DNA of 64,000 nt from Pseudobythopirellula maris (GTDB lineage: Bacteria; Planctomycetota; Planctomycetia; Pirellulales; Lacipirellulaceae), in the NCBI RefSeq assembly GCF_007859945.1, contig NZ_SJPQ01000002.1, positions 1,032,279-1,096,278 of the forward strand, read 5' to 3'. A model generated the notes under the pieces. It made no database searches, was not told the origin of the DNA, and saw nothing but the letters and a program-made list of their open reading frames with translations. The position numbers and the translations under genes were made by a program. Shown here piece after piece: positions 1 to 64,000 of this stretch. Numbering within the stretch: the first letter of the stretch is position 1; every line of letters starts with the position of its first letter.

Positions 1-396
1 CGCGCACAAAACTCGCGATCAATTCAGCCGGTTGTGAGGGAAGTAACCGTTCGATGAATCGCGCCTTACCGCAGCGGTTGGCGACGTTTGGCGCCGGTCG
101 CAACGTTCGTACACACCCGCGCGACGGAGCCGTTGTCAAAGCCGGCGCCACCCCTCCACCCGATGCGGGTAGCGCGTTCCCGCCAGCGGCTCCGAAGACA
201 TTTCGGGAACGCGAAACCGCATGACGCAAGCGAAATCTCGCATTTGGCGAGCTAAGTTTGAGGGTCGGCAGCGGTCCGCCGCTAACCAACTAAGGCCCCC
301 GCCTGCTGGCAGTTTACTCACAGAGCGTTCCTTCAAGGGACGCCTCAACGTCACCTACCCGACCCCACGGCAATGTCGCAACCTGTGCAAGGCCTC
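1..396. other. Leader region upstream of the pilus operon
   Basis: No gene is supported in this stretch. Short open frames on the minus strand have no recognisable protein features. The region must carry the promoter of the pilus operon that follows, but no convincing -35/-10 pair could be picked out by eye. A Shine-Dalgarno-like AAGG lies just before the pilin ATG at 397. Confidence 0.5.
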
Positions 397-837
397 ATGA
401 AAATGAATAAGACAAAAAAAAATGGATTCACGCTTGTTGAACTGGTCGTCGTGATCTTGGTGCTCGGCATCTTGGCCGGCGTCGCCGCGCCGAAGTTCCT
501 CAGCACCTCGAGCGAGGCCGTCGACAACGGCCTGCAACACACGCTGACGATTGTCCGCGACGCGATCGAGATCTACATCGCCAAGAACGACGGCGCCAAG
601 CCGCCGAGCGACAGCGGCGCCAACTTCGTCGCCGCGATCGAACCGTACATCCGTGGCTCGTTCCCGGTCTGCCCCGTCGGTCCCGCGAAGAACGCCACGG
701 TCGAGATCGTGACCGCTGCGGGCGGCGACGCCGTGCCGACCGCGGGCTGGGCCTACAACTCCACCGACCAGACTTTCTTCTGCAACTACAGCGCCGAACT
801 CGCCAGCAAATCGGGCATCGACTACGACGAACTTTGA
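397..837 (+). CDS. Prepilin-type pseudopilin (type IV pilin/T2SS)
   Basis: A 146-residue protein that begins with a short basic leader (MKMNKTKKNG) followed by FTLVELVVVILVLGILAG. This is the class III prepilin signal, cut after G10 by a prepilin peptidase and methylated on Phe; the hydrophobic helix that follows anchors the subunit in the inner membrane before assembly. E5 of the mature protein is present. The C-terminal part has a Cys pair (in FPVCPVG and FFCNYS) that could form the D-region disulfide. An in-frame ATG at 373 would add eight residues, but 397 gives a normal short leader and has AAGG upstream. It is the first gene of the pilus/secretion operon, and no prepilin peptidase gene is nearby. 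Confidence 0.9.
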   Translation: MKMNKTKKNGFTLVELVVVILVLGILAGVAAPKFLSTSSEAVDNGLQHTLTIVRDAIEIYIAKNDGAKPPSDSGANFVAAIEPYIRGSFPVCPVGPAKNATVEIVTAAGGDAVPTAGWAYNSTDQTFFCNYSAELASKSGIDYDEL

Positions 838-889
838 TCCCGCTCGCGGTAAGAACGGCAGAGCGTTATCCCGTCCCTAGGCAAACGCC

Positions 890-1294
890 ATGGCTGCTAC
901 CGACTTTCAAGAAAAACCCTCGGTCCTGATCGCCGACGACAACGCGGCGCTCGCGCGGGTGGTGCAGATGGTGCTCACCCAGAGCGGCATGCGCGCCGAG
1001 GTCGCCCGCGACGGTCGCCAGGCCTACGCCGCGGCGATGAAGCACCCCTACGACCTGGTCATCACCGATCAGCAAATGCCGGAGATGACCGGCGTGGAGC
1101 TCTGCCGTGAGCTACGTAAGAGTAAGCGATACAGCGAGACGCCCCTGATCCTGTTGACGGCTAAGGGGATCGAGCTCGAGTTATCGAAACTGAAAGACGA
1201 GTTCGGGTTGACCGCTTGTTTCCCCAAGCCGTTCAGTCCCGCCGAGCTGGTGGCGGTTGTCCAAGAGACTCTCCGCGAGGCGACGGCGACCTGA
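890..1294 (+). CDS. Single-domain response regulator (CheY-like)
   Basis: A 134-residue stand-alone receiver domain. The acidic pair is D16-D17, the phospho-acceptor is D60 in VITDQQMPEMTG, T90 is the switch Thr and K113 (FPKPF) the conserved Lys. There is no output domain, so it presumably acts by protein-protein contact, either on the neighbouring kinase, the STAS protein or the pilus ATPase. It lies 52 bp after the pilin and 34 bp before the kinase, in the same direction. Family identity is clear; the partner is inferred from context only. Confidence 0.92.
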   Translation: MAATDFQEKPSVLIADDNAALARVVQMVLTQSGMRAEVARDGRQAYAAAMKHPYDLVITDQQMPEMTGVELCRELRKSKRYSETPLILLTAKGIELELSKLKDEFGLTACFPKPFSPAELVAVVQETLREATAT

Positions 1295-1328
1295 GCTGCG
1301 CCCGACCCCCCGCTCCGACGAGTCACCG

Positions 1329-3125
1329 ATGCGGATCCCGCTAAGCAAGAACCCATTCAGCAGGCAGCCGCTGGCCCGACGGGTCGTCGCCTACTACCTG
1401 TTCTTTTGCGTCGCCGCCGTGGCGTGGCTGCTGGTGGGGTCCGCCTGGACTTCCTACACACTCCACAGCCAGCGGGTGTCGGACAGCTGCTTGGCCCGAT
1501 TGGGCCAAACGGCCGCGACCGTCAAGGTCGCCCTGCTCCGAGACAACGCCGATAAGTCGCAGCGGATCGCCGACGCGCTACACCAACTCCAAAGGTCGGT
1601 CGACGCCAAGAGTTGCTCGGTCGTCGACACGCAAGGCAAGTTCGCGGCCCACACCGATCCCGACCGGGTCGGTGAGCCGGTCGGCGAGCCGGTCGGCGAG
1701 CGCAAGCAGTGGGGCGCCATCGAGACGATCCGCTACGAGGGGGCGAACGGCCGCTACAAGAACGAGTACCGCGCGGCGCTCTCGAGCGACGGCGCCGCGC
1801 TCGGCGAACTGCGTCTGACGGTCGACGAGATGCGCGGCGTCGACGCGTTCTCGATGGCGGTGAGCAACACCCCCACCGCCGTGCTGGCGCCCCTGGTTCT
1901 GATTTTCATCGGCGCGTTGGCGCTGGTCCGCATGACGCGTCCGCTCGACGAGATGCAGGATCAGCTCACGCGGGCGGCACGAACCTCAAAAACCGAGCGG
2001 CTGGAACTCGACCGACTCCGCCCCGCCACGGCGACCGCGCTCGGTTGGAACCGCTTGGTCGAGGAATTGAGCGAGAAGTCCACGGCCGAACCCGCCGCCC
2101 CGACGCCCGAGGTCGACCGCCGCCGCTCCGGCTTCGAAGAGATCGTGCAGGGGCTCTCCGACGGCGTGGCGGTCACCGACGCGGCGGGCCGTGTCGAATT
2201 CGCCAACCGAGCGATCGCCGCCCTGCTCGGCGCCGAAGAGCTCAGCGACCAATCGCTCGTCGAGTTGCTCGGCGACGCCGCCCCCAGCGCCGACACCGCG
2301 TGCCGCCGCACCGTCAGCGAGCTGCGTCGCGGCGAGGGCGAGGCGGAACGCGTGCTGCGCGTCGCCCGCCAGCCGCTCACCGAGGGCAAGGCGGGCAGGG
2401 CGCTGTGGTCGCTGCGCGACGTCACGCAGCAGAAGCTCGTCGAGCAAGCCCGCGATCAGTTCATCGACACCGCGACCCACGAGCTGCGCACGCCGCTCTC
2501 GAACATCCGCGCCTACTCCGAGACGCTCGCCACGGGCGACGTGGTCGACCTGGAGGCCGTCAAGGAATTCTGCACGATCATCAACAGCGAGGCGACTCGG
2601 CTCGGCCGGTTCGTCGACGACCTGCTGACGATCAGCTCGCTCGAGGTCGGCGCCCTGACGATCGAGCGTCACAACGTGATGGTCGACCGCCTCCTCAGCG
2701 AAGCCGCCATGAAGGCCAAGCCGCTGATGGAGCAGAAGCAGATCGAGTTCGAGGTGCAGGCGCCCGCCAAGCCGATCGAGATGAAGCTCGACAAGGACAA
2801 GATCGCCGCCGCGATCACGAACCTGCTCGGCAACGCCGCAAAATACACCCCCGAGGGGGGTCACGTGTCGCTCAAGGCGACCGCCCAGGGGGGCGAGCTC
2901 CGCATCGCCGTGGCCGACACGGGCCTCGGCATCGGCGAGGACGAGCACACCCGGGTGTTCGAGAAGTTCTTCCGCAGCGCGGACGAGCGGGTGCGCGACA
3001 CGACCGGCACCGGGCTCGGCTTGCCGCTGGCGCGTGAGGTCGCCCGCTTGCACGACGGCGACATCACGCTCGAGAGCAAGATCGGCCAAGGCAGCACGTT
3101 CACCCTCACACTCCCGATCGGGTAG
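1329..3125 (+). CDS. Membrane sensor histidine kinase with PAS domain
   Basis: A 598-residue protein. Order of parts: transmembrane helix about 19-40, extracytoplasmic sensor region, second transmembrane helix about 182-200, a linker, a PAS-like domain about 268-375 (SDGVAVTDAAGRVEFANRA), a HisKA dimerisation domain with phospho-accepting H384 in ATHELRTPLSN, and a HATPase domain with the N-box NLLGNAAKYTP, DTGLGIG and GTGLGLPLARE. The ATG at 1329 is chosen because the upstream in-frame start would overlap the response regulator gene. The extracytoplasmic part contains an in-frame VGEP repeat. It sits between the receiver protein and the STAS protein, 7 bp before the latter, and likely senses an envelope signal for the operon. 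Confidence 0.93.
   Translation: MRIPLSKNPFSRQPLARRVVAYYLFFCVAAVAWLLVGSAWTSYTLHSQRVSDSCLARLGQTAATVKVALLRDNADKSQRIADALHQLQRSVDAKSCSVVDTQGKFAAHTDPDRVGEPVGEPVGERKQWGAIETIRYEGANGRYKNEYRAALSSDGAALGELRLTVDEMRGVDAFSMAVSNTPTAVLAPLVLIFIGALALVRMTRPLDEMQDQLTRAARTSKTERLELDRLRPATATALGWNRLVEELSEKSTAEPAAPTPEVDRRRSGFEEIVQGLSDGVAVTDAAGRVEFANRAIAALLGAEELSDQSLVELLGDAAPSADTACRRTVSELRRGEGEAERVLRVARQPLTEGKAGRALWSLRDVTQQKLVEQARDQFIDTATHELRTPLSNIRAYSETLATGDVVDLEAVKEFCTIINSEATRLGRFVDDLLTISSLEVGALTIERHNVMVDRLLSEAAMKAKPLMEQKQIEFEVQAPAKPIEMKLDKDKIAAAITNLLGNAAKYTPEGGHVSLKATAQGGELRIAVADTGLGIGEDEHTRVFEKFFRSADERVRDTTGTGLGLPLAREVARLHDGDITLESKIGQGSTFTLTLPIG
1668..1700 (+). repeat. 12-bp tandem repeat inside the kinase gene
   Basis: Nearly three copies of the 12-base unit GTCGGCGAGCCG, in frame, encoding VGEPVGEPVGE in the extracytoplasmic sensor region. 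The first copy differs by one silent base. The unit length is a multiple of three, so copy-number change would alter the protein without a frameshift. Confidence 0.85.
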
Positions 3126-3132
3126 GCATGCC

Positions 3133-3468
3133 ATGTGCGACATAACCCATCAGGGAGCGGTGCTGGTCGTAACGCCAAGCGGTCCGCTCACCGCCGAACA
3201 GAACCCCGGCTTCGCTGCGACGGTCGTCGGCCGGCTCGACCCGGGTCTGCCGCAGGTGGTGGTCAATCTCCACTCGGCCCCGATCGCCGACAGCCAAGGC
3301 CTCGAGTCGCTGCTCGATCTCCAGGAGCACGCCGCCGGGCGCGGCGGCGAGGTCAAACTGGCCGGGGCCGGGCAGCTCCTCGACGAGGTGCTGCGCATCA
3401 CCGGCGTGGGCGACCGGTTCGAGCGGTTCCCCAACACGAAACTCGCCGTCGGGAGTTTCGCACGATGA
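3133..3468 (+). CDS. STAS-domain protein (anti-sigma factor antagonist type)
   Basis: A 111-residue single STAS domain with the SpoIIAA/RsbV-like layout: beta strand (GAVLVVTPSGPLTAEQ), VVNLHSAPIADSQGLESLLDLQ and a C-terminal helix after FERFPN. The conserved Ser of the DSxGL motif (ADSQGLE) is present and would be the phosphorylation site. No matching RsbW-like kinase is adjacent. The gene lies 7 bp after the histidine kinase and overlaps the ATPase gene by four bases (ATGA), so it is translationally coupled to the pilus machinery. The ATG at 3133 is preferred; the open frame upstream lies inside the kinase gene. Confidence 0.82.
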   Translation: MCDITHQGAVLVVTPSGPLTAEQNPGFAATVVGRLDPGLPQVVVNLHSAPIADSQGLESLLDLQEHAAGRGGEVKLAGAGQLLDEVLRITGVGDRFERFPNTKLAVGSFAR

Positions 3469-5231
3469 CCACGACACTTGAGGACCAACCGAAGGCGGCC
3501 GAGGCCGACGCCCGAACGGGCGGTGGCAAGATCGATCCCAGCGTCTTCACCGGGCCGTTGGGTCAGCGGCTCATCAGCGCCAACCTGCTCGACGACGAGG
3601 GCCTCGAGAAGGCCCTCATCCACCAGCAGGCCAGCGGCCAGCGACTGGGCGAAACACTGCTCGAGCTAGGCATCCTCAGCGAGGAGGAGCTGCTCCCGTT
3701 CATCGAGGATCAGCTCGGCGCCCGCGCGGTTCGTCTGCGCGAGGGCCTGCTCGACCCGCAGGCGGTGCACCGGATCCCCTTCGAGCTTGCCGAGGCGCTC
3801 GACTCGCTCGTGCTGTTCCACGTGCGCGACGAGCTCACCGTGGCGATGGACGACCCGAACGACCTCGACGCGATCGATCGCATCGAGGCGATCACGGGCC
3901 TGCGGGTGAGGCCCGTCTTCGCCTTCGGCGCGTCGCTCGGCCGCTGGCGCCGCCGCGCCTACGAGGCCGACTTCCGCGTCGACGCCGTCACGGCCGACCT
4001 CGACGACGACGCCCTCGAGCTGCGTAGCGACGCGACCGACATCGACATCACGAATGTCCACACGCTGGCCGACGGCAGCCCGGTCATCAACCTGGTCAAC
4101 TACCTGATGCTGCAAGCGGTGCGCAAGGGCGCGAGCGACATCCACATCGAGCCGGGACGCAAATCGGCCGTCGTGAGGTTCCGCATCGACGGTCAATTGG
4201 TCGAGGTGCTCACCCCGCGGCGAGACATCTACCCGGCGGTCGTTTCGCGTGTGAAGGTCATGGCCAAGATGGACATCGCCGAACACCGCGTCCCACAAGA
4301 CGGCCGCTGCCAAGTGGTCGCCGACGGCAAGGAGATCGACCTGCGCGTCTCGAGCATGCCCACGGTGCTCGGCGAGAAGGTCGTTATCCGCGTGCTCGAC
4401 AAGAAGCGGCTCACGTTCAACCTGAACGAGCTCGGCATGAACGAGGCGGTGCTCGGCACGGTGCGCGGCATGCTCACCAAGCCGCACGGGTTGATGCTGG
4501 TGACCGGCCCGACCGGCAGCGGCAAGACGACCACGCTTTACTCGGCGCTCGAGCTGATCAAGAGCGCGAGGAGCAACATCGTCACGGTCGAGGACCCGGT
4601 CGAGTACCAGATCGAGCAGGTCAACCAGGTGCAGGTCGACGCCACGCGGGGGGTCGGCTTTGTCGCCGCCCTGCGTTCGATCCTGCGTCAGGACCCCGAC
4701 GTGATCATGCTCGGCGAGATCCGCGACGGCGAGACCGCCGAGGTCGCCATCCGCGCCGCCCTGACCGGCCACCTCGTTCTGAGCACGCTCCACACGAACG
4801 ACAGCGCCAGCGCCCCGATGCGGATGGCCGACATGGGTGTCGAGCCTTACAAGATCGCGGCGGCGCTCGTGGGCGTGGTCGCGCAGCGGCTGGTACGCAC
4901 GATCTGCCCGCAATGCAAAACGCCCGAGTACCCGAGCACCGAGTACCTGCACTCGCTGGGCTACAAGGGCGAGAAGCGTCGCGCCTTCTCCCGAGGCGAG
5001 GGGTGCCGCGAGTGCTTCGACACCGGGTTCCGCGGCCGGCGGGCGATCTACGAGGTCCTCGACGTCACCCAGCCGGCCCGCACGGCGATCGCCGACGGCG
5101 CCAGCCCGACCGATCTCCGTGAACGTTTCGTCGCGCCGGGGTCGGGCACGCTGCTCGACGCCGGCTTTGAGCTGGCCGAACAAGAACACACCAGCCTGGC
5201 CGAAGTCTCGCGAGTCGCGTTGTTCGACTGA
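3465..5231 (+). CDS. GspE/PilB-type secretion ATPase
   Basis: A 588-residue hexameric ATPase that powers pilus extension or type II secretion. The N-terminal third is a MshEN/T2SSE_N-type domain (LGQRLISANLLDDEGLEKAL). The C-terminal part is the catalytic core: Walker A GPTGSGKTT at about 348-356, Asp box VTVEDPVEY, Walker B LGEIRDGETAE, His box TLHTNDS, and a tetracysteine zinc motif with C481, C484, C514 and C517. MshEN domains often bind c-di-GMP in this family, a possible link to the HD-GYP/PilZ pair at 60 kb. The start at 3465 overlaps the STAS stop by ATGA. No PilT-like retraction ATPase is present in the window. Confidence 0.96.
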   Translation: MTTTLEDQPKAAEADARTGGGKIDPSVFTGPLGQRLISANLLDDEGLEKALIHQQASGQRLGETLLELGILSEEELLPFIEDQLGARAVRLREGLLDPQAVHRIPFELAEALDSLVLFHVRDELTVAMDDPNDLDAIDRIEAITGLRVRPVFAFGASLGRWRRRAYEADFRVDAVTADLDDDALELRSDATDIDITNVHTLADGSPVINLVNYLMLQAVRKGASDIHIEPGRKSAVVRFRIDGQLVEVLTPRRDIYPAVVSRVKVMAKMDIAEHRVPQDGRCQVVADGKEIDLRVSSMPTVLGEKVVIRVLDKKRLTFNLNELGMNEAVLGTVRGMLTKPHGLMLVTGPTGSGKTTTLYSALELIKSARSNIVTVEDPVEYQIEQVNQVQVDATRGVGFVAALRSILRQDPDVIMLGEIRDGETAEVAIRAALTGHLVLSTLHTNDSASAPMRMADMGVEPYKIAAALVGVVAQRLVRTICPQCKTPEYPSTEYLHSLGYKGEKRRAFSRGEGCRECFDTGFRGRRAIYEVLDVTQPARTAIADGASPTDLRERFVAPGSGTLLDAGFELAEQEHTSLAEVSRVALFD

Positions 5232-5269
5232 CGCCCACCCCCGTCCCATCCTCCGATCCAAAACCCCTC

Positions 5270-6472
5270 ATGTCCGCCCTGCTCGAACCGACGACGCTCG
5301 GAGGCGCCCCCGCGGCGAACGATCCGGCCGCGCGCCAGCCGGACGACGAACGCCTGCTGAAAGAAGTCACTCAGCAGGACGGCGAGGCGGCGATCGACAA
5401 CCTCGTGGCGCGACGCCGTGTGCGGCGCCGCGTGCCCCGCTCGGTGCTGGCCGACGCCAGCGCGCAGCTGGCGATCATGGTCCGCTCGGGCGTCGACCTC
5501 AGCTCGGCGATCGAGTCGCTCGCCGAGCAGTGCGAACACGCCCTGCTGGCGGCCATCCTGCGGCGGGTCAACGAGTCGGTCGTGGCCGGTGCGCGGCTCT
5601 CCGACGCCCTCGCCCAGCACCCCGAGGCGTTCGACGCGACCTTCGTCGCCACGGTCGCCTCGGCCGAGGCGTCTGGCAAGCTGGCGACCGTGCTGCAACA
5701 GATCACGGACATCCTGCGCGGCGAGGTGCGGCTCTCGCAGTCGATCGGCGCGATGGTCACGTACCCGATCTTGCTGATGGTCGTCTCGGGCGGGGTGGTC
5801 GCGTCGTTGGTGATCTTCGTGCTGCCGCGGTTCGCCCAGATATTCGAAGACTACGAGATGGACCTGCCCGCCCTGACGATCGCGCTGCTCGCCGTATCGA
5901 GCGAGTTGACCGTGCGTTGGTGGCTGTGGCTGCCGCTCGTGGCGGCGGCCTGCGTGGGAGTCGTGTTCGCCTGGACCAGCGAGGCGGGCCGGCGATGGAT
6001 CGACGGTTTGGCGCTCGAGAGCCCGCTGGTGAGCCGCGTGCTAAAGCCGCTGCACACCTCGCGCATGTGCCGCATGATCAGTCTGCTCACGAACAGCGGC
6101 GTGCCGTTGCTCGAGAGCGTGCGCCTGACGCGTCGCGCGATGACCAACCACGCCTACCAGATGCTGCTCGACGACGTCGACTCGGCGGTGACGCAGGGAC
6201 GCAACATGGCGTCGGTGCTCAACGAATCGGAGATCGTGCCGAAGGCGGCCCGTCAGATGCTCTCCACGGGCGAGCAGACCGGCAACGTCGGCGAGGTCTC
6301 GGGCTTGGTCAGCGAGTTCTACGAGCACGAGGCCGAGAACCAACTGCGGCAGCTGATCCGCATCGCCGAGCCGCTGATCACCGTGGTGATGGGCGCCATC
6401 GTCGCGGTTGTGGTGCTCGCCGTCATGCTGCCGGTGTTCGACCTCTCCTCGGTGGGGGGAGCGGGACGATGA
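5270..6472 (+). CDS. GspF/PilC-type inner-membrane platform protein
   Basis: A 400-residue polytopic membrane protein with two T2SSF repeats. The first follows the conserved start LAIMVRSGVDLSSAIESLAEQ; the second has MCRMISLLTNSGVPLLESV and ends with the EPLITVVMGAIVAVVVLAVM membrane segment. It anchors the ATPase to the inner membrane and moves pilin subunits into the fibre. It begins 38 bp after the ATPase and overlaps the next gene by ATGA. The N-terminal about 45 residues are variable and hydrophilic, which is normal in this family. Confidence 0.95.
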   Translation: MSALLEPTTLGGAPAANDPAARQPDDERLLKEVTQQDGEAAIDNLVARRRVRRRVPRSVLADASAQLAIMVRSGVDLSSAIESLAEQCEHALLAAILRRVNESVVAGARLSDALAQHPEAFDATFVATVASAEASGKLATVLQQITDILRGEVRLSQSIGAMVTYPILLMVVSGGVVASLVIFVLPRFAQIFEDYEMDLPALTIALLAVSSELTVRWWLWLPLVAAACVGVVFAWTSEAGRRWIDGLALESPLVSRVLKPLHTSRMCRMISLLTNSGVPLLESVRLTRRAMTNHAYQMLLDDVDSAVTQGRNMASVLNESEIVPKAARQMLSTGEQTGNVGEVSGLVSEFYEHEAENQLRQLIRIAEPLITVVMGAIVAVVVLAVMLPVFDLSSVGGAGR

Positions 6473-7533
6473 CCCCATCGAAACTCAACTCATTGCTAGG
6501 CGTGGCCAAGCAAGGCTGGATCGGGGCCGACCTCGGCGCCGCCGCCGTGAAGGTCGCTCAGGTCACGCGCCGACGCGGAAGCTACTCGATCGCCGCCGCG
6601 GCGCTCGTTGATCGCGACCGCCCTTGGGAAACGGACCCCGCTCAAGACCCCGTCGAAGAGACTTCGGCCGACGCCCTGCTGGCCGGCTCCTCGTTGTGCA
6701 ACGCGCTCAGCGGTCGCGACGCGGCGGCGGTGGTCTCGATGTCGCGTTGCGAGCACGCCGCGGTCAAAGCCCCCACAACGGTCGAGCGGCTCGACGAGAG
6801 CGAAGTCCGCCGCCGGGCGGCGGTGCTCGCCCTGCCGGGGCTCGATTCCTGCCAGCTCGGATGGTGGCCCGGGGCCGCCGAGCGCTCGGGCGACGCGGTC
6901 TCGTGGAACCTGATCGGGCTCGACCGCGACCTCTCCGACCGCGTGGCGCGCGAGGTGGTCAACGCCGGCTGGGACTGCCGACTGATCGACGCGATGCCGT
7001 GGTGCCTCGCCCGTGCGGTCGGACTCGTTCGCGGCGCCGACCAAGACAAAACCTTCGCGACGCTCGACATCGGCTACGACCGCGCCGTGCTGTGCCTCGT
7101 GCAATCGGGCCGGCCCGTGTTTGTTCGCGCGTTGCGCGGCGTCGGGCTGCGCGACGCCCTCGGGATCGTGAGGAACGACCTGGGCCTCGACGCCGGCGAC
7201 GCCGACCTGTTGCTCCGGCGGGCGACCGAGGGGAAGTCGCGGGCCGATACTGCCTCGCCGCTCGACGAAACCGTATTGAACCTCGCCGACGAGACGGCTC
7301 GCACCCTCGCGTTCTGGCGCGGCAAATCGGCCGGCCTCGAGCCCGGCCGAGTCTGGCTCTTCGGCGGCGGCGCGCTGCTGCCCGGCGTGGCGCCCGCCGT
7401 GGCCGAGGCGACAAGCACCGAGGCTTCGGTGTGGAGCTTGCCGTTCGACAACGAGGAGGCGTCGGTGTGGCCGGCCCCGCTGTTCGGGGCCGCCGCCGGT
7501 CTCTCGGCCCTCGCATGGAGTGTTGGCCGATGA
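6469..7533 (+). CDS. PilM-like actin-fold assembly protein
   Basis: A 354-residue cytoplasmic protein of the PilM/GspL-cytoplasmic (actin-like ATPase) fold. Phosphate-1 loop: WIGADLGAAAVKVAQV. Phosphate-2 region: FATLDIGYDRAVLCLV. Adenosine motif: WLFGGGALLPGV. In type IV pilus systems PilM binds the N-terminal tail of PilN and connects the alignment complex to the ATPase. Both ends overlap neighbours by four bases (ATGA), showing tight translational coupling. The start at 6469 is chosen for this coupling; open frame further upstream lies within the platform gene. Confidence 0.85.
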   Translation: MTPSKLNSLLGVAKQGWIGADLGAAAVKVAQVTRRRGSYSIAAAALVDRDRPWETDPAQDPVEETSADALLAGSSLCNALSGRDAAAVVSMSRCEHAAVKAPTTVERLDESEVRRRAAVLALPGLDSCQLGWWPGAAERSGDAVSWNLIGLDRDLSDRVAREVVNAGWDCRLIDAMPWCLARAVGLVRGADQDKTFATLDIGYDRAVLCLVQSGRPVFVRALRGVGLRDALGIVRNDLGLDAGDADLLLRRATEGKSRADTASPLDETVLNLADETARTLAFWRGKSAGLEPGRVWLFGGGALLPGVAPAVAEATSTEASVWSLPFDNEEASVWPAPLFGAAAGLSALAWSVGR

Positions 7534-8096
7534 AACACTACATGAATCTCACCACCCCGCAGCACCGCCTGCGGCGCGAAACGCTGCGGCTGGTCCGCCT
7601 CTGGGTCTGGCTGTTCGTTGTGCTTGCCGGGGCGGGGGCCATGGCGATCCTCGCCCAATCGGTCCGCAGCGATCAGATCCAACGCGAGATGCTCGCCGCC
7701 GAGGCGCGGTTCGAGCCTTCCCGCGTGCTGATGCACACCACCTCCGCCAAGCGGACCGAGCTGAGCGGACTGCTAGCCGATGAGTCCGAGGTGCTCGAGC
7801 TATCGACCAAGCCCTCGCCAGTCACGTTGCTCGGACGCGTCAGCCAGGCCGCCGCCGCCTGCGACGGCCAGTTGCGCGTGCGCGAGTTGCAGCTCATGCA
7901 ACCGAGCGTCGCAGCGGGCGCCCCCGGACGCCTCATGCTGCAAGCCGAGGCGATCGTCGGCTTCGACCCCGAGATATTCCTGCGGGCGCTCAAGCGGCCG
8001 CCGCTCGATTCGGTCGAGCTGATCGAATCGGGCCTCGCATCGGAAAACGGCGCCGAGCTGCAAACGCTCGACATCGAGTGCCGATTCCAGCCCTAG
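7530..8096 (+). CDS. PilN-like inner-membrane alignment protein
   Basis: A 188-residue protein with a short cytoplasmic tail rich in Arg, one transmembrane helix (about 25-45, WVWLFVVLAGAGAMAILAQ) and a periplasmic part with a coiled-coil followed by an alpha/beta domain. This is the layout of PilN (or the C-terminal half of GspL). Sequence similarity to PilN is weak by eye, so the call rests on topology and on the position between PilM-like and PilO-like genes. It starts by ATGA overlap with the PilM-like gene. Confidence 0.65.
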   Translation: MKHYMNLTTPQHRLRRETLRLVRLWVWLFVVLAGAGAMAILAQSVRSDQIQREMLAAEARFEPSRVLMHTTSAKRTELSGLLADESEVLELSTKPSPVTLLGRVSQAAAACDGQLRVRELQLMQPSVAAGAPGRLMLQAEAIVGFDPEIFLRALKRPPLDSVELIESGLASENGAELQTLDIECRFQP

Positions 8097-8152
8097 CAGA
8101 GTTTCCGCCGCCGCCCCAAGACGATCCCCTAAACGATCCCCCAACGATTCCT

Positions 8153-8767
8153 ATGGCCTCGACATTCGGCGCTCTCCGCCTGAACGTGACCGACCGCCTC
8201 GCCGCTGGCGGCCGGGTGGCCGTGAACGGCGTGTGCGCAGCGATCTGCCTGACGGGGCTCGCTTTCGAGTGGCGTGGCGTTTACGCCCCGATCGCCGCCG
8301 ACACTCGCCACTACCGTGAGCGGACCGATCAGTTGGTGCAGATGGTGGGCGAGTCGGTCGGGATCGACCAGAAGCACCAACGGCTCAACCGAGTCGAATC
8401 AGAAATCCAGGAGGCCCTCGGCGACACGCTCGCCCGGCTGCCCGACACGCCGCTCGAGGCCGACTTCGCCCGCCAGCTGCGCCAGCACGCCTCGTCGGCG
8501 GGTTTCGGGCTGACACAGCTAGCGGTCGGTTCCCGGGTGGAGCGCGACGCCACCGGCTCGGTGGTCATCAGCTGCGGCGGCCAAGCCAACCACGCCGAGC
8601 TGTGCGACTTTCTTGCCAGGGTTCACCAAGGCCCGCGGATCGCCACGGTCGGCTCGCTGACGGTCTCTGCGAACGACAATCCACGCCGTCATTCCTTCGA
8701 AATCCAATTCAACCTGCATTACCGGATCAAACCACGCGATACAGAGAGTACGGAGGATCTCCTATGA
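8153..8767 (+). CDS. PilO/GspM-like alignment protein
   Basis: A 204-residue protein with one transmembrane helix near residues 25-40 (VAVNGVCAAICLTGLAFEW), a predicted periplasmic coiled-coil (YRERTDQLVQMVGESVG) and a ferredoxin-like C-terminal domain (SAGFGLTQLAV, GQANHAELCDFLARV). The ATG at 8153 is preferred over a GTG at 8078, which would overlap the previous gene by 19 bases and add a proline-rich stretch. It would pair with the PilN-like protein in the inner-membrane ring. Assignment rests on topology and synteny. Confidence 0.65.
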   Translation: MASTFGALRLNVTDRLAAGGRVAVNGVCAAICLTGLAFEWRGVYAPIAADTRHYRERTDQLVQMVGESVGIDQKHQRLNRVESEIQEALGDTLARLPDTPLEADFARQLRQHASSAGFGLTQLAVGSRVERDATGSVVISCGGQANHAELCDFLARVHQGPRIATVGSLTVSANDNPRRHSFEIQFNLHYRIKPRDTESTEDLL

Positions 8768-9264
8768 GCGCTTTGAAGCCCAAGGGGGTCGGCCTCACCC
8801 GCGGACGGCTAGCACTGATTTCGGTGCTGTCGAGCGTATTGATGTACGTGCTCAAGCCGCTGGTGATGCCCGAAAAACCGACCGCAAGCGCGAGGCCCGC
8901 GCCGCGGGCGACCGCCTCCTCACCGAACAACACCGAAACGACCGACACAGCCGACCCGATGACCGATTGGCCCCCTCGCCGTTGGCCCGACACGCCGCTC
9001 GACAAGGCGGCGGCGCACGACCCCTTCCACAGCCCCCACGTGGCGGCTGCGTTGGGCGCCACGCGCGTAGGAGCATTGGCCGGAGGCGGACAGGGCGACC
9101 CGGCCGAGGAGTTGCAAGGGGCCGATTCGACCGTGCTGCTGATCTCGGGCGGCGAGAGTGTCGCCCGAATCGGCGACGAGGAATACCGCGTGGGAGACCT
9201 TTTCGCGGGACGCGAGATCACGGCGATCACGCCCCGCGGGCTGGTTTTCGAACCGCAAGACTGA
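8764..9264 (+). CDS. PilP/GspC-like periplasmic linker protein
   Basis: A 166-residue protein with an N-terminal hydrophobic segment (LALISVLSSVLMYVLKPLV), a Pro/Thr-rich linker and a small C-terminal beta domain resembling the HR/PilP fold (VLLISGGESVARIGDEEYRV then GDLFAGREITAITPRGLVF). Such domains contact the secretin N0 domain and tie the inner ring to the outer-membrane channel. A good ribosome site (GGAGG) precedes the ATG, which overlaps the previous stop by ATGA. The secretin gene follows 12 bp later, supporting the role. Confidence 0.65.
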   Translation: MSALKPKGVGLTRGRLALISVLSSVLMYVLKPLVMPEKPTASARPAPRATASSPNNTETTDTADPMTDWPPRRWPDTPLDKAAAHDPFHSPHVAAALGATRVGALAGGGQGDPAEELQGADSTVLLISGGESVARIGDEEYRVGDLFAGREITAITPRGLVFEPQD

Positions 9265-9276
9265 GGACTAATCCGC

Positions 9277-11196
9277 TTGGCCAATCCCACCCGATCGAGC
9301 ACGCCGACGCCCCCCCGAGGGCGCCGTGTCACACGCCGCTTAAGCGTGCGGATCGGGACGCTGTGCGCGCTGGTGGCGATCGCGGCGAGCATTCTCGGCG
9401 GGCCGGCGTTCGGCCAATCGACCCTTCAGCTCAGCCCCCCGGGCCAACCCGCGCTGGACCTACCCGGGGCCAGCCCCCAGAGCCCGAGTCCCCAGAGCCC
9501 GAGCCCCACGGCCATCAACGTGGTCCAGCGGCTGCTCGAGCTCGGCGGCGTTGGCGCTCCTGACCAGCTGCCCGCGCCGGGCCCCACCGGGCCGAACTCG
9601 GCCAACGCCCGCACGCCCTCGGACCAGAGCGAAGCGGTCCCCACCACGCCGCCGAACAACGATGTGAAGCTCAGCGAGCAAGACGGCATGATCTCGCTCG
9701 TGATGCGCAACGGCTCGCTCCGTCACGCCGTGGCCCTGGTGGCCGAGACGCAGGGGCTCAACCTCGTGTTCGCGGGATCCTCGGACACGGCCGTGACCGC
9801 CTCGTTCGATCGCACGCCGTGGCGTGACGTGCTCGACACGCTGATCACCACTTCGGGCCACGCCTGGATGAGCCGCGGCGATATCCTGATCGTCACCTCG
9901 ATGGAAGACGCCGCCCAGATCGCCCCCCACGCCGAGGGCCGGCAGGTGATCGTCTACGAGCTCGACTACATCCGCGCGACCGACGTGGAGACCGCTGTCA
10001 GCGGGTTGCTCTCGCCGGCCGGCAGCTCGTGGATCACCCAAAGCATGCCGGACGACAACCGCGCGAGCCGCGAATCGATCGCCGTGGTCGACTACGCCGG
10101 CAATCACCAGCGGATCGCCGAGTACTTGTCGCAGGCCGATGTGCCGCCGCGCCAAGTGATGCTCGAGGTGCAAATCCTCGAGGTCGAACTCTCGGAAGAC
10201 GACAAGCACGGCGTGAACTTCCAGAACATGGCGAGCTGGGCGTCGGCCAACGTGACGGCGGGGACCACCGGCCTGATGACCGAGTCCGCCTCGTCGGCCA
10301 GCCCGATCAATTCCACCTCGAACCCGACGTTCTTCGTTGATATCAACGGCGCCGGCCTGGACGCGATCATCACGGCGATCAAGCAGACGGCCGACACCAA
10401 AACGCTCGCCTCGCCGAGGCTGCACGCCCTGAGCGGTCAGGAAGAGCGGATCCACATCGGCCAGCGGCTCGGCTACAACCTGACCGGCCAAGCGATCAAC
10501 GGCACGACCCAGCCGAACACCGAGTTCTTGGAGGTCGGCGTCACGCTCACCGTCACCCCTCGCATCACGCAGGACGGCCAGGTCATGATGCGAGTGAAGC
10601 CCGAGGTCTCGACCGGCGCGATCAACCTGCTGACCAACGCCCCCGACGAGGACACGACGGAAGTCGAAACCGACCTGCTCGTCAGTGACGGCCAGGGGGT
10701 CCTCATCGGCGGTCTGATCCAAGAAACCGACGAGAACCGCCAGTCGAAGGTGCCGTGGCTGGGCGACATGCCCTACGTCGGCGGCCTGTTCCAGCGACGC
10801 GAGACCGTGCTCCGGCGCCGCGAGATCATCGTCTCGCTCGTGCCGCACATCTTGCCGATGCCGGCTCACATCCAGCAACGCTACGACTTCGACGTGATGC
10901 GATCGCGCGAGCCGCTCACGCAGGGCGCCATCTGCAAGTACCCGCGGCCGTACGAGCCGAGCATGCCGGACCGAGCGCGCCACTGGCGCCGCGACGGCGA
11001 GATCAAGCTCGCCAGCCGGCAAGAGCTCACACGCTTGCCGCCGGTCGCGTGCAGCGAGTCGTACGAGCCGCCCGTTTTCGACGAGCCACAGCGGCTGCCC
11101 GAGATGGCCCCCCCCGCCTCGTTCTCTCCCTCGCTCGAGACGCCGGCGATGTTCCAGCCGAGCAACGAGCGAGCGACGCTCCCCAGCGTCCGTTAG
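9277..11196 (+). CDS. Secretin (GspD/PilQ family)
   Basis: A 639-residue outer-membrane channel. It has a signal peptide (RIGTLCALVAIAASILGGPAFG), a Pro/Ser-rich spacer, an STN/N0-like domain (LRHAVALVAETQGLNLVF), an N1 domain and the secretin core ending in VSDGQGVLIGGLIQETDENR, VPWLGDMPYVGGLFQ and REIIVSLVPHIL. The roughly 130-residue tail after the core is rich in Pro and charged residues. The start is a TTG with GAGGA upstream; no ATG is available that keeps the signal peptide. It is the last large gene in the operon and forms the exit pore for the fibre or substrate. No pilotin is recognised nearby. Confidence 0.93.
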   Translation: MANPTRSSTPTPPRGRRVTRRLSVRIGTLCALVAIAASILGGPAFGQSTLQLSPPGQPALDLPGASPQSPSPQSPSPTAINVVQRLLELGGVGAPDQLPAPGPTGPNSANARTPSDQSEAVPTTPPNNDVKLSEQDGMISLVMRNGSLRHAVALVAETQGLNLVFAGSSDTAVTASFDRTPWRDVLDTLITTSGHAWMSRGDILIVTSMEDAAQIAPHAEGRQVIVYELDYIRATDVETAVSGLLSPAGSSWITQSMPDDNRASRESIAVVDYAGNHQRIAEYLSQADVPPRQVMLEVQILEVELSEDDKHGVNFQNMASWASANVTAGTTGLMTESASSASPINSTSNPTFFVDINGAGLDAIITAIKQTADTKTLASPRLHALSGQEERIHIGQRLGYNLTGQAINGTTQPNTEFLEVGVTLTVTPRITQDGQVMMRVKPEVSTGAINLLTNAPDEDTTEVETDLLVSDGQGVLIGGLIQETDENRQSKVPWLGDMPYVGGLFQRRETVLRRREIIVSLVPHILPMPAHIQQRYDFDVMRSREPLTQGAICKYPRPYEPSMPDRARHWRRDGEIKLASRQELTRLPPVACSESYEPPVFDEPQRLPEMAPPASFSPSLETPAMFQPSNERATLPSVR

Positions 11197-11251
11197 GACA
11201 CGTCGACCCAGAGCGAAGGATCGCCCGCCACACCGCAAGCGAGCCCACGCG

Positions 11252-11428
11252 ATGGTCAATCGAATCGAGGTCCCCGACGATTTGCTCTACCTGGTCGAGA
11301 AGCGCAGCGGCGAAGAACGCCGCCGCGAAAAGGAGGCCGATCCGCCGGCCGAAGCCCCCCCCGAGGACGAAGCCCCCGCGCCGCCAAGCGGCCAGGAGCG
11401 TCGGTTCAGAACGCGGCGATCGGAGTGA
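11252..11428 (+). CDS. Small charged protein at the end of the pilus operon
   Basis: A 58-residue open frame 55 bp after the secretin stop, same strand. It begins MVNRIEVPDDLLYLVEKRSG and continues with a Glu/Pro/Ala-rich stretch and a basic end (RRFRTRRSE). It has no signal peptide or membrane helix. The last 23 bases overlap the 3' end of the convergent gene on the minus strand. Its function is not recognised. The sensible N-terminal helix and the codon use like its neighbours favour a real gene, but chance is not excluded in GC-rich DNA. Confidence 0.45.
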   Translation: MVNRIEVPDDLLYLVEKRSGEERRREKEADPPAEAPPEDEAPAPPSGQERRFRTRRSE

Positions 11429-12368
11429 CGCCGGGCGCCCACGCGGCGCCCCAACCACCGGCGCCCCAACCGGAAGCGTGGAAACGCGAGTCGCCCGCTC
11501 GCCGGGCGGGCCTGGGGCCGGTGGTTTCCCAGCGGCCGTAGCGGTCGCCTGTCTCTTGCTCCAGCAGGTCGCGAAGCGGGCCGATCGATCGGAGCGGCGC
11601 GGCCGAACTCGCGGCGAAGCTCCCCTCGCCCCACAGTCCGAGGTCGACGCTCAGCAGCCCGACGCTCGGCAGCGAGGCGTCGCGGTCGTGCGAACCACGC
11701 CGCCACGGCAGCCGGAACCACGCCACGCCGCCCCCGTCGCAGGGCGACCAGTCGGCCGCGGCGAAATTGAGCGACCAGCTCTCCACATCACGCCACCGCC
11801 AGCGTTGCTCGCCCAGACGGCGCACGCGGGCGCGGAGCGAAGCCCGCAACGAGCCACGCTCAGCAACGGGCAGACCACGCGAGCCACGCAGCGCCACGCC
11901 CACCTCGTAGCCGTCCGGTTCGACATCGCGATCGAGGTTCACGAGGCGCACGGCAACGATCTCGGCTCCGACCGGCCGGTCGCTCGCGCGGTAGTAAGTT
12001 TTGTGCGATCGGGCGGCCGCAGCGGGGGGCGAGTCGCCGGCGGGTAACTCGTAAACCGACTTCGGTCCCTCGGTCGCGTGGGCGGCGGCGTCGCCGCGGA
12101 CCCCGTCGAGGTCGACCGCCTGGCCGTCGCGGCTGAGCCGCGTGACCTCGTCCCAGCTGTACGAGGTGGCGATCACGATCCCCTCGCTCTCACGTCGCAG
12201 CCAGAGCCGCGCGGCGTCGGTGCGGTCGTCGAGCTCGCCCCGGGCCACGAGGCCCGAGTCGGTGGTGAGCGACCATTCCTCGGCAGAAGCCGCGAACGGA
12301 GCCGAAAGGGCGATCAGCAGGGCGGTGGCGGCGAAGCGGGTGGCGTTCTTTTGCTGGCGGATGTTCAT
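11406..12368 (-). CDS. Hypothetical secreted protein
   Basis: A 320-residue protein with a clear signal peptide (FAATALLIALSAPFAASAEE) and no domain that I recognise. The mature part starts WSLTTDSGLVARGELDDRTD, resembling the short beta-rich opening of planctomycetal proteins that test a property through a pair of strands. The C-terminal region is rich in Gly, Trp and Ala. A GGAGGG run abuts the ATG almost directly, an unusually short spacing. The 3' end overlaps a small plus-strand gene by 23 bases. It is not in an obvious operon. Confidence 0.6.
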   Translation of the reverse strand: MNIRQQKNATRFAATALLIALSAPFAASAEEWSLTTDSGLVARGELDDRTDAARLWLRRESEGIVIATSYSWDEVTRLSRDGQAVDLDGVRGDAAAHATEGPKSVYELPAGDSPPAAAARSHKTYYRASDRPVGAEIVAVRLVNLDRDVEPDGYEVGVALRGSRGLPVAERGSLRASLRARVRRLGEQRWRWRDVESWSLNFAAADWSPCDGGGVAWFRLPWRRGSHDRDASLPSVGLLSVDLGLWGEGSFAASSAAPLRSIGPLRDLLEQETGDRYGRWETTGPRPARRAGDSRFHASGWGAGGWGAAWAPGVTPIAAF

Positions 12369-12489
12369 CCCTCCAGCATGATCAGAGCGCGGCGCCTCGC
12401 AAAAAAATCGCCGGTCAGCCGCCGCCTACGAGACGCCCCGGGTGGGGTGACGCGGGTTATGCGGATCGCAAGCCGTCACTCGCCGGGGG

Positions 12490-13239
12490 CTACTCGGCGG
12501 CTTTGATGCGCAGGTTCCGCCAGCGGACCGTTTTGCCCACCAGTTCCGGGTTGCCGCCGATCGAGTGGACCTGCAGCGCGATGAAGCCCGAGGCGGTCAT
12601 GCCGTCGGTGAGGTCGGCCGCGGGAACGCCGTTGATCCAGGTGCGGAGGTGGTCGCCCTCGGCCTCAATGCGGTAGTGGTTCCAGCCGGTCGGGTCGAAC
12701 GCCGCACGGGCCTCGGCGTGCTCGTCGCCCTCGAGCTTGGCGAGCCAGCCGCGGCGGGCCTCGTCGTAGATGCCCGCCGACCAGGCGCGCTCCGACGGGT
12801 CGATCTCGACCTGGTAGCCGTGGACCCGGCCGGCCGGGATGCGCATCGACTTTTCCTCACCGTCGTTGCCGGCGACCGTGACCGTCTGCGGCTCGTCGAA
12901 GCACTCGCTGCGGATCTGCACGCCGGAGTTGAGAGGCGGCTCAACCTTGACGTCAAACTCCAACACGAAGTCGTCGTACTGGCGGTCGGAGCAGAGAAAG
13001 GTGTTGGGGGTGTGCGGCTTGCTAACGCCAACGATCGCGTCGCCCTCGACGTGGTAGCTCGCCTCTCCGCCGCGCCTGGTCCAGCCCTCGAACGTCCCCC
13101 CCTCGCCCTCCTCGTGCGGGGTGTAGTCGCCCACCGAGATCAGCGGCGCGAAGCCGTCGTTGTCTTGCGCAAGACAGGCGGTGGTCGCAGAGAGAAGAAG
13201 GCCGAAGGCGGCGCAGAGAATCGCGGCGGTGCGGGGCAT
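12490..13239 (-). CDS. DUF1080 (3-keto-disaccharide hydrolase-like) secreted protein
   Basis: A 249-residue protein with signal peptide (AAILCAAFGLLLSATTACLAQ) and a single DUF1080 domain, a concanavalin-like jelly roll. Landmarks are DFVLEFDVKVEPPLNSGVQI, GWNHYRIEAEGDHLRTWING and the end FIALQVHSIG. The family is greatly expanded in Planctomycetota and includes 3-keto-glycoside hydrolases, but most members are uncharacterised. The ATG at 13239 is chosen because it puts the signal peptide at the N terminus; longer in-frame sequence upstream reads as non-coding. Confidence 0.85.
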   Translation of the reverse strand: MPRTAAILCAAFGLLLSATTACLAQDNDGFAPLISVGDYTPHEEGEGGTFEGWTRRGGEASYHVEGDAIVGVSKPHTPNTFLCSDRQYDDFVLEFDVKVEPPLNSGVQIRSECFDEPQTVTVAGNDGEEKSMRIPAGRVHGYQVEIDPSERAWSAGIYDEARRGWLAKLEGDEHAEARAAFDPTGWNHYRIEAEGDHLRTWINGVPAADLTDGMTASGFIALQVHSIGGNPELVGKTVRWRNLRIKAAE

Positions 13240-13351
13240 GGCTAGTGGGGGCCTGAAGGGGGACAAGAATGCGGGATCAGCTTCGAACCCCCATCTTACC
13301 CCAAGCAGCCACGGATTTCCGTAGGCTGCCTCGCACATCCGTCGCCAACTC

Positions 13352-14560
13352 TCACAGCTTCCAGAGCAGGAGCACCGAGTAATTGAGATTGTGCGGGTGG
13401 ACACCGTCCGGCTCGCTGTCGTACCGGTCGGTAGCCGAGATCTTGAGGCTCACGTTCGACGGCACGGTGAGCTCGATCTCCATGCCGATGTCGGAGATCA
13501 CACGGTACGCCCCGAAGTCCTCGAGCTCGGGAAAGTAGTCGACCTTGGCGTAGAACTTTTCCGTCTCGGTCAACTTCTGGTTGTAATCGAAACCGAAGTT
13601 CGCTTCCGGGACCCACGCGTTGTCGAGGCCGCCCACCTCGCGCGAGGCGCCGGCGCCGATGCGCGTGGATAGTTCGACCCAGTCTTCGTCGAGCAACTGG
13701 TAGCCGAGACCGGTGTTCAGGTTGAAGTTCAGGTCGAACGTTTGGAACTCATCGTAGAACGTTTGCGACATCGCGAAGATGCTCCACGGCGACGCGTCGG
13801 AGAACATCCAGTCGTAACGCATGTCCAGCAACGCGTTGCTCTGCGTCTCGACGCCGTTCGACGTGGTTTTGTTGTAGTAGAGGCTCGAGTTGAGCTTGTA
13901 GTCGTCGCCCTTGCGTTTGACGTAGCCGCCCGTGCGGATGCTGAGCGATTCGCTCGTGCCGCTCGAGCCGTTCAGGCCGATCTCGTAGCCGGAGTCCCAG
14001 GGCGTTGGCCCGAACCAATAGGTCGGCGAGTACCACTGGACCTCTTGGGCCGGCTCGGCGATGGCGGTCGATTCGGGCGTCTCGTCGGCCGGTTCGGCCG
14101 CTTCAGAAACTACGGGCGTTTCCACCACGCTGACGGTCACGCTCGCTTCGGCCGGCGCCTCGGGATCGCTGGGCCCGGCTACCGGGACGAGCTCGACCGG
14201 GGGGGCCGTGGGGATCGTTTCCGACGCCCACGGCGCAGCGGGAGGGGCGAACAACGTGGGTGCGGCGGCCGGTGGAGCAGGCGGTGGAGTGGCTTGCCCC
14301 ATCGCCACGTAGGCGGCCGCGCCGCTCGCCGTATCCGTGTAAGGGGTCGCGCGGTAGCCGGTCTCGGGGTACGCGCTGGCAGGCGGCTGGTCTGCTAGCT
14401 GCGGCTGATAAGCAACCGGTGTGACCGCCTGCTCCGCTGGCAATTCTGCAAGCAACTGCGCGTAGGGATTCTGGGCGTTCGCGGCGCTCGGCCACGACAC
14501 CGCCAACACGAGCAGCGTGACGGCGATGGAGTTATTGCGTGTTGGGTGTTGAGACTGCAT
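13352..14560 (-). CDS. DUF481-type outer-membrane beta-barrel protein
   Basis: A 402-residue protein. It starts with a signal peptide (SIAVTLLVLAVSWPSAANAQ), continues with a low-complexity Pro/Ala/Thr-rich linker of about 140 residues, then a region of alternating aromatic strands (SSLYYNKTTSNGVETQ, YDWMFSDASPWSIFAMS, LNFNLNTGLGYQLLDEDW) and ends with the C-terminal strand SVLLLWKL. This pattern fits the DUF481 (YdiY-like) family of salt-induced outer-membrane barrels. The ATG at 14560 gives the signal peptide directly; another at 14581 is possible. The long linker is unusual for the family. Confidence 0.8.
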   Translation of the reverse strand: MQSQHPTRNNSIAVTLLVLAVSWPSAANAQNPYAQLLAELPAEQAVTPVAYQPQLADQPPASAYPETGYRATPYTDTASGAAAYVAMGQATPPPAPPAAAPTLFAPPAAPWASETIPTAPPVELVPVAGPSDPEAPAEASVTVSVVETPVVSEAAEPADETPESTAIAEPAQEVQWYSPTYWFGPTPWDSGYEIGLNGSSGTSESLSIRTGGYVKRKGDDYKLNSSLYYNKTTSNGVETQSNALLDMRYDWMFSDASPWSIFAMSQTFYDEFQTFDLNFNLNTGLGYQLLDEDWVELSTRIGAGASREVGGLDNAWVPEANFGFDYNQKLTETEKFYAKVDYFPELEDFGAYRVISDIGMEIELTVPSNVSLKISATDRYDSEPDGVHPHNLNYSVLLLWKL

Positions 14561-14720
14561 CGCTCGGTGGATTGGGGCCATCGTGCCAGCGACGCCGGCG
14601 CAAGCACTCCCAGGGGAGCGCAGCCGGGCGCGGCGGGCTAAGTACCAAATCACCAGCGGCACGACAAGACGGATGCGAGACCGAGCGATTTGCAGCCATC
14701 GCACGCCCGGAGCCGGCGGC

Positions 14721-15962
14721 CTACGAGATCGGCAGCACGCCGTCGCCCTTGGCGATCACCACGATGCCGTTCTCCGTGACCGTGAAGCCACGGGCTCGGT
14801 CGGCGTCGTGGTCGTAGCCGATCTCCACGCCTTCGGGGATCTCGACGTCTTTGTCGATGATCGCGCGGCGGATCTTCGAGCGGCGGCCGATGTTCACGCG
14901 CGAGAACAAGATCGACTCCTCGACCGAGGCGTAGCTGTTCACCCGGGCGCCGTGGCCGATGACGCACTTGACGGCCTTGCCGCCCGAGAGGATGGCGCCG
15001 CTCGAGACGATGCTGTCGACCGCCTCACCGCGACGCGGGCCCGCCTCGCCCTGGTCGTTGTCGAACACGAACTTGGCGGGCGGCAGGTTCGGCTGGAAGG
15101 AACGGACCGGCCAGTGGTCGTCGTAGAGGTTCAGCTGCGGTTCGACGTTGGTGAGCTCGAGGTTCGCCTCGTAGTAGGCGTCGATCGTGCCGACGTCGCG
15201 CCAGTAGGCGTCGCTCTTGCCGTTCTCGTCCTTGAACGGGAACGCCATCACTTTGCGGTCGGCGATGTTCGCCGGGATGATGTTCTTGCCGAAGTCGTGC
15301 GCCGAATCGGGCAGCGCGGCGTCCTTGCAGAGCTCGTCGAACAAGAAGTGGGAGTTGAAGACGTAGATGCCCATCGACGCGAGGCAGTGGTCGGGGTCGC
15401 CGGGCGCCGGCTCGGGGTTGGCCGGCTTCTCCTGGAACCCGACGATGCGGTTCGACTTGTCGACCTGCATCACGCCGAACTGGGTGGCCTCCTCCTTCGT
15501 GACGCGCAGGGCGCCGATCGTCAGGTCGGCCCCGCTCGCCTCGTGCGCGGCGACCATCTTCTCGTAGTCCATCTTGTAGATGTGATCGCCGGCGAGGATC
15601 ACCACGTGCTTGGGACGCTCTTTCTCGAGCGTGTAGATGTTCTGGTAAACGGCGTCGGCGGTGCCCTGGTACCACTTCTCGTCGATCCGCTGCTGCGGCG
15701 GCACGACGTCGACAAACTCGCCCAGCTCGCGGCAGAAGTAGCCTCGCCAGCCGAGCGTGATGTGCCGGTCGAGGCTCATCGCTTTGTACTGCGTGAGCAG
15801 CAGCACACGCCGGATGCCGCTGTTCAGGCAGTTGGACAGCGTGAAATCGATAATCCGGTAGCCGCCGCCAAACGGCACGGCCGGCTTGGCCCGGTCACGG
15901 GTGAGCGGCTCGAGTCTCGAGCCTTTACCACCGGCGAGCACCACAGCAAGAACGTCCTTCAT
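14721..15962 (-). CDS. glgC: Glucose-1-phosphate adenylyltransferase
   Basis: A 413-residue ADP-glucose pyrophosphorylase, converting glucose-1-phosphate and ATP to ADP-glucose and PPi, the committed step of bacterial glycogen synthesis. The nucleotide-binding start is VVLAGGKGSRLEPLTRDRAK; further landmarks are WYQGTADAVYQN, LAGDHIYKMDY and the substrate region GFQEKP. The C-terminal left-handed beta helix shows the IGHGARVNSYASVEES hexapeptide repeats. Length and motifs match the family throughout. No other glycogen gene is adjacent. The start ATG is the first codon of the conserved MKDVLAVVLAGG. Confidence 0.97.
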   Translation of the reverse strand: MKDVLAVVLAGGKGSRLEPLTRDRAKPAVPFGGGYRIIDFTLSNCLNSGIRRVLLLTQYKAMSLDRHITLGWRGYFCRELGEFVDVVPPQQRIDEKWYQGTADAVYQNIYTLEKERPKHVVILAGDHIYKMDYEKMVAAHEASGADLTIGALRVTKEEATQFGVMQVDKSNRIVGFQEKPANPEPAPGDPDHCLASMGIYVFNSHFLFDELCKDAALPDSAHDFGKNIIPANIADRKVMAFPFKDENGKSDAYWRDVGTIDAYYEANLELTNVEPQLNLYDDHWPVRSFQPNLPPAKFVFDNDQGEAGPRRGEAVDSIVSSGAILSGGKAVKCVIGHGARVNSYASVEESILFSRVNIGRRSKIRRAIIDKDVEIPEGVEIGYDHDADRARGFTVTENGIVVIAKGDGVLPIS

Positions 15963-16437
15963 GGCCGTCGCATCCCCTCAGATCCGTCGAAAAGGCGCCC
16001 CCCCATAGGTGTTAATACTCAGGGAAGAGCGTGCAAGAAAAAGAGCCTCTTGGCAGGCGATGGGTTCGATTCTATCGGTTCTCGCCGCCGACGGACAGAC
16101 GGCTCGCGCCGCGCCGTTTCGGCGCAATCGGTTGGCGGGGCGTTGGTTGCGCCACGGCCAGCCGCGCCGAGGCGTTCGGCCTCCCCAGGCCTTGTGGCTA
16201 CGCCCCCTAGCCGAGCGGCGCAGGGGTCACGATTTATTCGCATGATCCTCACACGATCCTCACGTTCGCTGTTGATACTCGCTCGCGTTGAAACAACACC
16301 AAGCGGACAGGGGATCGGCGCCGGCACAACCCATGTCGCTTTCAACCTGCCATTCGGCGCCGATCCCTTTTCGCACAATTCGACCGTCGACCGCAGCTCA
16401 CGAAAGCGTTCCGCACTCCGGGAGGATCCGAAGCACC
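15963..16437. other. Intergenic region with a long hairpin
   Basis: Divergent gap between glgC and the small gene at 16438. It must carry the promoters for both. The clear structure is the 13-bp perfect inverted repeat at 16311-16323 and 16355-16367, followed by TTTT. A TATTAA-like sequence near 16012-16017 on the minus strand might be part of the glgC promoter, but no good -35 matches it. No RNA gene was recognised. Confidence 0.5.
16311..16367 (+). promoter_or_regulatory. Leader hairpin followed by a T run (possible attenuator)
   Basis: GGGATCGGCGCCG at 16311-16323 is the exact reverse complement of CGGCGCCGATCCC at 16355-16367, with a 31-base loop, and the second arm is followed by TTTT. 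It lies about 70 bases before the GTG of the 92-residue gene. The shape resembles an intrinsic terminator in the leader, which could act as an attenuator; it might instead be a terminator of an unannotated short transcript. Confidence 0.45.
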
Positions 16438-16716
16438 GTGCAAGCAACCGACAACCAAATCGACCTCGACGACTCCAGGGTCGTTGAGGAAGCGTACAAC
16501 GCGGGCGAGTCTCGCCGCATTGACTATCTCCCTTCCCCCGGCGAAATCGCCCACGCCTGCGCGTCGATCCGTTCGGGATGGACCGGCAGCGAGCGCCGCC
16601 GGCGGTTCATCGGCAAGGACCTGCCGGACGACCCGAACGCGGCCTGGGCGCCGCCCGTGGTCGACACCTCGTATTTCCGCTTGGCCAGCGCACGTCGCTA
16701 CGAAACGGCGAGCTGA
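16438..16716 (+). CDS. Hypothetical 92-residue protein
   Basis: A small hydrophilic protein starting VQATDNQIDLDDSRVVEEAY, with a central SRRIDYLPSPGEIAHACASI segment and a conserved-looking end (DPNAAWAPPVVDTSYF). It has no signal peptide or membrane helix. The GTG at 16438 is chosen because GGAGG lies about 11 bases upstream and the upstream open frame runs through the leader hairpin. No function is recognised. The 3' end overlaps the convergent glycosyltransferase gene by 19 bases. Confidence 0.6.
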   Translation: MQATDNQIDLDDSRVVEEAYNAGESRRIDYLPSPGEIAHACASIRSGWTGSERRRRFIGKDLPDDPNAAWAPPVVDTSYFRLASARRYETAS

Positions 16717-17810
16717 GCCCCGCGGGGCCGACTCGCCGAGAGCAGCTCGGCCAGCGATTGGAGCGCCGCAACAGGCTCTCCGCCCGACGGCGCCGCGATC
16801 GCCTCGGGGGGGTGCTCCCACAACCGCAGCGTCGCCTTGCAGCGCGCGGTGCGGTCGTCGGGCGCGACCCGCACGAGCCCCGGCGGCGGCGGCTGCTCGG
16901 CCGCGCTGATTAGGGCGTTCGATCCGGGGCTCGCCACGACGGGAGTCCCGGCAGCGAGCGACTCGAGCACGGGCGTGGGCTGCGCCCGGCGCCGGGCGCA
17001 CCACAGCATGTCGCAAGCGCTGAGCAGGGCGGGCCAGTCGTCGCGCGGACCGACGAACACTATTTCGTCGGCCACGCGCAGCTGATGGGCGAAACGCCGC
17101 AACGCGCCGAGCTGCGGCCCGGCGCCAACGACCAGCAGCCGCACCTCGCTGGTGAGCCGCAGCAGGTCGATCGCCCACAGCAGCTCCTTGAGCCGCTTGC
17201 CCGGTTTCAACGGTCCGACCGCGGCGATCCATTTCGTCTCGGCGGGCGCGCCCAACTCTTCGGCGAACGCGTTGCGTCGTGTTCGCTTCTGCTCGACCGT
17301 GGCGCCCGGCGCCGCCACGGTGTCGGCGTGCAGAACGACCCGCGACGGCTCGGAAGAGAGCTCCCGCCAGGCGGCGACGACAGCCTCCTCGGGCGTCACG
17401 ACGGCGTCGGCCGCCCCGGCTATCCGCGCGGCTGTGCGGGCTCGACGCCACGAGGCTCGGCCGGGGCCGCCGCGTGCGCAATGGACAACCCGACGCACTC
17501 CCGCCCCGCGTGCGGCTCGCAGGCCGTAGCGTCCGGCGTCGAGGTCCCAGGTAACCACCGCGTCGGGCCGCCCGCAGCGCGTTGACAGGAGCAACCGGGT
17601 GTAGGCGATCGGGTCCGACCCGAACCGCTGGCCAGCCAGCTCCACGGCGACGCCACGGCTAGCAAGCCGATCGGCGACCGGTCCCAACCCACGCAGCGCC
17701 ACGACACGCGACTCCCAACCGGCCGCGGCGAGCGCTTCCGTTTGCCGTTCGAGTTGGGTCGTCGCGCCGCTGTACGCCAATCGCGTAACGACGTGGAGCA
17801 CTTTGGGCAT
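16698..17810 (-). CDS. GT4-type glycosyltransferase
   Basis: A 370-residue protein with the two-domain GT-B layout. The N-terminal domain begins KVLHVVTRLAYSGATTQLER, the usual glycine-rich start of GT4 enzymes. The C-terminal domain has AAVGPLKPGKRLKELLWAID, LLVVGAGPQLGALRRFA, IVFVGPRDDWPALLSACDML and the nucleotide-sugar motif PTPVLESLAAGTPVVAS, in which the family Glu is present. The sugar donor and acceptor cannot be told. The ATG at 17810 gives the expected start. It overlaps the small convergent gene by 19 bases. It likely acts in exopolysaccharide or cell-surface glycan synthesis. Confidence 0.88.
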   Translation of the reverse strand: MPKVLHVVTRLAYSGATTQLERQTEALAAAGWESRVVALRGLGPVADRLASRGVAVELAGQRFGSDPIAYTRLLLSTRCGRPDAVVTWDLDAGRYGLRAARGAGVRRVVHCARGGPGRASWRRARTAARIAGAADAVVTPEEAVVAAWRELSSEPSRVVLHADTVAAPGATVEQKRTRRNAFAEELGAPAETKWIAAVGPLKPGKRLKELLWAIDLLRLTSEVRLLVVGAGPQLGALRRFAHQLRVADEIVFVGPRDDWPALLSACDMLWCARRRAQPTPVLESLAAGTPVVASPGSNALISAAEQPPPPGLVRVAPDDRTARCKATLRLWEHPPEAIAAPSGGEPVAALQSLAELLSASRPRGAQLAVS

Positions 17811-17862
17811 CGGCGTGGCGCCTCCCTGCGGACACCCCCTCCCCCGTAGAGGAGGGATGAGG

Positions 17863-18369
17863 TTAAGCCGCCTTCGCTTTGACGGGCGCCTCGACGTGGC
17901 TGAAGTTGGGCTCGCGGCCCTCGTACGCACGGTACAGGTCGAGGATCGCCTTCTTGAGCGTCTCGGCCGACGCCGGCTCGGCCGACTGCTTGGTCTTCAT
18001 CGCCGCCACGATCACCGCGTGCGCCGCCTTGAGCTTCTTGCCGTACTCCGGGTCGTCCGCCTTGATCCGCTGCGCCATGAAGTACTGGGCGATGATCTCT
18101 TGGACGTTGCTCGCGTGGTCCTCTTTGGTCGAGACCCAGCGGGCCAGCTGGTTGTGGCCGTTCGCGTCGTGCGTGCCGGAGAGCTCGCCGATTTGGGCGA
18201 TCGCCTTGGTGATCGTCTCGGTGTCTTCGAGCATTTCCTGGAAACGCCGCTCGTCGCCGTAGATGCCGCAAGGCACCTGGCAGTGGGCCGTGGCTTGGCG
18301 GGCGGCCGCGGACATCGAGGAGGCCGCCAACACGAAGAGAGCGATACGCATCGCGTTTTGGGTGGTCAT
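17863..18369 (-). CDS. sodN: Nickel superoxide dismutase
   Basis: A 168-residue precursor of the nickel-containing superoxide dismutase, which converts superoxide to hydrogen peroxide and oxygen. The diagnostic nickel hook HCQVPCGIYGD is complete: His29 becomes residue 1 of the mature enzyme, with C30 and C34 as thiolate ligands. Preceding it is a 28-residue leader with a hydrophobic core (IALFVLAASSMSAAARQATA) ending in an A-x-A-like site, which looks like a secretion signal rather than the short propeptide of Streptomyces SodN. The four-helix body follows (YFMAQRIKADDPEYGKKLKA). No SodX-type peptidase gene is next to it. Its own promoter is likely (see 18448-18476). Confidence 0.95.
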   Translation of the reverse strand: MTTQNAMRIALFVLAASSMSAAARQATAHCQVPCGIYGDERRFQEMLEDTETITKAIAQIGELSGTHDANGHNQLARWVSTKEDHASNVQEIIAQYFMAQRIKADDPEYGKKLKAAHAVIVAAMKTKQSAEPASAETLKKAILDLYRAYEGREPNFSHVEAPVKAKAA

Positions 18370-19006
18370 CTTGCTGCCGTTACTGGTTAGGAGGTAGTCG
18401 GATTGAACGACGCCGGGACAAGCGGACGTCACGCGCGACATCTGACGAATGTAGACGAGCCGCCTCTGAGCGGCAAACTGGGCAGGGGCCGCCAACCGGC
18501 GCCCCCTAGGAGGCGTAATCCCCCGCCCCAGAAGGGGGTGGGAGTGCGACCGTCCGCGAGATTCGGTCGATTGCCGTAAAGTTGCCTGAAAACGCATTGA
18601 ATCCGCCCGTTCCCGGGGCGAACAATAACGCAGTCGCACCACGTAGGAACAACGTCCGTGGACGATTCGGCCCTCAACTTGCTTATCACCGGGCGAAGAC
18701 GAACGCACCCATCGGATGCGAAGCTGCGTTGCGAAACAGCGACAGGCACACGGAACAAGCGGCGATCGGCGTCGCACCTAGCGGATCTCGCCACGGAAAG
18801 AACGCCTTTTAGAGGCGGCGTTCGGCGCGGTCTGCGTTTGAGACTGTCTAGCCATGTTATTGCTCAGCCCCATCACGCCCTTCCTACGGCGTGGCTCGCT
18901 TCGCGGCGGTCGCGCCAGTGACCCTCACTCTCCGCCTGCCAGTTTGTGGCGGTTCGCCAAATCGCCTCAGCAAGAGGCCCGGCTGGCCGGTTCGGCTGGC
19001 CACGGT
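18370..19006. other. Intergenic region between sodN and a small membrane gene
   Basis: Divergent gap of more than 600 bases. Contents seen: a candidate sodN promoter, a C/G-run palindromic stretch near 18480-18545 similar to GC-rich repeats elsewhere, and an AACGCC/GGCGTT stem at 18801-18822. An ATG at 18854 could extend the next gene, but the translated extension looks non-coding. No RNA gene was recognised. Confidence 0.45.
18448..18476 (-). promoter_or_regulatory. Possible sodN promoter
   Basis: Reading the minus strand, TTGCCG (18471-18476) and TACATT (18448-18453) are separated by 17 bases. Four of six bases match in each box. Transcription would start near 18441, leaving a leader of about 70 bases. 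This is a pattern match only, in GC-rich DNA. Confidence 0.35.
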
Positions 19007-19378
19007 ATGGCGCTGGGTGGGGTCCGCTCGCCGACAACGTCCGCGCCGACGCTCCTGCCGGGAGACCTGCTGCGTGCCGCGGCGCGGCTCACAACGCTCG
19101 GCGTCTATCTGGCGCTGCTCGCCGCCGGGGCGGTGACTTTGGGTGGTTGGCTGCTGTCGGTCCTGGGCGTGGCGGGGGCGGCCGCTTCGATCGGCTGTTT
19201 GTTGTTGCTGAGTGGCTATTACGTCTCTTGGATCGACGAGTTGGTTGGCGTGGCGATCTCGACCGTTGGCCTGCTTCTGCTCGCCCCGTCGATCGCCTTG
19301 TGGAAACTCGCGCTGCTCGCCCTGCCGCCGATGCTCTTCTTGGCGAGCACGCTGCGGCGCCGCGGCGACTGCAAATAA
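19007..19378 (+). CDS. Hypothetical small membrane protein
   Basis: A 123-residue protein with three predicted membrane helices (TTLGVYLALLAAGAVTLGGW, AAASIGCLLLLSGYYVSW, ALWKLALLALPPMLFLAS) and a basic end RRRGDCK. Function is not recognised. The start is uncertain: an ATG at 18854 would add 51 residues of low-quality sequence, and neither start has a clear ribosome site. It is convergent with the flavoprotein gene, 23 bp away. Confidence 0.5.
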   Translation: MALGGVRSPTTSAPTLLPGDLLRAAARLTTLGVYLALLAAGAVTLGGWLLSVLGVAGAAASIGCLLLLSGYYVSWIDELVGVAISTVGLLLLAPSIALWKLALLALPPMLFLASTLRRRGDCK

Positions 19379-19401
19379 CACGGCCGCGGGGCTTGCCGCA
19401 T

Positions 19402-20640
19402 TCACACGCTCTCGCCCGCCAGCGCGCCGGTGGCGAACGCGGCGGTGAAGTTGTAGCCGCCGATCGGGCCGTCGAGATCGAGCACCTCGCCGGCGAAGTG
19501 CAGCCCCGGCGCCAGTCGGCTCTCCAAGGTCTTGGGGTTCACCTCGGCGAGCGTCACGCCGCCGGCCGTCACCTCCGCCTTCTTAAAGCCGAGCGAGCCG
19601 CTCAGCGCGACCGGCGTCCGTTTGATCGCCTCGATCAGCCGCGATCGCTCCCCCTTGGCGAGCTCCGCCAGGTTGCGGTCGCGCGGCGTGCGGGCGTGGT
19701 CCAGCAGCGCCTCGGCGAGCCGCTTCGGCAGCCACTCCGACACGAGCCCCAGCACGCCGCGGCGCCCCTCGGCGGCGGCGTTATCGGCGATCTGATTCGT
19801 CAGGTCTTCTTCGCTGCTGGCGGGGAGGAAGTCGCACCGCAGCCGCCAGCCGCCCGCTTGGGGGCGCTCGGTCACGGCGCGGCTCACGTCCATCACGGCT
19901 GGCCCCGACAGGCCGAAGTGGGTGAACAGCAGCCCGCCGCGCCGCTCGGCGAGCGGCTTTTTTTGATCGTCGCAAACGACGCTCACGCGAACGTCGTCGA
20001 GCGTCACCCCTTTGAGCTCCGCGAGCCATGGCTCGGCCGAGGTGAGCGGCACGAGCGACGGCCGCGGCTGCACGATCGTGTGCCCGAAGTGGCGGGCCCA
20101 GGCGTAGCCGTCGCCCACCGTGCCGCACCCCGGGTAAGACTGCCCCCCGACGCAGATGATGAGCTTGTGCGTTCGCAGCTCTCGCCGGGCGGTCCGTACG
20201 ACGAAGCCGTCGTCGCGGCGGTCGACTTCGAGCGCCGGCTCATCGAGCGCTAGCTCGGCGCCGCTGCGGGCGAGCATCGCGAGCAGCGTGCGCTGGACGT
20301 CGAGCGCGCGGTCGCTCACCGGAAAGACCTTGCCCGTGGCCTCGACCTTGGTGGCGAGCCCCTCGCCCTCGAACATCGCGACCAGCTCGTCCGGCCCCAA
20401 CCGCCCGAGCGCGGGGTAGAGGAACCGCTTGCCGGCGCCAAACGCCTCGGCGATCTCGCGCCGGTCGCAACTCTGCGTGAGGTTGCAGCGTGTGCCGCCC
20501 GACATGAGGATCTTGACCCCCGCCTTGCGGTTCTTCTCCAGCAGCAGCGTGCGCCGGCCGCGCAGGGCCGACCGCTCGGCGGCCAGCAGGCCGGCGGCGC
20601 CGGCGCCTAGCACGATGGTGTCCCAGGGAGGGTCAGGCAT
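19402..20640 (-). CDS. HI0933/BaiN-family flavoprotein
   Basis: A 412-residue NAD(P)/FAD-dependent oxidoreductase of the HI0933-like family. It has the dinucleotide-binding start TIVLGAGAAGLLAAERSA, the family signature KILMSGGTRCNLTQ, and the later VGGQSYPGCGTVGDGY and C-terminal ESRLAPGLHFAGEVLDLDGP with GGYNFTAAFATG. Members bind FAD and are often annotated as aminoacetone oxidase or flavoprotein, but the physiological substrate is mostly unknown. Length is typical. It stands alone, divergent from the PEP-CTERM gene. Confidence 0.92.
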   Translation of the reverse strand: MPDPPWDTIVLGAGAAGLLAAERSALRGRRTLLLEKNRKAGVKILMSGGTRCNLTQSCDRREIAEAFGAGKRFLYPALGRLGPDELVAMFEGEGLATKVEATGKVFPVSDRALDVQRTLLAMLARSGAELALDEPALEVDRRDDGFVVRTARRELRTHKLIICVGGQSYPGCGTVGDGYAWARHFGHTIVQPRPSLVPLTSAEPWLAELKGVTLDDVRVSVVCDDQKKPLAERRGGLLFTHFGLSGPAVMDVSRAVTERPQAGGWRLRCDFLPASSEEDLTNQIADNAAAEGRRGVLGLVSEWLPKRLAEALLDHARTPRDRNLAELAKGERSRLIEAIKRTPVALSGSLGFKKAEVTAGGVTLAEVNPKTLESRLAPGLHFAGEVLDLDGPIGGYNFTAAFATGALAGESV

Positions 20641-20746
20641 CGGGGTATTCTGTCAGTATATGGTGGGACACGGAGGTGAGATCCAGTAGTATAGATCCAT
20701 CTCATATGGGTAGTTTTCAAAGTATTAATCGAAGAATGCCGCCATA

Positions 20747-22489
20747 ATGTCCCTTCGTCTGACACCCGCCATCGGCTCCTTGATCTGGTTCCTGTGCGCT
20801 GCGGTCGCCATGGCCGAATTCACCGTTAGCGGGGTGATCGATCCGCAAACCGCACCGACTAATCCTTGGTTTTGGGAACTCGATGAGACCTTGTGGGTCG
20901 GAGGCCGTGAGGACTTTTACTACTATAGCTACCCCAGCCCAGACCCGAGAGCGAGCGTGGTTGTGGATGGCGGTTCGCTGTTAGCCACCCGTAGCTTGAT
21001 GATTGGCGCTGCCCCGGGCTGGATCGCCGAGATGACCATAACGGGCCACGGCACTAAGGTGGCGACCGAATGTTGTGGAAGCCGAAATGGCGATGTCGTT
21101 GTCGGTGGTGAGGGGAACGGTCGCTTGTTGGTGGATGATGGGGCTTGGTTGCATTTGAGCGACGGAGCCTCGCTGCAGGTTCACGACCGCGCCGAGATCC
21201 GCGGCGACACCACTTTGGTTACGCTCGACGGCGAGATCATCCTGTCGGGGCTCGGGACGGAGTTGGTTGTCTCAGACGGCGCCAAGGTTCGCTCGGTTGG
21301 CGGCAATTCTTCCAACCTCTCGATGTATGACTACAGCAGACTCACCATCACAGGCCAAAACTCCGTTCTGGAAGTCGATGGCGCTTTCGAGATCGGCTCC
21401 GAACACCAGTTACTCGTCGGGGCTGGCATCGCGATCGAAAATGGCGCTGCATTCTACTCTTACAGCAATAGCCCTTCGGTGATCCGGTATGGCTCGGAGC
21501 TATCGCTCGACGGCGGAACGGTCTTCAACCAACAAGATCTCACTCTCGCGGGAACGTTAAGCGGACACGGCTTGGTTACGGCTCACAAGAATTTCTTGCT
21601 GGAAGTCGGCCAAACAGGCCGCATCGAAGCTGGCGTCGATGAAACACTCGGGCTTGTGAAACGAGTGCATAACGAGGGGGCTGCTTTCGCCAAGGGAGGG
21701 GAGATCGCTTTCCACGACGAGTACACCGGCTACGAAGGCTCTGAAATCACTCTGCAGGAAGGCGCCGTCCGCTTCGACAAAGATCACCCAGCACGGCATG
21801 CCGGAGTGCTGGTCGCGCTGGCTGGTTTGAATCACGTGCATGGAGACTTCGAGAGCGAGGCGCCCGGCTCCGTTGTCGTAGCGAACGACGCGCTGCTCAC
21901 TTTTCACAATGATCTCGTCAGCCGCGGTGAGGTTCGAGTAATGGGAGGGGGGGCATTGCTCGTGTACGGAGACGCCGAGTTTGAATCGGGAAACCTGTTC
22001 GCAACCGTCAACAGCAGCGATTCGCCAATCGTGGTGCTGGGCGACTTGAACATCCATGGGCAACTCAACGTTGGGCTTGGGATCGCGCTCGATGAAATCG
22101 AACCCGGATTGAGTTTCAAGCTTGCCGAGGCCGGCGGCATCACCGGCGCGTTCGACTCGCTCGACCTGCCAAACCTGCCCGGCACGCTCGCCCTCACGCC
22201 CGAGGTGACCGACACGAGCTTCGCGCTGCGGGTCGTCGACCTGGCGGTCGAGTTGCCGGGCGACTTCAACGGCGACGGCTCGGTCGACTCCGCCGACTTC
22301 ACCGTTTGGCGGGACGGCCTCGAGCTGGGGCTCTACCACCAGCAGGACCACGCCGTGTGGGTCGAGAACTTCGGGATGACGTTCGCCTCGGTCAGCGCGG
22401 CTTCGGTCCCCGAGCCTTCGGCTTGCTTGATGCTGCTAGCGGCGACCGTCGGCTTGCCGCGGCGGCGTGCGTTAAGAGCGCACTCCTGA
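20747..22489 (+). CDS. PEP-CTERM protein with dockerin-like segment
   Basis: A 580-residue secreted protein. A signal peptide (IGSLIWFLCAAVAMAEF) is followed by about 420 residues of short beta-strand repeats of the autotransporter/beta-helix type (GNGRLLVDDGAWLHLSDGAS, LVVSDGAKVRSVGGN, SELSLDGGTVFNQQDLTLAG). Next comes a dockerin-like calcium loop (GDFNGDGSVDSADFTVWRDG) and the C-terminal sorting signal VPEPSACLMLLAATVGL with a basic tail (PRRRALRAH). The tail directs export and anchoring by an exosortase system. Base composition is visibly lower in GC up to about 22130 and then rises sharply, so the passenger and the C-terminal module look like different origins. Confidence 0.88.
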   Translation: MSLRLTPAIGSLIWFLCAAVAMAEFTVSGVIDPQTAPTNPWFWELDETLWVGGREDFYYYSYPSPDPRASVVVDGGSLLATRSLMIGAAPGWIAEMTITGHGTKVATECCGSRNGDVVVGGEGNGRLLVDDGAWLHLSDGASLQVHDRAEIRGDTTLVTLDGEIILSGLGTELVVSDGAKVRSVGGNSSNLSMYDYSRLTITGQNSVLEVDGAFEIGSEHQLLVGAGIAIENGAAFYSYSNSPSVIRYGSELSLDGGTVFNQQDLTLAGTLSGHGLVTAHKNFLLEVGQTGRIEAGVDETLGLVKRVHNEGAAFAKGGEIAFHDEYTGYEGSEITLQEGAVRFDKDHPARHAGVLVALAGLNHVHGDFESEAPGSVVVANDALLTFHNDLVSRGEVRVMGGGALLVYGDAEFESGNLFATVNSSDSPIVVLGDLNIHGQLNVGLGIALDEIEPGLSFKLAEAGGITGAFDSLDLPNLPGTLALTPEVTDTSFALRVVDLAVELPGDFNGDGSVDSADFTVWRDGLELGLYHQQDHAVWVENFGMTFASVSAASVPEPSACLMLLAATVGLPRRRALRAHS

Positions 22490-22564
22490 TAGCCGTAGCG
22501 TTGTTTTCGCCGTATCGACGCCGAATCACACCGCCACTCACGCTACGCATCGGTGCGATTCGCA

Positions 22565-23020
22565 CTAGGCCGGCGACTCGCACGCCCGCTTGAGGTCCGA
22601 CAGGTCCGACTCGACCGCCTTGCGCATGCCGCCGCCGACCAGCAGCCCGGCGATCGGCGACGCGAGCTTGGCGAAGATCGTCTTGGCGCGCCACAGCATC
22701 TCGAACCCCACATCGGTCGCCCCCTCGCCTGCGGGCGTGAAACGCAGCGTCGACGCAAACGCGCAGCCGCACGACTCGCCCTCCACCGTGTAGCCGGTGG
22801 GAGGCCCGCAACGAGTCACGGTGAGCTCCTCGGTCGACTGGTGGTTCATCATCGTTCGCGTCTCACGCCACACGGTTCCCACGCCGAACGGCCCGTCGGT
22901 GACCACCTCGATGCGGTCGATGCCCGACACTCGCTCGGCGGCGTGCTCCAGGTCCGTGGCGACGGCCCACACCCGCTCGGGTGGGGCTTCGATCCGCTGG
23001 GTCGCGTGGATTGGGCGCAT
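22565..23020 (-). CDS. SRPBCC-family (polyketide cyclase/START-like) protein
   Basis: A 151-residue protein with the SRPBCC helix-grip fold. It starts IHATQRIEAPPERVWAVATD, continues with FGVGTVWRETRTMMN and a long C-terminal helix (AGLLVGGGMRKAVESDLSD). Family members bind hydrophobic ligands in a deep cavity; no specific ligand can be assigned. The ATG at 23020 is chosen because the longer frame enters the repeat element at 23044. Confidence 0.8.
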   Translation of the reverse strand: MRPIHATQRIEAPPERVWAVATDLEHAAERVSGIDRIEVVTDGPFGVGTVWRETRTMMNHQSTEELTVTRCGPPTGYTVEGESCGCAFASTLRFTPAGEGATDVGFEMLWRAKTIFAKLASPIAGLLVGGGMRKAVESDLSDLKRACESPA

Positions 23021-23043
23021 CGATTCCTGCCTGCAAACTGATG

Positions 23044-23151
23044 AATGGGACGCGGATGAACGCGGATCAAGCGGATACACGCGGATTCAGTTTACTGTTT
23101 TATCTGCGTGGATCTTTTTTAATCCGCGACGATCCGCGTCCCATTCTTCTC
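23044..23151. repeat. Inverted repeat, GGACGCGGATGAACGCGGAT family, copy 1
   Basis: The left arm, starting GAATGGGACGCGGATGAACG, is matched in reverse by the right arm ending CCGCGTCCCATTCTTCTCA. The same core recurs at 33924-34079. The element fills most of the gap between the SRPBCC gene and the oxidoreductase and touches the end of the latter. It has no coding features. Confidence 0.85.
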
Positions 23152-24793
23152 ACAATCGGTCGCGCAGGATCTCCGTCGCGGCGTTCTTGCCGCAGGCGCC
23201 CATCACGCCGCCGCCGGGGTGGCTCGCCGCGCCGCACAGGTAAAGACCTTTGAGCGGCGTGCGGTGGTCGGCCCAGCCCGCCACGGGCCGGAAGCAGTAA
23301 AGCTGGTTGGCGTTCATCGCCCCCTGCATGATGTTGCCCCCCGTGATGCCGTACACACGCTCCAGGTCGAGCGGGCTGAGGACCTGGCGGTGCTCGATCG
23401 CGGCGGGGACGTTGGGGGCGTACTCGGCGAGCTTGGCGACGCAGCGGTCGGCGAAGTCTTCCTTGATGTCGTCCCAGCTCCCTTCCTTCAGGTTGAACGG
23501 GGCGTATTGGACGAACATCGACAAGATGTGTTTGCCGGGCGGGGCGATCGTGTCGTCGACGCTCGTCGCCATTGTGGCCTCGAGGATCGGCTCCTCGGCC
23601 GGTCGGCCGGCGCGGGCGTCTTCGTAAGCGCGCTCCAGGTAGTCGAGGCTCGGGCCGACGTGCATCGTGCCGTGGTGCTGCGGGGCGACCTCGCCCGGCT
23701 TCGACGGCCGGGCGCTCCAGTTCGGCGGCTCGGCGAGCGCGAGGTTGATCTTCATCGACGCCGACGCGTAGTCGATGTTCGCCACCGCGCTACGGAACTC
23801 ATCGGGCAGGGCGCTCGGCTCGAGGAACCGCTCGAACGTCAGGTGGGCGTCGACGCTCGACGCCACGATCGGCGCCTCGAGCAGCGAGCCGTCTTCGAGC
23901 GTCACGCCCGTGGCCCGCGCCGATGAGCCGGCGGCTGCGGTGTTGATCGCGCGGACGGGCGCCTCGCGACGAATCTCGACGCCGAGCTGCTCGCAGGTCT
24001 TGGCCAGGGCGGTCGACAGCGCGCCCATGCCGCCCCGCACGTAGCCCCACACGCCGCGGGCGCCGCCCGCCTCGCCCATCACGTGGTGGAGCAGCACGTA
24101 GGCGCTGCCGGGCGAGCTGATCGACAGGAACGCGCCGATGATGGCGTCGGTCGCCAGCGTCGCCTTGAGCACCTCCGACTCGAAGTGCCGCTCGAGGATC
24201 GGGCGCGCCGCGCCCGTGAGCAGCTCGACGGCGGCCGGCTGATCGGCGCCGAGGCGTTTCATCGCCCGGTGCATGGCCCACAGCTTGCGCGTGTCGCGGA
24301 GCTTCTTGCCCCAACCGATCCGGCGCCAGCTGGCGGGCAGCGGCAGCGGGTCGGGCGCCGCCTCGCTGAGAACCGGCTCGAGCACATCGGCCACACGCTC
24401 GAGCAGCGACTCGTACTTGGGAAACGCCTCGGCGTCCTTCGTGCTGAACTGCGAGATCTCGCGGTGGTTGAGCCCCGCCTCGGGGCCCATCAGCAAGCTG
24501 CGGCCGTCGGGCAGTGGCGTGAACGAGCTCGGCGTGCGCGGCAGCACCGCGAGGCCGTTCTCCTTGAGCTTCAGGTCTTTGACAATCTGCGGCAACAGCA
24601 GGCTGATGACGTAGGCGGCGGTCGACACCTTGTAGCCGGGCCAGAGCTCCTCGGTCGTGGCGCAGCCGCCCAGCACGTGGCGCCGCTCGAGCACGCAGAC
24701 GCGTTTGCCCGCCTTAGCCATGTAGGCGGCGCAGACCAAACCGTTGTGTCCGCCACCGATCACGATCGCGTCGTAGGAGCCGCCCTTGCTCAT
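23150..24793 (-). CDS. Phytoene-desaturase-like FAD oxidoreductase (PYROXD2-like)
   Basis: A 547-residue flavoprotein of the CrtI/PYROXD2 superfamily. The Rossmann start is DAIVIGGGHNGLVCAAYMAK with VCVLERRHVLGGCATTEE just after, as in the carotenoid desaturase family, and the C terminus has LYLCGAASHPGGGVMGACG. Length and the N-terminal signature match the PYROXD2-like branch of unknown substrate better than true phytoene desaturases. There is no carotenoid gene cluster around it, so a carotenoid role is not supported by context. A palindromic repeat lies at each end. Confidence 0.88.
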   Translation of the reverse strand: MSKGGSYDAIVIGGGHNGLVCAAYMAKAGKRVCVLERRHVLGGCATTEELWPGYKVSTAAYVISLLLPQIVKDLKLKENGLAVLPRTPSSFTPLPDGRSLLMGPEAGLNHREISQFSTKDAEAFPKYESLLERVADVLEPVLSEAAPDPLPLPASWRRIGWGKKLRDTRKLWAMHRAMKRLGADQPAAVELLTGAARPILERHFESEVLKATLATDAIIGAFLSISSPGSAYVLLHHVMGEAGGARGVWGYVRGGMGALSTALAKTCEQLGVEIRREAPVRAINTAAAGSSARATGVTLEDGSLLEAPIVASSVDAHLTFERFLEPSALPDEFRSAVANIDYASASMKINLALAEPPNWSARPSKPGEVAPQHHGTMHVGPSLDYLERAYEDARAGRPAEEPILEATMATSVDDTIAPPGKHILSMFVQYAPFNLKEGSWDDIKEDFADRCVAKLAEYAPNVPAAIEHRQVLSPLDLERVYGITGGNIMQGAMNANQLYCFRPVAGWADHRTPLKGLYLCGAASHPGGGVMGACGKNAATEILRDRL

Positions 24794-24813
24794 CGTTGCC
24801 CTGTCTTAAAAGT

Positions 24814-24882
24814 GAACCACGGACCACACGGATGTCACGGATTCGGAATTCATATCCGTGCCCATCCGTGTGATCCGTGGTC
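24814..24882. repeat. Inverted repeat with ACGGATCACACGGAT motif
   Basis: Two 29-base arms (24814-24842 and 24854-24882) are near-perfect reverse complements: GAACCACGGACCACACGGAT on the left, mirrored by ATCCGTGTGATCCGTGGTC on the right. The element fills the gap between the Wza-like gene and the flavoprotein. It differs from the GGACGCGGAT family but shares the style of alternating CGGAT words. Confidence 0.85.
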
Positions 24883-24886
24883 AAGA

Positions 24887-26260
24887 TTAAAAACCACTGA
24901 CGATCGCGCTCACCGTGGCGAAGCCTTGGCCCCAGATCTTTTCGAGCGGCACGGCGGCGTAGATGCCGCGGGTGAAGACCTGCTCGATCAGTTCGTCGGC
25001 CACCTCGATCGGCGATTTGGGGACGAGGACCACGTCGGAGTCGCCGAGCCAGATCTCGTCGGCCGGCACGGGGCGGCGGCCGTAAAGGGCGCCGCGGATG
25101 TCGACCATCGTCGCCTGCAGACGCCAGTCATCGCCGCGGCGGAACACGACCACCTGCCGCAGGTTGGCGCCGTTGTTCCACCCGCCGGCCAGGGCGATCG
25201 CCTGCATCAGCGTCGTCGGGCCGGTCATCTGGAACTGCCCCGGCTGCGTCACCTCGCCGAGCACGTAGAGGAACCGCGGCGCCCGGGCCTCGAGCGCCAG
25301 CGTGACGCTCACGCCGGGGATCAGCGCGTCGTAGCGGGCGTCGATCTCCATCTTCGCCTCTTCGAGCGTGAGGCTCTGGACCCGCACGCTGCCGAGGCCC
25401 GGCAGCTGGATCTCGCCGGCGGGCGTGACCACGGCGTTGATCTGCCGGCCGCCGAGGTTGCCGCCGCGGCTGTCGACCGTCTCCAGCAGGTCCTCCAAGC
25501 GAGTGTTCACGACGATCGGCGTCACGGTGATCGCCGGCACGGTGTAATACTCCTCGAACCGCTTCTCGAGGTCTTGCTGCAACGCCTCGATCGCCCGGCC
25601 GGCGGCCGGCACGCGGCCGATCAGCGGCAGCGTGATCATGCCGTCCGGCTGCACGACCAGCTCGCGGTTGAGGCTGTCGTCGGATTGCTCGCCGGCGGCG
25701 CTGTCGGAACCCGCCGAGCCGTCGCCGCCGGCGGTGAGCGATTCGACCCGCAGCCGGTCGCCGACCTGGATGCTGTACGGCCGGGCGAGCACCTCGCGGG
25801 TGCGGAGGAAGTAGATCGCCAGCGTGTCGTCGACCCGCATGCGGTACTCGCTCACGTGCTCCGAGCGCGAGTGGCCCACGTACTCGCCCTGGGCGTACGC
25901 CTGCCAATCGATCATCCCGCGCGAGTCCCAACCGACTTCGCCTTGGCAGCAGCCCGCCGCGCTGTCGACGCCCCAGATCGGGTGCGGCGCCGCCGGGTTG
26001 CAGCCTGGGCCGCAACCGGCGCCGCACGGGCCGCACGCCTGGCACAGCTCGACGCGGGGCGATTCGACGCGCAGAGGTTGCGCCGCGTAGTCGGCCGTGA
26101 CGACGCCCGCGGGCGGGTGCGCTGCCGACGGATCGTTCGCTGAATGGCTGCGTTGCAACACCCAAGCCGAGGCGACGAGCGCGGTCGCCACGCCCAGCGC
26201 GAGCGAGATCCGCGCGGCGCCTCGAAGTCGACGATGGTTCATGGCTGATCGGTGTGGCAT
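24887..26260 (-). CDS. Wza-like polysaccharide export protein with Cys-rich N terminus
   Basis: A 457-residue protein. An N-terminal hydrophobic segment (ISLALGVATALVASAWVLQ) is followed by a Cys-rich region (CQACGPCGAGCGPGCNPAAP), then a Poly_export/SLBB module: DTLAIYFLRTREVL, LNRELVVQPDGMITLPLIGR, EIQLPGLGSVRVQSLTLEEA and the late segment LGEVTQPGQFQMTGPTTLMQ. Wza-type proteins form the outer-membrane channel for exopolysaccharide. The lipobox Cys of Wza is not evident and the Cys cluster is atypical. The start could also be 26242. It lies 17 bp after a TPR gene. Confidence 0.85.
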   Translation of the reverse strand: MPHRSAMNHRRLRGAARISLALGVATALVASAWVLQRSHSANDPSAAHPPAGVVTADYAAQPLRVESPRVELCQACGPCGAGCGPGCNPAAPHPIWGVDSAAGCCQGEVGWDSRGMIDWQAYAQGEYVGHSRSEHVSEYRMRVDDTLAIYFLRTREVLARPYSIQVGDRLRVESLTAGGDGSAGSDSAAGEQSDDSLNRELVVQPDGMITLPLIGRVPAAGRAIEALQQDLEKRFEEYYTVPAITVTPIVVNTRLEDLLETVDSRGGNLGGRQINAVVTPAGEIQLPGLGSVRVQSLTLEEAKMEIDARYDALIPGVSVTLALEARAPRFLYVLGEVTQPGQFQMTGPTTLMQAIALAGGWNNGANLRQVVVFRRGDDWRLQATMVDIRGALYGRRPVPADEIWLGDSDVVLVPKSPIEVADELIEQVFTRGIYAAVPLEKIWGQGFATVSAIVSGF

Positions 26261-26277
26261 AGGGTGGAAAAGGTTTC

Positions 26278-28173
26278 TCAACGGAGCACGGTTTGGCTGC
26301 GGACCGGCGCCATGGTTGGTTGCGTGGACGGTCGCGTGAATGCAGCGCCCGCGGGAGCGGCTTGCTGAGGCGTGGGTCGGCGTGCGGCTTGGTTGGCGGG
26401 GCTCACGGTGACCGCGGCCATCCGCCACGGTCCCGACGGCAGCGTTTGCGGGCGCGTCGCAACGCGTGGCGCGGCCTGGGGCGTTGCCGGAGCTTGGCCC
26501 GCAGCGGCAACGTTGGCGGCGGCGTTCGAACCGGCGCCATCGCCGCGGAAGGCGGCGTTGCCGACCCACACCACGCCGCGGTCGCGTGAGAAGGCGCCCG
26601 TTTGGATCTCCGTGCGGGCGAGCATCTCGGCCTGGCGTCCGATCGTGTCGGCCTCGGCGGAGTTGCCGAGCTTGCGCTCGACCGACGCCAGGTTGCGCAG
26701 CACGGTCGACTTGCGTCCCTGCTGGGCGGCGAGCGACAGCACCTCGCGCGATTGCTCGTAGCGTCCGGTCTTCGCGAGCAGCACGCCGAGCTCGTTGGCC
26801 GCCATGTAGTTGCCGGGGTGCGCGGCGAGGGCGGCGCGGTAGAGCGAGACGCTGCGAACGTTGGCGGTCGCCTCGCCCTCGCTGGGGGCGAGCCGCTCGT
26901 TGGCCTTCGCCAGCCCGTGCAGCGCCATCGAGCCGGCCTGCTCGCCGGCTACGGCGGCGGCGAGCTTGCGCTCCGCGTAGCGGCAGTAGAGGGCGAGCGC
27001 CTCCTGCGGCAGCGTGCGCACCGGGTCGGCGCCCGCGCCGAGCATCGGCGTGGTGTGCGACGCGGCGATCTGGTTCACGTTGAGGCGGGCGCCGTAAGCG
27101 TCCCGCCCCACGAAGTCGATCGCCTCGTCGAGCGCCTTCAGGCCCGCCGCCAGCGAGCGGCGGTGGCGGTCGGTCATCGCGTCGGCGTCTTTGGCGACGG
27201 CGATCTTTTGCAGCACGTCGAGGAACCGCGCCCGGGCGGCGTAGTAAGCGCCGCCTTGGCCCAGGGCGAACGCCTGCCGCACCTCGCCGCGGAGCTTGAG
27301 GCTGATGTCGCCAGACGCCGGCGTGTAGCAGAGCAGCTCGTCGATCGTCGCGTCGGCCGCCAGGCGGGCGTCGGAGTCGGCGTAACCGATGAGCGGCGCC
27401 GTGCGGCCTACGTCCAGCAGCAGGGGCTGCAGGGCGGCCGACTCCTCTTCGGAGGCGAAGGCCGACTCGTCCGAAACGATCAGACGCGGCTCGCTCACGT
27501 CTACTTCCTCCGTCGCTGCCGCCGGCGAGTCGTCCGCGAACGAATCGAGCAACGGGCCCTCGAGGAGGTGGCTATCGGAGGCCAGATCTTCAGCGTTCGA
27601 CGACTCGTCGTCGGATGGCGTCTCGATGACCAGGGCGTCCGATTCGGCGTCGCCCACCACAGCCACGTCCTCGACCGACGCGGCGTTCTCGCTGAATTCC
27701 TCGATGAGCTCGTCCAACGGCGGCAGCCGGTAGATCGCCTTGCGCATCGCCGGCCGCTCGTCGTCGCTAGGGAGCATGACGCCCCGCGAGTCGGCAAGCA
27801 GCGGCGCCCTCCCGCTATGGTTGCCGTTCTTGCTCGCGTCCGCGCCGGGCAATTGGTAGGGGATAACGTAAGACGGCTCCGAAAGGCCAAACCCTTGCAG
27901 CGGGGGCCAGGCGACGTCTTGGCGGGCCGGCGGATTGGACGTTTGACCGCTGGCCTTGCGTCCGTTGTCTTGGAACCCATCGATCGCGGCGTGCGACCCG
28001 GCCGGCGTTTGGTGGTCCGTCGTCTGCTGGAACCCCAGAGCCCAGCAGACACCAAAGGTGAGCCCGGCCACCGCCGCGACAAACGACAGCGCAGCGGCCG
28101 TCTGGGCCGCGAGGCGCAGCGGATCGATCGGCCGGGGGCGCCGAGCGGAAACGGCCTCGTTCGACGCTTCCAT
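26278..28173 (-). CDS. TPR-repeat protein with N-terminal membrane anchor
   Basis: A 631-residue protein. Cytoplasmic N terminus, one membrane helix (about 20-45, AAALSFVAAVAGLTFGVCWA), a long acidic low-complexity region (residues 130-240) and TPR-like helices near the C terminus (LYRAALAAHPGNYMAANELG then VLLAKTGRYEQSREVLSLAA). The last 100 residues are Pro/Ala/Thr-rich. Tight coupling to the Wza-like gene suggests a scaffold for export or assembly of a surface polysaccharide. The catalytic role, if any, is not seen. Confidence 0.82.
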   Translation of the reverse strand: MEASNEAVSARRPRPIDPLRLAAQTAAALSFVAAVAGLTFGVCWALGFQQTTDHQTPAGSHAAIDGFQDNGRKASGQTSNPPARQDVAWPPLQGFGLSEPSYVIPYQLPGADASKNGNHSGRAPLLADSRGVMLPSDDERPAMRKAIYRLPPLDELIEEFSENAASVEDVAVVGDAESDALVIETPSDDESSNAEDLASDSHLLEGPLLDSFADDSPAAATEEVDVSEPRLIVSDESAFASEEESAALQPLLLDVGRTAPLIGYADSDARLAADATIDELLCYTPASGDISLKLRGEVRQAFALGQGGAYYAARARFLDVLQKIAVAKDADAMTDRHRRSLAAGLKALDEAIDFVGRDAYGARLNVNQIAASHTTPMLGAGADPVRTLPQEALALYCRYAERKLAAAVAGEQAGSMALHGLAKANERLAPSEGEATANVRSVSLYRAALAAHPGNYMAANELGVLLAKTGRYEQSREVLSLAAQQGRKSTVLRNLASVERKLGNSAEADTIGRQAEMLARTEIQTGAFSRDRGVVWVGNAAFRGDGAGSNAAANVAAAGQAPATPQAAPRVATRPQTLPSGPWRMAAVTVSPANQAARRPTPQQAAPAGAAFTRPSTQPTMAPVRSQTVLR

Positions 28174-28380
28174 GCGTCTCCTGGGCGTGTTGGGGGGAGC
28201 GGGGATCGGTCGTGACGGGGCGGCGCGGTCCTTCGCGTCGCCCGGTCGCCGCGCAATGCTGGCGGGGTCTGCTCTGATGTTCGTCCCGCTGACCGGGCGA
28301 CAACCAGCAAAACCGGCCCCTCCCGACCACCCCCGCCGCCCCGCGCCCGCACGACCCGCACAGCCGGAAGGGGCTGGGAG

Positions 28381-28460
28381 TTAGGGCTGGAGCTAGGAAG
28401 CGATCGAGTGCTAGCTTCCCGCTGCTTGCTAGCCCCTAACCCCTAACTCCTAGCCCCTAC
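28381..28460. repeat. Imperfect inverted repeat with CTAGCCCCTAAC words
   Basis: A GTTAGGGCTGGAGCTAGGAA-like left part is mirrored by CTAGCCCCTAACCCCTAACT and CCTAGCCCC. A related AAGGGGCTAGGAG word recurs near 29498. It sits between the TPR gene and the MBL gene. No coding potential. Confidence 0.6.
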
Positions 28461-28462
28461 CG

Positions 28463-29437
28463 CTAAAACAGCCGGCCCTGGCGTTGCGGTTCGAGCGGCT
28501 CGGCGTTGAAGCCAAGGCCCAGCAGGTCGTCGACAAAGTCCACGGGGCCGTGCGTGCAGAGGACGCGCTTGGGCTCCACACGACGGACCGTCTCGACGAG
28601 CTCGTCGTAGTCGGCGTGGTCGGAGAGGGGCAACGCGTGGTCGACCCGCTGGCGGTACTTGGTCGACGGGTCGATCGCCCAGCCGGTCACGGCGAACGAC
28701 GTGACCCGCCCGAGCTCGGCCAGCCGGTAGCCCTTCATGCTGGGCGGGGTCGTGATGACGGCGTGCCCGGCGAGCGGGCGGCCGGCGTAGGCGGCGTAGT
28801 CGGCCCCGGGCGAGGCTAGCGCCACGCCGCACCCCTCGTACACCTGGCTGATGCGGTAGATCTCCGGGTGCTGCAACACCGGCACGCCGTGGGTGGTGAG
28901 GATCTTGGTCACTTCCTGCGACTTGCCCATCGCGTAGGCGTGGATGACCGGCGTGCGGCCGTCTGCCAGCGCGGCGTGCACCAGCTCGAGGAGCTGCTCT
29001 ATCACCACCTTGCGGGGCGGCATGCGGTAGCGCGGCCTGCCGAAGGTCGACTCCATCACCAGGATGTCCGCCTGGGGCGGGTCGGCCGGCCGGGCGGTGA
29101 GCGACTCGCCCAGCTTGTAGTCGCCCGTGTAGAGCAGCCGCTCGGCGCCGTCGTCGGCCAGCAGCATCGCCGAGCCCATGCAGTGCCCGGCCGGCGTGGC
29201 CGTGAGCCGCAGCGGGCCGTACTCGATCGCTTCGTCCCAAGGCATCTCGAGCGTCGCGAGCTTGGGGCTCATCCGCGCCCGGTAGAGCGCGGCGGTCTCT
29301 GGCGTGCAGAGCGCCAGCTCGTGCCGGCCCATATGGTCGGCGTGGGCGTGCGAGACGAACGACCGCGGCTGCCGACGGCGGAAGTCGATCGCCAGCCGCG
29401 GCCCGGTGAGCATCAAACCGTCTTCGTAGTGGAACAT
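28463..29437 (-). CDS. Metallo-beta-lactamase-fold exonuclease-like protein
   Basis: A 324-residue protein of the MBL/beta-CASP-like group related to the putative mRNA 3'-end processing factor or ligase-associated exonuclease. The metal site motif SHAHADHMG (H30, H32, D34, H35) is complete; further His/Asp are in TPAGHCMGSAM and LYTGDYK, and DHADYDELVETV lies in the C-terminal part. Substrate could be RNA or DNA and cannot be decided here. No ligase gene is nearby. The start ATG opens the compact protein. Confidence 0.85.
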   Translation of the reverse strand: MFHYEDGLMLTGPRLAIDFRRRQPRSFVSHAHADHMGRHELALCTPETAALYRARMSPKLATLEMPWDEAIEYGPLRLTATPAGHCMGSAMLLADDGAERLLYTGDYKLGESLTARPADPPQADILVMESTFGRPRYRMPPRKVVIEQLLELVHAALADGRTPVIHAYAMGKSQEVTKILTTHGVPVLQHPEIYRISQVYEGCGVALASPGADYAAYAGRPLAGHAVITTPPSMKGYRLAELGRVTSFAVTGWAIDPSTKYRQRVDHALPLSDHADYDELVETVRRVEPKRVLCTHGPVDFVDDLLGLGFNAEPLEPQRQGRLF

Positions 29438-29556
29438 CGCGTTCGTGCAGGGAGATGCGTGAGAGCAAGATGGCGAGCCGGTTGCGCCAGCGGCCTAAGG
29501 GGCTAGGAGCACTGAACTGCGCGCCAGCCCTCCGGCCGCTGACGCGGCCGGCTCGC

Positions 29557-29586
29557 CTGACACTCGGCGGGGCGCCAACCTATACT
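29557..29586 (+). promoter_or_regulatory. uppP promoter candidate
   Basis: CTGACA (29557-29562) and TATACT (29581-29586) are 18 bases apart. Five of six bases match the sigma-70 -35 box and five of six the -10 box. Transcription would begin near 29593, about 42 bases before the uppP ATG. Confidence 0.6.
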
Positions 29587-29634
29587 AGCCGCTTCGTCCC
29601 TCGCACCCGATGCCCCGTCTCCCCAGCTGCCTGC

Positions 29635-30435
29635 ATGTCGCTCCTCGAAATCATCCTGCTGGCCATCGTGCAGGGTCTCACCGAGTTCCTGCCCGTCAGC
29701 TCCTCCGGGCACTTGGTGGTGGCGAACGCGCTGCTGGGGGCCCTGGGGTACCCGCCGGCCAAGGACCTCATTGAAGTGAGCATCGTGCTGCACCTCGGCA
29801 CACTGCTGTCGGTGCTGGTTTACTACCGGCGGGAAATCGCCCGCCTCGTGGGCGAAGACCGCCGCGTGTTGCCGCTGTTGGTGCTCGGCACCGTGCCGGC
29901 GGCCATCGTGGGCGTGGGGATCAAGAAGGGGCTCAGCGACGCGGCGTCGGACGCCGTGCTAGAGAACGTGCTCTTGGCGGGCCTGATGTTCCCCGTCACC
30001 GCGGCGCTGCTCGTTTGGGGCACACGCCACCGCGGCGGCGACGAGCGTTACCAGTCGCTCGGCTGGCGCGGCGTGCTGGCGATCGGCTCGCTGCAAGCGC
30101 TTGCCATCCTGCCGGGCATCTCGCGCAGCGGGGCGACGATCGCCGCCGGCTTGGGCGTCGGGCTCGACCGCCGCAGCGCGTCGACCTTCGCCTTCCTGCT
30201 GGCGATCCCCGCGATCCTAGGCGCCGGCCTGCTCGAAGGACTTGAGGTCATGGAGAGCGGCTCGACCGGCACGCCGGTCGCCAACCTGGCCGCCGGCTTC
30301 GCCGTGGCGTTCGCCGTTGGCCTGGGAGCGCTGGCGCTGCTGATCCGACTGGTCCAGCGTGGCCACCTGGACCGCTTCGCCTGGTACCTCGTGCCGCTCG
30401 GCGTAGCGGTGGTGGCGTGGCGGCTGGTGGGGTAA
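29635..30435 (+). CDS. uppP: Undecaprenyl-diphosphate phosphatase
   Basis: A 266-residue polytopic membrane enzyme (BacA family) that dephosphorylates undecaprenyl pyrophosphate so the lipid carrier can be reused for cell-wall and glycan export. Signature motifs are the N-terminal QGLTEFLPVSSSGH and the PGISRSGATIAAG segment; both are complete, including the catalytic Glu and Arg. About eight hydrophobic helices are visible. The ATG at 29635 starts MSLLEIILLAIVQG, as in other members. The promoter lies just upstream. Confidence 0.97.
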   Translation: MSLLEIILLAIVQGLTEFLPVSSSGHLVVANALLGALGYPPAKDLIEVSIVLHLGTLLSVLVYYRREIARLVGEDRRVLPLLVLGTVPAAIVGVGIKKGLSDAASDAVLENVLLAGLMFPVTAALLVWGTRHRGGDERYQSLGWRGVLAIGSLQALAILPGISRSGATIAAGLGVGLDRRSASTFAFLLAIPAILGAGLLEGLEVMESGSTGTPVANLAAGFAVAFAVGLGALALLIRLVQRGHLDRFAWYLVPLGVAVVAWRLVG

Positions 30436-30495
30436 GGCCCCCTCCAGCCGATGTCCACTCGCCCGGCCATGTTGCTGAAGGCGCGTCGCTGCGCC

Positions 30496-33273
30496 TCACT
30501 CTTTCGCTTCGGTCCGGTTGCTAGCCACGCCGTGGATCGACAGCCTTGAGTAGCCGTAGGCGCCTTCCTCGGTCACGGGGCCTGGTTTCGTCAGTTTCTT
30601 TGGGAACTCGATGTGAGAGAGCCAGTCGGGGTTGGGGCTTGTGAGCCGCTCGAGCGCGTCGTCGAGCGACTCGCCTTCTCGCATGTTGATGATGCCCATG
30701 GGTTCGGCTAGCCAACCACGACGCCACAAGACGTTGTCCTCTCCATCGGTGAGCACCAACGCGCTGGCGAAGGGGCGGATCGTCTTGATCACAAATTTCT
30801 TCGTCCACGGCGGTTCGTTCCAGTTTCGGATCCGCAAATCCCGCTCGGGGAGTCGGGTGTAGACCACCCGCACCTGCAGCGGCGCCGAGTCGGCGACCGC
30901 GAACCCGGCGTTCTGAACCGCGTCGGTTAACTTGGCCTCGATGTCGCGTTCGGCGACTGCGCCCTGGTCGGTCTCGATGATCAGTTCGAAAGGGTCGCCC
31001 GGCCTGGCCGCCAGGAATGCTTGTTGCTCTCCCAAAACCCGCGAGTGCGCACGCGCCTCGTGATGGGGGACTTCGATCGACGCGATGTAGGGGTCTTGGC
31101 CGTCTTCGTTGCGGGGGCCGTACCAGATCCGCCCGTTGGCCGTCTCGCTGGCGAGGCCGCCGCGTGTTGAGACCCCGTACTCCCACAGCATAATGCCGCG
31201 ATTCAGGTCATATAGTCTTTGGCCGTCGGCCAGCACGAGCATGTCGTCAACCCAATCAAGCCGCTCGTCGCTGGTCGGTTTGCTCTTAGTCAGTTTGCCG
31301 AGCGGGCTGCCGTCGGCCAGGTCCCATGCGGCGATTTGGTCGATCGATGAAGCGATCAAACGGGTGCAATCGTCGCTGAGCCCGACCGCTTCGAGGCGAC
31401 TGAGATCGTGCTCCACCGTGGCCAGGTGACGTCCCTTGCGCAGGTCGAGCAGCGACACGGAGGATTCGGATCCTACGGCAAGCAACCGGCCCATTGCGCC
31501 GAGTCTTTGCACGTAAAAACGATCGCCGACGGGAATCTTGAAAACGGCCTTCGCCTCGACGAGGTCCCACAAGACCGGGTCGCTGCGAGCGACTCCCAGC
31601 AGGGCGTGCCGCGGACCGGTGAACCACGCTTGATCGACGCCGCGCCTACGCGTATCGCGGGGGCTGGGCTCCCACAGGGCGATCGTCTTAAGCCCGCCGC
31701 GGGTGATCTTCGCCAGGGTCACCTTGGTGTTCATGTCGTCATTAAAGTGAGTGCCGCCGAGCAGCACGAGGGCGCTCTCGGGGCGTACGGCGAGCGCCTT
31801 GGTATACTGGGGTAGCTCGATCAGACCGGCCGATCGCCTCCCGGCGAGGTCGAGCATCTCGAGAAAGACGCGGTCCCTGGAAGAGCCGCCATCGACCTTT
31901 CTCTGCACGATCGCCCGGCGGCCGTCGCGGGAGATATCGAGCGTGATCATCTCTTCGCCCCGGTTGCCTTGGTCAGGCAGCGGCGTGAGTTCGACCGCCT
32001 TGGTCATCGTGAAAGCGCGTTTCGGGCTGACGGCGTAATCGTTGGGGCTGAACTGCCAGGACGCGAATTCTTTGCCACGGATCTCTTTGAGCGAAGCGAA
32101 GTCGGGTTTCTTCAGCAGCGCGAGAACGCTCCGTGCGCCAGAAAAGGGGTTGGCAGCCGAGGCGAACGGGTTGCCCTTATCCTGGGCGCTCTGTTCACGA
32201 GCTGCGCGAACGTACGACTGGTCATCGGCCGAAAGCCGGTCGAGCGGCACGCGGAGTTCCTCGCCGTCGCGTTTGCTGAGTTTCACCGCATCGCCATCGA
32301 CGCCTGCGTACACGGCCTCAATCTTGTACGAGCCGCTGCGGTCGGACCACGTGCGGAGTACGAATCCGCTCCCACCAGGCTTGGTGGGGTCAATCGGGTA
32401 CAGGCTCGAGCGTGGGGCGAGAAACGCCAGTTCGGAGAGCCTCTCGATGGTGGTCCGTTGCTTGCGGCGGCTGAACTTCTCGGCCAACCTCTGCTTGTCG
32501 ACGAGCACCACTCGGACCCTGCCTAAACTATCCGGCGACCGAACGATCGCCTCATATGGCTCGCCGGCGATCAAGAGCTCGACATGGTCACCCTCCTGCA
32601 AGTCGTCGTCCTCGTCGAACCTGTTCTCCGAGACCCGATCTGAGAATGCCCGATCGCCAAAGCCCGAGTTGTCGAATGCCTCTGCAAAATCCCTGGCTAA
32701 GCTCTTCGGGAGTCCCTCCGGAGGTCCCCCTCGAAATCCCTCCGGCATGCCCCGCTGCGAGCGTGGGCTTCTGCCGCTGCGTCGCAGGCGGTCGGCGTAC
32801 TTCTCGTCGCTCAATTCAGCGGGGTCGACACGCACTCGAACCAGCCGCTCGCTCGGCTCGCTTGACACGACCTCGCCGTAATCGATTCCCGCCACGAAGG
32901 CGTCGAAGTCCGTGACCGGCGCTAGTCGAAACACGTTGTTCCGGCTTTGCCAACTGCTGGGGCCCGTCTCGGGCAATGACAGAATCATCAGGCGAGAGAT
33001 CACTTCGAGGGGGTCGGTTCCCTCGGTCTCCTCCAGCTGGTTGGCATCGGCTAGCTCCCTGTCGCCGAGCGCCATGAAGATCTCGTCGATCTCGATCGGG
33101 GCCGAGTCGGATTGCAGAAGACGTTTGTAGTTCGTGATCTCGACAAGCACGTACTCCTGCTCGGCTCCCCGTTGGCCCCAAGCCGGAACGCCGGTGAGGG
33201 TGGCCGCCATGAGTGTCGCGGCCGAATAGAGCAGGGCGCCAGTAACTTTGTATCTTCTCTTGGTGACCTTCAC
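30496..33273 (-). CDS. Large secreted SHD1-domain/beta-propeller-like protein
   Basis: A 925-residue protein starting at a GTG (33273) with GGGGAG upstream, then a signal peptide (LLYSAATLMAATLTGVPAWG). Around residues 290-340 there is an SHD1-type module (SYKIEAVYAGVDGDAVKLSK then RVPLDRLSADDQSYVRAARE), a fold greatly expanded in planctomycetes. The following 400 residues show repeated WD40-like blades (MLDLAGRRSAGLIELPQYTK, SLLDLRKGRHLATVEHDLSR, LIASSIDQIAAWDLADG). The ends are charged. Function is unknown; a periplasmic protein-interaction role is likely. A candidate promoter lies at 33315-33343. Confidence 0.78.
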   Translation of the reverse strand: MKVTKRRYKVTGALLYSAATLMAATLTGVPAWGQRGAEQEYVLVEITNYKRLLQSDSAPIEIDEIFMALGDRELADANQLEETEGTDPLEVISRLMILSLPETGPSSWQSRNNVFRLAPVTDFDAFVAGIDYGEVVSSEPSERLVRVRVDPAELSDEKYADRLRRSGRSPRSQRGMPEGFRGGPPEGLPKSLARDFAEAFDNSGFGDRAFSDRVSENRFDEDDDLQEGDHVELLIAGEPYEAIVRSPDSLGRVRVVLVDKQRLAEKFSRRKQRTTIERLSELAFLAPRSSLYPIDPTKPGGSGFVLRTWSDRSGSYKIEAVYAGVDGDAVKLSKRDGEELRVPLDRLSADDQSYVRAAREQSAQDKGNPFASAANPFSGARSVLALLKKPDFASLKEIRGKEFASWQFSPNDYAVSPKRAFTMTKAVELTPLPDQGNRGEEMITLDISRDGRRAIVQRKVDGGSSRDRVFLEMLDLAGRRSAGLIELPQYTKALAVRPESALVLLGGTHFNDDMNTKVTLAKITRGGLKTIALWEPSPRDTRRRGVDQAWFTGPRHALLGVARSDPVLWDLVEAKAVFKIPVGDRFYVQRLGAMGRLLAVGSESSVSLLDLRKGRHLATVEHDLSRLEAVGLSDDCTRLIASSIDQIAAWDLADGSPLGKLTKSKPTSDERLDWVDDMLVLADGQRLYDLNRGIMLWEYGVSTRGGLASETANGRIWYGPRNEDGQDPYIASIEVPHHEARAHSRVLGEQQAFLAARPGDPFELIIETDQGAVAERDIEAKLTDAVQNAGFAVADSAPLQVRVVYTRLPERDLRIRNWNEPPWTKKFVIKTIRPFASALVLTDGEDNVLWRRGWLAEPMGIINMREGESLDDALERLTSPNPDWLSHIEFPKKLTKPGPVTEEGAYGYSRLSIHGVASNRTEAKE

Positions 33274-33314
33274 CGTCTCCCCCCAGATCGATGTGCGACA
33301 TGCGGCAGAATCGC

Positions 33315-33343
33315 AGTATAGACCGGGCCTATTGGCGAACCAA
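33315..33343 (-). promoter_or_regulatory. Promoter candidate for the SHD1 protein
   Basis: On the minus strand TTGGTT (33338-33343) and TATACT (33315-33320) have 17-base spacing. Transcription would begin near 33308, about 35 bases before the GTG start. The -35 match is partial. Confidence 0.45.
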
Positions 33344-33493
33344 ACACTTGCCGCGTTGTCCCTCAGCCGTGGGGGACATAAACTGGGGTATTGCCCCAGT
33401 CGGCCGCCCGATGCCCACCCGGCGCCTCCCGACGACCGTAGGTCGTCGGCTGCTTTCCCCCGACCTCTGACCTCCCACCTCTGACCTCCCGCA

Positions 33494-33880
33494 ATGCCCA
33501 CCGAGGAAGAGATTTACCAGGAGCACATCCTCGACCACTACGAGGACCCGTTCCACCGCGGCGAGCTCGCCGGGGCGACGCACGCGCACGAGGACAAGAA
33601 CCCGCTCTGCGGCGACGTCGTAAAGATCGAACTCGTCATGGACGACGACGGCCGGGTGAAGGACTGCATGTTCTCGGGCGACGGCTGTGTGATCAGCCAG
33701 GCGAGCGCCTCGATGCTGCTCGAAGAGCTCCACGGCAAGACGATCGAAGAGGTGCAGAAGTTCTCGGCCGAGGACATGCTGAAGCTCTACGGCCCCAGGC
33801 TCACGCCCAACCGCCAGAAGTGCTGCCTGCTCTCGTGGCGCGTGATCCAACTGGCGATCCATTCGCCGGTGGAGTCTTGA
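33494..33880 (+). CDS. sufU: SufU/IscU-type iron-sulfur scaffold protein
   Basis: A 128-residue protein that accepts sulfur from the cysteine desulfurase SufS encoded next to it. Conserved ligands are C39 and D41 (PLCGD), C65 (SGDGCVISQAS) and C110/C111 (RQKCCLLSW). The Asp near the first Cys and the SufS partner support SufU, the zinc-dependent sulfur acceptor. However, the spacing from C65 to C110 is close to IscU/NifU and lacks the extra residues typical of Bacillus SufU. It is separated from sufS by a long inverted repeat. Confidence 0.9.
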   Translation: MPTEEEIYQEHILDHYEDPFHRGELAGATHAHEDKNPLCGDVVKIELVMDDDGRVKDCMFSGDGCVISQASASMLLEELHGKTIEEVQKFSAEDMLKLYGPRLTPNRQKCCLLSWRVIQLAIHSPVES

Positions 33881-33886
33881 GGATTC

Positions 33887-34130
33887 ACCACAGAGAGCAC
33901 AGAGGACACGGAGACGAAAAATAGGACGCGGATGAACGCGGATTGAGCGGATCATCGCGGATTTATTTCAATCGCCCCCTTTTTGTGAGGCGACCGCAAC
34001 AAGCCAGTTCTCATTCGATTCGTCAGATACTTTTTTTCTGATCCGCGTCCATCCGCTCAATCCGCGTTCATCCGCGTCCCATTCTTCTCCTGTCTTTCCT
34101 CCGTGATCTCTGTGCCTCTGTGGTTCATCC
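33887..34130. repeat. Nested inverted repeat, GGACGCGGATGAACGCGGAT family, copy 2
   Basis: Core arms of 29 bases are exact reverse complements: GGACGCGGATGAACGCGGAT at 33924 onward and its mirror at 34051-34079. Flanking outer arms also match: CCACAGAGAGCACAGAGGAC on the left and GTGCCTCTGTGGTTCATCC on the right. The whole 240-base gap between sufU and sufS is repeat. It extends into an alternative GTG at 34120. Confidence 0.92.
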
Positions 34131-34146
34131 CCCAACGATCGCCGAC

Positions 34147-35436
34147 GTGAACGAAGCCGACCTCCTGCCGGAGAGCCTGCGCGAGGATTTTCCGATCCTT
34201 CAGCAGACCGTGCACGGCGACAAACCGCTGGTGTTTCTCGACTCGGCCGCCAGCAGCCAGCGGCCGCGGCAGGTCACGCAGGCGCTGGTCGATTGCTACG
34301 AGCAGGACTACGCGAACGTCCATCGCGGCATTCATGTCCTCAGCGAGCGGGCGACCGACGCCTACGAGCTGGCACGGGCCAAGGTGCGCGACTTTATCGG
34401 CGCCGAGCACTCCCGCGAGGTTGTGTTCACCGCCGGCACGACGGCTTCGATCAACACCGTGGCCCGCTCGTGGGGCGACGCCAACCTCGCGGCCGGCGAC
34501 GAGATCCTCGTCACGCCGATGGAGCACCACTCGAACCTCGTGCCGTGGTTCCAGCTCGCCGAGCGCACCGGGGCGGTGATCAAGCACGTTGCAATGACCG
34601 ACGACGGCCGGCTGCTGCCCGAAGCGTTCGACGAGGCGATCAACGAGCGGACCAAGGTCGTGGCCTTTACGGCGGTGAGCAACACGCTTGGCACAGTGAA
34701 CCCCGTCAAAGAGATCGCCGCCAAGGCGCGGGCCGCCGGGGCGATCAGCGTGGTCGACGCCGCCCAGAGCGCGCCGCACATGACGACCGACGTGCGGCAG
34801 CTCGGCGTCGATTTCCTCGCCTTCAGCGCCCACAAGCTGTGCGGGCCCTCGGGTGTCGGCGTGCTGTACGGCCGCGAGGCGTTGCTTGAGGCGATGCCGC
34901 CGTTCTTGGGTGGTGGGTCGATGATCAACCGGGTGTACGACGACCACTTCACCCCGGCCGGCCTGCCGGCCAAGTTCGAGGCGGGCACGCCGCCGATCGC
35001 CCCGGCCATCGGCCTGGGGGCGGCGATCGACTACTTGCAAGCCATTGGCTTGGGCCGGATCCACGCGCACGAGGCCGCGCTGGTCGGCTACGCCTGGCGG
35101 CGGCTCGCCGATATCGAGGGGCTGCGGCTGTTGGGGCCCTCGCCGCTGGAGCACGGGCCCGAGGTGCGGGCCGGGCTGGTGAGCTTCGTGCTCGACCGGC
35201 CGCACGCCCACGACATCGCCCAGCTGTTGGACCGCGACGGCGTCGCCGTCCGGGCCGGCCACCACTGCACCCAGCCGCTGCACGACCGATTGGGGATCAC
35301 CGCAAGCACGCGGGCGAGCTTTTACCTCTACACCACGCGGGGCGAGGTCGACGCCCTGGCCGATTCGCTCGCCACCGTGCGCGAAAAATTCCGCCCCACG
35401 GGCCGCAAACGCAAGCCGCGTTCGGCAGGGGAATGA
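34147..35436 (+). CDS. sufS: Cysteine desulfurase SufS
   Basis: A 429-residue PLP enzyme that removes sulfur from cysteine and passes it as persulfide to SufU. It has the aminotransferase class V fold start FLDSAASSQRP, the PLP lysine in FSAHKLCGPSGVGVLYG and the catalytic loop RAGHHCTQPLHDRLGI with its Cys. The His before it (EHHSNLVPW) is the cofactor-stacking residue. Start GTG 34147 is preferred over GTG 34120, which lies inside the repeat. It probably forms a two-gene operon with sufU, although the repeat between them could separate transcripts. Confidence 0.96.
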   Translation: MNEADLLPESLREDFPILQQTVHGDKPLVFLDSAASSQRPRQVTQALVDCYEQDYANVHRGIHVLSERATDAYELARAKVRDFIGAEHSREVVFTAGTTASINTVARSWGDANLAAGDEILVTPMEHHSNLVPWFQLAERTGAVIKHVAMTDDGRLLPEAFDEAINERTKVVAFTAVSNTLGTVNPVKEIAAKARAAGAISVVDAAQSAPHMTTDVRQLGVDFLAFSAHKLCGPSGVGVLYGREALLEAMPPFLGGGSMINRVYDDHFTPAGLPAKFEAGTPPIAPAIGLGAAIDYLQAIGLGRIHAHEAALVGYAWRRLADIEGLRLLGPSPLEHGPEVRAGLVSFVLDRPHAHDIAQLLDRDGVAVRAGHHCTQPLHDRLGITASTRASFYLYTTRGEVDALADSLATVREKFRPTGRKRKPRSAGE

Positions 35437-35679
35437 CGGATCCCGGATGAACCGCGACGAAACCTAGCGGTGGCGCCCCCCCGCTTTCGGTCATTCGGCT
35501 TCCCTCAACGAGGCGTGCCCGGCGGGATTTCACCGCGGCAAACCCTGGGCAACGGCTGTTGTGCGGCCCCGTCAGGACGGCTAGAATTCGGGATTCGTTG
35601 ATTTTACCCAACCCGCCCAAGCTGACGGGTCCCACGCCGACCGACAGGTTGGCCCCCGTTCCTCGCGAGTGCTAATCGG

Positions 35680-36189
35680 ATGCGTTTCTGGCTGATCGAC
35701 GCGATCGAGAGCTTTGAGCCCGGGGTTGGCCTGACGGCGTCGAAGAACGTTTCGTACAGCGAAGAGTACCTGCAGGACCACTTCCCGGAGTTCCCGGTCC
35801 TGCCGGGCGTTTTCCAGCTCGAGGCGGCCACCCAGGCGGCGGCTTGGTACCTGAGGATGGCCGAGGGCCACGCCCACAGCGTCGTCACGCTCAAAGAAGC
35901 CAAGAACGTCAAGTACGCCGACTTCGTTTCGCCCGGCGACCGGCTCACGATCCGGCTGGAGCTTGTGAAGCAAGACGACCGCGACGCGATGTTCAAAGTG
36001 ACCGGCGGAGTGGGAGAAAAGACCTCACTCACCGGCCGCATCGTTGTCGAGCGTTTCAATTTGGCCGATACCGACCCGAGCCAGGCCGAGGCCGACGCCC
36101 ACCTCCGCAAGAACCAACGCGAAATCCTGCAAGCGATCCACCCGGCGGGCGTGGCGCTGCTGTCCCGAGAGCCAGCCGGCGCCAGCTAG
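35680..36189 (+). CDS. FabZ-like 3-hydroxyacyl-ACP dehydratase
   Basis: A 169-residue hotdog protein. The catalytic signature is intact: H34 in DHFPEFPVLPGVFQLEAATQ and E48 in the same helix-loop. The C-terminal part (VSPGDRLTIRLELVKQDDRD) fits FabZ. It would dehydrate 3-hydroxyacyl-ACP to the trans-2-enoyl product. It starts the acyl cluster followed by ACP, a second hotdog protein and a ketosynthase. The extra tail after residue 130 is not typical of FabZ. Confidence 0.88.
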   Translation: MRFWLIDAIESFEPGVGLTASKNVSYSEEYLQDHFPEFPVLPGVFQLEAATQAAAWYLRMAEGHAHSVVTLKEAKNVKYADFVSPGDRLTIRLELVKQDDRDAMFKVTGGVGEKTSLTGRIVVERFNLADTDPSQAEADAHLRKNQREILQAIHPAGVALLSREPAGAS

Positions 36190-36363
36190 CACTGGCTCCC
36201 CCCCGGGACGGTCGCCCTTCCTCGCGAAGCCGATACCTGAAACAATCACGCCGCGCTTCGAGCGCGGCTCCGCCGCTAGCGGCGGACACCCACCCGATCA
36301 TCATGCCCGGCCGCCCCGGCCGCGAAACCAGGGACGATTTCACCGAGAAGGTACGAACCTACC

Positions 36364-36756
36364 ATGCCCGACAAAGAAGAGATTTTCGCCAAGGTGCAAG
36401 AGGCTCTCGTCGACGCCCTGGGCGTTGAAGACGACGAGGTCACGCCCGAGGCGACCCTGCAAGGCGACCTCGACGCCGAGAGCATCGACTTCCTGGACAT
36501 CGTGTTCCGGCTCGAGAAGTCGTTCAACATCAAGATCGAGCGCGGCGAGCTGTTCCCCGAGGACATCCTCACCAACAGCGAGTACGTGACCGACGGCAAG
36601 GTCAACGACACCGGCCTGGCCAAGCTCAAGGAGCGGATGCCGTTCGCCGACCTCAGCGGCTTCGAGAGCGACCCGCAGGTGCAGAAGCTCGGCAAGCAGC
36701 TCACCGTGCAAGACATGTGCAACTTTGTCGAGCACAAGCTCGCCGCGGCGGCGTGA
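36364..36756 (+). CDS. Long acyl carrier protein
   Basis: A 130-residue acyl carrier protein, longer than the usual 75-85. The phosphopantetheine attachment Ser is S40 in DLDAESIDFLDIVFRLE. After the normal helix II/III region there is an insertion of about 40 residues (SEYVTDGKVNDTGLAKLKER then FADLSGFESDPQVQKLGKQL) before the final helix VQDMCNFVEHKLAAAA. The acyl group would be carried for the enzymes encoded on both sides. It lies 174 bp after the dehydratase and 229 bp before the next hotdog gene. Confidence 0.92.
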   Translation: MPDKEEIFAKVQEALVDALGVEDDEVTPEATLQGDLDAESIDFLDIVFRLEKSFNIKIERGELFPEDILTNSEYVTDGKVNDTGLAKLKERMPFADLSGFESDPQVQKLGKQLTVQDMCNFVEHKLAAAA

Positions 36757-36985
36757 GTGTGAGACACGGCGACCCCCCGCCTGCTTTGCGCGTTCTCCCT
36801 CCCCCTGGTGGGGAGGGCCGGGGAGGGGGGATGACCCGGGCACCCGGTGTGCTCCACATCAGACCGAGTACCTAGCGCCTCACCCCTCCCCGCTCCGTCT
36901 TGGGCAACGGGCCTCCCCATCCAGGGGAGGGGAACCAAAGGTCGCCACCGGCGACAAACTTTCCTTTCACTAAGCTCTGTTCGCC

Positions 36986-37552
36986 ATGCGTTGGTTCTGG
37001 GTCGATCGCTTTACCGAATACGCCGCCGGCTCGCACGCCGTGGGGGTCAAGGGCGTGTCGCTGGCCGACGACCACATGCACGACCACTGGGACGTCTACC
37101 CGGTGATGCCCAACTCGCTGATCGCCGAGGGGATGGCCCAAACGGCCGGCCTGCTGGTGAGCGAGCTGTACGACTTCCAAGAGCTGGTCGTGCTGGCCAA
37201 GTTCACCAAGCTCGCGTTCAGCGGCCTCGCCCGACCGGGCGACTCGCTCGTGTACCGGGCCGAGATCGGCCGCCGGGTCGACGTCGGCGCCCAGTGCACG
37301 GTGACCGCCCACATCGGCGACCGCCAGCAGGCCGAGGCCGAGATCTTTTTCGCCCGCTTGGCGAAAGGAGAAGGCGCCGAGGCGTCGGAAACCGGCCGCG
37401 ACGAGCGCGGCCTGCCGGCCCGGCTGTTCGATCCGGTGGACCTGGTGCGCTGGCTGCACACGACCGACGTGTTCCGCGTGGGCCTCCGCACGGACGGAAC
37501 GCCGATGAAGCCCGAGCAATACGGCCTGCCGACACTCTGTACTTCTGCTTAA
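36986..37552 (+). CDS. Second hotdog-fold dehydratase-like protein
   Basis: A 188-residue hotdog protein with the FabA/FabZ-type signature HDHWDVYPVMPNSLIAEGMA: H34 and E48 are in place. The strand VVLAKFTKLAFSGLARPGDS follows as in FabZ. The body from residue 125 onwards is different and ends with a charged, proline-containing tail. It may be a second dehydratase, or an enzyme specialised for another chain length. Downstream lies a palindromic repeat and then the ketosynthase. Confidence 0.83.
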   Translation: MRWFWVDRFTEYAAGSHAVGVKGVSLADDHMHDHWDVYPVMPNSLIAEGMAQTAGLLVSELYDFQELVVLAKFTKLAFSGLARPGDSLVYRAEIGRRVDVGAQCTVTAHIGDRQQAEAEIFFARLAKGEGAEASETGRDERGLPARLFDPVDLVRWLHTTDVFRVGLRTDGTPMKPEQYGLPTLCTSA

Positions 37553-37560
37553 GAAAAGAC

Positions 37561-37722
37561 GAACCACGACGGAACAACGGAACGACGTAGGAAAAATTGG
37601 GGGAGGCGTCTCCGACGCCGATGACGTTCTGATTGCCAACTAAGGCTGTTCAGACTCCATCGGCTTGAGAATCGCTTTCCACGATTCGACCTCTATCTCT
37701 TTCCGCTGTTCCTTCGTGGTTC
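37561..37722. repeat. Inverted repeat with GAACCACGAAGGAAC arms and GGCGTC stem
   Basis: Outer arms: GAACCACGACGGAACAACGG at 37561-37582 and the mirror TTCCGCTGTTCCTTCGTGGT at 37701-37722, with two mismatches. Inside lies the small palindrome GGCGTC-TCC-GACGCC (37605-37619), seen again at 49138-49208. A third copy of the outer arm occurs near 43710-43731. It occupies the gap before the ketosynthase. Confidence 0.85.
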
Positions 37723-37751
37723 TTTACTACGATCACCGAGCGGAGCTAGCG

Positions 37752-39026
37752 ATGCGTAATCGAGTCGTGGTGACGGGCGTTGGCTGTGTCACGCCGTTGG
37801 GGACCACCGTTGCCGAGCTGTGGGACAACCTCGTGGCCGGCAAGAGCGCCGTGGGTCCGACCACGCTGTTCGACGCCAAGAACTTTCCCACCAAGATCGC
37901 CGCCGAGGTGCGCGACTGGTCGATCGCCTCGGTGGGCGAGGACGAGAAGGAGTGGGAGGGCCGCGGCCGCCACACCCGCTTCGCCGCCGGCGCGGCGCGG
38001 CAGGCGATGGACGACTCGGGCCTGCTGGGCACGGTCGAGCCCGAGCGGCTTGGCGTGTACCTCGGCGCCGGCGAGGGGCAGCAAGACTTCCAGGCGTTCA
38101 GCAAGATGATGACCGCCGCGCTCGAGAGCGGCGAGCTGGACCTCTCGGTCTTCGTGCAGCAGGGGCTCGTCCACCTCGACCCGCAGCTCGAGCTCGAGCA
38201 AGAGCCCAACATGCCGGCCGGCTACCTGGCCGCGATGTTCGACGCCCAGGGGCCCAACTTCAACTGCCTCACCGCCTGCGCCGCTAGCAGCCAGGCGATC
38301 GGCGAGGCGACCGAGATCATCCGTCGCGGCGACGCCGACGCGATGATCTCCGGCGGCGCCCACAGCATGATCCACCCGTTCGGCGTGTCGGGATTCAACC
38401 TGCTCACGGCGCTCTCCACCCGCAACGACGAGCCGCACCGCGCGAGCCGGCCGTTCGAGCGCCACCGCGACGGCTTCGTGCTGGGCGAGGGCGCCGCGAT
38501 GGTCGTGCTCGAGGAGTACGAGCACGCCAAGAAACGCGGCGCGACGATCTACGGCGAGATCTTGGGCTACGGCACGACGGCCGACGCCTTCCGCATCACC
38601 GACACCCACCCCGAGGGGCGCGGCGCCACCACCTGCCTGAACATGGCGCTCAAGGACGCCGGCAAGAACACGGACGAGATCGACTACGTGAACGCCCACG
38701 GCACGAGCACGAGCGTCAACGACCGCGTCGAGACGCTCGCCCTGAAGCAGGCGCTCGGCGAGCACGCCTACAAGACGCCCGTTTCGAGCACCAAGAGCAT
38801 GATGGGCCACCTCATCGCCGCCGCCGGCGCCACGGAGCTGATCATCTGCCTGATGGCGATGCGGCACAACATCGCGCCGCCGACGATCAACTACGAAGAG
38901 GCCGACCCCGACTGCGACCTCGACTACGTGCCGAATGAGGCCCGCCAAGTCGAGTGCAAAACCGTGGCGAGCAACAGCTTCGGCTTCGGCGGGCAGAACA
39001 TCACGCTCGTGGCGGGCGAGGTTTGA
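37752..39026 (+). CDS. Beta-ketoacyl-ACP synthase (FabF-like)
   Basis: A 424-residue ketosynthase of the thiolase fold. The catalytic triad is complete: C176 in [13 protein letters not shown]316 in [14 protein letters not shown] and H353 in [15 protein letters not shown]. The C-terminal [16 protein letters not shown] matches KAS II. It would condense acyl and malonyl units on an ACP. Together with the long ACP and two hotdog enzymes it forms a small acyl-chain cluster, without ketoreductase or enoyl reductase in the window. The ATG at 37752 is used; upstream frame enters the repeat. Confidence 0.96.
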
Positions 39027-39394
39027 TCGCAGTTTAGAGCGGTTTGCTCATTGGTGTAGACGCTCGGCTCGCGATCGGCGTCATGGCTTCGTCAGCCTGC
39101 ATCGACAATGCACCGCATTGCCTGCTTCGGCTTCCTCGCCACGCCCCCAATCGCTTCCCCGCTCGTCCACACCAATTCGAAAAACGCTCTAAGCGCAGCG
39201 CAGGCGAGCCGGCGGCGTAAGCCGCCGGAGTTTCCCCGCTAGCGCCACACCGCCCCGCTCCGAGCAACTCCGGCGGCTCACGCCGACGGCTCGCCCCACG
39301 AAACAAAGCCAGCCGCCCTCAACGCATCCTTGCGTCGTGGCGGCTGGCTGAGCGTGATTCCGTTCACGCCGGTGTCTCTTGCTTCTCGCTTCGA
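39027..39394. other. Intergenic region with a GAGCCGGCGGCGTAAGCC inverted repeat
   Basis: The gap after the ketosynthase carries no gene. It contains the repeat at 39203-39295 and a CGCTCT/AAACGCTCT-type stretch near 39060 and 39185. Open frames here are repeat-driven. No terminator with a T run was seen. Confidence 0.5.
39203..39295. repeat. Inverted repeat, GGCGAGCCGGCGGCGTAAGC family, copy 1
   Basis: Left arm GGCGAGCCGGCGGCGTAAGC (39203-39232) pairs with the right arm ending GCCGACGGCTCGCC (39266-39295), two mismatches in 30. The same arms recur at 51138-51231, and a related word is near 46252. Confidence 0.9.
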
Positions 39395-39841
39395 TCAGTT
39401 GGGGCCGATCGAGGGCGGGTTGCACATGAAGAAGTCGCGTGGACCGCGTACCGTGTAGTACGGGTACGCGGTTTGGGCCGACGGCGGGCCGGGCGTGAAG
39501 CCGTAGGCCGAGTCGCAGCGACCACAGTCGAGCACCTTGCCGACCATGTGGTTGATGCAGCCGTTGCCCGTCGCGCAGCCGTCGCAAGATCCGCATCCGC
39601 CACCGCCGCGGGCGAAGAGCCCGCCGCCGATGCCTTCGCCGCAGTTGTCACCGCAGCCGACCTGGTCCATGCAGCCGAGCATGCCCTGGCCTTGGTAGCT
39701 GGCTTGAGAGACGGCCTGCGGCGGTCCCTGGGCGAAGCGGTTGCCCTGCATGTGTGCCAGCGGGCCGGGCGCGCCGACCGACTGACAGCCGACGCTCGTC
39801 GCAACGAGCGCAGCCGCTAGCGCGGCTAACTTGAGATTCAT
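39395..39841 (-). CDS. Cys/Gly-rich lipoprotein
   Basis: A 148-residue putative lipoprotein. The signal is LAALAAALVATSVGC with the lipobox VATSVGC, so mature residue 1 would be the Cys. The mature part has a dense Cys/Gly block (CGDNCGEGIGGG, CGSCDGCATGNGC, CGRCDSAYG) that could bind metal or form disulfides. The final part is Tyr/Pro-rich. A G-rich ribosome site lies just before the ATG. Function is not recognised. It is divergent from the ABC exporter. Confidence 0.7.
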   Translation of the reverse strand: MNLKLAALAAALVATSVGCQSVGAPGPLAHMQGNRFAQGPPQAVSQASYQGQGMLGCMDQVGCGDNCGEGIGGGLFARGGGGCGSCDGCATGNGCINHMVGKVLDCGRCDSAYGFTPGPPSAQTAYPYYTVRGPRDFFMCNPPSIGPN

Positions 39842-40184
39842 CTTGGTTCCCCCCATTCCGCTCTCGTCAGACACCGCGCCGTGTGCGTGTACCGGAACGG
39901 CCGACCGATCGGCCCCACGCGGCTTGCCCGAGAGCTGGTACGACTGGTATCGGCGGAGCAATCGGCGCAATCCAGTTTTTCGCACCTCGGCGAGAGGGAT
40001 CGACGCGGCTTGCTGGCGCCGCTGGCGCCCGCCGCACACGCCATACCCCAACGGGTCACGTCGGCGTTGGACCGAGCGTGCCGATGTGTTACAAGATTAG
40101 ACCCGATCCCGTAGGTCGGGCTTGCGCGCAGGCACGGAAGCCTCTGCCCCAAGCCCGGCGCCGCACCCACGTCACGGAAGACGC
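39842..40184. other. Divergent intergenic region
   Basis: Between the lipoprotein and the exporter gene; no gene is supported. It must hold two outward promoters, but no good -10/-35 pair was picked out. A short repeated CTGGTA word occurs near 39936-39951. An A/G-rich ribosome site (GGAAG) lies before the exporter ATG. Confidence 0.45.
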
Positions 40185-42182
40185 ATGACAGGTTTTGGCC
40201 GCGCAGTACGCCTGGCCCTCGGTTCGCGCGGGCTTGTGGCCGGCTGCTTCGTGACGTCGCTGTTCGTCGCGGTGCTGTGGGCCAGCAACCTGATGGCCGT
40301 TTGGCCGCTGGTCGACGCGGTGATGCGCGGCCAGTCGGTGCCCCAGTGGCTCGAGAGCGAGGCGGAGACTCAGCGGACCGAACTCGCCGAGCGCACCCAG
40401 CGCCGCATCGAGCTCGGCCTGCAAGTCGCCCACGCTTCGCCCGACCAGCACCCCCGACTGCGGCAGCTGATCGCCGACTCGAAACGCGAGTCGGGCTACA
40501 CCCGTGAGAAGCTCGAGTGGAACGCGTGGGTCCGGCCGATCGCCGCGCGCTGGCTGCCCAGCACGCCGTTCGAGACGCTCGTATGCGTCTGCGCCTACGT
40601 GATGATCGGCACGCTTCTGAAGAACCTCTTCCGGGTGCTCAACCTGGTGTGCGTCGCGCGGCTGGGGCACGTCACTTGCTTCAACCTGCGCAAGGACTAC
40701 TACCGCCAACTGCTGAGGCTCGACCTGAGCGAGTTCTCCGAACGCGGCCGCGGCGACCTGATGAACCGCTGCACCACGGACCTCAACGAGGTCGGCACGG
40801 GCGTCCAGACCTTGTTCGGGCAGGCCGTGCGCGAGCCGCTCAAGATGATCGCCTGCTTCGCCGGCGCCGCCTGGGTGAGCTGGCGGCTGCTGCTGCTCAC
40901 CATCGTCGTGGCGCCGATCGCTTTCTTCGCAGTCCGCGCGCTGGCCAAGTCGCTCAAGCGGGCCAACCGCCGGGCGCTCGAGGAGCTCTCCGGCATCTTC
41001 GAGACCCTCACCGAGACGCTCTCCAGCATCCGCCTGATCAAGGCCTTCACGCTCGAGTCGGCCGAGCGGGCCCGGTTCCACGACTCGGCCAAGGCGCTCT
41101 ACGAGCGGCAGATGAAGATCGCCCGCTACAACGCGCTGGTGAGCCCGCTGACCGAGAACCTCGGCATCATGATGGTCATGCTCGCCGCGCTCGCCGGCGG
41201 CTTCTTGGTGCTCAACCAAGAGACCCATCTGTTCGGTGTGCGGATCAGCGAGACCCCGCTCACGCACGGCCACATGACGCTGTTCTTCGCCATGCTGATC
41301 GGCATGAGCGACCCGGCCCGGCGGCTGGCCGAGGTGTTCAACCGCCTGCAGATGGCCAGCGCCGCGTCGGACCGGGTGTTCGAGGTGCTCGACCGCCGGC
41401 CGACGATCGTCGACCCGCCGGCGCCCGCGTCGTTCCCGCTCAAGTGGCGTTCGCTCGCCTTCGAGCAAGTCACGTTCGGCTACGGCGGCGGAGCCTCGGT
41501 CCTGAAGAACGTCGACCTCGAGGTGCGCCGCGGCGAGCGGATCGCCATCGTCGGCCCCAACGGCTGCGGAAAGAGCACGCTGTTGTCGCTGCTGCCGCGG
41601 TTCTACGACACCACGGGCGGCGCGATCCGCATCGACGGCGTCGACGTGCGTGACCTGCGGCTGCGGGCCCTCAGGTCGCGGATCGGCATCGTCTCGCAGC
41701 AGGCCCACCTGTTCAACACCTCGGTGGCGGAGAACATCTCGTTCGGCCGCCCCGGCGCCACTCGCGAAGAGATCGAGGCGGCCGCCGTCCAGGCCCACGC
41801 CGACCGGTTCGTGCTCGACAAGCTCGAGCACGGCTACGACACGATCGTCGGCCCCGGGGGCTCGCGGCTCTCGGGCGGTCAGCGGCAGCGGATCGCGCTG
41901 GCGCGGGCGATCCTGCGCGACCCGGAGATTTTGATCCTCGACGAGGCCACCAGCCAGATCGACGTGGAGAGCGAGCGGCTCATCCACGACGCGCTCAAGC
42001 GATTCACCGTCGGCCGCACGACGCTGCTCATCACCCACCGCCCCAGCACGCTCACCCTGGCCGACCGGGTGGTGGTGATGGACCACGGCGTGATCGACGA
42101 CATCGGCACCGCCGACGAGCTGTACGCCCGCTGCGAACTGTTCCGCACACTGTGCAGCGGCGGTTACCGGGCGAGCGCGTGA
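40185..42182 (+). CDS. MsbA-like ABC exporter (half transporter)
   Basis: A 665-residue ABC transporter with an N-terminal membrane domain (first helix GCFVTSLFVAVLWASNLMAV) and a C-terminal ATPase: Walker A GPNGCGKST, signature LSGGQ, Walker B ILILDEAT and H-loop ITHRPS. The six-helix layout fits MsbA/lipid or multidrug exporters that work as homodimers. A long hydrophilic insert lies between helix 1 and helix 2 (about residues 45-120), which is unusual. No LPS genes are adjacent, so the substrate is open. Start ATG 40185. Confidence 0.93.
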   Translation: MTGFGRAVRLALGSRGLVAGCFVTSLFVAVLWASNLMAVWPLVDAVMRGQSVPQWLESEAETQRTELAERTQRRIELGLQVAHASPDQHPRLRQLIADSKRESGYTREKLEWNAWVRPIAARWLPSTPFETLVCVCAYVMIGTLLKNLFRVLNLVCVARLGHVTCFNLRKDYYRQLLRLDLSEFSERGRGDLMNRCTTDLNEVGTGVQTLFGQAVREPLKMIACFAGAAWVSWRLLLLTIVVAPIAFFAVRALAKSLKRANRRALEELSGIFETLTETLSSIRLIKAFTLESAERARFHDSAKALYERQMKIARYNALVSPLTENLGIMMVMLAALAGGFLVLNQETHLFGVRISETPLTHGHMTLFFAMLIGMSDPARRLAEVFNRLQMASAASDRVFEVLDRRPTIVDPPAPASFPLKWRSLAFEQVTFGYGGGASVLKNVDLEVRRGERIAIVGPNGCGKSTLLSLLPRFYDTTGGAIRIDGVDVRDLRLRALRSRIGIVSQQAHLFNTSVAENISFGRPGATREEIEAAAVQAHADRFVLDKLEHGYDTIVGPGGSRLSGGQRQRIALARAILRDPEILILDEATSQIDVESERLIHDALKRFTVGRTTLLITHRPSTLTLADRVVVMDHGVIDDIGTADELYARCELFRTLCSGGYRASA

Positions 42183-42203
42183 GACGGGCGCGCAGGGCCT
42201 ATC

Positions 42204-42229
42204 CTGGCAGAGTGCGGCCAGAGATTTTT
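42204..42229 (+). terminator. Weak terminator candidate after the ABC exporter
   Basis: CTGGC (42204-42208) and GCCAG (42217-42221) form a five-base stem, followed by AGA and five T at 42225-42229. The stem is short, so the assignment is tentative. Confidence 0.3.
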
Positions 42230-42486
42230 CTCTTTCTTTGAGCAGACGCGCTGCGCCCTTTTGGCACGGGCAGCCAGGCTGGGAAGCCGCTTGGCGTTGC
42301 CTCCGCCCGGTTGACCTCTCTCCTAGGCCCCCCACGGGCACGCCATCCGGCGTCGCATGCCTCGTCCTTGCCGGGCTGTGGGCTTCGCTGCGGGCCTTCT
42401 CACTAGCGGCACGGGCGGCTCTCCAGCTTGCGTCACGAGCGAACAGGGGGTCGCTTGCGCAAACGCAGATTCTCGCATCGCCACTA

Positions 42487-42529
42487 TTGCAATCCGTTTG
42501 CACTAAGATAATATGCACATGAATTGCAT
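42487..42529 (+). promoter_or_regulatory. Promoter with overlapping palindrome (possible zinc regulator site)
   Basis: TTGCAA (42487-42492) and TAATAT (42509-42514) are 16 bases apart in the AT-rich patch before the all3515-like gene. Overlapping the -10 is ATGCA-N7-TGCAT (42513-42529), a perfect five-base palindrome. A repressor bound here would block transcription. Linking it to Zur is inferred from the family of the downstream gene. Confidence 0.5.
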
Positions 42530-42649
42530 TTGCTTTCATTGTGCGTATAGAAGGCCGGCGGACGCGTCTTTCTTCTCCCGCACGCCGAGCAAAGCGCAGG
42601 GGGCTTGTGCCCCTCCCACTTTCTATTTCTTCCAGGAGAGATCGACCCC

Positions 42650-43471
42650 ATGAACGTGACCCGCTTTACCTTGATCGCGGCCGCAATGGCCCTTGCACTC
42701 GGCGCGCCGCTGACCGCTCGCGCCGAGCTGGCCCAGTATTACATCGGCATCGATAGCCGAGACACGCCCTACGACGCTCCCGCCAGCGAGGGCGGCGGAG
42801 CCTACCCCGACAACCCGAACGAGAACCGCCTGACGCTGCTCTTGCAGCATGGCAGCCACTACCACGGCATCGGGCAGTACACTTACAGCGGATCGGCCGC
42901 GTCGCCCACGCTCGTCGACACGAACAGCAACAACCGCCTGCCCGAGGGGTACACCGGTCAGGAGCCCCTGCCGCTCCTGCCGGGCAGCGGCGTTTACGCT
43001 GGCAAGATGACCAGCAAGGCGCTGTTTGGCGTGACCTACTCCGACCTCGAGATGCTCAACGTCCAATCGCTCGACGGCGCAGGGGCTCTTGAGCAGGTCC
43101 TGTTCGACAGCAGCTCGGGTCGTTGGAACGCCGAGTTCGACACCGCCCACATCCACCTGGAGCTGGTGAGCGTCAGCTCCCCGCTGCTCGGTGTCGGCAC
43201 GCTGGGCAATCCGAACGCCCTGTCGTTCGGGGGCGACGTGCACCTGGGCGACGGCGACGAGCTCTTCTCGTTCACCCCGGTGCTGTGGGTCGATGAGGCC
43301 GCCCCGGTCGGCACGTACTCGGCCGAATTCCGCCTGGTCGACGAGTCCAGCGCCTTTGGCGACTCGGGCCGCTTCTTCATCGACGTGCAGCAGGTTCCCG
43401 AGCCAACGGCTCTTTCGCTCGCCGGAGTCGTGATGATCGCCCTTGGCGTGACCCGTCGGCGGAACGCCTAA
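42650..43471 (+). CDS. all3515-family PEP-CTERM protein (zinc-regulated family)
   Basis: A 273-residue exported protein. A signal peptide (LIAAAMALALGAPLTARAE) is followed by the conserved body of the all3515 family known from Zur-regulated cyanobacterial genes: QHGSHYHGIGQYTYSG, TNSNNRLPEGYTGQ, LPLLPGSGVYAGKM and FTPVLWVDEAAPVGTYS. His-rich words (HGSHYH) fit zinc binding. The end is the PEP-CTERM signal VPEPTALSLAGVVMIALGV with a basic tail TRRRNA. A ribosome site (AGGAGAG) precedes the ATG. The family assignment is from memory of the motif set. Confidence 0.82.
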   Translation: MNVTRFTLIAAAMALALGAPLTARAELAQYYIGIDSRDTPYDAPASEGGGAYPDNPNENRLTLLLQHGSHYHGIGQYTYSGSAASPTLVDTNSNNRLPEGYTGQEPLPLLPGSGVYAGKMTSKALFGVTYSDLEMLNVQSLDGAGALEQVLFDSSSGRWNAEFDTAHIHLELVSVSSPLLGVGTLGNPNALSFGGDVHLGDGDELFSFTPVLWVDEAAPVGTYSAEFRLVDESSAFGDSGRFFIDVQQVPEPTALSLAGVVMIALGVTRRRNA

Positions 43472-43479
43472 CAACACTT

Positions 43480-43521
43480 CCCCCAGGTCCCCGGCGGGGC
43501 AACCCGCCGGGGCGTGTGGGG
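43480..43521 (+). terminator. Terminator of the all3515-like gene
   Basis: CCCCGGCGGG at 43489-43498 pairs perfectly with CCCGCCGGGG at 43503-43512, a ten-base stem capped by GCAA, a GNRA tetraloop. Outer CCCCC/GGGGG runs extend it. There is no T run, so the termination mode is uncertain. Confidence 0.6.
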
Positions 43522-43588
43522 GATGGGCCTTTGACGGATTCCGATCTGATCCAGCGAGTGGGGTCCGCTGTGCGGACCGCTCATAGCA

Positions 43589-43682
43589 GGTGGCGGGGGC
43601 GCCCGTGAGGGAAGCCCCCGAGGCAGCGAGACTCGGCCTGTGGCGCTCGGGGGCTTCCGCTTCGCGGTGCGCCCCCGCCACC
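43589..43682. repeat. Long GC-rich inverted repeat
   Basis: GGTGGCGGGGGCGC (43589-43602) pairs with GCGCCCCCGCCACC (43669-43682), 14 bases perfect. GGAAGCCCCCGAG (43610-43622) pairs with CTCGGGGGCTTCC (43646-43658), 13 bases perfect. The unpaired centre is about 23 bases. It would fold into a very stable rod. Confidence 0.85.
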
Positions 43683-44138
43683 CTTATTTGCTTCTCTGGA
43701 CCGTCGTCGTTCCTTTGTTCCTTCGTGGTTCCCTTCCTTAGAACCACTAATCGCGCGGCCAATAATTTCTTTACGCGACTTATCCGTCTTCGACGGACTC
43801 CGCTGTGCTCCGCTAATCGAACTGATTGCAACGACTTCGAACAAAACCACGAGTGGCTAAGAAACGCCGCTGAGCGCGGCGGTCAAAAGCGATTGTCGAA
43901 ATCAGGCGGGCGGGCTGCTACACAGACAATTGATCGCCGCAGAGAGCGTGAACCTAGGCCCGAGGAGTGCGTTCTAGTGAACGTTCCCTCACTCCAGCCA
44001 CCCGGTCGCGTTTTTAGCCGTGTTTCTTGGTAAGACAAGAGGAGAATGTTTCGGACGGACCCGCGCCGCTCGTTTATCAAATACTATTGGTCACGCATGA
44101 GCGGCACGCTCTTCGCTTCGCACGGCCCAGTACCCACC

Positions 44139-44174
44139 AAAAAAGGCCGCGACGGGTAATCCCGCCGCGGCCTT
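44139..44174 (-). terminator. Rho-independent terminator of GAPDH
   Basis: On the minus strand a 14-base stem (AAGGCCGCGGCGGG pairing with CCCGTCGCGGCCTT, one mismatch) ends in TTTTTT. It lies about 25 bases after the gap stop codon and is a textbook intrinsic terminator. Confidence 0.9.
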
Positions 44175-44200
44175 GATCGTTCAATCGTTGCTAAGCCGAC

Positions 44201-45391
<1,191 letters not shown>

Positions 45392-45573
45392 TTAGGGCCG
45401 AAGCCCCCACCTCACGGCGACTTCAGCGGCCGCTGGGATCACGGGCTCGCGGCCCGCCGCCAGGGGCAGTCGCCGCCCCGCCACGGATTGGCAGAAAACC
45501 CCCAGCAGAAACGGCGTAATCCGACTATACGTTCCGATAAATCCTGTCCCTAGGAACACTTGCAGGCGTAAAA

Positions 45574-45602
45574 TTGACACCACTCGGCCGCGCTCTTATA
45601 CT
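45574..45602 (+). promoter_or_regulatory. Strong orphan sigma-70-like promoter
   Basis: A perfect TTGACA (45574-45579), 17-base spacer and TATACT (45597-45602) on the plus strand. Start would be near 45609. No annotated gene begins close by other than a possible 45-residue open frame; the next certain gene starts at 46051. Confidence 0.65.
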
Positions 45603-45626
45603 TCTCATCGCTAGGGTAGTAAGGCG

Positions 45627-45764
45627 ATGCGAGACGCTTCGTCGGCGACCCGGTCGGGCAGTTGTTGGCTCGATCACCTCGTTGCGGGGGGCATCGCGGC
45701 GCAAGCCGCCGCCAATCGCATCGGCGCCGACCGTTCCTTTTCGATTCGACCCCCTCTGTCGTGA
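45627..45764 (+). CDS. Possible 45-residue protein behind the orphan promoter
   Basis: Opens with ATG about 18 bases after the predicted transcription start and encodes MRDASSATRSGSCWLDHL, then VAGGIAAQAAANRIGADR and a short end. AAGG lies just before the ATG. The central segment could form a helix. No homologue is known to me, and chance open frames of this size are common in GC-rich DNA, so this is a weak call that rests mainly on the promoter. Confidence 0.22.
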   Translation: MRDASSATRSGSCWLDHLVAGGIAAQAAANRIGADRSFSIRPPLS

Positions 45765-46050
45765 AGACTTGCTTATGGTTTCCGGCGCGTACCGCGTCGA
45801 TCGCCAGCAGGCCCCCACGGCGGACAGAGCCACTCTGGGCGCGCCACTTCATGGGCATCGGGTCGTAATCGCTTCCCCTTGCCCTCGCCGCATCGCGGCG
45901 GGTGACGCTCCGCCCCGAGGAAGCACTGCACTCCCCTCGCAACGCCGCCCCGTGTCAAGGCGACGTCGAACGTGACCTGAGTGGTAGAGCACGGCCGCCG
46001 GCCACGTTCCATTTTGAGTTTTTTTCGTTTCGTGCTAGGAGAGTTGCGAC

Positions 46051-46248
46051 GTGTTGCAGGGTACGATTAAGAAGTTGACCGACAAGGGATTTGGCTTCAT
46101 CCAGGGCGAGGGGGGAGACATCTTCTTCCACCACTCGTCGGTGAACGGCGCCAATTTCGACGACCTCCGCGAGGGCCAGACGGTGGAATACACCGAAGGC
46201 GAGGGACCGAAGGGCCCGCGGGCTGAGAGCGTGACGGTGGTTGAGTGA
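46051..46248 (+). CDS. Cold-shock protein (CspA family)
   Basis: A 65-residue single cold-shock domain that binds single-stranded RNA or DNA. RNP1 is KGFGFIQ and RNP2 is DIFFHHSS; the surrounding GTIKKLTD and EGPKGPRAESVTVV are typical. The start is a GTG at 46051, with AGGAGA nine bases upstream. The strong terminator downstream closes the unit. A long untranslated leader is possible, as is usual for these genes. Confidence 0.96.
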   Translation: MLQGTIKKLTDKGFGFIQGEGGDIFFHHSSVNGANFDDLREGQTVEYTEGEGPKGPRAESVTVVE

Positions 46249-46308
46249 TGTCGGCGTAAGCCGACGGCGGCCCCAGGCCCTCACTCGGCGCCCCGAGAAC
46301 AACCACGA

Positions 46309-46348
46309 GAGCCGCCCCGGCGTTCACGCCGGGGCGGCTTTCTTTTTT
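46309..46348 (+). terminator. Rho-independent terminator of the cold-shock gene
   Basis: GCCGCCCCGGCG (46311-46322) pairs with CGCCGGGGCGGC (46327-46338), a perfect 12-base stem with a four-base loop TTCA, followed by TTCTTTTTT. Confidence 0.92.
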
Positions 46349-46731
46349 GGGCCCGTCTTATTTAGCCCGGTCACGATGGGGATCCCGCTGGTTACTGGCC
46401 GCTAAGCACGGTGGGCCCAACTGGTCTTCGCGCGATTCGTGTGCCACTTGCTGTGAGTAAGTGATCCAAGCAGGGCGGTTGCGAAATATCTTTTCGCGAC
46501 CGATGAGGGTCACTCCTTTGCTGCGGGCGGTATCCTGGAAACTGCGTCGAACGATGAAGCCGACTCGGGTTTGTCGCTGTAGGATGGCGTGCTTGCATAC
46601 TTCGAGGGCAACCAGAAAGATGGGTAGTCCCGTCGGTGTAAGTCCGGAAGAACAGCCACGTCTAACTCCGATGGAACCACACCCGTCCTACGAACTTACG
46701 GTTTCCTGACAAATCGAATTGCCAACCGCCG
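46349..46731. other. Lower-GC intergenic region before the DUF1559 gene
   Basis: No gene is supported in this gap. Composition is visibly less GC-rich than the surroundings. The segment GGTAGTCCCGTCGGTGTAAG near 46622 and the following AAGAACAGCCACG look structured but match no RNA family known to me. No promoter could be fixed. Confidence 0.35.
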
Positions 46732-47826
46732 ATGAAGTTTCGCATTCAGACCATCCTCTGGGTGATCGCGGTGCTAGCCTCTGCACTGGCGACCTTCGAC
46801 CACTTCGCGATCGTCTGGGCACTGGTCGTTCTAGCTTCTTGGGGAGTGCTCTACCCAGCATCTACACTCGTCGAACGAGGTTTATTGGTCTTCATTCTGC
46901 TGATCTTGTTAGCACTCATGATTCCTGCAGCAATGAGATCTCGGGAGCCTGAACGAGTATCGCGTTGCAGAGTAAATATCCGAACGACCGCGGGTGCGTT
47001 ACTGCGATACGCGTCGGAAGAATCGCACCGTCTACGTCAAGCACGGACGGGAGCTATCGACCCAAGTGTGCATAGCTGGAGAACACACCTGCTTCCGTAT
47101 CTGGGCCACGAGTCGGTGAGAAGCCAGTATCGGTTGGACGAGCCTTGGAATGGCGAGGCAAACAAGGCCGCTCGCAGCCACCTAATACCTGAATATTCTT
47201 GCGATAACGATGACTGTAGGGTTAACTCACCGCGTGCCCTCAGCGATGCCACCACCAGTTACTTTGCAGTTGTAGGGCCAAGGACTGCTTGGGGAGTTCT
47301 TTCATCAGGTGACACGATCAGCGATGATCCTAGCCGTACAATTCTTCTTATCGAACAGTTAGATAGAGGCGTTGCCTGGAGTAACCCAACCGATATCGAG
47401 TTCGGTCAGGCGCTTGCCCTACTAACGGATTTTCAGGTGGTGCCTTCGGGACGTCACTTTAGCTGGGGGAAGCCTGGCTTCTTCGACAAGCCTCCACCAC
47501 GTGCTAGCCCGCAGGGCTTCAACGTGGCGTTCGCCGATGGAAGCGCTAGGTTCGTGTCAGTGCCTATACCACGCGACCTGGCAATCGCTGTACTCACAGC
47601 GAATGGAGGGGAGCGAATTAGCGACGATGATTTCTCCCGACTCTACCGTGCAGAGATTGACTATTCGAAGATCTACGCCTTCACCTTCTTTGTGCTGATG
47701 TCACTACTGCCCGCCCTGCGTTGGTTTCCCATACGCTCGGTCGCAGCTGTGGGCAGGGGAGTTCTGCCAAGCTCAAATCGACCGCCTCAGTCACGCGATG
47801 GATCGCAGGATCACGCCTCGGCGTGA
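46732..47826 (+). CDS. DUF1559-domain protein with membrane helices instead of pilin leader
   Basis: A 364-residue protein. DUF1559 is seen in SWRTHLLPYLGHESVRSQY, RLDEPWNGEANKAARS and the C-terminal FNVAFADGSARFVSV, the H-x9-DG-type pattern of planctomycetal prepilin-like proteins. The usual prepilin cleavage leader is missing: the protein begins KFRIQTILWVIAVLASALAT with two membrane helices. A third helix lies near the end (YAFTFFVLMSLLPALRWF). Base composition is lower in GC than the neighbours, suggesting transfer or relaxed codon use. Partner and role are not known. Confidence 0.75.
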   Translation: MKFRIQTILWVIAVLASALATFDHFAIVWALVVLASWGVLYPASTLVERGLLVFILLILLALMIPAAMRSREPERVSRCRVNIRTTAGALLRYASEESHRLRQARTGAIDPSVHSWRTHLLPYLGHESVRSQYRLDEPWNGEANKAARSHLIPEYSCDNDDCRVNSPRALSDATTSYFAVVGPRTAWGVLSSGDTISDDPSRTILLIEQLDRGVAWSNPTDIEFGQALALLTDFQVVPSGRHFSWGKPGFFDKPPPRASPQGFNVAFADGSARFVSVPIPRDLAIAVLTANGGERISDDDFSRLYRAEIDYSKIYAFTFFVLMSLLPALRWFPIRSVAAVGRGVLPSSNRPPQSRDGSQDHASA

Positions 47827-47898
47827 AACTTCGACGCTGATTCGGCCCTCCCCTATCCTGCACAAGAAGCGTCGCCCGCTGTTTAGGAGGGACCTCAA

Positions 47899-48426
47899 GT
47901 GAATCTGGCTGTATCGTTGCGGGAGTTTGATGGCAAGCGGACAGCTGTGCTAGAGCGACTGGATGCCTCCCTGCCGCGGAACGACGGATCGGTGTCTCAG
48001 CTACTCGTTATGGCGGAGCACGACGAAGCAAGAATTCAAGTCGGGGCAACATGGATTCTTAAACGATGGCATGATGAAGGTGCTCTACCGGTTGAGAGAT
48101 CCGTTGAGAGTATCGTCAGAATTCTGAAAAAGGCCGCTCACTGGGAAGTTCGACTTCACCTGCTCCAGATATTAGCCGACCATAGCCTGCCGGCGAGATC
48201 GATAACGGCTCTGCAGAAGTTGCTGCCGACTCTGCTGGCTGATGACAACAAACTGGTCCGTGCCTGGGCTATCAGCGTGCTGGCGGCAACTGCCGACCAA
48301 CGCAAAGCCTTGCGGCACAACGTCGACTCCCTCTTGCGAGAGGCAGAAAACGATGAAGCCGCATCGGTTCGAGCCCGGGTGCGTCAGATACGGAAGCGTT
48401 ACAAGTGGTTAGCCTCAACTGCGTAA
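47899..48426 (+). CDS. HEAT-like alpha-helical repeat protein
   Basis: A 175-residue helical protein with HEAT-type pairs: SVSQLLVMAEHDEARIQVGA, WEVRLHLLQILADHSLPARS, LVRAWAISVLAATADQRKAL. No catalytic motif is visible, so it likely mediates protein contacts. The start is a GTG with an excellent ribosome site (TTTAGGAGG). Composition is similar to the DUF1559 gene 72 bp upstream, and the two may share an operon or origin. Confidence 0.65.
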   Translation: MNLAVSLREFDGKRTAVLERLDASLPRNDGSVSQLLVMAEHDEARIQVGATWILKRWHDEGALPVERSVESIVRILKKAAHWEVRLHLLQILADHSLPARSITALQKLLPTLLADDNKLVRAWAISVLAATADQRKALRHNVDSLLREAENDEAASVRARVRQIRKRYKWLASTA

Positions 48427-48635
48427 GAAGGGCCGTACTGAGCGTTTGTCGCCCGTGCCCCCCTCTTGGGCAGGACAGAAGCTGCTTGCCATCGATCGCA
48501 GCAGCAATCGGCTTAGCCCCCGGCTCGGTTTTCTTGCTTTTTAAGCCTTTCTCGGGCGAACCTTGCGGCGGCCGGGGGGCTCATGCCACCGTCCTGTCCC
48601 TCTTGCCCGCTTCTCCCGACCGAGGCGCCCCGCCG

Positions 48636-49106
48636 ATGTTTCCTATCGACTCGCTGCTCGAGGAATACCTGGCCGGCCCCCAGCTGCTGGCCGAGGCGGT
48701 CGCCGGTATGAGCGGCGACCAGCTCACCGCGCGACCCGTCGAGGGCCGCTGGAGCACGCTCGAGGTGGTCTGCCACTTGGTCGACAGCGACGCCGTGCAC
48801 GCCTGCCGGATGAAGTGGGTGATCGCCGAGTGCGGGCCGCCCCTGCCGAACTCGGACGAAACGCGATGGATCGAGCGTCTGCCGTGCCACGCCCGCTCGG
48901 CCGCCGAGGAGATCGAGTTGCTGTCGCTGCAGCGTCGCCAGATGGCGCGGATCCTCCACGCCACGCCCCCCGAGGCGTTCGCTCGCACGGGCAACCACTC
49001 CGAGGAGGGCGCCGTCACCCTCGCCACGCTGCTCGAGAGGGCCGTGCGCCACCTGCCGCACCACCTGCCGTTCATCGCCGAGAAGCGGGCGGCGTTGGGC
49101 GTCTGA
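48636..49106 (+). CDS. DinB-family protein
   Basis: A 156-residue four-helix bundle of the DinB/YfiT family. The metal-binding His pattern is in EVVCHLVDSDAVHA and the C-terminal VRHLPHHLPFIAEK. The N-terminal helix is LLEEYLAGPQLLAEAVAGMS. Family members act as thiol-dependent or hydrolytic enzymes on small molecules, such as bacillithiol S-transferases, and the substrate is undefined here. The ATG at 48636 is used; upstream frame is low quality. Confidence 0.85.
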   Translation: MFPIDSLLEEYLAGPQLLAEAVAGMSGDQLTARPVEGRWSTLEVVCHLVDSDAVHACRMKWVIAECGPPLPNSDETRWIERLPCHARSAAEEIELLSLQRRQMARILHATPPEAFARTGNHSEEGAVTLATLLERAVRHLPHHLPFIAEKRAALGV

Positions 49107-49131
49107 CAAGATTATTCTCAGGGCCGTAGAT

Positions 49132-49214
49132 GTGGGAGGCGTCTCCGACGCCGATAACGGCGCCCTAGCCTTAACGGCTAATAGCGCGTTATCGGCGTCG
49201 GAGACGCCCCCCAC
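49132..49214. repeat. Inverted repeat with GGCGTCTCCGACGCCGATAACG arms
   Basis: Left arm GTGGGAGGCGTCTCCGACGC (49132-49159) pairs with the mirror at 49187-49214 with one mismatch in 28. Each arm itself contains the palindrome GGCGTC-TCC-GACGCC. A single copy of the arm occurs at 37601-37625. It lies between the DinB and methyltransferase genes. Confidence 0.92.
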
Positions 49215-49234
49215 AACCGATCACAAAAACAGCT

Positions 49235-50044
49235 ATGCTCAATCGAATGAGCTTACCCTCCTGGCGACTGCCCCCCGGCGTGACGCGTGGCGCGATGGAC
49301 TACGCCGCCTCGACGAGCGTGGCCCGCGACTACGACAAGTACCACGCCGACAACCCGCTGTTCGAGTACGAAGAACAGATCCTCCAAGAGGAGTTCGGCG
49401 GGCCGCCCCCAGCCGGCGTGATCGCCGACCTCGGCTGCGGCAGCGGCCGCGCGCTGCTGCCGCTGATGCGGCAGGGCTGGCGCGGGTTGGCGGTCGACCT
49501 CTCCGAGGAGATGCTCGCCGTGGTGCGCGAGAAAGCCGAAGCGGAAAACCTAACGGCCGATTGCGTGCGGGCCAACCTCGTGGAGATGGGCGCCGCGCTC
49601 GTGCCCGACGGCTCGGCCAACCACGCGATCTGCCTGTTCAGCACGCTCGGCATGATCCACGGCCGGGCGAACCGCCGCGCGGCGCTGGGCCACATGCGTC
49701 GGGTCCTCAAGCCGGGCGGGCGGCTCGTGCTGCACGTGCACAACTTCTGGTTCAACCTGCGCGACCCCGGCGGGCCGGGTTGGGTGCTGCGGAGCTTGTG
49801 GCGCGGCGCGAGCGAGAAGGGCTTCGACACGGGCGACAAGTACTACGCCTACCGCGGCGTGCCGAATTTCTTCTTGCACGTGTTTCGCAAGAGCGAGCTG
49901 CGCGCCGACTTGGCTTCGGCAGGGCTGCGTGTGCGGCGTTGGGAGCACCTCGATGTCCGCCGCCGCCACGCGCTCCGATCGCCCTGGTGGCTCCCGGCCC
50001 TCAGAGCCAACGGCTGGATCGTGGTCTGCGAGAGCACCGCGTGA
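49235..50044 (+). CDS. Class I SAM-dependent methyltransferase
   Basis: A 269-residue protein. Motif I is VIADLGCGSGRALLPLM, followed by LAVDLSEEMLAVVREK (motif post-I), ICLFSTLGMIHGRANRRAAL (motif II/III region) and GGRLVLHVHNFWFN. This is the UbiE-like Rossmann methyltransferase layout. Substrate cannot be predicted. The ATG at 49235 and an in-frame ATG at 49247 are both possible starts. Confidence 0.88.
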   Translation: MLNRMSLPSWRLPPGVTRGAMDYAASTSVARDYDKYHADNPLFEYEEQILQEEFGGPPPAGVIADLGCGSGRALLPLMRQGWRGLAVDLSEEMLAVVREKAEAENLTADCVRANLVEMGAALVPDGSANHAICLFSTLGMIHGRANRRAALGHMRRVLKPGGRLVLHVHNFWFNLRDPGGPGWVLRSLWRGASEKGFDTGDKYYAYRGVPNFFLHVFRKSELRADLASAGLRVRRWEHLDVRRRHALRSPWWLPALRANGWIVVCESTA

Positions 50045-50312
50045 CCAAGCCCACACATTACCGCGATGAACCAAGCCCCGTGTTCCGCGCAAAAAGACAT
50101 TCATCCACGCAAGAAGCCCTGAGCCGCGCACGAAGTAAGCGGAGCGGTCTCCACCGCCAAGCAGCTCCCCTTACTACGTGCGGGGCTCCGGGTAACTCGC
50201 AGGGGTATTCTCCCACTTTTGGCCGCTCCCCGCGGCACGTTGCCCTCCACCGGGCAGCTTAGGACAATAAGGACTCACACCAGTCGCCCGACTCCTCACC
50301 CCGCTTCCCTTT

Positions 50313-51110
50313 ATGCCCGCCGACAAGCAGCTCACGGTCCCCAAATTCACCGCCATGAAAGCGGAGGGTCGTAAGATCACGGTCCTCACGGCCTACGATT
50401 ACACGATGGCCCGCATGGTCGACGCCGCCGGCGTCGACGCGATCCTGGTGGGCGACACGCTCTCGATGGTCGTCCAGGGCCACGGCAACACGTTGCCCGT
50501 CTCGCTTGACGAGATGGTCTACCACGCCGAGATGGTCGGCCGCGCGGTGGAGCACGCCCTGGTGATCGTCGACCTGCCGTTCCCGAGCTACCACCTGGGC
50601 GCGCACAAGGCGATCGAGAACGCCGGCCGGATCCTCAAGGAGACCCGTTGCCAAGCGGTCAAGCTCGAAGGGGGCGTCGACCAGGCCGAGGTGATCTCCG
50701 CCCTGGTGGGCGCCGGCATCCCGGTCATGGGCCACGTCGGCCTCAGGCCGCAGAATGTCCACACACTGGGCGGCTACCGCGTGCAGCGCGACCGCAAGCA
50801 ACTGCTGGCCGACGCCCAGGCGGTCGAGCGGGCCGGCGCCTTCTCGGTCGTGCTGGAGTGCGTGCCAAGCGACATCGCCGCCGAGATCAGCAAGAAGCTC
50901 CGCATCCCGACGATCGGCATCGGCGCGGGCCCCGCGTGCGACGGCCAGGTGCTCGTGCTCAACGACATGCTCGGCATGACGAGCGGCTACGTGCCGAAGT
51001 TCGTCAAGCAGTACGCCGACTTGAAGGGCGAAGTCGCGCGGGCCGTCGGCTCGTACTGCGAAGAGGTCCGCAGCGGCGAGTTCCCGGCGCCGGAGCACGG
51101 TTACGAATAA
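50313..51110 (+). CDS. panB: 3-methyl-2-oxobutanoate hydroxymethyltransferase
   Basis: A 265-residue ketopantoate hydroxymethyltransferase, the first enzyme of pantothenate synthesis, transferring a hydroxymethyl group from methylene-tetrahydrofolate to 2-oxoisovalerate. TIM-barrel motifs: ITVLTAYDYTMARMVDAAGV, AILVGDTLSMVVQGH with the metal Asp, VIVDLPFPSY, GIPVMGHVGLRPQNVHTLGG and the C-terminal TIGIGAGPACDGQVLVLND. No other pan gene is near. Confidence 0.98.
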   Translation: MPADKQLTVPKFTAMKAEGRKITVLTAYDYTMARMVDAAGVDAILVGDTLSMVVQGHGNTLPVSLDEMVYHAEMVGRAVEHALVIVDLPFPSYHLGAHKAIENAGRILKETRCQAVKLEGGVDQAEVISALVGAGIPVMGHVGLRPQNVHTLGGYRVQRDRKQLLADAQAVERAGAFSVVLECVPSDIAAEISKKLRIPTIGIGAGPACDGQVLVLNDMLGMTSGYVPKFVKQYADLKGEVARAVGSYCEEVRSGEFPAPEHGYE

Positions 51111-51137
51111 ACCGTCACGGCGCGCAAGCCACTGGGC

Positions 51138-51231
51138 GCGAGCCGGCGGGCGTAAGCCCCCGGTGTTGCCTGAAGCGGCGATCGGCTGCCGGCGCGCGAT
51201 AAACTCCGGCGGCTTACGCCGCCGGCTCGCC
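51138..51231. repeat. Inverted repeat, GGCGAGCCGGCGGCGTAAGC family, copy 2
   Basis: Right arm AACTCCGGCGGCTTACGCCG (51202-51231) pairs with the left part GCGAGCCGGCGGGCGTAAGC (51138 onward) with a few mismatches. Family same as 39203-39295. The right arm ends just before the stop codon of ybaB. Confidence 0.88.
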
Positions 51232-51233
51232 GG

Positions 51234-51590
51234 TTACTCTTCGCCCGTCAGGCCGGCCATCGCTTCGCCCAGGCCCGGCATGCCGCCGGTGATCTCCTGC
51301 ATCTTCTCGGCGTGCAGCTCGCGCGCTTTCTGCGCGGCGGCGTTGCAGGCGGCGGGCAGCAGGCCCTCGACCAGCTCCATGTCGCCCTTCTCCTTGAGCG
51401 ACGGGTCGATCCGCACGGCGAGCACCTCGCCGGCGCCGTTGGCGTCGACCTCGACCATGCCGCCGCCGGCCGAGCCGGTCACTTTCTGCGCCTTGAGCTC
51501 CTCCTGCATCGCTTTCATCTTGGAGCCCATCTCCTTGGCCTGCTGCATCATCTGACCAATGTTCGCCAAGTTGCCAAGTCCCTTGAGCAT
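51234..51590 (-). CDS. ybaB: YbaB/EbfC-family nucleoid-associated protein
   Basis: A 118-residue DNA-binding protein. Signature parts are NLANIGQMMQQAKEMGSKMK and VDANGAGEVLAVRIDPSL; the C-terminal helix is typical. The gene follows dnaX in the same direction, the conserved dnaX-ybaB order in bacteria, with a 128-bp gap. A good ribosome site (AGGAGA) lies upstream. RecR, usually third in this cluster, is not next to it here. Confidence 0.94.
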   Translation of the reverse strand: MLKGLGNLANIGQMMQQAKEMGSKMKAMQEELKAQKVTGSAGGGMVEVDANGAGEVLAVRIDPSLKEKGDMELVEGLLPAACNAAAQKARELHAEKMQEITGGMPGLGEAMAGLTGEE

Positions 51591-51718
51591 CGGGGGTGTC
51601 TCCTAGAAAGTGCGGGGTAGCGTGGGGGCGGGTCGGAAGAACGAAATCGAATGACGGATGACGAGACCTTTCGGCGGGCGACGCTTTGCTAGCCATCGTT
51701 CGCCGTGGGCGCCTTTCG

Positions 51719-53791
<2,073 letters not shown>

Positions 53792-53970
53792 GGCAGGATC
53801 GGGCGTCGGGGCCGGTCGGCGGCGTGGTGCGGCGGCGTGTTGGCGGGCCGCGGTAGAAAGAGGGCTCGGAGCGAGCCGGACAACGCGCCCGCCCTCGCGA
53901 CGGGTTCGGCGGGAAAGGGCCCGGTCGATCCCTCGCTCGGGAGTGGCCGATTCCTTGGGGCCGACGGCGA

Positions 53971-54064
53971 GTGAGAGGCCCCCGCACCTAAAAGCACGGG
54001 CTAATGGCTGCTGCGTTTCCACCCTGACCAGGTTCGCAAGGCTCCCATCACAGGGGCCCCTCAC
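53971..54064 (-). ncRNA. ffs: Small signal recognition particle RNA (4.5S type)
   Basis: The transcript has the SRP domain IV core GGTCAGGGTGGAAACGCAGC, matching the GGUCAGG/GGAA/AGCAGCC pattern bound by Ffh. The 5' end GTGAGGGGCCCC pairs with the 3' GGGGCCTCTCAC with one G-U wobble, closing a 94-base hairpin. A CATAAT-like -10 element lies at 54092-54097 with a short leader hairpin between. Position next to dnaX and ybaB is common in bacteria. Confidence 0.9.
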
Positions 54065-54219
54065 CCGACGCCGTCCGGCGTCGTCTCACCCATTATGCCC
54101 GCCCCGCGTCCGGAAGGCGAGCCGCCCCCGGGGCGTACCAGCGAGAAAAGTGCTGCCGGGGACGGGAGGATCGCGGGGCGCCGCTCCTGCACCGGAGGGG
54201 CGACACCTGTCGCCGCGGC

Positions 54220-54429
54220 TCAGGCGCTGCGAGGCAACGCGTGCTGCTCCGGAGCGGCCTGGCCCGGGCCATCGGCCCCCCAGGCTTCGAGCTCGTCGCG
54301 GAGCACGAGCACGTCGTTGGGCGCCTCGATGCCGATGCGCACCTTGTCGCCCGAGATTTTAACCACCGAAACCACAATCGAATCGCCGAGCCGAATCCGT
54401 TGGCTCTCTTTGCGTGACAGCACCAGCAT
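54220..54429 (-). CDS. csrA: Carbon storage regulator CsrA
   Basis: A 69-residue RNA-binding regulator. Core MLVLSRKESQRIRLGDSIVV, then VKISGDKVRIGIEAPNDVLV with the conserved R44-equivalent region ELEAW. The C-terminal extension (after DGPGQAAPEQ) is longer than the Escherichia form. GGAGG lies nine bases before the ATG, and a consensus promoter is 75 bases upstream. It may control export or motility genes post-transcriptionally. Confidence 0.96.
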   Translation of the reverse strand: MLVLSRKESQRIRLGDSIVVSVVKISGDKVRIGIEAPNDVLVLRDELEAWGADGPGQAAPEQHALPRSA

Positions 54430-54511
54430 GGGTTATGTACCTCCGTGTCGCCTAGGCAGGATCGCCGGGGATGATCGTCGCCGGGATGAATAGGCTTGAT
54501 GACCGCGAGTA

Positions 54512-54540
54512 TGTATATCCGTACACTAAACAGCCGTCAA
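54512..54540 (-). promoter_or_regulatory. csrA promoter
   Basis: On the minus strand TTGACG (54535-54540) and TATACA (54512-54517) are 17 bases apart, both near consensus. Start near 54505, leaving a leader of about 75 bases before csrA. Confidence 0.7.
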
Positions 54541-54639
54541 GCTCTTTCCCGAACGATCCTCCTTTCGCCCTCGAACGCCGCTAAGGGCTAGGGCCTAAGG
54601 GGGCCGGGCAGGACTCGCCCTCCCCCGACGGGCGTGGTT

Positions 54640-54924
54640 TCACGCCGCGGCGGGGACCGGGTCCACCCGGGCCACCAGGAAACGGGCGCCGGTCGACCCA
54701 TAAAACAGGATCGTGTTCGTCACCGTGTCCCAAATCGCCATCAGGAGCAGCTTGCGCGGCCCGTGCAACGAAAACTGAACCCCGCAGTCTCTGCCACGCC
54801 TGACGAGCGGTCGCTCGGCGAGGGAGAAGCTGTTGGCCTCGAGTTTGTCTTGAGAGCAAAGCGTTTGGAGCACGTAGACCCGCAGGTCGTCCAGCCGCTC
54901 GAATCGCACTACCGCGTCGTTCAT
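54640..54924 (-). CDS. Hypothetical protein
   Basis: A 94-residue protein beginning MNDAVVRFERLDDLRVYVLQ; the C-terminal part (LLMAIWDTVTNTILFYGSTG) looks folded, alternating hydrophobic and polar residues. No signal peptide, no domain recognised. The ATG at 54924 is favoured over a TTG six bases earlier. It lies upstream of csrA in the same direction but with a separate csrA promoter between. Confidence 0.5.
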   Translation of the reverse strand: MNDAVVRFERLDDLRVYVLQTLCSQDKLEANSFSLAERPLVRRGRDCGVQFSLHGPRKLLLMAIWDTVTNTILFYGSTGARFLVARVDPVPAAA

Positions 54925-55378
54925 CCGCAAACCATCCCTGGGGCCAGCGTGTCAGAAGAAGAACTCCTCGTTCGCTCACCGCCGCAGAGACGCGTTTGTG
55001 GCCCGAACCGAGTCGGAGCCGTGCGTCGCTAAGCCTCTTGCACAAAGAGACTATCGGTAGCGCAAACGAGGGGGCTTTGGTTGAATTGGTAATTTAGGTC
55101 GACCGGGGGCTGTGTGTCGCCTTCCTAGCCCGCATCGATGTGGTCCGTCGCCCACCGAGCATCGGCGGAGAGCGGGGCTCGTGATGAGCCCCCGATTGGG
55201 CGCCGTGCAAGGCGTTGGCAAACACCCAAGATCGCTCAGAGCGCCAAGTGCGTCGAACCGACGCAAACGGAACCGCCAACAGTTTGCTGGCCGCCTTGGC
55301 GGCTGTTTACCCAAGCGTGGGCGCACCGATCGATCGGGTTAGAACGTTCGGTGCGCGACGCCGCCAGCCGGGTGGCGC
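54925..55378. other. Intergenic region before spoVG's end
   Basis: No gene is supported. A hairpin GGGGCTC-GTGAT-GAGCCCC is at 55174-55192, without a T run. Part of the region is less GC-rich (around 55050-55100). Terminators for the ispE-spoVG unit must lie here but none is textbook. Confidence 0.4.
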
Positions 55379-56017
55379 CTAAAAGATGCCCGCGCCAAAC
55401 CCCTCGCCGCCGCTCGCCTTGCGCGAATCGCCGCTCGCCGTATCGCCGTTGTTGCTCGAGCCCGGCGGGAAATGCGGCGCCACCGACGACTTGCTGGGGT
55501 CGCCGTGCGGCGGGTGGTGGGGGCGACTCGACTCGGCCTTGGTGTGCGGCTTGTCGAAGCGCAGCGAGCTGGCGTGCGACTCGTCCGCCTCGGTGTAGTC
55601 GCCGCCGTCGAAATCGTCGTAGCGGGAGACGTAATTCGGGTCCTTCGCCCGCTCGAGCTCTTTGTCGAACTCGCGGACCACGTGCTCCTGGATCATCTCA
55701 CGGCAGCGCGAGTTGATCGGGTGGGCGATGTCCGCGTACAGCTTCGTGCGGCCGTCGCCGTCTTTGACGGCGCGGAACTCGGGCTGACGCTCGCCGCAGT
55801 GGTTGCAGTGGTGCGCCCTCAGGTGGTTCTTCGAGCCACACTTGCCGCAATGGGTGGTGAGTTTTCGACTGGGCATCGCGACGAACGGGCCGCTCGCGCC
55901 CTCGATGATTTTCAGATCGCGCACGACGAAGCAGTCGTCAAAGGTGATCGAGCAGAACGCCTTGAGGCGTTCGCCCGGATCCTCCATGAGCTTGATGCGA
56001 ACCTCGGTGATTTTCAC
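55379..56017 (-). CDS. spoVG: SpoVG-family protein with inserted zinc ribbon
   Basis: A 212-residue protein whose two ends of the SpoVG core are clear: [35 protein letters not shown] and [10 protein letters not shown] at the start, then [20 protein letters not shown]. Between them lies an inserted segment with [19 protein letters not shown], a four-Cys zinc-ribbon pattern absent from ordinary SpoVG of about 90 residues. The last 70 residues are low-complexity (Ser/His/Pro/Gly-rich). Start is a GTG with GAGGAG upstream. It follows ispE, the order seen in Firmicutes. Confidence 0.9.
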
Positions 56018-56246
56018 GGCCGCGCTCCTCGGATTGTACGCCGTGCGGTGGGTGATCGCCGCGTTTCAGGGGGGGGCTAGTCGTCGGTCTTTAGCGGCTT
56101 CGGCGGGGGGCGCCGGACTGGCGTAGGGTGTGTTCGTTTCGTGGGGCTTCTAAAGTTGTGTCGGGGCGATGGGGTTGCGTTGGATGGGGTTGCAGGGGAT
56201 CGGGTTGCAGGGAACGGCGGGGCGGCTTGCGAGCCACCCAGAGCGG

Positions 56247-57209
56247 TCAAGTGGTTGTCGCGCAGGCCCACAGCGCGTGGTCGGCTCGCAGACGCGCCGC
56301 CGCATGGCGGGCGTGACGCAAGCTGGGGCAGAGGCCGAACCAAGCGGCCCCGCTGCCGGTGAGTTGGTGAGCGACCAGACCGAGCCGGCCCATCGCCGCC
56401 GCGACCGCTCGCAGTTCGGGCGCCAGCCGCATGGCCGCGGCTTGCAGCGCGTTTCGCATCTCGCCCCCCACGCCTCGCCAGTCGCCCTCGGCGAGCCGCC
56501 GCGCCACGCTCTGCGAGCGGGGGTCGTCGCAGCGGCGTTGCTCGACGCTGCGGTAAACGCTCGCGGTCGACAGCCCGACGGCGGGTTTGGCGATCACAAT
56601 GGCTTTGCCGGCTGGGGCCGCGATCGGTTCGATCCGCTCGCCGCGTCCACGGCAGAGAGCCGCCGCGTGACCGGTTTCGTTCATGATCGCCGCCACGAAA
56701 AACGGGACGTCGCTGCCCAGCTGGGCCGCCGCCTGTAGCAGGTCATCGGTCGATAGGCCGAGGCGCCACAGACGATTTGCCGCAACGAGCACGGCGGCGG
56801 CGTCGCTCGAAGCCCCCCCCATGCCCGCTTGGCTGGGGATGCGTTTGAAGAGCTTTAACTCGGCGGGGCGGCTCTCGCCGGTCTGCTCGAAGAGGACTCG
56901 GAGCGCCCGCACGGCGAGGTTCGAGTCGTCGCTCGGAGCCCACTCGGCGGGCAGGGGCCGACCGGCCGCGTCGGCGGCCGTGAAGCGGATCGCGCCGTCG
57001 GCGTTGCCGTTCGCTTCGCCCGAGTCGGGTGTGCGGAGCTCGACCGTATCGAACAGGCGGACGGTGGTCATCACGGTCTCGAGCTCGTGGAACCCGTCAG
57101 CGCGTTGGCCCAAAAGGTCGAGACAGAGATTCAGCTTCGCCGGCGCGAGGACGCGCAAGCCACGGTCGATTCTTCGGAGGTTGTTCGCCGCCACCACCTC
57201 AAGCCCCAT
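56247..57209 (-). CDS. ispE: 4-diphosphocytidyl-2-C-methyl-D-erythritol kinase
   Basis: A 320-residue GHMP kinase of the MEP isoprenoid pathway, phosphorylating CDP-methylerythritol. It has LAPAKLNLCLDLLGQRADGF near the start, the ATP-binding motif PSQAGMGGASSDAA and a C-terminal QLTGSGAAWFGLCPSL. The isoprenoid product feeds undecaprenyl carriers, linking it to UppP and DUF368. The ATG at 57209 is chosen; a GTG at 57341 would add a linker-like stretch. The spoVG gene follows on the same strand. Confidence 0.95.
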   Translation of the reverse strand: MGLEVVAANNLRRIDRGLRVLAPAKLNLCLDLLGQRADGFHELETVMTTVRLFDTVELRTPDSGEANGNADGAIRFTAADAAGRPLPAEWAPSDDSNLAVRALRVLFEQTGESRPAELKLFKRIPSQAGMGGASSDAAAVLVAANRLWRLGLSTDDLLQAAAQLGSDVPFFVAAIMNETGHAAALCRGRGERIEPIAAPAGKAIVIAKPAVGLSTASVYRSVEQRRCDDPRSQSVARRLAEGDWRGVGGEMRNALQAAAMRLAPELRAVAAAMGRLGLVAHQLTGSGAAWFGLCPSLRHARHAAARLRADHALWACATTT

Positions 57210-57745
57210 CGTGGGTTCGGTCGGGTCGTGCGAAGAATCGGGACAATCCTTCGCGGGCTTTGTTTCCTCTTGCGTCAGCTCGCCGCTCTTCGCCGCCTGC
57301 GGCTGTATCGTCGGTTGTCTTTCGCCGATCGGCGGGCTCACGACGCCAAGCGTTGATCCTTACGCCCGTGCGTTGTAGGCCTTCCTGCGGCGCCGGGGCC
57401 GCTCACGAAAAAGCTCGCGTGTGGCCGTGAATCACCCGCGACATCGCGACGGTCAAGCGTTCCTTCCTTAGTCAACGCGTTGACACTAGACGCAGACGCT
57501 AAAAATCTTAGCGGTTTAGCGCGGACCGAGTCAATTGAACTTCGCCTTCAACATGGGAGGTTTACACGCAACCGCTGTAAACAATCGACGCACGCCAGCC
57601 ATCCCACGCAATCGAATCTCTCGGCGTAAAACCCCAACACGAAGGATATGACCCTGCTCAGAGTGCCGCCCTTCAATTACAGTTGCTCGCTTCATGCGAT
57701 CGCGTCGGCGTCGGACTGCGGCGTCCCGAGCGCCGCGGCTACCCA
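57210..57745. other. Divergent intergenic region with operator-like palindromes
   Basis: Between ispE and the DUF368 gene. Contains GTCAACGCGTTGAC at 57471-57484, a perfect 14-base palindrome, and CGCTAA-AAATC-TTAGCG at 57497-57513 followed by another TTTAGCG at 57515-57521. The density of short palindromes suggests regulatory sites. The first part, up to 57341, could be coding if ispE starts earlier. Confidence 0.5.
57471..57484. promoter_or_regulatory. Perfect 14-base palindrome (operator candidate)
   Basis: GTCAACGCGTTGAC is exactly self-complementary. Its size and CG-centred form resemble LacI-family operators. It lies about 260 bases upstream of each divergent gene. The regulator is unknown. 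Confidence 0.5.
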
Positions 57746-58732
57746 ATGATATTCAGCGACATGAAAAGCCCCCCCGACAATTCCCTACGCAGCGACCTAA
57801 AGACCTTTGGCGTAGGCCTTTGCATGGGCGCCGCCGACATCGTACCGGGCGTTTCAGGAGGGACAGTCGCGCTGATCTTGGGTGTTTACCGGCGGTTACT
57901 CTCGGCGATCAGCGGGGCGAACACCCAGACGGCGGGCGCCCTTCTTGCCGGCCGTTGGGGCGAGGCGGCCGAGCGGCTCGACGCCCGCTTTCTCTTCGCT
58001 CTAGGCGGGGGCGTATTGGTTGGGGCGGGCGCCCTGGCCGGTCTGATGGAACACCTCCTTGAGCACCACCGCGCGGTGACTTATTCCGCCTTTTTCGGCT
58101 TAATTCTTGCTTCGGGCTACTTGGTCGGGCGGATGTGCTCGCCCCCAAGCCGCCGCGCTGCGGTGGTTTGTGTTGTGCTCGGCTTGCTCGCGGCATTGTT
58201 CGCGCTCGCGCTCGTCATGCAGCAGCACGTCACCCCCCCGGGGGGAATGCTTTATCTGTTCATCTGCGGGGCGGTCGCCATTTGCGCGATGATCCTGCCG
58301 GGAATCAGCGGCGCCTACCTGCTGCTGATGCTCGGCCTGTACGAAGACGTGACGGGCGTCATCAAGCGTTTGCCCCGCGGCCAGGCGACCGGCGACGACC
58401 TGCTGATGCTCGCGGTCTTCGCGTGCGGCTGCCTCGTCGGCCTGCTGCTCTTCAGCCGACTGCTGCGTTGGTTGCTCGATCGTTACTCCGCCCCCACACT
58501 CGCGGTGCTGTGCGGTTTCATGATCGGGTCGCTCTACCGGCTCTGGCCGTTCCAGATCGACGCCACGCCGGACGTCGAAGAATTCAAGCACAAGCTCTTC
58601 GAGCCCTACCTGCCGGGCGCCGACGAGTCGCAACTCGCGGTGTGCGTGCTCACCGCGCTCGCTTGTTGCGCGGGGGTGCTGTTGCTCGACCATTGGGCCG
58701 GGCGGCTCAAGGCGAGCCAGCTGAGCGACTGA
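57746..58732 (+). CDS. DUF368 (polyprenyl-phosphate translocase-like) membrane protein
   Basis: A 328-residue polytopic membrane protein. Signature segments are GAADIVPGVSGGTVALILGV near the start and AICAMILPGISGAYLLLMLG in the middle, a pair of pseudo-repeats that define DUF368. Members of this family have been shown to recycle undecaprenyl phosphate across the membrane (PopT). Partner enzyme UppP is encoded at 29.6 kb. ATG 57746 removes an upstream extension of poor quality. Convergent with tmk. Confidence 0.92.
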   Translation: MIFSDMKSPPDNSLRSDLKTFGVGLCMGAADIVPGVSGGTVALILGVYRRLLSAISGANTQTAGALLAGRWGEAAERLDARFLFALGGGVLVGAGALAGLMEHLLEHHRAVTYSAFFGLILASGYLVGRMCSPPSRRAAVVCVVLGLLAALFALALVMQQHVTPPGGMLYLFICGAVAICAMILPGISGAYLLLMLGLYEDVTGVIKRLPRGQATGDDLLMLAVFACGCLVGLLLFSRLLRWLLDRYSAPTLAVLCGFMIGSLYRLWPFQIDATPDVEEFKHKLFEPYLPGADESQLAVCVLTALACCAGVLLLDHWAGRLKASQLSD

Positions 58733-58760
58733 CTCGCAGAGCGTTTCGAGTCGCCAGACT

Positions 58761-59384
58761 TCAACGCGCCGCGGCGTGGTCCAACACGCGTTGGGCGATC
58801 TCGACGATGCGGGCGTGGACCTCATCGACCGGCGGCGAGGCGTCGACCACATGGATCACGTCGGGGGCCTTGCGCGCCTCTTCGAGGAAACCCTGCCGCA
58901 GCCGCTCGCGGTACTCGGCGCCGGACCGCTCCATGCGGTCACGCTCGTCACCCATGCGGCGTTCGGCCGCCGCGGGCGACAGATCGAGCAGCATCACCGC
59001 GGCCGGCGCCACGCCGTCGGTCGCCACGGCGCCGACCGAGGCGACGGCCTCGCGCGGCAGGCCGCCGGCGTGGGCCTGGTATGCGAGGTTGGCCAGCAGG
59101 TAGCGGTCCGAGACCACAACCGACCCGGCGTCGAGCGCCGGCCGGATGACGTCGTCGACCAATTGGGCCCGGGCCGCCATGTAGAGCAGCATCTCGGCGC
59201 GGCGGCCGATCGGCCGGTCGTCGCCCGAGTGGAGCAGCACGTCGCGCAGCGTTTCGCCGAGCGGCGTGCTGCCGGGGTCGCGGCAGGTAACTACCGTGTG
59301 CCCCTGCGCAGCGAGCCACGCGCAGAACCGCTCGATCTGAGTGGTCTTACCAACGCCGTCGATGCCGTCAAACGAGAAGAACAT
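58761..59384 (-). CDS. tmk: Thymidylate kinase
   Basis: A 207-residue P-loop kinase that converts dTMP to dTDP. P-loop FSFDGIDGVGKTTQIER, DR(Y/H) motif SDRYLLANLAYQ and the LID region GDERDRMERSGAEYRERLRQ are visible. The start ATG is chosen to begin MFFSFDGIDG. Convergent with the DUF368 gene across 28 bases and divergent from the HD-GYP gene. Confidence 0.96.
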   Translation of the reverse strand: MFFSFDGIDGVGKTTQIERFCAWLAAQGHTVVTCRDPGSTPLGETLRDVLLHSGDDRPIGRRAEMLLYMAARAQLVDDVIRPALDAGSVVVSDRYLLANLAYQAHAGGLPREAVASVGAVATDGVAPAAVMLLDLSPAAAERRMGDERDRMERSGAEYRERLRQGFLEEARKAPDVIHVVDASPPVDEVHARIVEIAQRVLDHAAAR

Positions 59385-59745
59385 GGGCTGACTATAAACG
59401 CGTGGGCCGCCGCAGGCGATTCCCCGCCGGTGCGAGGGCCGCGGCTCGCGCCGCTCGATGCTGCTGACGGGGGGTGCTCTCGGCGAAATCCCCTCACTCG
59501 GGGCCAAGCAGCGTGCTCGCCCCAGCCGGGGGGTGGCCCCTACCCAAGCAGGGGGGTCGCCTTGCGATCGTCTACTGCAACCACGTCCGATACGACCGTC
59601 CCGACCGGTCGATCCGGCGGCGCGTCGCAAAGCGGTTTTGTGCGGTTCTCACGGCGAGAGACTCTCGACTCTGTCCCAGAGCTAAGCTTCTTGGAGACCT
59701 ACTCCGCGACGCCTCCGCCCTCAGCCCACCGCTTCCATCGCCTCC
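59385..59745. other. Divergent intergenic region between tmk and the HD-GYP gene
   Basis: No gene is supported. It is GC-rich with C/G runs around 59480-59560 but without a repeat that could be confirmed. Promoters for both outward genes must be here; none is clear. Confidence 0.4.
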
Positions 59746-60771
59746 ATGGCCCAGGATCCGACCCTCGTCGCCGCCAGCGACCACTGGACGCAGAACACGC
59801 CAGCGGCCAATCGGCCGCATCTTGGCGGTTATGTCCGGCTGCCGCTCGCCATGCTGCGGCGGCACGACGCGCCGCGTTGGGACTGGTACGCGATGTACGA
59901 GGGGAGCCACACGCCCACCCGCGTGGCCCGAGCCGAGGCGCGCTTGAGCGAGCACGAGATCGACGACCTCGATCTGCGCGGCTACCAATCGCTCTACGTC
60001 CGCGGCAGCGACTTCCAAGGACGCTCCGCGTTGCTGCTCCAATCGCTCGAGGCGATCCTCGGCGACGAGTCGATCCCGCCGAGCGATCGCTTCATGATCC
60101 TCGCACGCTCCGCCGCCGGCGAACTCGACCGGCAGTTCCGCCCCAGCGACTGCGGCGCCTACTTCGAACTGTCCCAGCGTATCGGCGCCCTGATCGCGAA
60201 CCTTGTCGGTCGGCTGCGGGTGACGCCCAGCGACATCTTCACCATCCGCACGGAGAGCGAGGGGGGTTCGTTCGGCGCCCACGCCCTGTACGCCTCGGCC
60301 TACGCCGTCACACTCGCCGACGCCCTCGGCATGGCCGACGACAACAACCGCCGGCAGCTCGCCATCGGCGCGCTGCTGCACGACATCGGCGAGCGACGCC
60401 TGCCGCTAGAGAATTTCACCAAGAGTTCGCTGAGCGAAGTCGAACGCCAGATGATCTACAAGCACCCTCAGATCGGATACGAGGACCTGCTCGGCCGCGA
60501 CGGGATCGAGTTCGCTCAATTGATGATGGTCTACCAGCACCACGAGTGGGTCGACGGCCACGGCTACCCGGTCCAGATCCTGCGGGAAGAAATCCACCCC
60601 TGGGCGCGCGTGCTGGCCGTCGTCGACGAGTTCGACTCGTTGACCTGCAACCGCATCCCGCAAGCCTCGATCACACTCGAGGACACCATCAAACACCTCT
60701 CCGCCTCGAGCGGGAGCCAACTCGACAAGGAGGCCGTACGATGTTGGACGTCGCTCTTTCGACGGAGGTAG
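59746..60771 (+). CDS. HD-GYP domain protein (c-di-GMP phosphodiesterase type)
   Basis: A 341-residue protein. The first 165 residues form an uncharacterised N-terminal region. The HD-GYP domain follows: GALLHDIGERRLPLENF with the HD pair, HPQIGYEDLL, and the signature YQHHEWVDGHGYPVQI, with the HHE and DGxGYP elements intact. VVDEFDSLT is also in place. Active members cleave c-di-GMP. There is no receiver domain, so activity is controlled another way. It overlaps the PilZ-like gene by 31 bases. Confidence 0.93.
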   Translation: MAQDPTLVAASDHWTQNTPAANRPHLGGYVRLPLAMLRRHDAPRWDWYAMYEGSHTPTRVARAEARLSEHEIDDLDLRGYQSLYVRGSDFQGRSALLLQSLEAILGDESIPPSDRFMILARSAAGELDRQFRPSDCGAYFELSQRIGALIANLVGRLRVTPSDIFTIRTESEGGSFGAHALYASAYAVTLADALGMADDNNRRQLAIGALLHDIGERRLPLENFTKSSLSEVERQMIYKHPQIGYEDLLGRDGIEFAQLMMVYQHHEWVDGHGYPVQILREEIHPWARVLAVVDEFDSLTCNRIPQASITLEDTIKHLSASSGSQLDKEAVRCWTSLFRRR

Positions 60772-61166
60772 ACGACGGCGCCTGGGGCTCGCTCGCCGCA
60801 CGGGCCTCGCTGCCGATCGACTCCGAGATTTACTACAACGTCGAGTGCAACGGCCTGACGCCCGAAGAGTCGCGGCGTCGGTTCCGCAGGGTGCCGATCC
60901 GCGGCCGCGCGGTGCTCGTGCGGGGCCAGTCGCGGTACGGGGTGTACGCGGTCGATGTCTCGCCGATGGGCATTGGGGTCTACAGCCCCAAGCAGCTGTT
61001 CCCCAAGGAGTGCGTCACGATCTTCATCGCAGACCGGGAGCCGATCGATCTGGCCCTGCGTCGTTGCAAACGCGAGGCGCCGAACGCCTACCTCTGCGGG
61101 TTGGTGTTCCCCACCGGGCCGCTGGGGCCCTCGCAGTACCGCAACTTCATCAACTCGATGCGATGA
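60741..61166 (+). CDS. PilZ-domain protein
   Basis: A 141-residue protein. The PilZ c-di-GMP binding motifs are seen as RxxxR (R45-R49 in SRRRFRRVPI) and D72-x-S-x-x-G (VDVSPMGIGVYSP). The body fits a single PilZ barrel (FPKECVTIFIADREP then ALRRCKREAPNAYLCGLVF). A very good ribosome site (AAGGAGG) lies in the end of the HD-GYP gene. Overlap and pairing suggest that the phosphodiesterase and its effector are made together. Confidence 0.85.
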   Translation: MLDVALSTEVDDGAWGSLAARASLPIDSEIYYNVECNGLTPEESRRRFRRVPIRGRAVLVRGQSRYGVYAVDVSPMGIGVYSPKQLFPKECVTIFIADREPIDLALRRCKREAPNAYLCGLVFPTGPLGPSQYRNFINSMR

Positions 61167-61193
61167 CCGGCTTCGACTGTCGCTCTGCCGCAC

Positions 61194-62171
61194 TCAGGCG
61201 TGGCGGTACTGGCGCGCCGCGTTCTCCAGCCGCTGCGCCACGAGCTTCCTGAGCTTGAGCGGCTTGAGGGCTTCGACCTGATCGCCGTACCCCAGGACCC
61301 ACCACACGATCTCGTTCACGCCCGAGACCGTGGCGTAGAAGTCGAGCGAGCCGTTCTCGGTGAACTCGCAACGCTGCGTGGGGTGCCACAACACCTCGGC
61401 GACGTTGCGGGCTACGAGCGGTGCGAATCGGAGGTGGACCACCTGATCGGGCCCCGCCTCGGGGATGATCCGCCAGGCGTTGCCCAGGTACTGCTCGAGG
61501 CTGAAGCCGCGCGGCGAAGGGAACTTCTTGTCGAGCGTCTTGAGCGACTTGATGCGCCGGAGGTTGAACGTGCGCACCGAGCGGTGCAGCGAAGAACGGC
61601 CGATCACGTACCAACAGTGGTTGTGGAACATCAGCCGATACGGACGCAGCGTGGTCGTCACGCGCTCGTACTCGGTGAGGCTCTCGTAGTCGATCTCGAC
61701 GTTGAGGCGATTGACGCTCGCCGCGAGCAGCTCGCTGTAGAGCGAGGCTTGGTCGTCGTGCGAGCCGACCGGCATCGGCTTGTGGCTGAGCGGCCGCGAC
61801 GCCTCGCGGATCGACTCGCGCAGCGAGGCGGGAAGAGTCGACTCGATCTTGCTCGCCGCCGATTGGGCGGCGCTCAGCAGCGGCAGGCTCTTCTTGTCGG
61901 CCAGCTCGCGGCACACGAACAACAGCGCGAGCGCCTCCTCAGCCGTCAGGTTGGTTGGCGTGAGAAAGTACTCGCCCGGGATCGAGTAACGCTTGGCCTC
62001 GGAGTCGTACGCGACCGGCACCCCGGCCTGGCGGAGCGCCTCCACGTCGCGAAACACCGTGCGGCGGCTGACGCCGCACGCCTTGGCGAGCCCGTCAGCG
62101 TTTTGCCCCGCTCCAGCCTGCAGCGACTGCAGGAGCTTCAGCAGCCGGGTTGCCCGGTTCGCGTCGTTCAT
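61194..62171 (-). CDS. HTH-WYL transcriptional regulator
   Basis: A 325-residue regulator. The N-terminal HTH is LAKACGVSRRTVFRDVEALR with the wing QAGVPVAYDSEAKRYSIPGE. The WYL domain is in the C-terminal half: HNHCWYVIGRSSLHRSVRTF then NLRRIKSLKTLDKKF. WYL domains sense nucleic acids or ligands. The first 77 bases overlap the end of the TolC-like gene in another frame; the HTH needs most of that part, so the overlap is real if the start is right. Confidence 0.9.
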   Translation of the reverse strand: MNDANRATRLLKLLQSLQAGAGQNADGLAKACGVSRRTVFRDVEALRQAGVPVAYDSEAKRYSIPGEYFLTPTNLTAEEALALLFVCRELADKKSLPLLSAAQSAASKIESTLPASLRESIREASRPLSHKPMPVGSHDDQASLYSELLAASVNRLNVEIDYESLTEYERVTTTLRPYRLMFHNHCWYVIGRSSLHRSVRTFNLRRIKSLKTLDKKFPSPRGFSLEQYLGNAWRIIPEAGPDQVVHLRFAPLVARNVAEVLWHPTQRCEFTENGSLDFYATVSGVNEIVWWVLGYGDQVEALKPLKLRKLVAQRLENAARQYRHA

Positions 62172-64000
62172 GCTCGCTGCGGAGGTAGAGGGCTTGCTGG
62201 GCTTGCTGGGCTTGCTGGCCCGCGGTTGGCTGACCCGAGGCGTGCTCGGCCCGCGGGGCGCCGGGAGTCGTGTTGATTTCGATCGCTTCGTACCCGACCG
62301 GCGTGATCGCCGTCGAAACGGGCTGGGCGGCCGCACGCGAGGCCTCTTCGGGCGTCGCGTAGTAGGCCCGGCCCGACGCGGCGCCGTCTACGACATTAAT
62401 CGGAGCGGCGGTCTGCGTCATCCCGTGCGGGACGATGATCTCTCCGTCGGCCGGGGTCGGGTAGCCACTCGGCACGCTCTCGATCTTCGAGGAGCCGCTC
62501 GGCGTGGCGCCTTGGCTCACCGGACCGCGGCTGAACACGTTCGGCCGAGTGAACCCGTAGTCAAGGTACATGCTCGCGTCACGCTGGCGGGCCCGACGCA
62601 TCGCGTCGAAGTACGCCTTGCCGGGCCACGGGCCCTCGGCCAGGAACACGCCATTGTAATCGAGCAGCGATCCCTTGCGGTAATGGACATCGGAGATCGC
62701 GATGTTGTAGTCGACAATCGAGCGGTAGTACGAGGTCTCGGCCTCGGCCCGGCGCCGCTGGGCGTCGAGCAGCAGGTCGAGCGTCGCCCGGTTCGCGTCG
62801 TACGACGCCTGAACCGCCTCGACCTCTTGCTGGGCCGCCACGCGGCGGTTGAAGTTGGTCTCGGTGAGCCCGTAGTTGAGGTCGAGGTCGCGGATCGCGT
62901 CGCCCAACTGGTGGGAAACCTCGAGCTCCAGGTCTTGCAAGATCGCCCGGTCGCGGGCCAGCAGCAGCTGGTGGTGCCGGACCGTGGAGAGCTGTTTGCG
63001 GAAGCCGATCGGCACGCTCAGCTGCACGCCCAGCTCCCACTCTTCGAAGTCGCCGTCCGTGAGCACGTTGAACGCGCCCGAGCCGTTGCGGAACGGGTTG
63101 GTGCCCGCCACGGGCGAGTCGTCGTAGAGACGGTCGCCGGCGCCGAGCCAGCGGTAGGTGCCGAACGCGTCCAAGCGGGGCAGCAGGTGGTTGCGGGCGG
63201 CGATCAACTCGAGCTCGCGCTTCTTGATCTCCCACTTCTGCTTGCGGACCTCGACCCGACGCACCAGCGCCTCGCCGTGAACCGAACCCCATTCGTACGC
63301 CACCGGCGCGGCGGTCGGCTCGTCGGCCGGGCGGATCAGGCGGCCGTCGCTCACGGCCAGGCCCATCAGGTAGCGGAGACGCGTCTCCGAGGCGTACAAG
63401 GCGGTGAGGCCCTGCTCGACCTGAGCCTTGAACTGGAAGTACTGCGAACGGGCCTGGGCCTCGCGGTCGGCCGAGCCGCCACGGGCGCCCTCGCGGTACA
63501 ACGCGGCGACCTTCTTCCAGGTGGCCAACGCCGAGTCGCGGCCGAGCTTCCTGGCGTCCAGGTCGCGGTAGGCGAAGTAGAGGCTCCAGTACGACTGCTC
63601 GACGTCTCGCATCAGGTTCCGCACGCCACCCTCGAAGTCGGCGAGCGATTGGTCGTTGCGGATGCGGGCCAGCACGACGCCGTCGAACGCGTTCACGCCG
63701 TTCGAGGCGTACTGGTTGAAGTCAAACGGACCGGCGATGCGGTTGTACTGGGCGCCGGCGCCCTGCAAGAGCGGCTGGCGGATGAACGCCTCGAAGTTGG
63801 TCCCCCACTCGCTGGCCGCCGGGGCGCCCTGCTGGATCAAGTTCGAGTTGAAGTCGTAGTTCGTGTTGTTGCGGAACGAGTACTGGGCGCCCGTGGCCGA
63901 GGTCTTCGAGACCCCCGTCGAGAAGTTGCCCAGGTCCTGCTGGAACGTGGGGGCGAACGCCGCCAGGAAGCCGGTGTTCACCGGCCGGTCGTTGCGGTTC
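62095..64000 (-). CDS. TolC-family outer-membrane efflux protein (5' end outside the window)
   Basis: At least 634 residues; the frame continues beyond position 64000, so the N terminus and signal peptide are missing. The visible part has the coiled-coil and barrel elements of outer-membrane efflux proteins: VEQSYWSLYFAYRDLDARKL, FEEWELGVQLSVPIGFRK and LDLLLDAQRRRAEAETSYYR then SIVDYNIAISDVHYRKGSLL. A late Pro/Ala-rich tail contains a 9-base tandem repeat coding QAQQAQQA (62193-62218). The tail overlaps the regulator gene start by 77 bases. It forms the outer duct of an efflux or secretion system. Confidence 0.88.
   Translation of the reverse strand, partial: NRNDRPVNTGFLAAFAPTFQQDLGNFSTGVSKTSATGAQYSFRNNTNYDFNSNLIQQGAPAASEWGTNFEAFIRQPLLQGAGAQYNRIAGPFDFNQYASNGVNAFDGVVLARIRNDQSLADFEGGVRNLMRDVEQSYWSLYFAYRDLDARKLGRDSALATWKKVAALYREGARGGSADREAQARSQYFQFKAQVEQGLTALYASETRLRYLMGLAVSDGRLIRPADEPTAAPVAYEWGSVHGEALVRRVEVRKQKWEIKKRELELIAARNHLLPRLDAFGTYRWLGAGDRLYDDSPVAGTNPFRNGSGAFNVLTDGDFEEWELGVQLSVPIGFRKQLSTVRHHQLLLARDRAILQDLELEVSHQLGDAIRDLDLNYGLTETNFNRRVAAQQEVEAVQASYDANRATLDLLLDAQRRRAEAETSYYRSIVDYNIAISDVHYRKGSLLDYNGVFLAEGPWPGKAYFDAMRRARQRDASMYLDYGFTRPNVFSRGPVSQGATPSGSSKIESVPSGYPTPADGEIIVPHGMTQTAAPINVVDGAASGRAYYATPEEASRAAAQPVSTAITPVGYEAIEINTTPGAPRAEHASGQPTAGQQAQQAQQALYLRSEHERREPGNPAAEAPAVAAGWSGAKR

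Follow-up and report, generated by a model that had tools for sequence, protein, structure and literature searches.

Introduction

The ZepA protein family was published in 2024, with PVC bacteria included (PMC10957091). According to the available text of that paper, ZepA of Anabaena is a secreted protein that binds zinc and mediates its uptake, and the zepA gene is repressed by Zur via two overlapping sites over the -10 boxes. In the same text, a FUR-family gene was seen near PVC zepA genes, and a PVC ZepA homologue showed zinc-specific behaviour in an Escherichia coli growth assay. Three operator motifs are given: motif 1 from cyanobacteria, which fits the Anabaena Zur consensus; motif 2 from Proteobacteria; and motif 3 from Luteolibacter, the one PVC operator reported in the text, which is likened to clostridial sites. 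No planctomycete zepA operator was found in the accessible text (PMC10957091). As far as the consulted parts of the sources go, a Zur box, ATGCAACNNNGTTGCAT, has been predicted for two Desulfovibrio genomes, where it precedes znuABC-zur (PMC545781), and Streptomyces coelicolor Nur, a nickel sensor, has the box tTGCaa-N5-ttGCAA and the targets sodF, sodN and nik (PMC3919588, PMC7055735).

Here, we analyzed 64,000 nucleotides of the Pseudobythopirellula maris genome (the window; C2:1032279-1096278, 67% G+C), in which one gene resembles that of ZepA/All3515 from Anabaena sp. PCC 7120. The two are alike in the whole-profile family match, the zinc motif, the PEP-CTERM tail, the putative signal peptide and the presence of two operator sites at the promoter. 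Unlike that of Anabaena, however, the operator here reads TGCAA-N5-TTGCA. The Zur box predicted for Desulfovibrio has this core, and boxes of the candidate regulator FUR2 in Fuerstiella, TGCAACTTAGTTGCA, fit that predicted box except in the outermost letters; Desulfovibrio belongs to another phylum, its targets are znuABC, the case is a prediction only, and the likeness drawn here concerns the box, not the Zur protein (PMC545781, in the part available). The zepA box also has the form of the Nur box, and a Fur-family regulator features in both systems (PMC3919588, PMC7055735, available text). No previous description of the TGCAA-N5-TTGCA operator in planctomycetes, or as the box of a planctomycete Zur, was found in open-licence PMC text. 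The protein family is not new; what this analysis adds is the tandem box, together with its connection to a Zur-like clade and the finding that it is identical to the Nur box.

A zepA gene in the window

The zepA open reading frame runs on the plus strand from an ATG at 42650 to a stop at 43471 and encodes 273 amino acids, with a Shine-Dalgarno-like AGGAGA read at 42634-42639. The NCBIfam model NF040463 ('all3515 family Zur-repressed PEP-CTERM protein') matched it at 275.3 bits, against a cut-off of 75, over positions 1-227 of the 227 in the profile. Judged by its sequence, the product is ZepA, a member of the known family; the original prediction had assigned it to the all3515 family. That prediction had further described the family as Zur-repressed in cyanobacteria, which the text of PMC10957091 reports for Anabaena ZepA, and the protein as exosortase-sorted, which agrees with the features described below.

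Residues 1-25 (42650-42724), hydrophobic and ending in ARA, are probably a Sec signal peptide, as judged by eye, and the structural model contains a helix at residues 3-18 within it. The residues H67-GS-H70-Y-H72 (42848-42865) were located by alignment and match H-X2-9-H-[FY]-H, the zinc motif defined for ZepA (PMC10957091, available text); zinc binding is predicted here from this match. H67, H70, H72 and E99 are unchanged in 17/17 aligned homologues, one from each of 17 genomes. E99 is perhaps the conserved glutamate mentioned in the available text of PMC10957091, although this is a guess. The C-terminus (43391-43468) carries a PEP-CTERM sorting tail, composed of VPEP, a hydrophobic helix and RRR, which was recognized from the family model and the alignment; the short tail models narrowly missed their cut-offs (Pfam, 18.4 versus 20.7; TIGR02595, 12 versus 16). 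Exosortase models exceeded the cut-off in four stretches at three places in the genome.

An 18th homologue, from G022 (L033), was excluded from the alignment because its zepA is truncated by an in-frame TAG, which reflects either a pseudogene or an assembly error.

The AlphaFold2 model of ZepA is mostly beta, with a mean pLDDT of 87.3. By sequence, the ZepA profile retrieved no PDB structure at E <= 1, and a fold search with the model retrieved nothing at E <= 0.001. The best VIA-align row (PAD1; Z 6.4, 91 residues, 3.0 Å) was nearly equalled by other beta-sandwich rows, and we therefore make no fold claim.

Because an ABC-transporter-like ORF (40122-42182, plus strand) lies upstream and a GAPDH-like ORF (44201-45313), on the opposite strand, lies downstream, both named by eye, zepA is probably transcribed alone. 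By eye, a strong G+C-rich inverted repeat lacking a T run is located directly 3' of the gene (43489-43512); it is perhaps the transcript end, and the terminator scan gave no flag there.

The family model exceeded its cut-off in 17/59 genomes of relatives, this one included, and in 2/392 genomes drawn across the phylum, again including this one, with sub-threshold partial matches in three more. A single-sequence scan of named genomes with the ZepA of the window returned no relatives.

A tandem box upstream of zepA

When the 300 bp upstream of zepA were compared among 18 genes, the unit TGCAA-N5-TTGCA emerged. Upstream of zepA in the window, box 1 (TGCAATCCGTTTGCA, 42488-42502) is a perfect copy, also present at other zepA loci, and box 2 (TGCACATGAATTGCA, 42514-42528) deviates by one mismatch; neither is assigned a strand, and their centres are 26 bp apart. 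Box 2 is the core of the ATGCA-N7-TGCAT palindrome, which occurs at 42513-42529 exactly as originally predicted. The palindrome thus stands as one of two operator copies; as the informative unit it gives way to TGCAA-N5-TTGCA, whose perfect copy had gone unmentioned. ATGCA-N7-TGCAT was rejected as a lone operator unit, since TGCAA-N5-TTGCA is what the relatives have in common instead. The putative operator is accordingly a 41-bp tandem of TGCAA-N5-TTGCA in which the palindrome forms the weaker half.

In Markov shuffles, a perfect box within 300 bp upstream had a probability of about 0.0008, or 0.00155 for the local AT-rich 130 bp, and the combination of a perfect box with a second near-box appeared in 0/20,000 shuffles. 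The wider consensus, derived from 20 perfect sites in both orientations, is about TTGCAAT-N3-ATTGCAA.

A strict sigma-70 scan of 42380-43560 returned no promoter. With a looser -10 test, a sub-threshold candidate was obtained on the plus strand at 42487-42514 (TTGCAA-16 nt-TAATAT). Its -35 element, TTGCAA at 42487-42492, shares bases with the first half-site of box 1; its -10 element, TAATAT at 42509-42514, would fall in the gap between the two boxes and have a single base, the first, in common with box 2. The palindrome had been placed over the -10 box, a position that neither scan bears out. Across the boxes collected, -10-like hexamers 15-19 nt past the box had a mean score of 4.5 versus 3.64 in controls, a value that 0/2000 control means equalled, the controls being unmatched for AT content.

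The box recurs at zepA loci of relatives

Comparison of homologous promoters, which had been suggested as a check, revealed 16 perfect boxes in 7/18 zepA neighbourhoods (within 9 kb). The other 59 of the 60 half-sites obtained by permuting the same letters gave at most two perfect palindromes each. In a blind scan of every 5-mer half-site at seven gap lengths, TGCAA-N5-TTGCA ranked first in the 300 bp upstream, being present at 3/18 genes. G034 has two perfect boxes 30 bp apart at zepA, and perfect boxes lie about 0.2-4.3 kb upstream of the gene in G015, G006, G004, G024 and G026, with one more 1.5 kb downstream in G015. No zinc gene was recognized in the regions near four other G034 boxes.

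These boxes follow the presence of FUR2. Among zepA genomes with a close FUR2 (eight of the same family plus G038), 7/9 have a perfect box near zepA, versus 0/8 of the same-family zepA genomes without one. ZepA is not always controlled via FUR2 and the box, since both are absent from 8/16 same-family zepA genomes and two genomes with FUR2, G012 and G038, have no perfect box near zepA.

A different palindrome, TTGATCAA, was observed at about -76 upstream of zepA in L028 and L033, that is, in 2/3 zepA genes of genus g2. It is perhaps the site of another regulator; the g2 genomes in question have no close FUR2.

FUR2 as the candidate regulator

The original prediction had proposed looking for a Zur homologue in the genome. 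Two Fur-family genes exceeded the cut-off: FUR1 (C3:319541-319900), which resembles Fur, and FUR2 (C2:777555-777992), which stands alone, without a box, about 300 kb from zepA. FUR2 orthologues with 62-72% identity lie within 9 kb of zepA, and indeed within about 5 kb, in 5/18 loci; at a sixth, in G412, where FUR2 was looked for at the zepA locus and not across the genome, the FUR-family match has only 28% identity. In family f1, eight genomes have both FUR2 and zepA, one has FUR2 only, eight have zepA only and 19 have neither, a co-occurrence commoner than expected (Fisher p = 0.003, relatedness not corrected for).

The promoters of FUR2 orthologues themselves carry the box. In relatives with a FUR2 of at least 60% identity, a box with at most one mismatch was found within about 110 bp upstream in 9/9, five of them perfect, taking the best FUR2 copy per genome and leaving out a second G026 copy (59%). 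In 15 more distant relatives, a perfect box was found in 0/15 and one-mismatch boxes nearby in 3/15. A scan of named genomes with FUR2 yielded 33 loci, of which 32 were searched for boxes, a fragment (L157) being left out. A perfect box was present within 250 bp upstream of the FUR2-like gene in 14/32, where shuffles led us to expect 0.03 and control windows from the same loci contained one in 1/250; the remaining 18/32 had none. At least four of these loci (L126, L127, L131 and L139) appear to come from genomes already used, and without these four 12/28 were boxed. zepA itself lies near FUR2 in 2/32 named loci (L125 and L128).

Residues H43, E86, H98, H100, C103, C106, C142 and C145 of FUR2 are unchanged in 10/10 orthologues. 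None of the NCBIfam models names FUR2 as Zur; its nearest solved structures are Fur, and profile searches put Fur first. Nonetheless, FUR2 is most likely Zur, because in relatives it has among its neighbours zepA, a gene for a ZigA-like zinc GTPase and divergently oriented ZIP transporter genes.

Taken together, we assign a probability of roughly 0.85 to the reading that zepA encodes an exported zinc-binding protein, is repressed by a Zur-type FUR2 via the tandem boxes and is made when zinc is scarce. When zinc is plentiful, FUR2 would bind both TGCAA-N5-TTGCA boxes (42488-42528), where it would cover the candidate promoter on its -35 side and flank it on its -10 side, and transcription would be blocked. 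When zinc is scarce, FUR2 would leave the operator, and ZepA would be made and exported by Sec. One of the genome's exosortases would cut the VPEP tail, and mature ZepA, at or outside the cell surface, would hold zinc via H67, H70 and H72 and may pass it to an uptake system.

Zinc or another metal

The residues and sequence of FUR2 alone do not settle its metal, and its box is that of Nur. We considered that FUR2 may be a Nur-like nickel sensor, so that zepA answers to nickel and ZepA-like proteins here serve nickel. A profile search with FUR2 placed the Nur structure 3eyy (9.7e-06) narrowly ahead of the Zur structures 2o03 (2.4e-05) and 3mwm (9.9e-05), the last of which we take to be a Zur, whereas a single-sequence search placed 3mwm (9.2e-06) ahead of 3eyy (0.0027). 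The neighbours of FUR2 in relatives point to zinc. The FUR2/zepA cluster of G024 contains a ZigA-like GTPase that scored 583.6 bits on NF038288, the model of the COG0523 zinc GTPase ZigA, just under the curated cut-off of 600. In G006, a GTPase that by eye is alike follows a pair of perfect boxes, and in G012 one with 77% identity adjoins FUR2, with a perfect box between them. Divergent ZIP transporters (84-114 bits, cut-off 35.1) face FUR2 across its boxed promoter in three Fuerstiella MAG loci (L143, L146 and L147), in Planctomycetes bacterium TBK1r (L151) and in Stieleria sedimenti (L153). No nickel transporter or Ni-SOD was recognized in the annotated FUR2/zepA clusters. Nur has nickel targets in the text available (PMC3919588, PMC7055735), whereas the recognized FUR2 neighbours are zinc genes, and ZepA homologues were zinc-specific in the E. 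coli assay of PMC10957091, as far as its text was consulted. Control by nickel is therefore unlikely. The zinc control originally predicted agrees with a FUR2 clade that, in relatives, carries the zepA box and adjoins zepA, ZigA-like and ZIP genes, and the zinc reading of zepA and its control site is very likely by these sequence comparisons.

Zinc control is inferred from relatives because, in this genome, FUR2, ZnuA and ZIP have no box: none was found within 350 bp upstream of FUR2 even at three mismatches, or upstream of ZnuA and ZIP at up to two. A COG0523 gene is absent as well, and among the things found in this genome only zepA points to zinc. This raises the question of whether the operator is a relic, with zepA constitutive or under another regulator and FUR2 having lost its own box and cluster. 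A G+C-rich repeat of 92 nt is present four times, 0.13-1.2 kb upstream of FUR2 (L118:8363-9424; FUR2 at 9556) and close to the position of the box in relatives, an arrangement suggestive of displacement of the FUR2 promoter by an insertion. Against such decay, box 1 is perfect, box 2 has one mismatch and a pair of this kind is rare by chance; the FUR2 frame is open and retains the residues invariant among the 10 orthologues. We regard a relic as quite improbable.

With FUR1 present and resembling Fur, the boxes might also be used by FUR1, in which case zepA would answer to iron. However, perfect boxes near zepA track FUR2 (7/9 versus 0/8) and occupy FUR2 promoters, and the zepA box does not resemble the Fur box GATAATGATNATCATTATC given in the available text of PMC545781, which makes iron control very improbable. 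That the promoter palindrome is a matter of chance and the gene alone is meaningful is scarcely credible: the genome holds only three perfect boxes versus about 1.3 expected from base composition, one of them inside a gene that reads by eye as metG, but the tandem arrangement, the position and the conservation at zepA loci and FUR2 promoters contradict it.

The count of perfect boxes is by itself not special, and the weight lies on position and conservation. Genome-wide counts were rejected as evidence: besides the small excess here, G016 and G023 contain 12 and nine copies without a close FUR2. With at most one mismatch, 54 sites were found in this genome, versus 33 for a reversed control. 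The third perfect box, TGCAAGATTCTTGCA (C1:2014462; L123:2963-2977), is the only intergenic perfect copy besides that of zepA and lies 138 bp upstream of a minus-strand ORF of 769 amino acids, for which no Pfam model exceeded its cut-off (FecR, 16.8 versus 24). This box is possibly a second target, or possibly chance.

A possible wider regulon

The idea of zinc capture by ZepA, which to date has been tested in Anabaena and with E. coli as host, gains a concrete and inexpensive test case in planctomycetes: the tandem operator spans 41 bp, a candidate regulator is named and the genes that share the box are listed. We tentatively suggest, while rating it below an even chance, that one Zur regulon on a Nur-type box is common to planctomycetes from the family of the window as far as Stieleria and Fuerstiella, with outputs that reach past ZepA and include exosortase-sorted, histidine-bearing exported proteins. 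Candidate outputs are, in G012, a ZepA relative of reduced length whose gene has twin boxes and, in zur-zepA clusters, PEP-CTERM proteins of the 'QHxD ... HxH' type. If this is true, there would be a zinc-capture system of surface proteins, and Zur and Nur would operate on one operator code; did the actinobacterial nickel sensor arise from such a Zur? One core joins three operators, those of Streptomyces Nur (nickel), the predicted Desulfovibrio Zur and planctomycete zepA, which is a caution that the metal of a Fur-family sensor is not to be named from its box.

In G012 (L113:5626-6616), two perfect boxes with a spacing of 47 bp precede the gene for a PEP-CTERM protein of 222 amino acids containing DHHVSHYH. 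Most of this protein could be aligned to the ZepA profile (hhalign E 2.6e-13), but it scored 20 bits on NF040463, whose cut-off is 75; for comparison, another PEP-CTERM protein matches the ZepA profile in the tail only. The G012 protein is perhaps a shortened ZepA relative.

Another PEP-CTERM family, with a later HxH, was observed in zepA clusters (L037, reversed, 8250-9191; L041:7907-8848; L042:6631-7593; L125:1477-2412). Its mature start is probably QHxD, as read from the sequences, its genes adjoin a prepilin-like gene, and the L037 protein has no Pfam or NCBIfam match. Near zepA of G015 (L034:9915-12264), we observed genes for a MerC-like membrane protein and an ArsP_1-type permease. A MerC-like gene also lies divergent from FUR2 at L132:5187-5843, with two boxes between them, and the MerC-like protein is a possible further metal importer.
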